A stretch of 36,039 nt of DNA from a virus, in IMG/VR virus record IMGVR_UViG_3300034106_000381, positions 1 through 36,039 of that record. One strand, written 5' to 3'. Positions 1 to 36,039 of this stretch are shown here, piece by piece. Numbering within the stretch: the stretch's first letter is position 1; every line of letters begins with the position of its first letter. Made by a program: the position numbers and the translations under genes. The notes under the pieces are model-generated. The model was not told where the DNA came from and made no database searches. It worked only from the letters and a program-made list of their open reading frames with translations.

Positions 1-30
1 ATGCGGAAACTTCAACACTTCGCTGGATAG
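1..30 (+). CDS. possible 3' end of an upstream gene (partial)
   Basis: Frame 1 is open from the first base to a TAG at 28-30. A GAGGGA ribosome-binding sequence for the next gene overlaps this stop, the arrangement seen throughout this operon, so this may be the tail of a gene lying left of the window. Ten codons are too few to identify anything, and the frame of the next gene is also open to the window edge. Confidence 0.25.
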   Translation: MRKLQHFAG

Positions 31-41
31 AGGGAAAGACA

Positions 42-290
42 ATGGCATATGGTTTCATTGAGTCGGATGTGATCCGCTACGCCCTGATCGACAGGGACAC
101 ACGCCCTGACACGCTGACCAAGTGTCTGGACCTGATGAGCGACTACATCGTGGACGACATGTTGGATGTGGATGTGCCGCATGAGGTGTGGACCAAGCGC
201 AATGAGGCACTGACGATGGCCTGCAAGTCATACGACCGCAAGGAATACAGTGTGTGCTTTGCCTATATCAAAGACTACTTCGCAATCTGA
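42..290 (+). CDS. hypothetical protein, 82 aa
   Basis: Unrecognised acidic, probably cytoplasmic protein of 82 residues; no membrane segment or metal-binding cluster is visible. The ATG at 42 is chosen because GAGGGAAAGACA stands directly in front of it; almost the same leader (GGGGAAAGACA) precedes the next gene, so the two share a translation-initiation module. The frame is open to the window edge, so an upstream start cannot be excluded. It is the first complete gene of the rightward operon of small accessory genes. Confidence 0.65.
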   Translation: MAYGFIESDVIRYALIDRDTRPDTLTKCLDLMSDYIVDDMLDVDVPHEVWTKRNEALTMACKSYDRKEYSVCFAYIKDYFAI

Positions 291-301
291 GGGGAAAGAC
301 A

Positions 302-502
302 ATGCAGTTCATTCGTAAGTCAATGCTAAGTGGTGTCACCCGATCCCGTGACATTGATGTGACCGAGGAAGAGTATGACCGCTGGCGCAGTGGTGTGCTG
401 ATCCAGAGGGCAATGCCCCACCTGTCTGATGTGGACCGGGAGTTCATTATGACGGGTATCACTGAGGAAGAATGGAACGCAGATATGAAGGAGGAAGTGT
501 GA
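302..502 (+). CDS. hypothetical protein, 66 aa
   Basis: Unrecognised protein of 66 residues, rich in Arg/Glu/Asp, with no membrane segment. The frame opens further upstream, but the ATG at 302 follows a GGGGAAAGACA leader nearly identical to that of the preceding gene, so this start is preferred. Its TGA (500-502) overlaps the next ATG by one base (TGATG), implying translational coupling. Confidence 0.65.
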   Translation: MQFIRKSMLSGVTRSRDIDVTEEEYDRWRSGVLIQRAMPHLSDVDREFIMTGITEEEWNADMKEEV

Positions 503-666
503 TGATCCGCTCTGTAGAATACTTCAACACTGAGGCTGAGGCTGAACAAGAAGGCCAACGCTGCAAAGCTCTTCTTGGGCCGGGGTATGGATACTCGTAT
601 CGTGTGTGGCAAGAAACCAGTGGGGCATGGGTGCTTGACTCTTCCCGCTACTCCTCTTGCGATTGA
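502..666 (+). CDS. hypothetical protein, 54 aa
   Basis: Unrecognised 54-residue protein starting MIRSVEYFNTEAEAEQEG. The start at 502 is fixed by the TGATG overlap with the previous stop and by an AAGGAGGAAG ribosome-binding sequence about eight bases upstream. The pattern (short basic strand, acidic helix, aromatic C-terminal half) suggests a small soluble alpha/beta protein, but no function can be assigned. Confidence 0.6.
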   Translation: MIRSVEYFNTEAEAEQEGQRCKALLGPGYGYSYRVWQETSGAWVLDSSRYSSCD

Positions 667-674
667 GGTGTAGT

Positions 675-752
675 ATGGAATGGATACTGCTAGGTTGCTT
701 CATGGGCCTTGGCCTGTGTGTTGTATTCGCCTCACAAGATGATGGGGCTTGA
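675..752 (+). CDS. membrane microprotein, 25 aa
   Basis: A 25-codon reading frame with GAGGTG just upstream. It encodes one hydrophobic stretch (ILLGCFMGLGLCVVFA) ended by a short acidic tail (SQDDGA), as expected of a single-span membrane micropeptide. It fills the space between two small genes in the same direction. Comparable 22-27-residue membrane frames recur at 6783, 10388 and 22179. The call rests on layout and hydrophobicity, not on recognised homology. Confidence 0.5.
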   Translation: MEWILLGCFMGLGLCVVFASQDDGA

Positions 753-770
753 CTCGAAAGGACAATGGGA

Positions 771-968
771 ATGAAAGTCTTCGTGGTTACTGATGGTCAT
801 GCTGGTCACGTCTTTTCTGCAAGGGAAGTAGTGAAACCAGATAATGTGCAGACAAAAGAGCCTACTGAGTGGGTGATCTGTAGTCCTTATCGCCGTGTCT
901 ACCTTGATGAGGGTGGCATGTATGTGATCTGGAAGAAACGTAAAACATCTGTCTATCTGATTGCATAG
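771..968 (+). CDS. hypothetical protein, 65 aa
   Basis: Unrecognised 65-residue protein with alternating beta-strand-like segments (MKVFVVTDGHAGHVFSA near the N-terminus). Two in-frame ATGs lie at 765 and 771. AAAGGA at 757-762 gives 2 bases of spacing to the first and 8 to the second, so 771 is preferred. It is followed 12 bases later by the next small gene in the same operon. Confidence 0.6.
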   Translation: MKVFVVTDGHAGHVFSAREVVKPDNVQTKEPTEWVICSPYRRVYLDEGGMYVIWKKRKTSVYLIA

Positions 969-980
969 GAGACTGAGGAC

Positions 981-1130
981 ATGTCTGACGCAAGAGACTT
1001 CTTTATCATCATGTGGATCGTGATGCAGGGTGGAAGCTGGATGATGCCTGATGCCTATGGCAACTTCAAAGCACTGAGCGAAGTGGCATACTTGGAAACC
1101 TTGGAAAGTCTGGGGGTGTGGGATGAATGA
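981..1130 (+). CDS. hypothetical protein, 49 aa
   Basis: A 49-residue frame with GGAGACTGAGGAC upstream. It starts MSDARDFFIIMWIVMQGGSW and ends in an acidic helix. The N-terminal part is moderately hydrophobic but interrupted, so it is more likely membrane-peripheral than transmembrane. It overlaps the following gene by 8 bases (1123-1130), typical of the coupled genes here. No function recognised. Confidence 0.55.
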   Translation: MSDARDFFIIMWIVMQGGSWMMPDAYGNFKALSEVAYLETLESLGVWDE

Positions 1131-1338
1131 TACAATAACCAAACTGGATCGTTTCCTTGCACGTGATCCTTATCTCTTGATGCAGATTGAGGGATACAAA
1201 CTCTGGGAACACCCTACCTACGGGGACGAGGCACCTGTCTACATGTCCACCCCCAACGGCAGGCTCATCAACACAGGCTTCTATGATCTGGAAGACTTCG
1301 ATCTGAGCCTCTGCATAGAGCTTGACAAAGAAGGCTAA
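1123..1338 (+). CDS. hypothetical protein, 71 aa
   Basis: Unrecognised acidic protein of 71 residues (MNDTITKLDRFLARDPYLLM...). The ATG lies inside the last codons of the previous gene (8-base overlap), behind a G-rich stretch that can act as ribosome-binding site. No membrane segment or cysteine cluster is visible. Confidence 0.6.
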   Translation: MNDTITKLDRFLARDPYLLMQIEGYKLWEHPTYGDEAPVYMSTPNGRLINTGFYDLEDFDLSLCIELDKEG

Positions 1339-1342
1339 GGTT

Positions 1343-1537
1343 ATGAGAGACCCCATGTATGTTCTTAGGAACCTAGTAAACTCGCCGTGGCATGATAACG
1401 ACACGATCAGGGATGCCCTACTCACAGGCAAGGAGTTTACCTACGAGGAGGTTAAGGCTGTCGCAAGAAAATCTGTAGAAATCTGGCTCAATAAAAGGTC
1501 AACAGCATGGACTCGTTCATCAAACACTCGGCGCTGA
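1343..1537 (+). CDS. hypothetical protein, 64 aa
   Basis: Unrecognised 64-residue protein. The frame can also start at a TTG at 1322, but ATG 1343 follows AAGG and avoids most of the overlap with the previous gene. The N-terminal half looks helical, and the last 19 residues are basic (NKRSTAWTRSSNTRR) and overlap the next gene by 31 bases. That overlap and the odd C-terminus leave the exact end uncertain. Confidence 0.5.
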   Translation: MRDPMYVLRNLVNSPWHDNDTIRDALLTGKEFTYEEVKAVARKSVEIWLNKRSTAWTRSSNTRR

Positions 1538-1671
1538 TCTGGCAACAGGATGGATGCACTGTGGACCAAGCAAGGTTCAAGGCATGGTGCGAGGGGCCAG
1601 AGGGCTACAAGAAACGTCTGGAAGCACAGAAAGAATACCTGTCTCAGGTTGACGAGGAGACTGACGAATGA
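1507..1671 (+). CDS. hypothetical protein, 54 aa
   Basis: A 54-residue frame (MDSFIKHSALIWQQDGCTVD...) with a charged helical C-terminal half ending DEETDE. It overlaps the previous gene by 31 bases, and its stop is joined to the next ATG as ATGA (1668-1671), which argues that it is translated. Function unknown. Confidence 0.5.
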   Translation: MDSFIKHSALIWQQDGCTVDQARFKAWCEGPEGYKKRLEAQKEYLSQVDEETDE

Positions 1672-1736
1672 CCTGCCCACCCTGCAACCATGACTGCAAC
1701 CAAGGGCGTGACTGCCCCTCACGGAGGACGAAATGA
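1668..1736 (+). CDS. cysteine-rich microprotein, 22 aa
   Basis: A 22-codon frame coupled on both sides by ATGA overlaps (1668-1671 and 1733-1736). The product has four cysteines in the pattern CPPCNHDCNQGRDC, suitable for binding one zinc or iron. Very short proteins with the HDCNQGRDC core are, from memory, common in proteobacterial phages and prophages, which supports this as a real gene. Its biochemical role is unknown. Confidence 0.6.
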   Translation: MTCPPCNHDCNQGRDCPSRRTK

Positions 1737-2137
1737 TCGACATGACCAACAACCGAGTGCCGTATAACCTGCTGACCGATGAGGAAAAGGCTGCGTTGCA
1801 TGAGCATGAGAAGGCGGGTGGGGAGTTTTCATATATAGGCGGCGGTGGGCGTCGGTATCTAAGCAAAACTTGGCGTATCAACAGTATCGTGCGCGCCGTC
1901 CCACTGCCGGAGAAGACTCAAGACGTGATCGCATGGGAGAAGCTGCCTGATTGGGCTGAGTGGGTAGCGCGGGATAAGGACGGCACGGTTTGCGCCTACG
2001 ACGAAGAACCTGAGTGCTACGTCAACGATTGGATGTTTAATGGTTATCACTGCACCCGCATCGACGACTTCCCCGGCATCGTGCAGATTGGGACGTGTGA
2101 TTGGAAAGACAGCAAGCAGCAGAGGCCACGGGGATGA
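1733..2137 (+). CDS. hypothetical protein with C-terminal CDWKDSKQQRP tag, 134 aa
   Basis: Unrecognised 134-residue protein with Trp/Tyr-rich, beta-like central segments. The ATG is fixed by an ATGA overlap with the Cys-rich microprotein. Its last 14 residues (CDWKDSKQQRPRG and neighbours) are encoded by one copy of a 33-bp repeat whose second copy lies 357 bp downstream, where it encodes a free-standing 13-residue peptide. The gene may therefore be a fusion of a larger domain with that peptide. Its stop overlaps the next gene as ATGA. Confidence 0.65.
   Translation: MIDMTNNRVPYNLLTDEEKAALHEHEKAGGEFSYIGGGGRRYLSKTWRINSIVRAVPLPEKTQDVIAWEKLPDWAEWVARDKDGTVCAYDEEPECYVNDWMFNGYHCTRIDDFPGIVQIGTCDWKDSKQQRPRG
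2095..2127 (+). repeat. 33-bp direct repeat, copy A
   Basis: This stretch and 2452-2484 match over 33 bases with five substitutions and no gaps (shared parts GTGTGATTGG, AGCAAGCAGC, GAGGCC). Copy A is in frame in the end of the 134-aa gene; copy B encodes nearly the same peptide as a separate mini-ORF. Confidence 0.85.
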
Positions 2138-2457
2138 GTGACAAACCTGAATACTGGTATCCAGAAGATATTGAAGTTTACGTTAAGAATGGGGTACGCT
2201 ATGCCCGCCCTGCATGGTGGAAGCCGTGCGCTTGGGATGCCATTGGCGTACTACGGTTAGCATTGAAGGATAGCACCGCAGGTTGGATGTTGGCACGAGA
2301 AGAACAGAGAAAGCGAGAATGGCAAGATTGGCTACATCGATTTTACCCCTTGTATGTAGAGGAAAGTAAAGCGTTTCGAAAACACATTGCCAAGGGAGGG
2401 AGCGTATCATCCTTCCGCGTGGAGTGGAAAAAGATTAAGGTAGATCGGGATGTGTGA
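2134..2457 (+). CDS. hypothetical protein, 107 aa
   Basis: Unrecognised 107-residue protein, rich in Trp and basic residues, with a long charged helix in the second half (AREEQRKREWQDWLHRFY). ATG 2134 is preferred over an upstream TTG because it forms an ATGA overlap with the preceding stop. The end of the gene lies inside repeat copy B, and its TGA (2455-2457) sits inside the start region of the 13-residue mini-ORF. Confidence 0.65.
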   Translation: MSDKPEYWYPEDIEVYVKNGVRYARPAWWKPCAWDAIGVLRLALKDSTAGWMLAREEQRKREWQDWLHRFYPLYVEESKAFRKHIAKGGSVSSFRVEWKKIKVDRDV

Positions 2458-2491
2458 TTGGCGAGATAGCAAGCAGCGGAGGCCGAGATGA
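2450..2491 (+). CDS. mini-ORF MCDWRDSKQRRPR, 13 aa
   Basis: Starting at ATG 2450, a 13-codon frame gives CDWRDSKQRRPR, almost identical to the C-terminal tag of the 134-aa gene upstream (CDWKDSKQQRPRG). It overlaps the stop of the preceding gene, and its own TGA (2489-2491) forms ATGA with the next start at 2488, so it bridges two genes like the other coupled frames. It may be a real micropeptide or serve mainly as a translational-coupling leader. Confidence 0.45.
   Translation: MCDWRDSKQRRPR
2452..2484 (+). repeat. 33-bp direct repeat, copy B
   Basis: Partner of copy A at 2095-2127. Substitutions between the copies mostly keep the encoded peptide (K to R, Q to R), and where copy A has ACG just upstream, copy B has a usable ATG. 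Confidence 0.85.
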
Positions 2492-2661
2492 TCGGAAACA
2501 TAAAGATCGCATGGCCCCCGGAGTATGCTTGGCGCTGCCACCTCATCCCCGGCGTCGTGTATCACCTTGAGGAGGGCCGACAGCCCAACGCCTTCCATCG
2601 CCTCATGCAGCGCCTGTGCTTTGGCGTCAGGTGGGAACGAATTAAGGAAGAGAAGAAATGA
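2488..2661 (+). CDS. hypothetical protein, 57 aa
   Basis: A 57-residue basic protein (MIGNIKIAWPPEYAWRCHLI...) with no membrane span. It is linked by ATGA overlaps to the mini-ORF before it (2488-2491) and to the next gene (2658-2661). The codons are visibly GC-richer than those of the first 1.7 kb. Function unknown. Confidence 0.6.
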   Translation: MIGNIKIAWPPEYAWRCHLIPGVVYHLEEGRQPNAFHRLMQRLCFGVRWERIKEEKK

Positions 2662-2900
2662 CTGACGAAGAACTGGTGAAGGCGCTGCGTGATTTTGCGG
2701 ACGATGGATACGCTGAACTATCTGTCGCCGCCGCCGACCGCATCGAAGCCCTGACCAAGGAGCGGAATGCGCTTCGGTCTGCACTAAACCGCATTCGCCC
2801 TATCCCAGAAAGAATTTTGCGCGGCATTCCTGTTCGCGATTTAGCAGAAACACTGGCAGAAGCTGACAGCGCGTTGATCAAAGGAGAGAGCCATGAGTGA
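2658..2900 (+). CDS. coiled-coil small phage protein, 80 aa
   Basis: An 80-residue, mostly helical protein with the segment AAADRIEALTKERNALRSAL (residues about 24-43), a probable coiled coil. Small proteins with a DRIEALT helix occur widely in alphaproteobacterial phages; no biochemical role is known to me. It overlaps the preceding gene by ATGA and the following one by 8 bases. The next gene carries a related RIEALT helix, so the two probably share ancestry or pair with each other. Confidence 0.7.
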   Translation: MTDEELVKALRDFADDGYAELSVAAADRIEALTKERNALRSALNRIRPIPERILRGIPVRDLAETLAEADSALIKGESHE

Positions 2901-3165
2901 CCAAACATGCTGTGGCGCTTGCGGCTATCCAGTACATGCGACCAAAGAAATGGCTTGCGATTGGTGCCGCAAATCCGCCGCCCGCATCGAGGCTCTGACC
3001 GCCAAGCTGGCGAAGGCGGTGGAGGGGCTTCTCCTTGCCCGTGTCCATGTCGCCAACAATGAGCAGGGATGGAGCGTGGGTCGGGCCTCTGCGCGATCTG
3101 ACCTAAAGATTATCAACGCCACGCTGGCCGAGATTGAGGGTAACTCAAATGAGAAAACTGGTTGA
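2893..3165 (+). CDS. zinc-ribbon plus coiled-coil protein, 90 aa
   Basis: The N-terminus has a CxxC/CxxC zinc ribbon (CCGACG at residues 6-11 and CDWC at 22-25), followed by a helix with RIEALTAKLAKAVEGLL that resembles the helix of the preceding gene. It probably binds one zinc and may contact nucleic acid or a partner protein; this is inferred from the motif only. It overlaps the previous gene by 8 bases and is the last gene before the tRNA/promoter region. Its DNA is GC-rich compared with the HNH gene that follows. Confidence 0.7.
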   Translation: MSDQTCCGACGYPVHATKEMACDWCRKSAARIEALTAKLAKAVEGLLLARVHVANNEQGWSVGRASARSDLKIINATLAEIEGNSNEKTG

Positions 3166-3191
3166 CACTGTTAACCAATAGGGTGTAGTGT
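3162..3191 (+). promoter_or_regulatory. candidate sigma70 promoter P1
   Basis: A perfect -35 hexamer TTGACA at 3162-3167 is followed after 18 bases by a weak -10 candidate TAGTGT (3186-3191). It overlaps the stop of the zinc-ribbon gene and would transcribe the tRNA-like element, the tRNA and downstream genes. The -10 is poor, so the call is tentative. Confidence 0.4.
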
Positions 3192-3268
3192 ATAGAGATA
3201 CTACCCGTATCGGAACAGACTTCTAATCTGTAGTACCGTAATTGGATCAATGGGGGTTCGAGTCGGGT
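3182..3268 (+). ncRNA. degenerate tRNA-like element (anticodon UCU)
   Basis: There is a perfect 5-bp anticodon stem (ACAGA/TCTGT) around loop CTTCTAA, giving anticodon UCU, a D-stem-like hairpin GATAC-TACCC-GTATC (3197-3211), and a consensus T-loop GTTCGAGTC at 3256-3264. The T-stem and acceptor stem do not pair properly, and there is extra sequence between anticodon and T arms (ATTG-GAT-CAAT hairpin). It is most likely a decayed copy of the intact tRNA-Arg(UCU) downstream; a structured non-tRNA RNA is the alternative. Confidence 0.4.
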
Positions 3269-3269
3269 C

Positions 3270-3298
3270 TTGACAAGATGTTCCATCTCAGGTATAAC
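3270..3298 (+). promoter_or_regulatory. near-consensus sigma70 promoter P2
   Basis: TTGACA (3270-3275), a 17-base spacer, and TATAAC (3293-3298) match the sigma70 consensus at 11 of 12 positions. The -10 ends on the first base of the tRNA, so initiation would fall about 7 bases inside it. Transcripts from here would express the HNH gene and rIIAB but carry a truncated tRNA. Confidence 0.6.
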
Positions 3299-3374
3299 TG
3301 CCACTAGCTCAACTGGACAGAGCAACAGTCTTCTAAACTGTAGGTTCCGTGTTCGAATCACGGGTGGCAGGCCA
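3298..3374 (+). tRNA. tRNA-Arg (anticodon UCU)
   Basis: A complete cloverleaf: acceptor CTGCCAC/GTGGCAG, D-stem GCTC/GAGC, anticodon stem ACAGT/ACTGT with loop CTTCTAA, 5-base variable region, T arm CCGTG-TTCGAAT-CACGG, then discriminator G and an encoded CCA (3372-3374). The anticodon UCU decodes AGA (and AGG by wobble), codons normally rare in GC-rich Rhodobacteraceae but common in this phage's genes, so it probably supports phage translation. It is preceded by a degenerate relative and followed at once by an HNH endonuclease gene. Confidence 0.93.
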
Positions 3375-3392
3375 ACACAAAAGGAATATCCC

Positions 3393-3875
3393 ATGGAAAT
3401 CTGGAAAAATTGCGTAGATTACCCTGACTTGTTCGAGGTATCTAATCTCGGTAACTTTAGGAACAAGCGCAACAAGAAAGAGTTAAAACAGTGGTTGCAC
3501 CCGCATGGATACCTCCATGTCGCCACTAAAATCGGTGGTAGGAAAGGTAAGAATGTTTGCTTCAAAGTACACAGGGAGGTTGCAAAAGCCTTTATACCAA
3601 ACCCAGATAACCTACCTGTAGTGAATCATATGGATGGGGTAAAGACAAATAATTGTCTGCTCAACCTTGAGTGGGCATCTGTTTCAGGTAACGCCATTCA
3701 TGCTACAAGAAGAGGTTTGAACAAAGTTCCAATCAATCCGTTCAAACTCACAGAAGAACAGCAGGGATGGGTGCGTGAAAGTTATAGGCCTCGTGACAGA
3801 GAGTTCGGGGCGAGGGCTTTGGGAAGATTGTTTGGAGTATGCCATACCACAGTGCTAAGGGTACTTAAACAATAG
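3393..3875 (+). CDS. NUMOD4-HNH homing-type endonuclease, 160 aa
   Basis: Homing-type nuclease predicted to cleave DNA at a specific site and promote its own spread. An N-terminal NUMOD4 motif (EIWKNCVDYPDLFEVSNLGN, residues 2-21) is followed by an HNH_3 core with H60 (VHREVAKAF), NHMDG at 78-82 and N86, then a C-terminal helix-turn-helix-like segment (about 138-158) for DNA recognition. ATG 3393 follows AAGGAA; upstream in-frame codons run through the tRNA and are not used. The gene is AT-richer than its left neighbours and sits directly behind a tRNA, typical of a mobile insertion. It is free-standing; no intron is evident. Confidence 0.88.
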   Translation: MEIWKNCVDYPDLFEVSNLGNFRNKRNKKELKQWLHPHGYLHVATKIGGRKGKNVCFKVHREVAKAFIPNPDNLPVVNHMDGVKTNNCLLNLEWASVSGNAIHATRRGLNKVPINPFKLTEEQQGWVRESYRPRDREFGARALGRLFGVCHTTVLRVLKQ

Positions 3876-3902
3876 ACCAGCACCATTTCCACAGGGTTTT
3901 CA

Positions 3903-4085
3903 ATGGGTTATGAACCAGACGACTGGGACTACATACTGTCCACGGTGTGTAATGCCTACTTCTCAGACTTGAAGTTCGAGGAACTGGTTGATTGTGTTAT
4001 GCTATCCTCGAACAAGGAAGAACTTGACGCCGCTGTAACAGCAACCATCAGACTATGGGAGATAGTCAACCATGAAGAGCAATAG
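3903..4085 (+). CDS. hypothetical protein, 60 aa
   Basis: Acidic 60-residue helical protein (MGYEPDDWDYILSTVCNAYF...), no recognised domain. It overlaps the start of the rIIA-like gene by 14 bases, so it is probably co-translated with it. Confidence 0.6.
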   Translation: MGYEPDDWDYILSTVCNAYFSDLKFEELVDCVMLSSNKEELDAAVTATIRLWEIVNHEEQ

Positions 4086-6012
4086 CAACCTGCGTGTCGT
4101 AGAGACCAACAGCCAGACGACCAAAGACTTCACCATCCAAGCCTCTGGCAAGATGTTCCATATGGTTATCTCTGGATTATATTCCAATAAGGCTCAATCT
4201 ATCACAAGAGAGCTGTGGTCCAATGCCTTTGATGCACATGCTATGGTGGGCAAGGAGGCTGTCCCATTCGAGGTGACTTTCCCTACTGCCATCACACCCA
4301 CCTTCACCTGTCGTGACTTCGGGCCGGGGATTGCCCACGATGACATGGAAGGTTTCTACACTGTGCTGGGTCACTCCACCAAGGAGAATACCAACAAGGC
4401 TGTAGGCAAGTGGGGCGTTGGGCGTATGTCCCCCATGTCTTACACTGATACCTTCTCTGTCGTTTCCCGTCACAAGGGCATGGTCAGCTACTATGCGGTT
4501 CAACTCGGACCTGACGGATCGCCACAACTTCATGTCCTTGCTGAACCTCAGCCCACTGCCGATCCTGATGGTCTTGAGGTATCCTTCCCTGTGAAGCGTC
4601 AGGACATCCAACAGTTCCAGACCGCAGCCAATGTGATCTCTGTGGGCTTCGATGTTCCACCTGTTGTCACCAACTCCAAGGAGAAGTCTTTCAGCCCCCT
4701 CAAGAAGCTGTACGAGGGCGAGGACTACTACCTGTACGAACACGAGTCGATGTCTGGTCCATACGCTCAGATGGGTTGTGTCCTGTATCCCATCCCTTTC
4801 GAGTATCTCCCGAAAAGCTCTTGGGGTTCACGCAGCATCGTCTACAAGTTTGACATTGGTGATCTGGAAGTCACTGCATCACGTGAAGCCCTATCCTTCG
4901 GTCCCAATGATCCTACTGCTGCCAGCATCAGTGCCAAGACTGAGGTAGTTGAACAGCAACTGTTTGATGCACTACAGGCTGAGGTTGAAGCACAGCCCAA
5001 GATGTTCCTTGCAGCCAAGCTGGCACCCAAACTGCGTAGGTTCATTCGTAGTGGTGAGTTCAAGTGGAAGGGTATGCAAATCCCGAAGGTGTGGAACCTT
5101 GCGAAGTATCAGAAGGTTTCTCTGCACTGTGGCTACAAGGGCTACCGCCAGAAGGTTGTCGGGTTTGGTCTGGACAAAGACCTGAGTGTGACTGAGGACC
5201 ACACCATCTTCATTCAGGACACTTCGGACAAGAAGGGCTGTGCTCGTGCTGCAACTCGTATCTGTGGTGCTATTGACAGCTACAAGTACTACGTCTGGGT
5301 CAGGGCTGATCTGACAGACAAGGAACAGAAGGCTGAGGTTGATGCCCTGATTGCAGAGCTTGACTTCCCTGTACTGTACGTGAAGGACTTGCAGGATGAT
5401 GGCCCCAGACAGTCTGGCACTCGCAGTAAAGTTATGTTGTCCCACCTGAGAAGTGGACACCTAGTCAAACATGATATGGATGCCACAGAGTTTAGTGGGG
5501 GTGGCTACTACTGTAAGATGTCGAACAACGAAGTGCCGCACCAGATACGCAGGGCATATGCAGTCTTCTTAAGCAAGTTTGGGAAGGAGCTAGTGTTGGT
5601 ACCTAAGACCCTCTGGAGTAAGTTTGAGGGACAGGCAAACTGGCTTGATGCAGAAGTTGCTTTGGAACATCTTGTGAAGGGGGAGGTAAAAAACGTAAAT
5701 GAAATCTTTGGGAATGTTTACGACGCTTACCCCTTCAACCACCTCAGAAATCTTGAGGAAGCAGGCGGCATTGTCGGAGAGTTCTCAAAGAAGATTAAGG
5801 AACCTAAGCCAAAGCAATACCTTGGTCTTGGCTCTACCCAATGGGGGGACTTACTGAACCACTACAATTTGCCTGCCTTCTCCAGCAAAGGTTCTGAGGC
5901 CAAGTATAAGAAAATTCTTGACAAGTACCCACTGCTTACCCTATGCAGGGGTGACAACACCGAGAACTTCCTGCAATACATCCAACTGATCGACAACGCA
6001 GCAAAGGAGTAA
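4072..6012 (+). CDS. rIIA-like: rIIA-like GHKL ATPase, 646 aa
   Basis: Homologue of the T4 rIIA class, a large GHKL-type ATPase associated with the membrane and, in T4, with resistance to exclusion by a resident prophage. The Bergerat fold is clear: N-box E47-x3-N51-x2-D54-A55 (RELWSNAFDAH), G1 box DFGPGI at 82-87, and G2 box GKWGVGRMSP at 112-121. The remaining 500 residues are not assignable by eye but the length suits rIIA-like proteins. It is followed four bases later by an rIIB-like gene, the standard pair order. ATG 4072 lies inside the preceding gene. Role in this host is inferred only: counter-defence or control of superinfection/lysis. Confidence 0.88.
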   Translation: MKSNSNLRVVETNSQTTKDFTIQASGKMFHMVISGLYSNKAQSITRELWSNAFDAHAMVGKEAVPFEVTFPTAITPTFTCRDFGPGIAHDDMEGFYTVLGHSTKENTNKAVGKWGVGRMSPMSYTDTFSVVSRHKGMVSYYAVQLGPDGSPQLHVLAEPQPTADPDGLEVSFPVKRQDIQQFQTAANVISVGFDVPPVVTNSKEKSFSPLKKLYEGEDYYLYEHESMSGPYAQMGCVLYPIPFEYLPKSSWGSRSIVYKFDIGDLEVTASREALSFGPNDPTAASISAKTEVVEQQLFDALQAEVEAQPKMFLAAKLAPKLRRFIRSGEFKWKGMQIPKVWNLAKYQKVSLHCGYKGYRQKVVGFGLDKDLSVTEDHTIFIQDTSDKKGCARAATRICGAIDSYKYYVWVRADLTDKEQKAEVDALIAELDFPVLYVKDLQDDGPRQSGTRSKVMLSHLRSGHLVKHDMDATEFSGGGYYCKMSNNEVPHQIRRAYAVFLSKFGKELVLVPKTLWSKFEGQANWLDAEVALEHLVKGEVKNVNEIFGNVYDAYPFNHLRNLEEAGGIVGEFSKKIKEPKPKQYLGLGSTQWGDLLNHYNLPAFSSKGSEAKYKKILDKYPLLTLCRGDNTENFLQYIQLIDNAAKE

Positions 6013-6016
6013 CCCA

Positions 6017-6796
6017 ATGCGTGTCCCCTACACCCTCTCTGCCGAAAGCGTCACCGTGTTTGTTGGCGGCAAGATGCGTACCGTCCTCTCTGGCAACAAG
6101 AACTTCGAGAAGCTGCGTGAGCACCTTCGTGGGCCTGAGCATGACGCTGCCACCATCCTTACCCTGTCTGATCGTGAAGAGACTATCCGTCAGTCTACTG
6201 GCAAGTCTGTTGAGGTTATCAACGGCACGGTCTACTATAAGGGCGAAGAGCTTCACAACGCTCTGACCAACAAGCTGCTGAACCTGCTGGACGATGGCTT
6301 CGATGCTACCCCTTGGATCAAGTTCCTTGAGAACCTGATGGACAACCCCTCGTTCCGCTCTCGCAACTGCCTCTACGGGTTCCTTGAGCACTTCAATGCC
6401 CCGATCACCCCAGAGGGTAACTTCATCGCCTTCAAGCGTGTTGGTTGGAACTGGAAAGACCTGCACACTGGCACGATGGACAACAGCCTTGGTAAGGTGG
6501 TGAAGATGGATCGCAGCAAGGTTGACGATGATCCCCAGCACACCTGTTCGTCTGGCCTGCATGTCTGTGCTGACGAGTACCTCAAGGGCTATGCCACTGG
6601 CGAGAACAACCGTACTCTGGTGGTTGAGGTGAACCCTGCCAATGTGGTTGCTGTTCCCTACGACTACAACTTCTCGAAGATGCGAGTGTGCGAGTACAAG
6701 GTTCTTACGGAGATTGAACCCAAGGAAATCCCTGACATTCTCTCCGAGGAGATGTATGACTTTGATACCAGAGAGGAACTGGATGATTGGGTTTAA
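6017..6796 (+). CDS. rIIB-like: rIIB-like protein, 259 aa
   Basis: Partner of the rIIA-like ATPase. The conserved rIIB region runs over roughly residues 100-240: FLENLMDNPSFRSRNCLYGF, then NAPITPEGNFIAFKRV (127-142), then SSGLHVCADEYLKGY (178-192) and a beta-rich segment. T4 rIIB acts with rIIA at the membrane; the biochemical activity is still unclear. The gene follows rIIA by four bases with AAAGGAG in front, and its end overlaps a 27-aa membrane frame. Its 259 residues are in the usual size range. Confidence 0.87.
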   Translation: MRVPYTLSAESVTVFVGGKMRTVLSGNKNFEKLREHLRGPEHDAATILTLSDREETIRQSTGKSVEVINGTVYYKGEELHNALTNKLLNLLDDGFDATPWIKFLENLMDNPSFRSRNCLYGFLEHFNAPITPEGNFIAFKRVGWNWKDLHTGTMDNSLGKVVKMDRSKVDDDPQHTCSSGLHVCADEYLKGYATGENNRTLVVEVNPANVVAVPYDYNFSKMRVCEYKVLTEIEPKEIPDILSEEMYDFDTREELDDWV

Positions 6797-6866
6797 TGTG
6801 TTGAGGTTTGATCTCGCTTTGGCGTTGAACATCACCCTCATTGCACTCTTCCTCGCAGTCATGTAG
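6783..6866 (+). CDS. membrane microprotein, 27 aa
   Basis: A 27-codon frame starting at ATG 6783 inside the rIIB end (14-base overlap). The product is hydrophobic from about residue 11 onward (LALALNITLIALFLAVM), a single membrane span with almost no C-terminal tail. There is no strong ribosome-binding site, so expression would depend on coupling to rIIB. It could be a membrane partner of rIIAB or chance coding. Confidence 0.4.
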   Translation: MIGFNVLRFDLALALNITLIALFLAVM

Positions 6867-6875
6867 AGGTAAGAG

Positions 6876-7091
6876 ATGTACCATGTCAGGGTGAGCGACA
6901 ACGGAAAGGTCATTGCAAGTTCTCTCCAAGAGGGGTTGGCTGATGCAGTGGCTTACGGGATAGCCTTGGGACAGAAAGGGAATCGTATCATCATCCATGA
7001 CTCAGTTCAAGATGCTACGGGAAAGATTCTGGACCTTGATGAAGTTCTCTCTACGTACATTCTTGAAGAGAACCATAAAGAGTATCCTTAA
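6876..7091 (+). CDS. hypothetical protein, 71 aa
   Basis: Unrecognised 71-residue protein with an alternating strand/helix pattern (MYHVRVSDNGKVIASSLQEGL...). AGAGGTAAGAG stands before the ATG. It ends in an AT-rich patch whose first TTAAG box includes its stop codon. No known domain; soluble by appearance. Confidence 0.6.
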   Translation: MYHVRVSDNGKVIASSLQEGLADAVAYGIALGQKGNRIIIHDSVQDATGKILDLDEVLSTYILEENHKEYP

Positions 7092-7128
7092 GTATTATTA
7101 TTTCTTTAAGAAGTAAAAGTACCTTAAG
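7086..7128 (+). promoter_or_regulatory. array of three C(C/T)TTAAG boxes with 18-bp spacing
   Basis: CCTTAAG at 7086-7092, CTTTAAG at 7104-7110 and CCTTAAG at 7122-7128 are spaced exactly 18 bp apart in an AT-rich gap. The second lies in TTCTT-T-AAGAA (7102-7112) and the third in the palindrome TACCTTAAGGTA (7120-7131). Such arrays bind a protein repeatedly: arm-type integrase sites, an operator or iterons are all possible. Confidence 0.5.
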
Positions 7129-7148
7129 GTATACATAAAGAGATAGAG

Positions 7149-7183
7149 GGTAGCACAGGTCTTTCTTCATGGCAAGTGCTACC
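7149..7183 (+). promoter_or_regulatory. 8-bp inverted repeat before the integrase gene
   Basis: GGTAGCAC (7149-7156) and GTGCTACC (7176-7183) can pair, with a 19-base loop. The hairpin ends 20 bases before the integrase ATG. There is no following T-run, so it is more likely an operator, attachment-site element or RNA structure controlling integrase translation than a terminator. Confidence 0.5.
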
Positions 7184-7202
7184 TTCAACAAAAGAGGACG
7201 AC

Positions 7203-8288
7203 ATGAAATACACTCGTAAAGTCAAGAACAAGGATGGCTCTGTCGTTCACAGGTTCGTCCCACCACCAGAGGTTCTCAAGGCTGGTGTCGTTAAGTCTCA
7301 GACCTTCAAGGATGGTAGGGCTGCACGTTACGAAGTCCCTAGACTGATGGAGAAGGTGGAGGCTTATCGAAGAGGAGAGATCAAGGAAGGGAACGTAGGA
7401 CCAAGCTCCAAGATCATCCATGTCATCAACTATTACCTGTCGTCCAAGCAGTTTGCCTCTCTCGCTAACAGGTCTCAGATCAAGTACGAGGCAGACTTGA
7501 AGAGTGTTTCTCGTTCAGACCTTGGCCACATCTCAATTAACAAATTGACTGCGAAGATATGCAAGGAAGCCTACGAGGATTGGGTTCAAGCACACTCGGT
7601 TGCGAGGGCCAATGAGAGGGCAAGGATACTTTCCATCGTACTCAACTTCGCCCGATCTCTTGATCTTATCAACGACAACCCAATGTCCAAGGTGAAGAAG
7701 CTGAGACATGAACCTAAGACACCGATCTGGACGAGGGATCAGGTTGAAGTCTTCCTTGATACTGCCTTCACCAAGTTCGAGTGGAGAAACGTGGGGCTTC
7801 TGGTGATGATGTGCTATGAGTGGGCGCAAAGACCAACAGACATCTGCCACCTCAAGTGGGACAACCTCGACCTCGACAATGCAAGGATGAAGGTCAAGCA
7901 ATCCAAGAGAGGTGCAGAGGTAGAGATGCCCATTGAGGAACCCCTGCTGACCATGCTCAAGGAACAGAAGGAAGATTGGGGCTTCCAGAAGTACGTGGTG
8001 CCACACCACAGGGCCAGCGATAATGCCTATGTCCCCTTGAAACCTGAATCGTTTGGACCTATACTTCGCCAGATAAAGCAGGCATGTGGCTTGCCAGAAG
8101 AGTTGAAGATTGGACACCTGAGAAAGACTGCCATCACAGAGTTTGTAGCAGCAGGGGTTGACAGCACAGGCATCATGCAGGTAACAGGACACAAGAACAT
8201 CGCCAGCCTCAACCCGTACATGAGGCACACATACGAGGGTGCTAAGACAGCACAAAACGTCAGAAAGGGTTACAAAGATGGTCCGTAG
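7203..8288 (+). CDS. int: tyrosine recombinase (integrase), 361 aa
   Basis: Site-specific recombinase of the phage integrase family; would integrate or excise DNA, or resolve genome multimers. All catalytic residues are visible: R210 in EWAQRPTDICHLKW, a Lys in the KVKQSKRG hairpin (232/235), H305-x-R307 (GHLRKTA), H330 (TGHK) and the nucleophile Y339 (SLNPYMRHT). An N-terminal region and a SAM-like core-binding domain (about 68-155) precede the catalytic domain. ATG 7203 with AGAGGACGAC is preferred to GTG 7176, which lies in the inverted repeat. Its presence in an otherwise lytic-type gene set is notable; marine podoviruses of the P-SSP7 type also carry one. No repressor gene was recognised nearby. 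Confidence 0.92.
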   Translation: MKYTRKVKNKDGSVVHRFVPPPEVLKAGVVKSQTFKDGRAARYEVPRLMEKVEAYRRGEIKEGNVGPSSKIIHVINYYLSSKQFASLANRSQIKYEADLKSVSRSDLGHISINKLTAKICKEAYEDWVQAHSVARANERARILSIVLNFARSLDLINDNPMSKVKKLRHEPKTPIWTRDQVEVFLDTAFTKFEWRNVGLLVMMCYEWAQRPTDICHLKWDNLDLDNARMKVKQSKRGAEVEMPIEEPLLTMLKEQKEDWGFQKYVVPHHRASDNAYVPLKPESFGPILRQIKQACGLPEELKIGHLRKTAITEFVAAGVDSTGIMQVTGHKNIASLNPYMRHTYEGAKTAQNVRKGYKDGP

Positions 8289-8457
8289 TAGGAATGAGAC
8301 ATGCCACCCAATGTACCGTGATGATGGGTATAAATGCACTGCCGAAGAGTATTACGATTGGTTGGACAACATTTGTGCCGAGGACTTTGAGCAGAGATAC
8401 CCAGAAACGGCAAAGGCACTGAGGGAAAAACGAACGAGGTCGAAACATGGGGCATAA
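8278..8457 (+). CDS. hypothetical protein, 59 aa
   Basis: Unrecognised 59-residue protein with scattered Cys and Tyr (MVRSRNETCHPMYRDDGYKC...) and a basic C-terminus. ATG 8278 lies within the end of the integrase gene (11-base overlap); the longer upstream frame is only integrase sequence in another phase. It overlaps the next gene by 11 bases. Confidence 0.6.
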   Translation: MVRSRNETCHPMYRDDGYKCTAEEYYDWLDNICAEDFEQRYPETAKALREKRTRSKHGA

Positions 8458-8638
8458 CAAGTATGACCGCAACAAGGACTCATCCCTCGTCAGCATCCAC
8501 ACCGTGCTAAAGAAGCTAGGGCAACAGGTGGAACAGGCTGAGTGGGATGGGAAACCCTGTGAACATCTGAAGCAAGAATACAAGACAGTATCTGAGTATC
8601 ACAGCCACACAGGCAGCAACTTCTACCCAACCTTCTGA
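8447..8638 (+). CDS. hypothetical protein, 63 aa
   Basis: Unrecognised 63-residue hydrophilic protein, probably one central amphipathic helix (VSIHTVLKKLGQQVEQAEWD). GAGGTCGAAAC provides the ribosome-binding site. It lies between two other small genes, with overlap upstream and a 10-base gap downstream. Confidence 0.6.
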   Translation: MGHNKYDRNKDSSLVSIHTVLKKLGQQVEQAEWDGKPCEHLKQEYKTVSEYHSHTGSNFYPTF

Positions 8639-8648
8639 GGAGACAGAC

Positions 8649-8942
8649 ATGACCAGAGAGAAAGACGTAGTGGCTTCTATCGTGGAGAAGCTCATCAACA
8701 ATGGTGCTATGGATGAGATTGTCTTGGCAGTGTTGGAGAGTTCCTTGGAGACCAACTTCGAGGAGTTGGAGAAGCTGTCCCAGAGGAAGTACCTTGAGGC
8801 TCACCACTGGCAGGACTACGCTGATTGCTTGCAGTATGTTCACTCTTGCATCAAGGTTCTTCGGTACTTCTCTGTGAACGACTACACCGAAGAGCAGGTA
8901 CGTGCTAATGAGTATTCACTCAAGATTGAGGAACTCTACTGA
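8649..8942 (+). CDS. hypothetical helical protein, 97 aa
   Basis: Acidic, mostly helical protein of 97 residues (MTREKDVVASIVEKLINNG...) with no known motif. GAGGAGACAGAC stands upstream. Its stop overlaps the HNH start as TGATG, so the HNH gene appears inserted in translational register behind it. It is typical of small phage proteins of unknown role. Confidence 0.65.
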   Translation: MTREKDVVASIVEKLINNGAMDEIVLAVLESSLETNFEELEKLSQRKYLEAHHWQDYADCLQYVHSCIKVLRYFSVNDYTEEQVRANEYSLKIEELY

Positions 8943-9388
8943 TGGAGGTAACTGCAGTTTGCAGTATCTGTGGTTTGGAGAAACCAACCCTTGACTTCTA
9001 CAAGAATAGACGTGGCATACATGCCTCTTGCAAAACTTGCTACATCGAGAGGAACAAAGGGTATCAAAAAAGGTACCGAGATGAAAACAGGTTTGCAATA
9101 CGGATGAAGTCTTGTAGGGCAAGGGCAAAAGAGAAGGGCATACCTTTCGGCTTGACCACAGAATATTTACAGGATATCTGGACTGGTGTTTGCCCAGCTT
9201 TTAATATCCCGCTTGATATTAATGCGAAGAGGGGCAAAGTTGGTCATGCACAGTTAGATAAGGTAGACCCCTCCAAAGGCTACGTTCAAGGTAATGTCGT
9301 ATGGTTATCTGAACGTGCAAACAGAATAAAAGATGATGCAACACTAGAGGACTTGGAAAGGCTGGCAGCATGGCTCAAATCATGGTAA
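8942..9388 (+). CDS. HNH-like endonuclease with N-terminal zinc finger, 148 aa
   Basis: A nuclease of the zinc-finger/His-Me type common in phages. Four cysteines form an N-terminal zinc site (CSIC at 7-10 and CKTC at 30-33), followed by a basic helix and the core AQLDKVDPSKGYVQGNVV (103-120) with WLSERANRIKDDAT (121-134). The core is the usual L-D-(R/K)-x-D-...-G-Y-x-x-G-N-V signature of this free-standing phage endonuclease family. The gene is AT-richer than neighbours and ends 19 bases inside thyX. Homing endonucleases often sit beside nucleotide-metabolism genes; thyX may be the target locus. Exact subfamily uncertain. Confidence 0.8.
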   Translation: MEVTAVCSICGLEKPTLDFYKNRRGIHASCKTCYIERNKGYQKRYRDENRFAIRMKSCRARAKEKGIPFGLTTEYLQDIWTGVCPAFNIPLDINAKRGKVGHAQLDKVDPSKGYVQGNVVWLSERANRIKDDATLEDLERLAAWLKSW

Positions 9389-10032
9389 AATACCTAGACC
9401 ATATGGGGAAGGATTTGACGGTTTCTAACGCAGCCCGTGTATCCTTCAAGAAGAGACGGGAGGAGTTTTTGTTTGAGGGTGATCCACGTATCCGCCCGTC
9501 AGGCCGTAGCGACGAGAAGCTTGTTCACGACCTAGCAAAAGAAGGTCATATCGCACCATTCGGCCACTGCTTTGCGTCGTTTCATGTTAAAGCACCTATC
9601 TTTGTTGCTAGACAGTTGGTAAAGCACAAATTTCTCCGTTGGTCAGAAATCTCTCGTCGCTACGTAGATGATGAACCAGAGTTCTATGTACCTGACGTAT
9701 GGCGTGGTAGGGCAGAAGATAAGAAGCAAGGGTCTAGTGGTGAAGTAAAAATTCCTTACATGGTTCCTCACGAGTTTAACAAATCAGCTTTGTACGAGTA
9801 TGAGACCTTGCTGGAATCTGGTGTAGCTCCTGAACAAGCCCGTATGGTTCTACCTCAATCGACAATGACTGAGTGGTACTGGTCTGGTAGCCTTGATGCC
9901 TTCGCAGATATGTGTCGTCTACGCTGCAAGGAAGATACCCAATACGAGACACGTCTAGTTGCAGTGATGATCGGTGAGATAATGGAAGACCTGTTCCCTG
10001 TATCATGGAAGGCTTTGGTAGATGCTAAGTAG
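9370..10032 (+). CDS. thyX: flavin-dependent thymidylate synthase ThyX, 220 aa
   Basis: Makes dTMP from dUMP using methylene-tetrahydrofolate and FADH2, supplying thymidine for phage replication. The ThyX signature is present at 85-98 as KHKFLRWSEISRRY, aligning with RHRx7S plus the following S-R-Y. Both arginines of RHR are replaced by lysine (K85-H86-K87), which is unusual; S95 is kept. The C-terminal helix DLFPVSWKALV is typical. The length of 220 fits the family. It starts inside the HNH gene (19-base overlap), with GGAAAGG upstream of ATG 9370; a second ATG at 9382 is possible. A conserved gene of the roseophage SIO1 group. Confidence 0.92.
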   Translation: MAQIMVKYLDHMGKDLTVSNAARVSFKKRREEFLFEGDPRIRPSGRSDEKLVHDLAKEGHIAPFGHCFASFHVKAPIFVARQLVKHKFLRWSEISRRYVDDEPEFYVPDVWRGRAEDKKQGSSGEVKIPYMVPHEFNKSALYEYETLLESGVAPEQARMVLPQSTMTEWYWSGSLDAFADMCRLRCKEDTQYETRLVAVMIGEIMEDLFPVSWKALVDAK

Positions 10033-10228
10033 GGATGATCTTGAAGGGCTATCACCTGAGTTTCTTGACTGGGTAGAGGTGAATCACTTTGACAAGTGGG
10101 TAGACAGTTTTTCTCTTCACCCTGTTCACAGGACGATCTTTCTGCACCTCTTATTCTCTGCCTTTCAGCGTGGTAGGTTGAACCCTCCAGAGTGGGTGAT
10201 AAAGAGAGAGATGGGGAGGATGGTATGA
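10022..10228 (+). CDS. hypothetical protein, 68 aa
   Basis: Unrecognised 68-residue protein rich in Leu, Phe and Trp but with charges throughout, so probably soluble (MLSRDDLEGLSPEFLDWVEV...). It starts inside the thyX stop region (11-base overlap) and ends in an ATGA overlap with the next gene. Confidence 0.6.
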   Translation: MLSRDDLEGLSPEFLDWVEVNHFDKWVDSFSLHPVHRTIFLHLLFSAFQRGRLNPPEWVIKREMGRMV

Positions 10229-10401
10229 GGTGGAAAGTTCTACCCTACGACTACGCAAGATGCTACACACAGGACTGCCCCCTAGAGAAGACGTGTATGC
10301 GTAAGACACCGGGGCATCCAACCTACCAGACAATCTTTCACCCTAATCCAAGCAAAGATTGTGACTACTACATCCACAAGGAGGAAGATGGGGATGAATA
10401 G
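10225..10401 (+). CDS. cysteine-containing small protein, 58 aa
   Basis: A 58-residue protein with Cys in the pattern CYTQDCPLEKTC followed by a fourth Cys (SKDCDYY), so it may bind zinc or an Fe-S cluster. ATG 10225 is chosen because of GGGGAGGA upstream and an ATGA overlap with the previous gene; the longer frame from GTG 10192 lacks such support. Function unknown. Confidence 0.65.
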   Translation: MRWKVLPYDYARCYTQDCPLEKTCMRKTPGHPTYQTIFHPNPSKDCDYYIHKEEDGDE

Positions 10402-10465
10402 TGTAGCCGCTATCTGTGCTACAATAGTGGGTTGGGTGTTTTTAATCGCAGTCATAAGCCCATAA
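10388..10465 (+). CDS. membrane microprotein, 25 aa
   Basis: A 25-codon frame, alternatively 23 codons from ATG 10394, which has the better spacing to GAGGAAG. The product is a single hydrophobic span (VAAICATIVGWVFLIAVISP). It overlaps the end of the previous gene and is followed 13 bases later by the next. It belongs with the other 22-27-residue membrane frames. Confidence 0.5.
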   Translation: MGMNSVAAICATIVGWVFLIAVISP

Positions 10466-10478
10466 AGGAGAGAATCAA

Positions 10479-10712
10479 ATGCTTGAAGATGGACCCTTCC
10501 GCATCATCGTAGACAAAGTGTTGGAGCATGAGGATGGTGGTGCTACTTACACCTTCGACATGGACCATGCAGCAACACAATCTATGGCTCAGTATGGCCT
10601 GCAGCTTATCCTTCTCTGTGCAGCATACGGGGTTGACATTCAGGATGCCTTCGATAGTATTCGCACCCTAAACAAGATAGAGGAAGACGACAGTGACGGA
10701 GCACCCACATAA
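10479..10712 (+). CDS. hypothetical protein, 77 aa
   Basis: Acidic 77-residue protein with two strand-like segments then a helical, hydrophobic middle (YGLQLILLCAAYGVDIQDAF). The AAAGGAGAG ribosome-binding site is strong. It overlaps the primase-helicase start by 20 bases, suggesting coupling to replication-gene expression. No family recognised. Confidence 0.65.
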   Translation: MLEDGPFRIIVDKVLEHEDGGATYTFDMDHAATQSMAQYGLQLILLCAAYGVDIQDAFDSIRTLNKIEEDDSDGAPT

Positions 10713-12264
10713 ACCATGCCCCTTCGAGAATTGCAAAAGCTCTGACGCATTCTCTTGGAACGACAACGGGTATGGACAGTGCAAATCTTGTGGACAGAGT
10801 TACCCATCTAAGGGTATGAAGGGACTGAAAGATTGGGCAAAGGAGACCTACCCAGTGAAGCAACAAGTCGATGTAAGAAGTCTGCCAGTCTCTAAGGTTA
10901 GCTACGATGATATTCGTGGTCTGGACCCTGATGTGTGCAAGCTGTATGGTATTCAGCTTCACCTTGACGACAATGACAAACCTGTGCGCTATGCCTTCAA
11001 GCATACGGACAATGTGAAGTACCGTGGCTACGACGAGAAGGTGTTCTGGACCAAGGAGAAGGGCAAGCCTTTCGAGGATTTGTTTGGACCTGAGTTCAAT
11101 GCTGGCACATCCAAGCGTATCTACATCACGGAGGGGGAGTTCGATTCTGCCTCCCTCTACCAAATCCTTGGCAAGACCTATCCAGTTAAGTCACTTCCCA
11201 GTGCTGGCATTGGGGAGAAGTTTGTCAAGAAGAACTACGCCTACCTCAACTCCTTCCAAGAGGTTGTGTATGCAGGTGAACTGGACGAGGCAGGCAAGAG
11301 AGCCGCAGAGGTTCTGTATGGTGCCTTCCCCCAGAAGTTCTGGTATGTCCCCATGTCTCAGCACAAGGACGCCAATGAGTTCCTGATGGCTGGCGCTGGT
11401 GACGCACTCAAGTGGGCTGCAATCAAACCCCAACGCTACACCCCAGACAACTTCTTCTGTTCGTCGTTGGATGTGGAGAAAGCAATCCTCACCGAGAACC
11501 CCTACGAGTACGTTCCTACAGGACACACTGGGATCGACGAGAAGTGCAGGGGTTTGGTCAAGGGTGGCATTACATTCATCAAAGCCCCTCGTGGTACAGG
11601 TAAGACAGAGGTGATCCGTTACTTCGAGACTGCCATGCTGCGTGACCCTGATGAACGCATTGCCCTGCTGCACATGGAAGAGATGAAGTCCACCACCTAC
11701 CGTGCTATGGCCACCTACGAGTTGGGTGTTAATGTTCGTACCAAGGATGATGCCAAGTACAACGCTGTGGACGAGAAGGAGGTCATTGATGCAGCAATCA
11801 AGGCCACCAAGGGGGAACGCACCATCATCTTCGAGATGCGTCTCCACGACGATCCTATGAAGCTGTTGGAGTATGTGCGTCTTGCTGCCTCGGTCTATGG
11901 TGCAGGCTTTATCTTCATCGACCACGTTCAGCGTCTGGCCTACTTGTCGAGTGCTGGTGTTGATGGTGCTACTTCCCTGCTGACCGCTCTCGGTTCTCAG
12001 ATGGCGCAGCTTGCCAAGGAACTGAACATTGGTGTGATCTTCATCTCACAGGTGAACGAGGATGGTCGGACAAAGTATGCTGCGGCCTTGGAAGAAGAGG
12101 CTATCATCTGCATGAAGATTGAGCGTGACGTAGAGAATGAGGACGAGGTGGAGCAGAACACTACCTACTTCCACATTGACAAGAACCGCCCATTCGCTAA
12201 GCTGGGTGCTGCTGGTTCCCTCTACTGGGACTCTGACACAACAATCCTCCGAGAAGGTTTCTGA
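10693..12264 (+). CDS. T7 gp4-like primase-helicase, 523 aa
   Basis: Bifunctional replication protein that makes RNA primers and unwinds DNA at the fork. The N-terminal zinc ribbon has C9, C14, C30 and C33. A TOPRIM domain follows, with ITEGEFDSAS (145-154) and GELDEAGKRA (195-204), where the usual D-x-D reads E196-L-D198. The RecA-like helicase has Walker A APRGTGKT (298-305), a linker helix, and Walker B FIFIDHVQ. Start is GTG 10693 with GAGGAAGA upstream; there is no better ATG ahead of the zinc motif. At 523 residues it matches T7 gp4 (566) in design. It lies directly upstream of the PcfJ-like gene and DNA polymerase. Confidence 0.92.
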   Translation: MTEHPHKPCPFENCKSSDAFSWNDNGYGQCKSCGQSYPSKGMKGLKDWAKETYPVKQQVDVRSLPVSKVSYDDIRGLDPDVCKLYGIQLHLDDNDKPVRYAFKHTDNVKYRGYDEKVFWTKEKGKPFEDLFGPEFNAGTSKRIYITEGEFDSASLYQILGKTYPVKSLPSAGIGEKFVKKNYAYLNSFQEVVYAGELDEAGKRAAEVLYGAFPQKFWYVPMSQHKDANEFLMAGAGDALKWAAIKPQRYTPDNFFCSSLDVEKAILTENPYEYVPTGHTGIDEKCRGLVKGGITFIKAPRGTGKTEVIRYFETAMLRDPDERIALLHMEEMKSTTYRAMATYELGVNVRTKDDAKYNAVDEKEVIDAAIKATKGERTIIFEMRLHDDPMKLLEYVRLAASVYGAGFIFIDHVQRLAYLSSAGVDGATSLLTALGSQMAQLAKELNIGVIFISQVNEDGRTKYAAALEEEAIICMKIERDVENEDEVEQNTTYFHIDKNRPFAKLGAAGSLYWDSDTTILREGF

Positions 12265-12265
12265 C

Positions 12266-13504
12266 ATGGCAAAGTATGAACTCTCTTCTGACAAGAACGT
12301 AGTGATGCTTGGTGATACGAAGTTCGAGGAGTTCTTCAACAGCCACAATAATTCCTACATGTTCCTTGAGTGGGCACAGGGATGGTTTGAGGTTGGATCG
12401 TTTGACTGGCATCCTAAGTCTGTCAACAAGACATTGCACACAGCCTTCGGTTCTAAAATACCATTGCGCTTCTCTGCTGCGATGTACAATACCTTCATCA
12501 AGGCAAACATCCCTCTGGAAGCATACTTTGCAGTCACAAGCTTTGGTAAGCATTGGAAAACCTTCGACCCTAGGTTGGTGAACAGTGCTGTGGAACACAA
12601 CCACCTTGTCCAACAGGCGATTAGGGATAACACCCTGAATGTTCTACCGCTTATGTTGCACAAGAAGATGGACACACAGCAACTCAAGGCTGAGTATGGC
12701 AAGGGGTTGTGGAAGAAGCTGTCGAACACCAGCAAGTCTCGCATGAAGTTGCTTGCCAGAGTGATTGATAAAAACCCAGAGTGGGCAGAAGTCAGAACCT
12801 GTATGCTTAAGGAGTATAGGGGTAACATCTTTGATGATGAGTCTGCACTGATAGCAGCAAGGATTGCACCCAAAGCAGGCACGTTCCGTCAGACTGAGCA
12901 CATGATTTACGACACAGTGCGGATGGCCAATCGTCAGGGTGAGACTGTGAATCCTCGGTGGTCCTACAAGCGTTGGGAAGAAGAGCACAGCAGGCTGACC
13001 AAGGACTTGCTGACGAAACAGTACAGCGACAAGCCCTTCACAGATGTTGCAGTCTATGAAGAAGGTGGGTATACTTTCACCCTATTCAACAACCAACTGG
13101 ACATTGCGACAGAAGGCAAGACCATGCACCATTGTGTTGCATCCTATGCTGGGCAAGCAAGCCGTGGTAAGTATGCTGTGTTCAGGGTTGAAGGTAAAGG
13201 AGAACGGGCTACCCTTGGGCTTAACTATGGAAATCTGCTTCCAATCCGTCCGAGAGAGTTTTACTTCGACCAGTGTTATGGTATGATGAACTCTCTGGTT
13301 TCTGAGAAGCTCCGCACCGCTGCACTAACGATCACAACGAGGCACAATGATTATCTTCGACTGCGAGACGGACGGACTGCTGGACAAGGCGACGAAGGTT
13401 CACGTGCTGTCTTGGACAACGGACGGGAAGGAGTTCCACTCAACCAATTCCTACGAGGGAATGCGATCCATGCTGTCTGGATCGACGATCTTAATTGGGC
13501 ATAA
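12266..13504 (+). CDS. PcfJ-like domain protein, 412 aa
   Basis: Recognised by a PcfJ-like C-terminal region: TEGKTMHHCVASYAGQ (282-297, with H288-H289-C290), then KYAVFRVEG, ATLGLN and FDQCYGMMNS (334-343). PcfJ is named from a conjugative plasmid protein; its molecular activity is not established. The first 250 residues are helical and unrecognised. ATG 12266 lies two bases after the primase stop. The frame runs 158 bases into the DNA polymerase gene, so the last 51 residues are read out of phase with conserved exonuclease codons. A neighbouring frame would stop at 13350 in an ATGA with the polymerase start, hinting at an old frameshift. Role in replication is inferred from position. Confidence 0.7.
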   Translation: MAKYELSSDKNVVMLGDTKFEEFFNSHNNSYMFLEWAQGWFEVGSFDWHPKSVNKTLHTAFGSKIPLRFSAAMYNTFIKANIPLEAYFAVTSFGKHWKTFDPRLVNSAVEHNHLVQQAIRDNTLNVLPLMLHKKMDTQQLKAEYGKGLWKKLSNTSKSRMKLLARVIDKNPEWAEVRTCMLKEYRGNIFDDESALIAARIAPKAGTFRQTEHMIYDTVRMANRQGETVNPRWSYKRWEEEHSRLTKDLLTKQYSDKPFTDVAVYEEGGYTFTLFNNQLDIATEGKTMHHCVASYAGQASRGKYAVFRVEGKGERATLGLNYGNLLPIRPREFYFDQCYGMMNSLVSEKLRTAALTITTRHNDYLRLRDGRTAGQGDEGSRAVLDNGREGVPLNQFLRGNAIHAVWIDDLNWA

Positions 13505-15221
13505 CATCTGCCGCTTTGATATTCCTGTCTTGGAGAAAATCCTTGGCATCAGTATCAAGGCCAAGCTGTACGACACGCTGCCTATGTCTTGGGTCATGTA
13601 TCCTCAACGTCAACTCCACGGGCTTGAGTCCTTCGGGGAAGACTTCGGGGTGCCTAAGCCTGAGATCACTGACTGGGAAGGTCTGACCTACGAGCAATAC
13701 AAGCATCGTTGTGAAGAGGATGTGAAGATCAACTGGCTTCTCTGGAAAGACCTCATCAAGCGTTTCAAGATGGTCTACAAGGACGACAAACAGTCTATGG
13801 ACAAGTTCTTCCAGTACCTGACCTTCAAGATGAAGTCTGCTGCTATGGCTGAACAGGCTGGCTGGCGCATCAACAAGGAGCTTGTAGAGAAGTCTCTGGC
13901 AACCTTGGAGAAGGCTCAGGAAGAGAAGGTCGAGGAACTGCGTCAGGTCATGCCACCTGTGACCAAGTATGCTGAGAAGACCAAGCCAGAGAAGATGACC
14001 AAGAAGGATGGCACACACAGCAAGGCTGCTATCGACTGGTTCAATCTTCTGGAAGAATACGACCTTCCCCTCTTCCACGAAGACCCTGTGCGTGTCGTTA
14101 AGAGTGTCGAACAGCCCAACCCCAACTCGTCCGATCAGGTCAAGGACTGGCTCTTCTCTATGGGCTGGGAACCTTGCACCCACGACTACAAGAAGAACGA
14201 GGATGGCACTGAGCGTATGATCCCTCAGGTCCGTAAGGATGGAGAGCTTGCACCCTCAGTCAAACTCCTGATTGAGAAGAACCTCGGTGTGGGATTGCTT
14301 GATGGGTTGACCGTGATCCAGCACCGCAAGTCCATCTTCGAGGGTATGCTTGAGTCTGAGGTGGGTGGCTACGTGAAGGCTGAGATTGCTGGCCTGACCA
14401 ACACACTACGCTTCAAGCACAAGAAGCCTCTGGTCAACCTCCCCGGTGTTGATAAGCCGTGGGGCAAAGAGATCAGGGGTTCACTCATTGCTGACGAAGG
14501 CACTATACTATGCGGTGCTGACATGGTATCCCTTGAGGCTACCACCAAGCGTCACTTCATCTTTCCCTACGACCCAGAGTATGTTGCAGAAATGTCTGTC
14601 CCCGGCTTCGATGAACACTTGGACCTTGCTGTTCGTGCAGGCTACATCAACAGTGACGACTACGACTTCTACACACGGGCAGATGAAGATACGGTCAACG
14701 ACAAGGACCGCTTCAAGAAGATCAAGAAGACCCGCAAGAAGTTCAAGCCCGTCAACTATTCTGCAGTCTATGGTGTTGGTGTTCCTAAGCTGTCTCGTAC
14801 CACTGGCATGTCCCCCGCAGAAGCCAAGGTTCTTCTGGAAGCATACTGGGAACGTAACTGGGCTGTGAGACAGTTTGCCAAGGATCAGGAGGTCAAGACT
14901 GTGAACGGGCAGATGTGGGTCAAGAACCCTGTGAATGGTTTCTGGTACACGCTTCGTTACGAGAAAGACATCTTCTCAACCCTCAACCAAGGCACGGGTG
15001 CATACTGCTTCGATCAGTGGGTTGCACACTACCTGACCAAACGACCAAACATTGTTGGACAGTTCCACGACGAATCCATCAACAGGGTCAAGAAGGGTGA
15101 AGAGAAGGAACACGAATCGGTTCTTCGTTGGGCAATCAACAAGGTCAACGAGAAGCTGAGACTCAACATCAAGCTGGACATCGACGTGCAGTTTGGTCAC
15201 AGATATTCCGACATCCACTAA
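13347..15221 (+). CDS. polA-like: family A DNA polymerase with 3'-5' exonuclease, 624 aa
   Basis: Replicative polymerase of the T7-like family A. Exonuclease motifs: D5-x-E7 (FDCETDG), GHNICRFDIP with D58, and HRCEEDV with D125. Histidine 120 stands five residues before D125, the spacing of DEDDh rather than DEDDy enzymes. Polymerase motifs: A around D392 (CGADMVSLEATT), B KFKPVNYSAVYG with Y471 and Y475, and C QFHDES (572-577). Y471 occupies the position equivalent to E. coli Pol I Phe762, where Tyr is typical of T7 and other lytic phages. The start at ATG 13347 is set by the exonuclease motif; it overlaps the PcfJ-like gene. Length is slightly under T7 gp5 (704). Confidence 0.95.
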   Translation: MIIFDCETDGLLDKATKVHVLSWTTDGKEFHSTNSYEGMRSMLSGSTILIGHNICRFDIPVLEKILGISIKAKLYDTLPMSWVMYPQRQLHGLESFGEDFGVPKPEITDWEGLTYEQYKHRCEEDVKINWLLWKDLIKRFKMVYKDDKQSMDKFFQYLTFKMKSAAMAEQAGWRINKELVEKSLATLEKAQEEKVEELRQVMPPVTKYAEKTKPEKMTKKDGTHSKAAIDWFNLLEEYDLPLFHEDPVRVVKSVEQPNPNSSDQVKDWLFSMGWEPCTHDYKKNEDGTERMIPQVRKDGELAPSVKLLIEKNLGVGLLDGLTVIQHRKSIFEGMLESEVGGYVKAEIAGLTNTLRFKHKKPLVNLPGVDKPWGKEIRGSLIADEGTILCGADMVSLEATTKRHFIFPYDPEYVAEMSVPGFDEHLDLAVRAGYINSDDYDFYTRADEDTVNDKDRFKKIKKTRKKFKPVNYSAVYGVGVPKLSRTTGMSPAEAKVLLEAYWERNWAVRQFAKDQEVKTVNGQMWVKNPVNGFWYTLRYEKDIFSTLNQGTGAYCFDQWVAHYLTKRPNIVGQFHDESINRVKKGEEKEHESVLRWAINKVNEKLRLNIKLDIDVQFGHRYSDIH

Positions 15222-15233
15222 GGAGTAAGACAG

Positions 15234-15368
15234 ATGGAAAAGAAGACTAAGGGTCTCAAACAACTCACGAAACCTTACAGCATCCCTGTGCGTCTGGCCA
15301 AGGGTGGTAAGGAGTACGAGAGAGACAACAGCAAACAACGCAAATACAAGGTGGCTGGTGAGAAATAG
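15234..15368 (+). CDS. lysine-rich small protein, 44 aa
   Basis: A 44-residue, strongly basic protein (MEKKTKGLKQLTKPYSIPVR..., ending KYKVAGEK) with AGGAG 8 bases before its ATG. The charge suggests DNA or RNA binding. It sits between DNA polymerase and the SSB-like gene, so a replication accessory role is plausible but unproven. Confidence 0.65.
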   Translation: MEKKTKGLKQLTKPYSIPVRLAKGGKEYERDNSKQRKYKVAGEK

Positions 15369-15371
15369 TTC

Positions 15372-15401
15372 TTGCCTCTGCTTTGAAGAATCTGCTACAA
15401 T
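15372..15401 (+). promoter_or_regulatory. candidate sigma70 promoter before the SSB-like gene
   Basis: TTGCCT (15372-15377), an 18-base spacer and TACAAT (15396-15401) form a plausible promoter in one of the few intergenic gaps of the arm. The transcript would start about 20 bases before ATG 15426, leaving a short leader with AAAGGAG at 15413-15419. This would allow extra transcription of the recombination block. Confidence 0.45.
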
Positions 15402-15425
15402 ACCCGAATAGCAAAGGAGCTAAAC

Positions 15426-15950
15426 ATGGGAACTCGTAAAGTAAAACTGACTGGCTACGCATACTGGGCCAAGGTGTTTGAAGACAACCGCGACAAGACT
15501 GGCTTCGAGAATGCGCTGGTTGAGATTGGTGGTCAGACCACTATCGACATGGACCTCGACAACGAAAGCATGGAAAAGCTCAAGAGGTCCAAGTCCATGA
15601 AGCGCGGTTCGCCAAGCAACGACAACGACGGTATGACCCGAGTGCGCTTCACCCGTAAGTGGACCGAAGAGTATGGTGGTGGTGAGCCTACCGTGGTCAA
15701 GGCTGATGGCACCAAGTGGGACTACGACGAGGATGGTCCGATTGGAAATGGTTCGACTGTTGAAGTTGTCCTCTCTGTCTACGACACTTCACGCAAGGCC
15801 ATCGTGGGTACTCGTCTCGACAAGGTTAAGGTTCTGGAACACAAAGCCTACAACCCTGATGGTGACGACGATGAGGAAGAAGAGGTGAAGCCCGTAGCCA
15901 AGGCCAAAGCATCTGCCAAGATGGAACTTGAGGATGAGATTCCGTTTTGA
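15426..15950 (+). CDS. ssb-like: T7 gp2.5-like single-stranded DNA-binding protein, 174 aa
   Basis: Likely binds single-stranded DNA and recruits replication proteins. A beta-rich core (about 1-130) is followed by an acidic linker (DGDDDEEEE), a Lys/Ala stretch and a terminal ELEDEIPF. An acidic tail ending in an aromatic residue, here closely like the DDDIPF end of bacterial SSB, is the partner-binding tip of such proteins. Size and position between polymerase and nuclease genes fit T7 gp2.5. The fold itself cannot be verified by eye. It has its own candidate promoter and a strong ribosome-binding site; its TGA overlaps a TTG start of the nuclease gene. Confidence 0.75.
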   Translation: MGTRKVKLTGYAYWAKVFEDNRDKTGFENALVEIGGQTTIDMDLDNESMEKLKRSKSMKRGSPSNDNDGMTRVRFTRKWTEEYGGGEPTVVKADGTKWDYDEDGPIGNGSTVEVVLSVYDTSRKAIVGTRLDKVKVLEHKAYNPDGDDDEEEEVKPVAKAKASAKMELEDEIPF

Positions 15951-16801
15951 GTAAAAAATTAGACACCATCGTAGAGGACATCTACAGGGTTGTCGAAGGG
16001 AAGGGAGGGTGGGATGCAACTGTCACAGAGTTCTTCTCGTCCTCCCTTTCTAGTATCGCAGAGGCTAGGTTTTCTCAGGAACAAATCCCCCGAGATTACC
16101 TCAGTCTCTCTGGCATAGGCTCACCCTGTGACCGTAGACTGTGGTACAAGATCAACCAAACCGAATCCTCAGAGCCACTCACTGCCGAGGCTCTTGGAAC
16201 CTTCTTCTACGGAGACTTACTCGAAGCCCTCGTGCTGTCACTGGCAAAGGCAGCAGGACACAACGTCGAGGGTATGCAGGACAAGGTTGAAGTCTTCGGT
16301 ATCCCCGGCTCTCGTGACGCTGTGATTGATGGGGTGACAGTCGATGTTAAGTCTGCATCCAAGTATGGGTTTGAGAAGTTCCGTAAACACAACCTGCGAG
16401 AAGACGATCCCTTCGGGTACATCAGCCAGTTGAGTTCGTATGTCTACGCAGGCAAGGATGATCCTCTGGTGAAGAACAAGACCGAGGGTGCTTTTCTTGT
16501 CGTTCAGAAGGACAGGTTCAAACTCTGCTTGGATCGTTACGACTTCACAGAAGAGATTGCCAAGAAGGAAGAAGAGATTGAGAGAGTCAAGAAGCTGGTT
16601 GCTGGGTCAATCCCAGAGGATCGTATTCCACCTGTCCCTCAATCTAAGACTTCTGAGAACACGGTGCTCTCTACTACTTGTGGATACTGCGACTTTAGGA
16701 AGGTATGTTGGCCAGAAGCCAGAACTTTTCTATATTCTACCGGACCGGTATTCATGGTTGATGTCGTTAATGAACCCCGAGTGACGGAGTTGATTGAGTG
16801 A
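15947..16801 (+). CDS. PD-(D/E)XK exonuclease with Cas4/AddB-type Fe-S cysteines, 284 aa
   Basis: RecB-family nuclease. Candidate catalytic residues are E93, D124/D128, D133-V-K135 (TVDVKSAS) and Q161 in YISQLSSYVYA, the QxxxY-type motif. One Cys upstream of the core (C61 in GSPCDRRLWYK) and three after it (C245, C248, C254; CGYCDFRKVC) match the arrangement of the iron-sulfur staple in Cas4 and AddB. It is expected to resect DNA ends in recombination or host DNA breakdown, the slot of T7 gp6. Start TTG 15947 overlaps the SSB stop as TTGA and has GAGGATGAG upstream; no ATG precedes the conserved region. Followed by a GTGA overlap with a resolvase-like gene. Confidence 0.82.
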   Translation: MSKKLDTIVEDIYRVVEGKGGWDATVTEFFSSSLSSIAEARFSQEQIPRDYLSLSGIGSPCDRRLWYKINQTESSEPLTAEALGTFFYGDLLEALVLSLAKAAGHNVEGMQDKVEVFGIPGSRDAVIDGVTVDVKSASKYGFEKFRKHNLREDDPFGYISQLSSYVYAGKDDPLVKNKTEGAFLVVQKDRFKLCLDRYDFTEEIAKKEEEIERVKKLVAGSIPEDRIPPVPQSKTSENTVLSTTCGYCDFRKVCWPEARTFLYSTGPVFMVDVVNEPRVTELIE

Positions 16802-17154
16802 CAAAGACAGCCACAGCTAAGGCGAAGGGTAGACTAGGGCAGCAAGAGATCAGGGATAAAATCCTAGAAACCTTTCCTGACCTAGAGCCTGACGATGTGA
16901 AGTCAACAACAATGGGTGATGGGGGTGAGGACATACAGCTTTCCCCCGCTGCCCGCAAGAAGATGCCAATCAGTATCGAAGTGAAGAGGCGCAAGTCTGG
17001 CATGAAGATGCAGTATGATTGGTTGGCACAGGCTAAACGACATGGTAAGGGTGAGCCAATCTTATTCTTTAGAGCAGATCGTTCTGAATGGATTGTAATG
17101 GTTGGCTTGGAACACTACATGGAACTCCTAAAGAAGTGGAAGCAAGATGTTTAA
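16798..17154 (+). CDS. Holliday-junction-resolvase-like endonuclease, 118 aa
   Basis: Small PD-(D/E)XK nuclease. Key residues: E17 in GRLGQQEIRD, D45 in GGEDIQLS, and E61-V-K63 in ISIEVKRRKS, followed by the helix YDWLAQAKRH. This is the layout of archaeal-type Holliday junction resolvases and of small phage endonucleases replacing T7 gp3. It would trim recombination junctions before packaging. Start GTG 16798 overlaps the previous stop (GTGA), and the end overlaps the next gene by 8 bases. Assignment to resolvase rather than generic endonuclease is by family resemblance. Confidence 0.75.
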   Translation: MTKTATAKAKGRLGQQEIRDKILETFPDLEPDDVKSTTMGDGGEDIQLSPAARKKMPISIEVKRRKSGMKMQYDWLAQAKRHGKGEPILFFRADRSEWIVMVGLEHYMELLKKWKQDV

Positions 17155-17419
17155 GTGGCTACGAAAGAAGTTCTCAAAAGAAGAAGAAAAGCCTGACCAA
17201 ACACTACTCTGGGGTGTCGTAGAGGGACCATTCTCTGCAAAAGAAATCCCAGACTGCGGGTTCCCGCCTGAATCGACGATGCTGATTCTGAAAGTTTCCC
17301 GTGGTGAAGATGTGTTTGATGCAGAGTTCTGGTTTGATGATCTCGACGAGGCGTATGTCTTGGTGAAGCACTTCCAGACCAACCTGTACCCAATCGTTCT
17401 CAACAACAAGGAGCCTTAA
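17147..17419 (+). CDS. hypothetical protein, 90 aa
   Basis: Unrecognised 90-residue protein: a basic N-terminal helix (MFKWLRKKFSKEEEK) followed by an acidic alpha/beta part. It overlaps the resolvase-like gene by 8 bases and stops one base before the metallophosphoesterase gene, so it is in the same translation unit. Confidence 0.65.
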   Translation: MFKWLRKKFSKEEEKPDQTLLWGVVEGPFSAKEIPDCGFPPESTMLILKVSRGEDVFDAEFWFDDLDEAYVLVKHFQTNLYPIVLNNKEP

Positions 17420-17420
17420 T

Positions 17421-18200
17421 ATGACTACTAAAACAGTCGTAGTATTCTCGTGTGCACATGCCGACCCTGCAACAAGCAGCCTGCGGTTCAAAGCACTAGG
17501 AAATTTCCTCTATGATCTCAAGCCAGACATGGTGTTTGATTTGGGTGATGGAGCAGACATGAGGTCTCTCAACAGCTATGATGAAAGATACCCTAAAGCA
17601 CTGGCTACACAGAGCTATGAGAAGGACATTGAGTCCTACAACACAGCCCAAGAACTCCTCCGACATCCGTTCAGACATCACCGGAAGAAGCGACCTTTTT
17701 GGGTGGGATTCGAAGGAAACCACGAGAACCGAATTAAAAAGTACCTCGCCCTTAACCCAAGGAATGAGGGAGAAAAGTACGGGGTTTCCTTTAGCCATCT
17801 TCAAACAGACCACTACTTCGACGAATACCACGAGTATGAAAACAGTGGACCAGCCATCGCCCTCTACGACAAGGTGGCCTACGCGCACTACTTCACTTCT
17901 GGTAATTCTTCTACTGCTACTAGTGGCATCCATCACGCTTATACGATGGTGAATAACCTTGGCTGTTCTGCCACCTGTGGGCACTCTCACAAGCGTGACA
18001 TGTACTTCAAGGATGGTGGGCTACCTCATGGCAACATTGGCCTCGTGGTGGGCTGCTATAAGGGCGCAGAGGAGCACTGGGCTGGGCAAGCAAACCGTCA
18101 GTGGTGGCACGGTGTTGTGGTGAAGCGTGAGTTGGAGAATGGCATGTACGAGCCTGAGTTTGTTTCCCTCAACCAGATCATGCGAGAGTATGCTGAATGA
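17421..18200 (+). CDS. calcineurin-like metallophosphoesterase, 259 aa
   Basis: Metal-dependent phosphoesterase; substrates could be DNA ends, nucleotides or cyclic nucleotides. Motifs in order: SCAH (10-13), GDGAD (42-46), GNHE (99-102), AHYF with H156, and GHSH (187-190). The first motif is normally D-x-H, but the Asp is C11 here, so metal binding at that site may differ. The other ligands are intact. Position behind two nucleases suggests DNA processing. The ATG follows GGAGCC, and the stop overlaps the next start as ATGA. Confidence 0.85.
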   Translation: MTTKTVVVFSCAHADPATSSLRFKALGNFLYDLKPDMVFDLGDGADMRSLNSYDERYPKALATQSYEKDIESYNTAQELLRHPFRHHRKKRPFWVGFEGNHENRIKKYLALNPRNEGEKYGVSFSHLQTDHYFDEYHEYENSGPAIALYDKVAYAHYFTSGNSSTATSGIHHAYTMVNNLGCSATCGHSHKRDMYFKDGGLPHGNIGLVVGCYKGAEEHWAGQANRQWWHGVVVKRELENGMYEPEFVSLNQIMREYAE

Positions 18201-18361
18201 ACTACGAAGTGACAATCCTTGTTGAAGTCCATCCCGAAGCAGCCTTTGCTGGTACCGACGACGAGATGGAGAATGTCTACAGCTTGATTGAATCAGCAGT
18301 GTTTGATATTGATGATCTGACGCTGCACACACTGGATGTAATGGAGGCAGGAAATGGCTAA
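18197..18361 (+). CDS. hypothetical acidic protein, 54 aa
   Basis: A 54-residue acidic protein with a beta-strand start (MNYEVTILVEVHPEAAFAG) and an acidic helix. It is coupled by ATGA to the phosphoesterase gene and overlaps the MazG-like gene by 8 bases. The strand-helix-strand pattern with VTILVEV recalls small phage proteins of unknown role. Confidence 0.6.
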   Translation: MNYEVTILVEVHPEAAFAGTDDEMENVYSLIESAVFDIDDLTLHTLDVMEAGNG

Positions 18362-18740
18362 GTGGAAAGACACAGGACTAGACTACTTTGAACAAGAGAG
18401 GCACTACACCCCTTCCGCTATGGTGAGGGAGTTCTCTAAAGTTCTGGATCAAAAACCTGACGTGGCCCTGTACCAGAGGTTGATCTGTGAGGAGTACGAG
18501 GAGTGGTGTAAAGAAGCGCCACACACCGTAAAGGACTTGAAGGAGCTTGCAGACCTTGTGTATGTGATCTACGGCTATGCCCATGCCGCTGGGTACAATC
18601 TGGACGAGGCTGTGGAGCGTGTACATGACAACAATCTCGGTCGTTGTGTGCAACCTGATGGGACCGTCAAGCGAAGGGAGGATGGGAAGATTATAAAGAA
18701 CCCTGACTACCCTGCGGTCTACTTGAAGGATTTGATCTGA
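18354..18740 (+). CDS. mazG-like: MazG-like nucleotide pyrophosphohydrolase, 128 aa
   Basis: Member of the all-alpha NTP pyrophosphohydrolase superfamily, hydrolysing NTPs or dNTPs to monophosphates. The metal site is readable as E46/E47 to E50 (ICEEYEEW) plus E64-x2-D67 (KELADLVYVIYG). A C-terminal arm contains a charged segment and a PAVYLKDL end. Phage MazG proteins are thought to balance nucleotide pools or alarmones; which substrate applies here is unknown. It is single-domain, shorter than E. coli MazG. Overlaps on both sides tie it to the operon. Confidence 0.82.
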   Translation: MAKWKDTGLDYFEQERHYTPSAMVREFSKVLDQKPDVALYQRLICEEYEEWCKEAPHTVKDLKELADLVYVIYGYAHAAGYNLDEAVERVHDNNLGRCVQPDGTVKRREDGKIIKNPDYPAVYLKDLI

Positions 18741-18928
18741 TGGCAAGCTTCATCTACCTCTTGACAATTCTCTTCATCTCCTTCTTGACAAATCTCTTCC
18801 TCGGACTAAAACTACTCGGTTCGATCACATGGTCTTGGTGGTGGGTTCTCAGCCCTCTCTGGATTGGTATCCCTAGTCTTATCCTTGTTACCTTCTTGGC
18901 AGCACTCGTTGCGAGTACCATAAAATGA
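18740..18928 (+). CDS. two-span membrane protein, 62 aa
   Basis: A 62-residue protein with two hydrophobic segments (about 3-26 and 34-59) joined by a short Trp-rich turn (TWSWWWVLSPLWIG). Small phage membrane proteins with this WWWVLxPLW turn are widespread in marine and enteric phages, from memory, with no assigned function. It overlaps the previous stop by one base and the next start as ATGA. Located in the nucleotide-metabolism block, it is probably not the lysis holin. Confidence 0.75.
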   Translation: MASFIYLLTILFISFLTNLFLGLKLLGSITWSWWWVLSPLWIGIPSLILVTFLAALVASTIK

Positions 18929-19089
18929 CAGTGCGAGAGCTTATAGACAAGCTGCAGAAAGTGCAGGACAAGGAGGTTCCAGTTGTATTGGTTGACTGGT
19001 CCATCCAGAACCCACTGACAGCCAAGCATGACCTCAGCACAAACCGTATCGTGGTGCAAGCACATCGCGTTGCAATCATAATGAGCTAG
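18925..19089 (+). CDS. hypothetical protein, 54 aa
   Basis: A 54-residue alpha/beta protein beginning MTVRELIDKLQKVQDKEVPV, coupled by ATGA to the membrane protein gene. Short phage proteins with an RELIxKLQ helix followed by VPVVLVDW-type strands are common, role unknown. It is followed by 37 non-coding bases before the ribonucleotide reductase. Confidence 0.65.
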   Translation: MTVRELIDKLQKVQDKEVPVVLVDWSIQNPLTAKHDLSTNRIVVQAHRVAIIMS

Positions 19090-19126
19090 ATCGTGATCGA
19101 ACTGGCCTCAAAAAGAAAGTGAAAAA

Positions 19127-21028
19127 ATGAGTAACCACCTGCCTACTGACTATCAGTCCTTCATTCACACATCACGCTATGCTCGTTGGCTCGAAGAGTA
19201 TAAGCGGCGTGAGGGTTGGGGTGAGACTGTCTCTCGCTACATGACCAATGTAGTTGTACCTAAGACCCGTGACGAGATCATCCTTGATGAAATCGAAGAG
19301 GCTATTCTTGGTCTTGAGATTATGCCTTCGATGCGGGCTGTGATGACTGCTGGCCCTGCCTTGGAGCGTGACAACACGGCTGGCTACAACTGTTCCTACC
19401 TGCCTGTGGACGACCCCAAATCCTTTGACGAGGCTATGTTCATCCTTCTGTGTGGCACTGGTGTTGGCTTCTCTGTTGAGCGTCAATACATCAGCAAGCT
19501 GCCAGAGGTTCCTGAGCAAATGTTTGCTTCGGAAGATGTGATCGTTGTCCACGACAGCAAAGAGGGTTGGGCTAAGGCTCTGCGTAAGCTGATTGCTATG
19601 CTCTATGCAGGGGAAATTCCTAAGTGGGACGTGTCTAAGGTTCGTCCTGCTGGTGCTAAACTCAAGACCTTTGGTGGTCGTGCATCTGGTCCTGCCCCTC
19701 TGGTAGAATTGTTCCAGTACACGATTGAGAAATTCAAGGGTGCTGCTGGGCGTAAGCTGTCTTCGATTGAGTGCCACGACATCATGTGTAAGATTGGTGA
19801 AGTTGTTGTGGTAGGCGGTGTTCGTCGCTCTGCAATGATCTCTCTGTCGAACCTGTCTGATGATCGTATGCGCCACGCTAAGTCAGGTATGTGGTGGGAA
19901 GGTAATGCTCAACGTGCTTTGGCTAACAACTCTGTGGCCTACACTGAGAAGCCTGACATGGAAACCTTCATGCGTGAATGGCTGTCGTTGGTGGAAAGCA
20001 AGTCTGGTGAGCGTGGTATCTTCTCTCGTCAGGCATCTAAGAAACAAGCTGCAAAGAATGGTCGTCGTGATGCTAACCAAGATTTTGGCACTAATCCATG
20101 CTCTGAGATTATCCTTCGTCCGTATCAGTTCTGTAACCTCACAGAAGTCGTGGTCAGAGCTACGGACACACTTGAGGACTTGGAGCGGAAAGTAAAGCTG
20201 GCTACGATCCTTGGTACTATTCAATCGACGTACACTCACTTCCCCTATCTGCGTAAGATTTGGCAGAAGAACACTGAGGAAGAGCGTCTGTTGGGTGTGT
20301 CGTTGACTGGCATCATGGACAACAAACTCCTCGGGGCTTCTAACGCAGGTCTCGACAAAACCCTCAAGAGGCTCAAGGATGTCGCTGTTGCTACTAATGC
20401 TGAGTGGGCTAATCGTCTTGGTATTCCTGCTAGTGCGGCCATTACTTGTGTCAAACCAAGCGGAACTGTTAGCCAGCTTGTGGATTCCGCTTCTGGTATT
20501 CATGCTCGTCACAGCCAGTATTATATCCGCACCGTAAGGGGAGATAACAAAGACCCTCTGACGCAGTTTATGAAGGATCAGGGTATTCCTAGTGAGCCTT
20601 GTGTGATTAAGCCTGAGACTACTACAGTCTTTAGCTTCCCACAGAAGTCTCCCGAAGGTGCTATCACCCGTAACGACATGACGGCTATCGAACAGCTTGA
20701 GTTGTGGTTGGTCTATCAGCGTCACTGGTGTGAGCATAAGCCTTCTATCACGGTGACTGTTCGTGACAATGAATGGATGGAAGTTGGTGCTTGGGTCTAT
20801 AAGTACTTCGATGAAGTATCTGGTGTGTCTTTCTTGCCGCACTCTGACCACAGCTACCAACAGGCACCCTATCAGGAGATTAATCAACGGGAGTATGAAG
20901 AGTTGCTTGCTGTCATGCCACCGAAGATTGATTGGACTAAGCTGAGCGACTACGAGAAAGAAGACACTTCCAAAGGGACTCAAACCTTTGCCTGTGTTGG
21001 TTCTTGTGAGATCGTTGACCTGACTTAA
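19127..21028 (+). CDS. nrdJ: adenosylcobalamin-dependent (class II) ribonucleotide reductase, 633 aa
   Basis: Reduces ribonucleotides to deoxyribonucleotides using vitamin B12 radical chemistry, so it works with or without oxygen if the host supplies B12. The active site is clear: N323-P-C325-S-E327, with the radical Cys at 325 and its redox partner C336 exactly 11 residues on, as in the Lactobacillus enzyme (408/419). C89 (YNCSYLP) is the other partner. The C-terminal pair C623 and C627 (ACVGSCEI) would re-reduce the active site. No ATP-cone and no intein are seen. The length fits monomeric class II enzymes. Its presence, with ThyX and PhoH, defines the cobavirus type of roseophage. The ribosome-binding site is weak (AGAAAGTG). 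Confidence 0.95.
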   Translation: MSNHLPTDYQSFIHTSRYARWLEEYKRREGWGETVSRYMTNVVVPKTRDEIILDEIEEAILGLEIMPSMRAVMTAGPALERDNTAGYNCSYLPVDDPKSFDEAMFILLCGTGVGFSVERQYISKLPEVPEQMFASEDVIVVHDSKEGWAKALRKLIAMLYAGEIPKWDVSKVRPAGAKLKTFGGRASGPAPLVELFQYTIEKFKGAAGRKLSSIECHDIMCKIGEVVVVGGVRRSAMISLSNLSDDRMRHAKSGMWWEGNAQRALANNSVAYTEKPDMETFMREWLSLVESKSGERGIFSRQASKKQAAKNGRRDANQDFGTNPCSEIILRPYQFCNLTEVVVRATDTLEDLERKVKLATILGTIQSTYTHFPYLRKIWQKNTEEERLLGVSLTGIMDNKLLGASNAGLDKTLKRLKDVAVATNAEWANRLGIPASAAITCVKPSGTVSQLVDSASGIHARHSQYYIRTVRGDNKDPLTQFMKDQGIPSEPCVIKPETTTVFSFPQKSPEGAITRNDMTAIEQLELWLVYQRHWCEHKPSITVTVRDNEWMEVGAWVYKYFDEVSGVSFLPHSDHSYQQAPYQEINQREYEELLAVMPPKIDWTKLSDYEKEDTSKGTQTFACVGSCEIVDLT

Positions 21029-21090
21029 GAGCTTGCTACATCCTGAGCATGATGATAAACTGCTCACAACAAACCCTTGTGGAGCACACA

Positions 21091-21261
21091 GTGACCGTTG
21101 AAATAGCTATCCTAGCTGGACTCACAGCGAACGTCTTACTCTCTTGGTTGATTAAAAGGGACTTAGATGAAATAGAACAGGTCGTGGTGCAGATGCTCCT
21201 TGATCTGGGTAAACAAGGTATCTTAAACGTGGAGGTTGATGATGACTCTGGAGAAGCCTAA
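21091..21261 (+). CDS. single-span membrane protein, 56 aa
   Basis: A 56-residue protein with an N-terminal membrane segment (VEIAILAGLTANVLLSWLI) and an acidic cytoplasmic tail. GTG 21091 is preferred because GGAG lies six bases upstream; ATG 21049 has no ribosome-binding site and would put polar residues before the span. It overlaps phoH by about 20 bases. Role unknown. Confidence 0.6.
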   Translation: MTVEIAILAGLTANVLLSWLIKRDLDEIEQVVVQMLLDLGKQGILNVEVDDDSGEA

Positions 21262-21946
21262 GGGCAAACGGGTATCACGCTACAAGAACGCTGAACAAGA
21301 AGGCGCAATGCGTACTGTTGCCATTAAGCCACTCAACGACAATCAAGCACTCTACCTCAAACATCTGGATGGCTCAGATCAAGTGATTGTCTGCGGGTTC
21401 TCTGGTACAGGTAAAACCTTTGTTGCAGCCACCTATGCAGCCAACATGTATGCCAACAGAGAGATCACCAAGATCATTCTGACCCGCCCCAACGTCTCTG
21501 TAGGTAAGGACTTGGGTTACTTCCCCGGCACACTCGAAGAGAAGTTTGCTCCTTGGGCTGCGCCTGTGCTTGATGTTCTCAATGAACAGTTGGGCAAGGG
21601 TACGGTAGAGACTGGGATCAAGAACGGCAACATCGAAATGGCACCCCTATCTACTATGCGGGGACGGTCGTTCAAGAATGCTTTCATTATCTTAGACGAG
21701 GCACAAAACACTTCCATCGCTGAGGTCAAAATGTTCTTGACTCGGATCGGAAAAGATTGTAAAGTTGTAATCAACGGTGACATAAAGCAGTCAGATATTG
21801 GTGGTAAGTCGGGCCTAGCAGCGATTATCCATCTTGTTAAGAAGCACAACCTGCCTGTGCCTATCGTTGAGTTCGGAGTGGATGACATTGTTCGCAGTGA
21901 CATCTGTAAGCAGTGGATCGTGGCATTCGAGGAAGAGAAGCTATGA
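21242..21946 (+). CDS. phoH: PhoH-like ATPase, 234 aa
   Basis: P-loop ATPase of the PhoH family, frequent in marine phages; proposed roles in phosphate-stress response or RNA metabolism are not settled. Walker A GFSGTGKT (52-59) and Walker B FIILDEAQNT (148-157, D152-E153) are intact, with RPNVSVGKDLGYFPG in between and the NGDIKQSD sensor later. ATG 21242 has GTGGAGG six bases upstream; ATG 21239 is also possible. The length matches short PhoH proteins lacking the PIN domain. Its stop overlaps the DUF3310 start as ATGA. Confidence 0.92.
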   Translation: MTLEKPKGKRVSRYKNAEQEGAMRTVAIKPLNDNQALYLKHLDGSDQVIVCGFSGTGKTFVAATYAANMYANREITKIILTRPNVSVGKDLGYFPGTLEEKFAPWAAPVLDVLNEQLGKGTVETGIKNGNIEMAPLSTMRGRSFKNAFIILDEAQNTSIAEVKMFLTRIGKDCKVVINGDIKQSDIGGKSGLAAIIHLVKKHNLPVPIVEFGVDDIVRSDICKQWIVAFEEEKL

Positions 21947-22182
21947 CAGACAGTCAGACGACGACAGACATGGTGAATAGCCCTGCACACTACGGCCAAG
22001 GGAAGATTGAGTGTATCGAATACATTGAAGACTTCCTAAGCCCAGACGAGTACATAGGTTACCTGCGTGGGAACATTGCTAAGTACAATCATCGCTGGCG
22101 TTACAAGAATGGTCTAGAAGACTTGCGTAAGGCAGAATGGTATCACAAACGGCTCCTAGCTTTCATGGAGAAGCAAGTATGA
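21943..22182 (+). CDS. DUF3310 protein, 79 aa
   Basis: The DUF3310 signature is clear: VNSPAHYGQGKIECIEYIED, then YLRGNIAKYNHRWRYKNG and DLRKAEWYHKRLL. In T7 the related region belongs to gp1.7, reported as a nucleotide kinase; the isolated 79-residue form has no proven activity. ATG 21943 follows GAGGAAGAGAAG and is coupled to phoH. Context in the nucleotide block is consistent with dNTP metabolism. Confidence 0.85.
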   Translation: MTDSQTTTDMVNSPAHYGQGKIECIEYIEDFLSPDEYIGYLRGNIAKYNHRWRYKNGLEDLRKAEWYHKRLLAFMEKQV

Positions 22183-22247
22183 CTGAGGGTTTACTGCTCT
22201 TAGCACTGGTAGTATTTATAATCTGGGCGCTCAATGGAGACGACTGA
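22179..22247 (+). CDS. membrane microprotein, 22 aa
   Basis: A 22-codon frame locked between neighbours by overlaps on both sides (ATGA at 22179-22182 and TGATG at 22245-22249) with GGAG upstream, which strongly suggests translation. The product is a single span (LLLLALVVFIIWAL) with an acidic tip (NGDD). It is the best supported of the four membrane microproteins here. Confidence 0.6.
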   Translation: MTEGLLLLALVVFIIWALNGDD

Positions 22248-22438
22248 TGAACGCATTTGAACAAGGATACAAAGATTTTGGCAAAGGGCAGACCACAAAC
22301 CCGTACCACAAGGACACAACAAAGTACAGAGATTGGGAGTTTGGATTCAACAAAGCCTATTCTCGAAACTTGGAGTGGGTCAGAGACAATGAACATCGAA
22401 GAAGAGGCCAAGGAGTTCAGAGCAAAGAAGAGGCATAG
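22247..22438 (+). CDS. small protein resembling RMF/CrpP-type family, 63 aa
   Basis: A 63-residue basic protein of the pattern GYKDFGKG...NPY...YRDWEFGFNKAYSRN. A G-rich start, NPY, and a Trp-x2-G-(F/W) helix recall ribosome modulation factor and related small phage proteins; the resemblance is suggestive only. It is coupled to the microprotein upstream and overlaps the next gene by 50 bases. Confidence 0.6.
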   Translation: MNAFEQGYKDFGKGQTTNPYHKDTTKYRDWEFGFNKAYSRNLEWVRDNEHRRRGQGVQSKEEA

Positions 22439-22583
22439 TGTCCCTCCTAAGCCCATGACTTCCAAAATCTACTTGATGGGAATGGCCATGAATGCACTCC
22501 TCTCAAGGTCTACTGGCCTCGTAAGAAGGGAAGAGATCAAGAGGGAAGCCGAAGAGTGGGCTGACTATATGCTTGAAGATTGA
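22389..22583 (+). CDS. hypothetical protein, 64 aa
   Basis: A 64-residue basic, helical protein (MNIEEEAKEFRAKKRHS...) ending in an acidic helix. Upstream in-frame codons lie in another phase of the preceding gene, so ATG 22389 is chosen. It is the last gene of the rightward arm, 18 bases before the terminator. Confidence 0.6.
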   Translation: MNIEEEAKEFRAKKRHSVPPKPMTSKIYLMGMAMNALLSRSTGLVRREEIKREAEEWADYMLED

Positions 22584-22600
22584 ACTTAATGAATGACTTA

Positions 22601-22629
22601 GGGGGCCTCGCGGCCCCCTTTATCTTTTT
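22601..22629 (+). terminator. rho-independent terminator at the convergent junction
   Basis: GGGGGCC (22601-22607), loop TCGC, GGCCCCC (22612-22618), then TTTATCTTTTT. It ends the rightward transcript between the last early gene and the end of the leftward arm. Read leftward the hairpin is followed by TAAGTCATT, without a U-run, so it should be much weaker in that direction. Confidence 0.93.
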
Positions 22630-22631
22630 GT

Positions 22632-25600
22632 CTATTCAATGCGTTCCTTTGGGAAACCTACAAACCCTGTGCTCATCTTCTTAGACCAAGTCATAATCTC
22701 TTGTCTTCGAAGAAGCTCTTCAAGGATACTATCAGAATCTCCAAGGTAGTCTGCAGCATTGGCAAAGTTACCCTGAGTGAAAGTACTCACAGCAGTGTCA
22801 TAAACACCTTTGTCGCCAGAGTCCGTGATAGCCTGTCTTTCAGAGATAACGTACAGGTTACGGATGTAGCCTGCAGCTACTTTGGGTCTCTCTTGCAAGA
22901 GGTTCTCAAACCCAGCGGATGCTTGTTCTTTAGCGGCAGTGATCTCACTCTTGATGAACTCTTCCAACAAGAACCGTTTAATGTTGTTGTCTTCGATCTC
23001 ATCATAGGTCTGATCTGCAAACCTACCACCATGCTTGACTTGCTCTTTCCAAGCGAAGAACTTCTGAGGTAGGTTCTTCCCCAACATTTCTCTGACAAAA
23101 ACATCTACCGCAGGGTTCTCAACAGTCTTACTGCCATAGAGTTCAAACTCTTTCAGCCCCATACGGCTGATCTCTTTCTGCAGTTCGTTAGGCTTTCTCG
23201 AAGACTGCATACCAAGTTGTTTGGAGAGCGGATCAAGAGCACCGATAGGAGTAGAGCTAAAGGGGCTGTAGTACGGGATAGAAGTCTTGCCGTTGTAACT
23301 CTGAGCATACTGAACAAAGTCTACCTCGGGCAAGAAGCGTGTGGCCCTACGGAGCATTTCATCCAGATAATTACCTTCACCAAAAATCTCAGGCTCTTCG
23401 AGGCTACCACCAAACACTTCTCTCGTGTAAGGGGTTGTAACCAAGTCAGGATTAACCTGTCCCAAGAAGTCTCTGGTAGGGGTCAGAGGGTATGTAAAGG
23501 TAGCAGCAACGTCACCCAGAGACCTAGCAAGACCAAGGGTCACTCTGCCTTCATCGTAACTCTTCCCAATCTCCACAAGCAACGGTGCAGAGATACCAAG
23601 ATCAGTCTGACCAATAGAGATGTCCATCATGGTGCTGAGAACTTTATCTGTAGGCAGATCATTCTTCCAACGATAATAAAGATCACCCAGATACAGGTTC
23701 ATCAACCAAGGACCAGCAGTACGGCTCAGATCGACAACACCAGTATCTGTCTGCATCTTATCGTAGTCAACAGTACCATCTGTGGATGCAGCAGTGTATG
23801 CACCCAGCATGAAGAGAGAGGCACCTGTCATTTGTCTTGCAAAACGATCCTGACCTGTCTTGTTGAAATCACCAAACACAGTATCATCGTATCTGTTCAA
23901 ACCACCAGTAACGATACCAATGGGGGTATAGTCATTGATGTGTTCAAGATGGTTGGCGATGTATCTTGGGAAGGGGATACCTGCACCTGCAGAGACGACG
24001 AAAGGAAGCTTGTGGTGAGCATCAATGACACTCTGAGCTACCGTACCAAATGCAGACTTGTCACCCCTGTAAGAGCGTTGGAAAGTGAACCTGCGGGCAT
24101 CATCAGTGGCCTTGGCCAAGACACCTTCTGGGAGATTGTCCAGAGGGAGCTTCTTGTCTAGGAACTCCCCAAGGTTCAGACCCAGAGCAGGATCAGCAAG
24201 TTCCTGCAACTGTCTGTCTACACTGGAATAGAGAGTAGCCTGCTTGAACACAGAGTCGATAGTGGAGTTAAGGATGTTGACACCACGGCTCACACCAGCC
24301 ATACGAGAGGTGCTTTCAGAGGCCACTTCTGCACGAGATGCTTCATAGAACAGTTGAGAATATTGCTCTGGTTGTTCTTCCAAGAACACTTCTCTGAACA
24401 GTCTAGCATCCTCTTTGTTCCAAGACAGACCCTTGATCGTGGAGAGAGTGCCACCAAGCCAACGACGTTGAACAGTATCACCAGCCTGCTTCCCAAGAGT
24501 CACATTGGCCACGTTCTTCCAGAATTGGTCGGACATGTCGATGATGAGGTTACCTGTGGAGGTGATGGTGTTTGCCGCAGTGGTACCAAGCTGAGATGTC
24601 ATAAAGGCAATACGGATAGCGTCCGCATCCTGCAGTGCACGGTAGACAGGGTTACCCTTACCCTTATATACGCTTGCAGCAGCCTTACGAAGTTCAGCAT
24701 CAGCCAGAGTTTCAAGACCATTCTCAGCCAAGAAATCTAGATCGCTTGTCGTCGCCTCTACACCCTTCTTAGCAGTCTCTTTCGCAGCCTTACGACCCTG
24801 AGACTTGCTGATGTAGCTTGCCTCTGCCAAGGTCTTACCAGCCTGAGAGAGATCAGCCAAGAAGATGTAAGAGGTCTGTTCTTTTGTTAGGTTGTACTTG
24901 TCACGCAGGGAGCTAAGATACCCACTGTCAATCCTACCCTCTCTGATACCCCTTGCAACGGCAGAAGAGATACGCTCATTAGGGTTGACGTTCAGGTTCT
25001 CAGAAATCTCAATGGTAGCAGCAGTGATGCTTCTCAGGGTGTCTATGGAGAGGTTAGCAGTAACAAGCCTGTCAACGCTCCCAGAGAGGACTTCTTTCTT
25101 GAGCAGGTTACCTTTCTCGACCAATTTAGGATCAAGAGGATCAAGCTGCACACCATCAAAACGTGCCTGCAAGTTCAGGGCAGCGGTTACAGCACGATCA
25201 GCAGCACTAGAGGCTTTGTCTGGGCTTACCGCAGAGAGGGTCTCTTTTGCAGCCTCATTACCTGCTTGCTTCCTTACTGTAGCAGAGGCATCCCGCGAGA
25301 TAATCCTGTCCACAACAGCACGTTGGGTCTTTGTATCCAGAGCACGTACACCAGAACCGAGAGCACCACCAATAGTGGCGGAAATAACACCATCACGCAG
25401 CAAGTCTCCAGTGGTGTACTCAATCCCAGCGGCAACCTCACGTGTCTCCCCCTGCAGGCCAGCCTGACCAGCACCAAGAGCGCCTTCTACTACAGCGGAT
25501 GTGACCCCACCCTTAATAGCTTGTCTACCGACTGTACCTACAACCTGATCTTTTACAGCACTGGTAGCAACACCCTTACGAACAAGGTCAGAAATGGTCT

Positions 25601-26054
25601 GACGCATTGCAAGCTGTGCAGCCTTACCAGATGCCTTCGTAGCAAGTTTAGAGCCAATGCCCCAACCAGCAGTGCCTACAGTAGCAAGGGTGCTGGGAGA
25701 GGTAGCAAAGGCAGACAGATAGTCCCATGCACCAGAGAGCTTCCCTGTGCCACCACCCTCGGCCCTATCATATGCCATCATCAACTTACCAAAGGATTCC
25801 AGTTCCTCGGAAGGGATGTCTTCTTGTTGTACATAGTTGTAGTCTTTGAGGGCAGTGAGTTCGTTAGTGTCTTGCCATCGCATGTGTTCGACAAACTTCT
25901 CTGTCAAACCCTCTGCCCCAAGCTCCTTCATCTCCTCAGCAGTCATCCCATAGCGAGAGCCACGGAAGAACCTTACAAGGTCTCTTTGAAACTCTGGGTT
26001 ACTGGTAAAATCAGTAAGGTACTTGCCGTCCACTTCTTCGAGGTAGCTGCCCAT
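22632..26054 (-). CDS. large internal virion (ejection) protein, 1140 aa
   Basis: A 1140-residue protein placed last in the leftward virion operon. The size, the alanine/glycine-rich amphipathic segments (for example TVGTAGWGIGSKLATKASGK near 130 and GGVTSAVVEGALGAGQAG near 185) and long helical regions resemble podoviral internal core or DNA-ejection proteins such as T7 gp16. No transglycosylase motif is seen in it; that activity sits in the 239-aa protein upstream. It probably inserts in the host envelope during DNA delivery. The ATG overlaps the preceding stop as TAATG. Confidence 0.75.
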   Translation of the reverse strand: MGSYLEEVDGKYLTDFTSNPEFQRDLVRFFRGSRYGMTAEEMKELGAEGLTEKFVEHMRWQDTNELTALKDYNYVQQEDIPSEELESFGKLMMAYDRAEGGGTGKLSGAWDYLSAFATSPSTLATVGTAGWGIGSKLATKASGKAAQLAMRQTISDLVRKGVATSAVKDQVVGTVGRQAIKGGVTSAVVEGALGAGQAGLQGETREVAAGIEYTTGDLLRDGVISATIGGALGSGVRALDTKTQRAVVDRIISRDASATVRKQAGNEAAKETLSAVSPDKASSAADRAVTAALNLQARFDGVQLDPLDPKLVEKGNLLKKEVLSGSVDRLVTANLSIDTLRSITAATIEISENLNVNPNERISSAVARGIREGRIDSGYLSSLRDKYNLTKEQTSYIFLADLSQAGKTLAEASYISKSQGRKAAKETAKKGVEATTSDLDFLAENGLETLADAELRKAAASVYKGKGNPVYRALQDADAIRIAFMTSQLGTTAANTITSTGNLIIDMSDQFWKNVANVTLGKQAGDTVQRRWLGGTLSTIKGLSWNKEDARLFREVFLEEQPEQYSQLFYEASRAEVASESTSRMAGVSRGVNILNSTIDSVFKQATLYSSVDRQLQELADPALGLNLGEFLDKKLPLDNLPEGVLAKATDDARRFTFQRSYRGDKSAFGTVAQSVIDAHHKLPFVVSAGAGIPFPRYIANHLEHINDYTPIGIVTGGLNRYDDTVFGDFNKTGQDRFARQMTGASLFMLGAYTAASTDGTVDYDKMQTDTGVVDLSRTAGPWLMNLYLGDLYYRWKNDLPTDKVLSTMMDISIGQTDLGISAPLLVEIGKSYDEGRVTLGLARSLGDVAATFTYPLTPTRDFLGQVNPDLVTTPYTREVFGGSLEEPEIFGEGNYLDEMLRRATRFLPEVDFVQYAQSYNGKTSIPYYSPFSSTPIGALDPLSKQLGMQSSRKPNELQKEISRMGLKEFELYGSKTVENPAVDVFVREMLGKNLPQKFFAWKEQVKHGGRFADQTYDEIEDNNIKRFLLEEFIKSEITAAKEQASAGFENLLQERPKVAAGYIRNLYVISERQAITDSGDKGVYDTAVSTFTQGNFANAADYLGDSDSILEELLRRQEIMTWSKKMSTGFVGFPKERIE

Positions 26055-27100
26055 TATTTGATTCTCTTTTTCTCTTCTTCTTCGATGATACTAAAGTAGG
26101 AGTCACCAAGATCATCCCCAGCTTGCTCTACTTGCTGACCCGCAGGTTCTGGAATCTCCACCACAGGGGTAGGCACATATTTCGTAGCAAAGGTCACAGG
26201 GTCCAGCATAACGGCATCGAAGTTGGTCACTAGGTCTTTTGCACCAGCAGTCTTAGCGGTAGTTACTGCAGTCTGGATATTTTTTGCGACAGTTGCTGCT
26301 GCATCTGTAGGAGTAAAACTTCTGGTGGGACCAAAAGCCATGTCTCTTGCACGTTCTTCTGCCAGACTGAACAACTCTGCAACACTCCTATCTGCATTCT
26401 GAGAGATGGTAACTTCACCTGTTTCAGGGTTCTGAATGAAAGAGTCTGTGAAGAAAGGTTGAAGTTTTCTTGCAATCTCGGAACCGATGTTCTTGGTCTC
26501 AGTCTCTTCTGCACCAGATGCGTAGCTGAAGTCCAACCTAAATGGGGCGATACCAGTTGCAGTGTCTGTGTCGTAGAGTTTCCGACTGACTTCATCTAGT
26601 TGCTCAGACGAAGTAGCCCCGTAGATGGCTTCCACCATGGCAAGAGTTGATTGCGCAGGGTCTGCAACATCTCTCTCAGTAGAGACACCAAGTACCATTG
26701 CCTTGGAGATTGCATCGCCACCCACTTCTTTCAGCTTGCTAGAGACAAAGGTGTTGAGGTCTTTTACAAACTCGGGATCAACTTTCTTGTTCTTCTCATA
26801 CTGGTCAAGGAAAAATCCCAACTGTCCACTCTGTTGTAATGCTGTGGCAGTATCTTTTGTGACACCGAGGCCAACAGCCAGAGCAACTTGAGCCTTTTGA
26901 GCCTTCTTCTCTTTTTCCGACTCAGTCAAAAACCCAATCAAGGTGTCCTTACGACGCTCCAAGATTTCCAAATTGAAGAGTTCTCTGGCCTCTTTACGGG
27001 TTGCTTCCTTTTCTTTACGAACCTCTTCAAGCTCCTGCTCACGCATCTTACGTTCTTTGATATTCAGATGTGCCTGATAGATACCTTGCCAAACACCCAT
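26054..27100 (-). CDS. putative internal virion protein, 348 aa
   Basis: A 348-residue, highly helical protein with a strong N-terminal coiled coil (about 12-75: KERKMREQELEEVRKEKEA onward) and an alanine-rich remainder, ending in a basic Lys/Arg tip. Position between the 170-aa and 1140-aa genes, with TAATG overlaps on both sides, suggests a structural or ejection-complex component analogous to T7 gp14/gp15. No sequence family is recognised; the role is inferred from context. Confidence 0.65.
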   Translation of the reverse strand: MGVWQGIYQAHLNIKERKMREQELEEVRKEKEATRKEARELFNLEILERRKDTLIGFLTESEKEKKAQKAQVALAVGLGVTKDTATALQQSGQLGFFLDQYEKNKKVDPEFVKDLNTFVSSKLKEVGGDAISKAMVLGVSTERDVADPAQSTLAMVEAIYGATSSEQLDEVSRKLYDTDTATGIAPFRLDFSYASGAEETETKNIGSEIARKLQPFFTDSFIQNPETGEVTISQNADRSVAELFSLAEERARDMAFGPTRSFTPTDAAATVAKNIQTAVTTAKTAGAKDLVTNFDAVMLDPVTFATKYVPTPVVEIPEPAGQQVEQAGDDLGDSYFSIIEEEEKKRIK

Positions 27101-27612
27101 TAGATGTCCTCCCGAGCCATGAACCCTTTACGTGGGGTTGTCTTTTCTTTTGGAGTTTCGGGGATTTCCATAGACTCTTTTGCAACTGTCTTAGGGCTTC
27201 TCCCACCAAGCTCTTCAAATTCTTTAGATGTCAGGCCAACAACCCTAGCCTTACGGTAATTTTCTTCTGCAACCTTGTCTTCAAACCCATCATCTGCCTC
27301 AATGCCTGCAGCCGCAGCAGCTTGCTTAATAAACTCGTGTATGACAGGGGCAATAATAAGTGCGACATCAATAGAGTGCATACCCTGTGCAACGGCACCA
27401 CGAAGACGCCCTTGCACCACAGTCTTAATATCAAGTCCATCAAGCTCAAGCAGATCAAGAGCTATACGAAGTCTCTTGGGATCAGACATCTTTGTCAGGT
27501 GCATTTGAAGGGCTGCTTCTGGGTCAGAAATCTCTGGTGGCCGTTCCCAAGGGAAGCCTTTAGGTTCTGTCGTCAGGGATTGGCCGGGGATAGGTCCGCT
27601 AAGTGATTGCAT
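27100..27612 (-). CDS. conserved marine phage virion-region protein, 170 aa
   Basis: The start LSGPIPGQSLTTEPKGFPWE, the HLTKMSDPKR segment and HSIDVALIIAPVIHEFIK are features I recall from conserved hypothetical proteins of marine podo- and myoviruses. The protein is alpha-helical with a disordered, Pro/Lys-rich C-terminus. It may be a small virion protein or assembly factor for the neighbours; function unknown. TAATG overlaps join it to both flanking genes. Confidence 0.7.
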   Translation of the reverse strand: MQSLSGPIPGQSLTTEPKGFPWERPPEISDPEAALQMHLTKMSDPKRLRIALDLLELDGLDIKTVVQGRLRGAVAQGMHSIDVALIIAPVIHEFIKQAAAAAGIEADDGFEDKVAEENYRKARVVGLTSKEFEELGGRSPKTVAKESMEIPETPKEKTTPRKGFMAREDI

Positions 27613-28331
27613 TATACGCCACCAGAAATTTTGTTGAAGGTTCTCATCCAGTTATTTTGATACTCGGCAGGGGTCAGATAATTGTTGACTGCAAGAGCCT
27701 TTTCACTCATTTCCCCACGAGCATTGCCAGTATACCACACAACAGGGACTTTTGTAATATCGTTGTTGTTCTCTGCCAGAATATCTTTGACATAGGCTGC
27801 GGCTACAAGGTCTTGGACCTCAGGGGGAGCTTCTTTAGCTGACTTGTATTCTGTACCGATCCCATACTTACTAGTCACGGCTCTCCAAGTATCGTCGATA
27901 AACTGATATCCACCTGAGGCAGAACCTTTTTCATTCTGAACACGATAGTCACCACTGGACTCTCTGGTCTTGATTGTTTCAAGGATCAGTCGAACATTTT
28001 CATCAGTAACTTCCGTAGTGATTTCACTCAGAAGTGGCGCATCTTTCCAGTTCTCAGGATTCCTCATAGGGAAAGGAGAGCTTTTTGGCACATCAAGATA
28101 AGATTGAATATCCTCTGCCCTTTTCTTTTTCTCTTCCATGACACTTGAAAAAAGGTCTTGAGTATCTGTAAAATATCTGGCAATCAGCGCGTCATAACCC
28201 TCATATACATCGCCAGCAGTGACAACATCTCTGGTAGCCAAGCCACGAGTTCCAGACCTCCCTACAGAAGCCATACTACGGATTTCCTCTGCTTTGTTTG
28301 CAACATTGAAATAGTTCTGCGTGTAGTCCAT
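27612..28331 (-). CDS. virion-associated lytic transglycosylase-like protein, 239 aa
   Basis: Likely opens peptidoglycan during DNA entry. The lysozyme-like domain (about 112-235) shows TRESSGDYR with catalytic E124, followed by SASGGYQFIDDTW (137-149), as in phage transglycosylase-like proteins. The N-terminal 110 residues are helical and probably bind the virion. It is separate from the GH19 endolysin, which would act at lysis. AAGGAATT lies before the ATG; the stop overlaps the next gene (TAATG). Confidence 0.82.
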   Translation of the reverse strand: MDYTQNYFNVANKAEEIRSMASVGRSGTRGLATRDVVTAGDVYEGYDALIARYFTDTQDLFSSVMEEKKKRAEDIQSYLDVPKSSPFPMRNPENWKDAPLLSEITTEVTDENVRLILETIKTRESSGDYRVQNEKGSASGGYQFIDDTWRAVTSKYGIGTEYKSAKEAPPEVQDLVAAAYVKDILAENNNDITKVPVVWYTGNARGEMSEKALAVNNYLTPAEYQNNWMRTFNKISGGV

Positions 28332-28344
28332 GTTTTAATTCCTT

Positions 28345-30162
28345 TTAGCCGGTAATCCAGTCCCAAAGAAGGGCCGTCCTAGCTTCTTTTTCTTTTTGGT
28401 TCTCTTCCCACTTAGTTAGTGCATCTTTCTTATCTGCAAGGAGGACTTCCAAAGCTCTGTCCTCTTCCCTCTCAAGAGAGTTCCAAGCATACGACAGCAC
28501 ATCTCTTTCCCTTTGCCAAATTTCATCCATAGCCTTTGCAGTCATACCATTCATGCTTTTTGCAAATTCAAGATTAGATTCGTTCTGTGCAGCAGTGTTA
28601 GTGGTAACAATCTCTTGTCTCCACTTGGCATTGGCCTGTGCGATAATCAAAGAGTTTGAAGCGTTGAACTGTTTTCTCTGGGCTTCAAGCTGAGCGTTAA
28701 AACGAGAGGTGGCATTCTTCTCCCCAGCATTGAACTGGGCCATAGCATTCTTCTGTTCTGAATTGAACATAGACACACGAGAACCAAGGTCAGCAAAGAA
28801 CTGGTCAGTCTGGTTCTTACTGGCAGCATTGAACTGACGGGCAGCATTGATAGCAGCCTGATCTGTAAAGAGAGCCTGAACATTCGACTGAGCACGGAAC
28901 ATTGTCGCCTGCTGTCTGTTGTCCAAGTTAGCCATGTCCATCTGCAAGAAAGCCTGAGCGTTCTGCACTGCAGCCTGTTGACGATTGCTCAAGTTTGCCA
29001 TATCAAGGTTTGCAAGTGCAGCAGCCTTAGCCATAACCATACCCTGACGAGCATCAAGGTTGGCAAGGTTCATTGTATTTACTGCACGGCTATTCTCCAG
29101 AGCGATATTCTGTTCTGCAGTAAAGTTCATGTTAGCGATGTCAGAAATCTTTGCTGCGTTTAGAACTCTTGTCTGGAAAGCCTGATCGAAGTCCATCTGC
29201 AAGAAAGCAGCACGTTGCTGAGCGGCAAAGAGAGCAGTCTGTTGTCTGTTGGAGAGGTTCTGGGATTCAAACTGAGCAAAGGTAGAGGCATCAGCCTGAG
29301 CAATAGGGAGTGCAGATTCCATAGCAGCCTGAATAACTGCCTGACCAGCAAGTGAGGATGCACCAAGACCTCTCTGGGATAGCATGGCCTGAGCATTACG
29401 CATAGCACCAGCAGCCCAAGCAGGTGTATTACCACCCTCGAACTGAGTCATCAGACCTTCAAGCTGGCCCTGAACTGTAGCCTTTTCTGAGGGTGTGGCT
29501 GTAGCTGCCTTGACGTTTTTCATCAGCTTATTGACTTTGGCAGCATCAACGGCACTACCAGAGACTAGCTCTCCCCTTTCAAGCTCCCTCTGAACAGGGT
29601 TGTCCATAAGGAAAGCTTCCCCTTGAGCAGCTTCCATGCCAGAGATAGAACTTGTAGTCTGTTGTGCCGCTGTTACTTGAGCGCCCTTAGAGACTGTACC
29701 CTGCTCTCCTTTAACACCCTTGACAGCCTTAGAGACATCATCCGCGACAGTATCCGCAGTCATGGTAGCAGGAGCAGTAACTTTAGGTGCAGCAGCAGTA
29801 GTGGTATCAGCAGTAACAGCAGTGGTAGCAACTGTAGGCGTGGTCACCTGTCCTGTACCAGCAGCAATAATGGTTCCGGGAGTCTCAGTAACCTTAGCTA
29901 CCTCTGCCTCTTCAATTAGACTGGCTGGGTTTTGGATAGCTGCTTCTGCAAGCTGTGTTCCGGGGTTTTTAGTGGTACCACCTGTAGCCATACCAGCAGT
30001 ATTCACACTAGTACGTTTCTGCAGAGCACGAGAGAACTTACCCATACGAGCAGCTACACCCGGACTAGATTGAATGAAAGCCTCCATGGCTGGACCTTCT
30101 GCGGGACCAGTGTAACCCATCTTAGAGAGTAGGCTATATTTTTGATTAGTATCGAAATCCAC
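28345..30162 (-). CDS. virion protein with 21 hendecad repeats, 605 aa
   Basis: Probable internal virion or ejection protein. Residues 1-85 are mixed; 86-175 are a low-complexity Thr/Ala/Val region; 180-290 are helical. From 302 to 532 the sequence follows an uninterrupted 11-residue period: position one is Asn in 15 of 21 repeats, position eleven is mostly Phe/Ala/Met (NLSNRQQTALF, NAGEKNATSRF, NAQLEAQRKQF). Such hendecads make long, right-handed or straight helical bundles. The C-terminus is charged helix ending LLWDWITG. Located between endolysin and transglycosylase genes and headed by its own candidate promoter. No homologue function known to me. Confidence 0.75.
   Translation of the reverse strand: MDFDTNQKYSLLSKMGYTGPAEGPAMEAFIQSSPGVAARMGKFSRALQKRTSVNTAGMATGGTTKNPGTQLAEAAIQNPASLIEEAEVAKVTETPGTIIAAGTGQVTTPTVATTAVTADTTTAAAPKVTAPATMTADTVADDVSKAVKGVKGEQGTVSKGAQVTAAQQTTSSISGMEAAQGEAFLMDNPVQRELERGELVSGSAVDAAKVNKLMKNVKAATATPSEKATVQGQLEGLMTQFEGGNTPAWAAGAMRNAQAMLSQRGLGASSLAGQAVIQAAMESALPIAQADASTFAQFESQNLSNRQQTALFAAQQRAAFLQMDFDQAFQTRVLNAAKISDIANMNFTAEQNIALENSRAVNTMNLANLDARQGMVMAKAAALANLDMANLSNRQQAAVQNAQAFLQMDMANLDNRQQATMFRAQSNVQALFTDQAAINAARQFNAASKNQTDQFFADLGSRVSMFNSEQKNAMAQFNAGEKNATSRFNAQLEAQRKQFNASNSLIIAQANAKWRQEIVTTNTAAQNESNLEFAKSMNGMTAKAMDEIWQRERDVLSYAWNSLEREEDRALEVLLADKKDALTKWEENQKEKEARTALLWDWITG
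28567..29259 (-). repeat. region coding 21 consecutive 11-residue repeats
   Basis: Codes residues 302-532 of the 605-aa protein. Repeats start at 302, 313, 324 and so on to 522 without any insertion. A 22-residue super-period is visible early on (NLSNRQQ at 302 and 390, NLDARQG at 368, NLDNRQQ at 412). In the second half QF-N junctions dominate. Confidence 0.85.
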
Positions 30163-30186
30163 AGAGGCTCTCCAGTTTATTCGTCT

Positions 30187-30215
30187 ATATTATTACAAGC
30201 TTTGCAGTTTTGCAA
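30187..30215 (-). promoter_or_regulatory. candidate leftward sigma70 promoter
   Basis: On the minus strand, TTGCAA (30215-30210), a 17-base spacer and TAATAT (30192-30187) lie in the 61-bp gap between the endolysin stop and the 605-aa gene start. It would give independent host-polymerase transcription of the ejection-protein genes. Confidence 0.5.
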
Positions 30216-30223
30216 GTACTATT

Positions 30224-31084
30224 TTACCCAAGCAACTTAGCTAGGGTTTTAGGTCCAGCCACACCATCAGCGGTCAATCCGTTAGCAGTCTGCCACTTCT
30301 TCAGAGCAGCTTCAGTTCCCGGACCAAAGTCACCGTCAGCAGTGAGACCAAGCTTGGCTTGCATCTTCTTTACCATGTCACCCTTCGAACCACGACGCAG
30401 AGCTTGAGTCACTGCATCAGTAATCTGGGAATTGATGGAGACTTCAATCTTACCACCAAGAGCAGCCATTGCCTTAGCGTAACGAGCCTGACGGTCAGCC
30501 AAACCAATGTCACCACCATTAATGATTTTGGTCAGTCTTGTCACGTCGCCAGTGTCAGCAACCTCATTCAGATTGCGGCTGTTCCAGAACCACAAAGCAC
30601 TCTCCAGAGCACCCTTCTTGGTCAACAGGTAAGCAGCAGCTTCTTCAGCAGTCATGCCAACAGTCTTGCCGAAGGCAGTCGTATTTGCACGGCCAGTAAC
30701 TTGCTTCAGACCTTTTCCAGAAAATAACCACCCGTCACCATCCTTTAGATTACCTAAAGCACCAGCCTTTGAGCGATTTTTATCCATGTAAACGTAGTTG
30801 GCAATTTTCTCAGGCTTACCTGCATACTCAGCGGCATTCTCTTTGCCGGGACCAAAGTACCTCGGGAACACCTTGAGCAGGGTGGCTTCTTTGTAGTTCA
30901 GGTTCTCTTGTAGTACCCGGAAGTCCATGCTCTCGTGAGCACACTGAGAAATGAAACCTGCAATTCTCTTGTCGGTCGTAATGTTGTACTTAGGCAACAT
31001 CTCGTTCAGGGCAGCACACCACTCTGCAACTTCTTTATTGGTGGGGATCATTACGGCCAGTTGGGCCTCTGTCAGTAGGCTCAT
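30224..31084 (-). CDS. GH19 endolysin with peptidoglycan-binding domain, 286 aa
   Basis: Degrades peptidoglycan at the end of infection. The GH19 (chitinase-like) domain spans about 5-210: AHESMDFRVLQENLNY with E51 as catalytic acid and E60, then FSGKGLKQVTGR (121-132), equivalent to the usual RGRGLIQLTG but with Lys at two positions. A PG_binding_1 domain follows at about 227-286 (RRGSKGDMVKKMQAKLGL, DGDFGPGTEAALKKWQ). There is no signal peptide, so it should need the holin to reach the wall. The start overlaps the 76-aa gene stop as ATGA. Confidence 0.92.
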   Translation of the reverse strand: MSLLTEAQLAVMIPTNKEVAEWCAALNEMLPKYNITTDKRIAGFISQCAHESMDFRVLQENLNYKEATLLKVFPRYFGPGKENAAEYAGKPEKIANYVYMDKNRSKAGALGNLKDGDGWLFSGKGLKQVTGRANTTAFGKTVGMTAEEAAAYLLTKKGALESALWFWNSRNLNEVADTGDVTRLTKIINGGDIGLADRQARYAKAMAALGGKIEVSINSQITDAVTQALRRGSKGDMVKKMQAKLGLTADGDFGPGTEAALKKWQTANGLTADGVAGPKTLAKLLG

Positions 31085-31311
31085 TTACTCTTTGCTCTCT
31101 TAGCTGGTGCCTTCTTTGTGATTGCACCCAACACAGCTTCCTTAGTCATATCTTTGCCCATATCACCAAGCAAGTCTGTCGGGTTACCAGTGACAGCAGC
31201 CTTGATGATATTCTCTACCGGATCAGGCAGGTCCACCTTGTCCAGCACAGCATCAACTACTTTTTCTTTCGCCTTACGGCCAATAAGCATTCCAATTATT
31301 CTGGTAATCAT
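31081..31311 (-). CDS. small basic protein in the lysis block, 76 aa
   Basis: A 76-residue protein with an amphipathic start (MITRIIGMLIGRKAKEKVV) and a Lys/Ala-rich, basic tail (KKAPAKRAKSK). It is coupled by ATGA to the holin candidate upstream and the endolysin downstream. Possible membrane-peripheral lysis accessory; no family recognised. Confidence 0.65.
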   Translation of the reverse strand: MITRIIGMLIGRKAKEKVVDAVLDKVDLPDPVENIIKAAVTGNPTDLLGDMGKDMTKEAVLGAITKKAPAKRAKSK

Positions 31312-31577
31312 TCGCTCGACTCCTCTTTCTCTTCGTTCTTTTTACGGTTATTGCCTGCAGCCATCACACCACCCAAAGCACCAGTAATAAAGCTGGCAAT
31401 GGGGGTAAGGATGGAAAACAGTGCACGGTCATTTTCAGAGCTTTCGCCCAAAGGTTGGGTAACAAAAACCAAGCTGTACAAGATGATAAAGATGCTTCCA
31501 CCCAGAATCAGGGTCAAGGATACCCCAATAAAGTAGCGCAGTTTGGCTTCCAGAAAATCTGGATCAGTTTTACTCAT
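31308..31577 (-). CDS. class II holin candidate, 89 aa
   Basis: An 89-residue protein with two membrane segments (about 16-38 FIGVSLTLILGGSIFIILYS and 53-73 LFSILTPIASFITGALGGVMA), a short acidic N-terminus and a highly charged C-terminal tail. Size, topology and position two genes before the endolysin fit a class II holin, which permeabilises the inner membrane to release the endolysin. Overlaps of four bases on both sides tie it to the block. Confidence 0.72.
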   Translation of the reverse strand: MSKTDPDFLEAKLRYFIGVSLTLILGGSIFIILYSLVFVTQPLGESSENDRALFSILTPIASFITGALGGVMAAGNNRKKNEEKEESSE

Positions 31578-31765
31578 GGCGCAGCCCCTCCAGTCAAATC
31601 AGTAGCGCAGTTTTTTGTACGTAGGCAAACAGGTGGATTGCATTCTAGTGCTGCCCAATTCTCTGGGTCTTGACAGGGGTAGCGATAGAAGCCATCTCCA
31701 CTAAAGTAAAACACTAATCCGATAGCCAAAGCAAAAAAAGGCCACACCCAATGTTCTAGTACCAT
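31574..31765 (-). CDS. Cys-rich membrane-anchored protein, 63 aa
   Basis: N-terminal hydrophobic segment (VWPFFALAIGLVFYF, about 8-22) then a soluble part with four Cys (YPCQDPENW, LECNPP, VCLRTKNC), probably disulfide-bonded in the periplasm. The C-QDP-NW pattern is one I recall in marine phage proteins beside lysis genes. The ATG at 31765 follows AGGGAG and overlaps the previous stop as TGATG; an upstream extension is only that gene in another frame. A spanin-like role is possible, not shown. Confidence 0.7.
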   Translation of the reverse strand: MVLEHWVWPFFALAIGLVFYFSGDGFYRYPCQDPENWAALECNPPVCLRTKNCATDLTGGAAP

Positions 31766-32256
31766 CACCATCTCCCTAAGTAGCGGCCCCACAGATACAG
31801 GCCAACACTGCATACAGCCACTGTCACTAAGATGATGCCTAACCAAAGTAAAAACTCTGTGATAGACTCAATGATCTCGCGGCGGCGATACACTTGCTCT
31901 CTCTGTTGCTCTCTTACTCTACGCTCAATTGCTTGAAACTCCAACCAAGCGTCATTGCCATACGTGTAGCTGATGAGTTGGCGCAGTTCCTTACGCTGTT
32001 GTTCACACTGCTTCTGAGCGGCGAAAATATCAATAGCACTCTTCTGAAGTCCACCACCAAACAGTGTCTTAAATACACCCGGAGGTTCATTTGCTTTCTC
32101 AGCAGCATAGGCAATATCTGAGACTGCTTTTCCCCACTCTGAGAGTTGAGATGCCATGTCTTGGATTTCACGACCAGCCGCAATGCCTTGTTTTAGTAGA
32201 CTAAAGGCTTTACCCCCAACACTGATGGCCATGCTGATCGAAACTGGGTCAAACAT
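31765..32256 (-). CDS. helical protein with C-terminal membrane span, 163 aa
   Basis: A 163-residue protein starting MFDPVSISMAISVGGKAFSL with a helical, charged middle (QKQCEQQRKELRQLI, RRVREQQREQVYRRRE) and a C-terminal transmembrane segment (about 134-155) ending WGRYLGRW. I recall MFDPVSIS-type proteins in many marine phages next to lysis genes. The orientation would leave the helices in the cytoplasm or periplasm. Role unknown; anti-holin, spanin or virion protein are options. Confidence 0.7.
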   Translation of the reverse strand: MFDPVSISMAISVGGKAFSLLKQGIAAGREIQDMASQLSEWGKAVSDIAYAAEKANEPPGVFKTLFGGGLQKSAIDIFAAQKQCEQQRKELRQLISYTYGNDAWLEFQAIERRVREQQREQVYRRREIIESITEFLLWLGIILVTVAVCSVGLYLWGRYLGRW

Positions 32257-32400
32257 CTAAAAGCTCCAGAAGGGTGGGCAGAGAGATTGCGGGTGTATTG
32301 CCAAGGCCACATCCATAGTGTATCTGCAAACCTTGACAAATGTGTTGGTGTCGTTGATCCAGATGTGCGTATAGCCTACCCAGATCAGGGGGAGCTTCAT
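32257..32400 (-). CDS. hypothetical small protein, 47 aa
   Basis: A 47-residue frame (MKLPLIWVGYTHIWINDTNTF... ending CPPFWSF) that fills the space between two recognised genes: ATGA overlap with the preceding stop, and a TAG immediately before the next ATG. Aromatic-rich with two Cys and a partly hydrophobic N-terminus. Small proteins of the pattern HIW...FVKVC...HPQ...CPP are, from memory, recurrent in marine phages, which supports it. Confidence 0.65.
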   Translation of the reverse strand: MKLPLIWVGYTHIWINDTNTFVKVCRYTMDVALAIHPQSLCPPFWSF

Positions 32401-32621
32401 TTCCGTAGTGCCTGTTCAATATTATCTAACTTAGACATAACAGTTTTGAAGTTTTCCCGCATCTCTTTGAACTCCCTGTCGTAAGCCTCTTTGTTAGCCT
32501 CATGCACAGCAGAAAGAACTGCCAGCTTTGTAGCATGATCCTGTTGAGTTCGATAGATCAAGAATACAAAGCCAGCAACGGGAGCTACAATCCACTGCAT
32601 GATGGTGTTTAAAACTTCCAT
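32397..32621 (-). CDS. membrane-anchored coiled-coil protein, 74 aa
   Basis: An N-terminal span (WIVAPVAGFVFLIY, about 10-23) is followed by a charged helix predicted to form a coiled coil up to the end (EFKEMRENFKTVMSKLDNIEQALRK). This is the architecture of inner-membrane spanin subunits and of some phage tail-region membrane proteins. It heads the lysis block in transcription order, with GAGGGAG upstream of the ATG. Confidence 0.68.
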   Translation of the reverse strand: MEVLNTIMQWIVAPVAGFVFLIYRTQQDHATKLAVLSAVHEANKEAYDREFKEMRENFKTVMSKLDNIEQALRK

Positions 32622-32649
32622 GGCTCACTCCCTCAGCCTTATTGACAGG

Positions 32650-32853
32650 TTATTCTTGTGCCAGCGAGGCAGTAAGCATGTTGACGAAGGCATCACGGCC
32701 AACCTGAAGCTGGTCAAGGTTAAACCGTGTCGAACCGATCTTGCGGTCTAAGTCAGCGATGTGGTTGATAAGCATCTTCTGCTCGTCCGTCAGTTGATCC
32801 TCGGTGTAGTCTTTGTCGTTGATCGTGATGACGTTTGGTTTTTTCTCGGCCAT
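32650..32853 (-). CDS. DUF6447-like protein, 67 aa
   Basis: A 67-residue helical protein, NVITINDKDYTEDQLTDEQK then INHIADLDRKIGSTRFNLDQLQVGRDAF, matching what I recall of DUF6447, a small marine-phage family found near tail fibre genes. Function unknown; the hairpin of two helices might trimerise or act as a fibre chaperone. A consensus AGGAGG precedes the ATG. Confidence 0.75.
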   Translation of the reverse strand: MAEKKPNVITINDKDYTEDQLTDEQKMLINHIADLDRKIGSTRFNLDQLQVGRDAFVNMLTASLAQE

Positions 32854-32873
32854 CGTGATCCTCCTTTCTTTAA

Positions 32874-32901
32874 GGGTTGCGGGGGGTTAGGGGTTTAGGG
32901 G
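32874..32901 (+). other. G-quadruplex-type, telomere-like motif
   Basis: On the + strand: GGG, 4 bases, GGGGGG, TTA, GGGG, TTTA, GGGG, satisfying a four-tract G3+N1-7 rule. It occupies over half of the 48-bp gap between tail fibre stop and DUF6447 start. For leftward transcription the G-rich strand is the template. An extra in-frame TAA for the fibre gene also lies in it. Confidence 0.7.
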
Positions 32902-35900
32902 TTAGCCACAGTAAAGTACGCAAGTCACCAAAAATGACCCGTCGTCATAAGTCACTTGCTTGATCGTGCTTGTGATCTTAGCGACTGTTTTTGTGCGGAT
33001 AATATCATCGTCTTGGACCACCGCACATCCATTGCCATCAGCCTCTACTAGGTCTCCAATTTGAGGCTCTTGACCAGCCGCCATACGGATAACATAGTTG
33101 CCGACCGCACCCACAAGCATATCGTTATAAACGCCACCGTCATTGGTTTCGTCGGCCCCCCAACTAACAAACACACCAAAGACTGCTTTAGAGCCAGCAG
33201 TATTGTTGACCTTTACTTTGAGGTGCTTGTTGAACGAATAAGGCTCTTCACGTTCATTTTGAATAATACCTGTGTATTCTTGACCTTCGTACTCAACCGT
33301 TGCGCTAGAACCTACTGCGCCATTGCCGTTATAGCAAACACGCTTTTGGATCGTTTGCATGGTGTCTTCTTCGTGAACATCAATCACGACCACTTTGTAA
33401 TCAAGCAACTCGTTAATCGTGTCAATCACCGTGCCAATCTTAATGTCTGGCCTAGACCAGTCTGCAAGCACACCAAAGTGAGAGCCTAAGAATGGCCCAT
33501 AAGAGACGGTCGTGCCGGAGACCGAAATGGTGCCTTCGACGGTGCCAGCCTGCCGAAGGCTGATAAGAACACCGTCATCGTTTTGTCTGTTTACAAGTAC
33601 ACCATATCCAGCGCCAGTGCCAACAACCGCAGCCGTAAGGCCGTCATGGGTAGCAAAAAAGCCCAAAGATGTGCCACTTCCTGATGTCTTGCCGACAAGA
33701 AGATCACCTGCACTGTCGATACGGGCGTGTTCAGATGTACCATTATAAAACAACAGGTTTGCGCCGCTCACGGCCTGAACAATCGGATCAGTGCCAGTGT
33801 AAGTAAGAGCACCTCTGGCGTTTGTATCACCCCAGCTTATGGGTGCGCTACCATTTCCAAAGAACCGCGAAGTCCCAGAAACCTCCAGCTTCGCACCGGG
33901 AGAAGCCGTCCCAATCCCCACGTTGCCTGCGCTGTCGATACGCATACGTTCTACTGCATGAGTGCTGGCAGTATCATTGCTTGTACCAAAAAGCATGGAG
34001 TAGTCTGGAGAGGTGTCTTCCCCAACCAACGCAATGTACCCTTTAACACCTGCACCCGGAGTACTTGAGTCTGAGCCAAAAAACTCAATGCCACCAGTTG
34101 TTTGTCCAAACTGCTCAGAGGTATCAGTGTTGGTAATACGCAGAATGTTGTTACCCGCAGGTGAACCGTAGAGTGTTGTACTGGAAACCGTCTGGGTATT
34201 GTTGACGGTGTAGGTGCCAGTACCACCAGTGCCAGTCCCTAGAGCAGTAATGTAAGTGTTCCACTCAACACCCGTACCGTGGATGCGATCATTAACAGCA
34301 AGAGAACCAGAAATTACTGCGGTAACAGTCATAGTGGTACCAGAAATAGACGCAGTAACACTGGATGTAGTAGTATTGTTTCCAGAAATCTCAAGCTCAG
34401 TCTGAGGACTACTCGTACCAATCCCCACGTTGCCCGAAGAGTCGATACGCATACGTTCAGTAGCAGCAGTCTCGAAAGCGAGAGTGCTTACGGCGCGAAC
34501 TTCAAGCTCATTGCCAACGGTGTTCAACCCGTGTTCAGCAACGCTCCCACCTGTCGTGGCGTCATCAATCAGAGTGAGCGTAGCGCCAGCGTCTGTGCTT
34601 TCAAAAAGACCAACAAGGTTTGCTGCACCAGAGTTGACGTGCAGTTCAGCTAAAGGCGAACTCGTCCCAATCCCCACGTTGCCCGAGCTGTCGATGCGGA
34701 GGCGTTCTGCTGTGGCAGTATTATCGTAAATTGCAAAAGCATCAGATGCTGCAATATTATAAAGAAGCCATTTATTTGTCGTCCCTTCGGCAATCCTAAA
34801 GCCACCATCTTGACCTGTCGCAGAACTAACTCGGATATAATTTTCTCCGCTTGCTGTCTGAACATCTAACTTGAAGGCAGGACTACTCGTCCCAATCCCC
34901 AAATTCCCACTCGCATCCAGCGTCATAGCCTGCGTGAAGGTGATCGCGTTGCCTGCGGTGCCGGAGGGGGCGGTGAACCATTGGTGTTGGCCCGCCTCGC
35001 CAGCATAACGTGTCGCCAACTTGCTGCTCTGCGTGTATTTCCAACCGCTTGCGAATACAGCGTTTGAGGTCACATAGATTGCGGCATCAGCGGGATATCC
35101 AGTAACAGCATTGCCGACAGCCCCCACTTCAATATGCTTCAAAGAGCCAGCACTCGGCGTAACCCCCAAACCGAGGTTGCCTGATGCGTCGATACGCATA
35201 CGTTCTGCGGCGTTAACCGCAACAGCAAGAAAATCAGACGCATGGTCATACCGAAGGTACCCAACATTAGCGTCAGCTGAGTCACCAAGATAAACGTAGC
35301 TGTTTGCGGTGGTCCCCCCAATCTGGACGCGGAGGAAGCTGTCGTCTGTACTTGCAGTCCCTGTTGAGAGAACCCTAATGCTTGGGTCGGTGGCCGCTTG
35401 GACATCCAGTGCGTAGGTCGGAGAAGTCGTCCCAATCCCCACAAGGCCCGCAGAGGTAACCCGAAGCCGTTCATCCCCAGCCGTCTCCACCGTCACGGTA
35501 TCAGCCGCAGGGAAACGAATGGCGGTGTTGGTGTCGCCAGTGTGAATAATCTTGTCAGCAATACTAACATCACTCGAAGCGGTGAGAATACCAGAGATAG
35601 TAGCAGCACCAGTAACATCCAGAGCCACGCTGGGGGAAGCATTGTTGATACCCACACGATCATTGACTGCATCAACAAACAAAGTGTCTGTATCTACCGC
35701 CACGTCACCATCACCATCAATCTCCATACGAGTAGCAACAGCACCAGAACTAGCAGTCTGGAAGAGCAGAGAGGTTTTATTTACTGCAGCGTCAAAAGTG
35801 TCCCCAGCCACAGCCTTGATGGTCGCAGCAACAACAATGGCATCACCACCACCAGAGACATTAGGTGCTTGGAAGTCAATCTCACCGAGGGTCTCACCAG

Positions 35901-36039
35901 AAGTGATTGCAGTATCATCTCTCTGCAGAGTAAGAACACCACCAGTCGAGGTAATAATAGTGGCAGCATCAGCAACAAGAGCATCAATGTTTGCGGTACC
36001 ATCAATATACAAGTCCTTCCACTCAGACCCAGAAGCACC
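32902..36039 (-). CDS. tail fibre protein, 5'-truncated at the window edge (at least 1045 aa)
   Basis: The frame is open to the right edge, so the N-terminal virion-attachment part is missing. It contains eight spaced copies of a collagen-free repeat of type [15 protein letters not shown] followed by LxV, usual in phage fibres that form trimeric beta-structures (variants [24 protein letters not shown]). The last 200 residues are a different, globular C-terminal region: [45 protein letters not shown], ending [11 protein letters not shown]. No S74-type self-cleaving chaperone signature is obvious. It presumably recognises the host surface, and DUF6447 follows directly. Confidence 0.88.

Follow-up and report, generated by a model that had tools for sequence, protein, structure and literature searches.

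A hendecad-repeat rod protein of HMO-2011-type podoviruses changes length in whole 11-residue units and may serve in DNA ejection

Helical virion proteins built on units of 11 residues (hendecads) are already known from siphophage tape measure proteins and from the phiX174 H protein. Passages of Belcaid et al. 2011 (PMC3271669) and of work on TP901-1 (PMC5099701) describe 11-residue repeats in tape measures, virion proteins that also aid DNA transit, and a subset of tape measures varies in length by whole repeat units. The H protein of phiX174, a single-stranded DNA phage, forms a decameric tube of three hendecads followed by heptads, with a lumen lined by Asn, Gln and Arg (PDB 4JPP, PMC7354561). 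In the short-tailed phage SU10, gp20–24 are part of the virion and are gone after genome release (PMC9509320). The P22 tail needle gp26, a known trimer, represents another class of long helical rod, one that is external and based on heptads.

HMO-2011-type podoviruses are very abundant short-tailed viruses of the ocean. The window analysed here, the whole 36,039-nt stretch of IMG/VR record IMGVR_UViG_3300034106_000381, is a fragment of such a virus and, like other members of the group, encodes a polymerase, a helicase and a ribonucleotide reductase. Its rod protein is 52–62% identical to that of Puniceispirillum phage HMO-2011 (phage1322_25) and to those of the closer Roseobacter CRP phages, with homology running through the helical hairpin ahead of the rod, the rod itself and the Trp-containing module at its end, and with synteny to a neighbouring 170-aa gene (Table 1). 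The window also carries a phage integrase family gene (7176–8288, + strand; PF00589, E 6e-22), so this phage may be able to integrate, as well as a NUMOD4/HNH homing-endonuclease-like gene (3270–3875, + strand) and, between the helicase and DNA polymerase A genes, a gene for a PcfJ-like domain protein (12137–13504, + strand; PF14284, E 7e-10).

Table 1 Features of the rod gene and its neighbourhood in the window
Feature	Position (nt)	Strand	Basis or remarks
1140-aa protein, last of block, slot of large ejection-type protein	22632..26054	-	gene order; no family match
348-aa protein, slot of medium ejection-type protein	26054..27100	-	gene order; no family match
170-aa constant neighbour, hydrophobic stretch aa 73-101	27100..27612	-	
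Transglycosylase-like protein, 239 aa	27612..28331	-	PF06737 E 3e-6, phrog_4067
Rod protein gene	28345..30162	-	605 aa, GTG start; no Pfam, PHROG, NCBIfam match
C-terminal helical (Trp) module, aa 514-569	28456..28623	-	WR...WQxERD...DR, conserved
Rod, 21 hendecads, aa 302-532	28567..29259	-	
Helix-turn-helix module (hairpin), aa 226-300, ahead of rod	29263..29487	-	invariant columns; predicted helices
N-terminal region, aa 1-190	29593..30162	-	variable, Ala/Thr-rich, partly low predicted confidence
Endolysin with peptidoglycan-binding domain, directly upstream of rod gene	30224..31084	-	phrog_181 E 5e-65, PF01471 E 2e-13

Three different family queries returned the same 27 phage records, comprising HMO-2011-type phages of SAR116, Roseobacter RCA and SAR11 hosts, the phages CHOED, MQM1 and Slicky (hosts Vibrio, Aeromonas and Pseudoalteromonas) and rhizobial phages. 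Viral contigs added 352 relatives of the window protein and 516 of one freshwater member. The window protein matched no entry among Pfam, PHROG, NCBIfam and PDB sequences, and in a fold search with the helix all significant matches (E up to 1e-3) appeared, by identity and length, to be members of the same family, with tape measure proteins at E 0.47 or worse.

An earlier note, made from the letters of this DNA, had described 21 uninterrupted 11-residue repeats in the protein, and its counts proved exact: residues 302–532 map precisely onto 28567–29259, the 21 units follow one another without a gap, Asn occupies position 1 in 15 of them, and position 11 is Phe in eight, Ala in five and Met in two (15/21). 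Self-identity of the window protein is 0.19–0.25 at lags of 11, 22, 33 and 44 residues, as against about 0.08 at most other lags. Column identity gives a z-score of 17.9 at period 11, 12.6 at 22 and 6.6 at 33, while every remaining period among 3–33 stays below 2, and block shuffles that preserve local composition never reach the period-11 signal. The first three or four units are weak (sliding z of 2–3 before about residue 330), strong periodicity extending from about 331 to 539. Tandem Repeats Finder reports no DNA-level repeat in the window rod gene; the repeat is one of protein. Together with a dN/dS of 0.07–0.15 over the rod between close relatives, this indicates an old repeat under purifying selection.

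Two conserved modules frame the rod. The hairpin carries the motifs ARGLGASSMAGQA and ALPIAQADA, with helices predicted at 248–263 and from 271 onwards, and the Trp module shows zero indels among the relatives aligned. The N-terminal region is swapped in relatives for far longer or different N-termini. One of these, in CRP235_gp25 (L101:4630-7161), holds a LysM domain at aa 71–110, a predicted peptidoglycan-binding module that is fused to the rod protein rather than encoded nearby. For those N-terminal extensions of long relatives that were searched, Pfam gave no convincing domain and the PDB no match. At one locus with a long rod gene, L224, the N-terminal region contains a separate 165-nt tandem repeat (L224:871-1224; 2.1 copies, 96% match).

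The length of the rod changes by whole hendecads throughout the family. Across 46 non-redundant relatives the rod block is gap-free in most, the remainder lacking either exactly 22 residues or one unit at the beginning. P286, before the rod, and W514, near its end, lie 228+11k residues apart in 18 of 18 divergent reference and window proteins. Two anchor HMMs run over all fetched loci placed 249 proteins, of which 96 were left at <80% identity, and in 96/96 of these the spacing between the flanking anchors is again 228+11k, although these sequences share kinship and their number is not that of independent events. Seven of the lengths lie off the base by steps other than 110 residues, and these alone would agree by chance with a probability of (1/11)^7, about 5e-8. 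Rod length takes 17 different values among the 96 relatives, between 151 and 778 residues (23–117 nm for a single helix at about 0.15 nm per residue; 34 nm for the window rod), with single-hendecad differences among them (k = -7, -6, -5, -4, -2, -1 and 2). Out-of-register lengths, which the earlier note had named as the outcome that would speak against it, were sought in the same set and found in 0/96, although the N-terminal region of these proteins varies freely in length. Register locking of the rod, as read from these alignments, is thus strongly supported, and an unbroken helix whose register is kept by selection, the rigid-rod half of the earlier proposal, is well supported.

A second, larger unit governs the long rods. 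Where k is at least 5, k mod 10 is 0 or 8 in 42/42 rods, with k values of 8, 10, 18, 20, 28, 30, 38, 40 or 50, so that, judged by these spacings, each long rod has one or other of two base lengths, to which ten hendecads (110 residues) are added a whole number of times. Self-identity at lag 110 reaches 0.5–0.56 in the longest rods, and the DNA of locus L224 contains a 330-nt unit in 3.6 copies with 80% match; the long rod there precedes genes of unchanged size class (171 and 553 aa). Whereas 11-residue units have precedents, the 110-residue superunit appears, within the literature searched, to be new; searching the tape-measure paper (PMC3271669) by terms yielded no 110-residue unit.

Unit-sized changes in length could also arise without selection on rotation, if inter-repeat recombination adds and drops whole units and both register and length are mutational by-products. 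With 330-nt units at 80% match in one of the longest rods, that of L224, unequal exchange of this unit would be easy. The 33-nt units are, by contrast, too diverged for slippage, given the lack of a DNA repeat in the window gene and an identity of about 20% at lag 11, and single-hendecad length differences do occur while out-of-register lengths never do, despite free length variation in the N-terminal region; we therefore regard a by-product as decidedly improbable. At the other extreme, the rod might be a molecular ruler graduated in steps of 16.5 nm, each made up of 110 residues, or ten hendecads and thirty helical turns; the window rod would hold about two such units and other rods up to about seven. 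The 110 residues would then be the repeat of an oligomer superhelix or of a binding partner, long rods would extend by whole units only, and podoviruses would have in the rod an extension of adjustable reach with which to cross envelopes or outer layers that differ in thickness. We consider this ruler unlikely. Rod length shows no obvious correlation, judged by eye, with the length of the partner proteins.

Composition and prediction both bear on the form of the rod. Proline is absent from all 28,466 rod residues, Asn and Gln each make up 14–15%, and charged residues make up only about 14%. AlphaFold2 places helices in the window protein at 271–320, 327–384 and 397–604, a second run agreeing; pLDDT is 83–87 for residues 431–530, with means of 55 and 61 in the two runs. 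The rod is thus predicted, at modest confidence, to be helical and helix only, where a globular or disordered prediction would have counted against the earlier proposal. The rod shows an unbroken 11-residue period within a predicted helix, as expected of a hendecad (11/3) coiled coil. The hydrophobic face of the window helix shifts near residue 420, and helical wheels of the 96 rods reveal no constant single hydrophobic face over full rods.

Four relatives, CRP-3, CRP-738, CRP-212 and CRP-235, carry Peptidase_S74 at the C-terminus, above the curated cut-off. Peptidase_S74 is a self-cleaving chaperone. Because the S74 chaperone of T5 pb1 is trimeric (PMC4690869), its presence in these four makes a trimer our best guess for the oligomeric state, judged from domain content. 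A trimer has no central space for duplex DNA, and no fixed span fits a fivefold range of lengths (23–117 nm); the earlier idea of a conduit sized to the periplasm is therefore not sustained.

A tube need not match the periplasm, and the phiX174 H protein invites the reading of the rod as an alpha-helical barrel, a many-copy conduit for DNA passage with an Asn/Gln-rich lining. The two proteins share Gln/Asn-rich hendecads (11 is the top period of H as well), a low share of charged residues in the rods would suit such a lining, and a helix bundle for DNA entry is established for H and proposed here. The barrel is nevertheless distinctly unlikely: S74 implies trimers where H is a decamer, H turns to heptads after its hendecads, belongs to a single-stranded DNA phage and has no detectable relation to the rod in sequence, no PDB chain matched the rod, and lengths of up to 117 nm go far beyond an envelope. 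A case for two packing faces, made from the second wheel harmonic exceeding the first in 96/96 rods, was dropped after failing its own control, as the trimer P22 gp26 does the same; since gp26 is a known trimer, the wheel test is silent on oligomer number.

Gene order gives the rod its functional context. The rod gene lies between tail-fibre/endolysin genes and a block with the 170-aa, medium and very large genes, an arrangement that resembles those of the ejection genes in P22 and SU10. In relatives the order is rod, small genes, 170-aa protein, medium protein (about 300–930 aa) and a protein of 800–1900 aa. The 170-aa gene lies downstream of the rod gene in 78 of the 79 loci with room for it and has homologues in 24 of the phage records, and the 1140-aa protein has one in CRP-13. 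A place among ejection-type genes, as suggested in the earlier note, is accordingly plausible by gene order, although the 348-aa and 1140-aa neighbours lack a family match. The transglycosylase to which that note drew attention is indeed beside the rod gene in the window, but it adjoins it in only 4/95 loci of relatives and was dropped as a functional partner.

Gene position, S74 in four relatives and LysM in one favour an ejection-class virion protein. The S74 ends of CRP-738 and CRP-235 match phrog_4287, annotated 'DNA ejection protein', the family that also includes SU10 gp21 and gp22, and P22-like phages place an S74 protein in the first slot of their ejection trio. The rod family shares with P22 gp7 and the phiEco32, SU10 and 7-11 ejection proteins (phrog_598, phrog_4287) the gene slot, an S74 C-terminus in some members and Gly-rich hydrophobic C-terminal tails. 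Most gp7-type proteins tested differ from the rod in having no 11-residue period; one of those first-slot S74 proteins, H6/1 gp17 (L107:5140-6213), which belongs to the P22 gp7 family, has a strong one at aa 133–286 as well as a C-terminal S74 domain. Outside S74, the rod family has no detectable homology with known ejection proteins, and what ties it to those of P22 and SU10 appears to be gene position and a domain rather than shared ancestry. Comparison of the core without S74 to gp7-type proteins by hhalign (E 0.66, against 0.58–0.77 for reversed controls) was rejected as homology, and a match of CRP-3 to phrog_6121 at aa 258–618 was set aside because it may stem from the S74 domain of CRP-3. 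An RGQ-marked 11-residue stretch near aa 226–258 of P22 gp20 (L113:10069-11484) exceeds block shuffles, but comprises only four or five units and was left out of the evidence.

Tail fibres carry S74 more often than ejection proteins do, and a domain such as that of the four relatives typifies trimeric fibres, as the trimeric T5 pb1 chaperone illustrates. The rod could alternatively be a coiled coil on the outside of the virion, a trimeric tail needle or fibre shaft that, in the manner of P22 gp26, closes off the tail or extends to the cell surface. The wide variation in rod length would suit this alternative, as would a long helical rod encoded between tail-fibre genes and an ejection-type block, the P22 needle gene standing just before gp14, gp7, gp20 and gp16. 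Yet gp26 has a top period of 7, whereas the window rod has period 11 and none at 7; the conserved middle and C-terminal module with a variable N-terminus are the reverse of a receptor-binding fibre; the rod is conserved over hosts from SAR11 to Vibrio and Rhizobium, with low dN/dS between close relatives; and the N-terminal LysM of CRP-235 better fits a target in the cell wall. We judge an external needle or shaft unlikely, and an ejection-class protein is our best reading, ahead of both this and a tube like phiX174 H.

Taken as a DNA-ejection-class component of short-tailed virions, the rod would be one long proline-free alpha-helix that forms a bundle with its own copies, straight or slightly right-handed (11/3, 3.67 residues per turn). 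Because 11 residues make almost exactly three turns, a whole-hendecad change alters length without rotating the hairpin relative to the Trp module; indels of other sizes would break the packing and the alignment of the hairpin at the base with the Trp module at the tip, and would be selected out. Longer rods would grow by duplication of the 110-residue, ten-hendecad cassette. Several copies may be stored in the virion and leave before the DNA, like a tape measure or ejection protein, the rod holding the exit point of the virion away from, and in register with, the cell-wall- and membrane-acting partners that its neighbours probably encode. For this account as a whole, with bundle, cassette growth and mode of ejection as proposed, we put the chances at about even. 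The stepwise changes in length suggest that the geometry of the rod is strictly protected, probably for bringing viral DNA into the cell. A rod quantised at 11 and 110 residues across distant phages amounts to a clean rule on helix rotation, perhaps in a machine that crosses envelopes.

Like siphophage tape measures, the rod is a long helical protein of 11-residue units with gapless self-alignment, unit duplications and losses, and aromatic markers, and its family shares whole-unit length variation with that subset of tape measures that shows it. It differs in lacking any sequence or significant fold match to them and in marking its units with Asn rather than Trp. MQM1, one of the 27 phage records, has a tail of 9.2 nm (PMC10410586), whereas its rod of 184 residues would extend for about 28 nm, so the rod cannot measure that tail. 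A tape-measure-like rod in short-tailed phages is suggested nonetheless, which would link siphophage tape measures to podoviral ejection proteins.

A second protein with an 11-residue period, of about 480–500 aa (CRP3_gp27 and its counterparts; L089:4799-6244, L099:2000-3454, L101:1996-3471 and L100:2423-3934), adjoins the lysozyme in CRP-3, CRP-738 and CRP-235. Its units are rich in Phe, Gln and Asp (for example FDGQEDFITDE), and the CRP-212 counterpart looks alike by eye.
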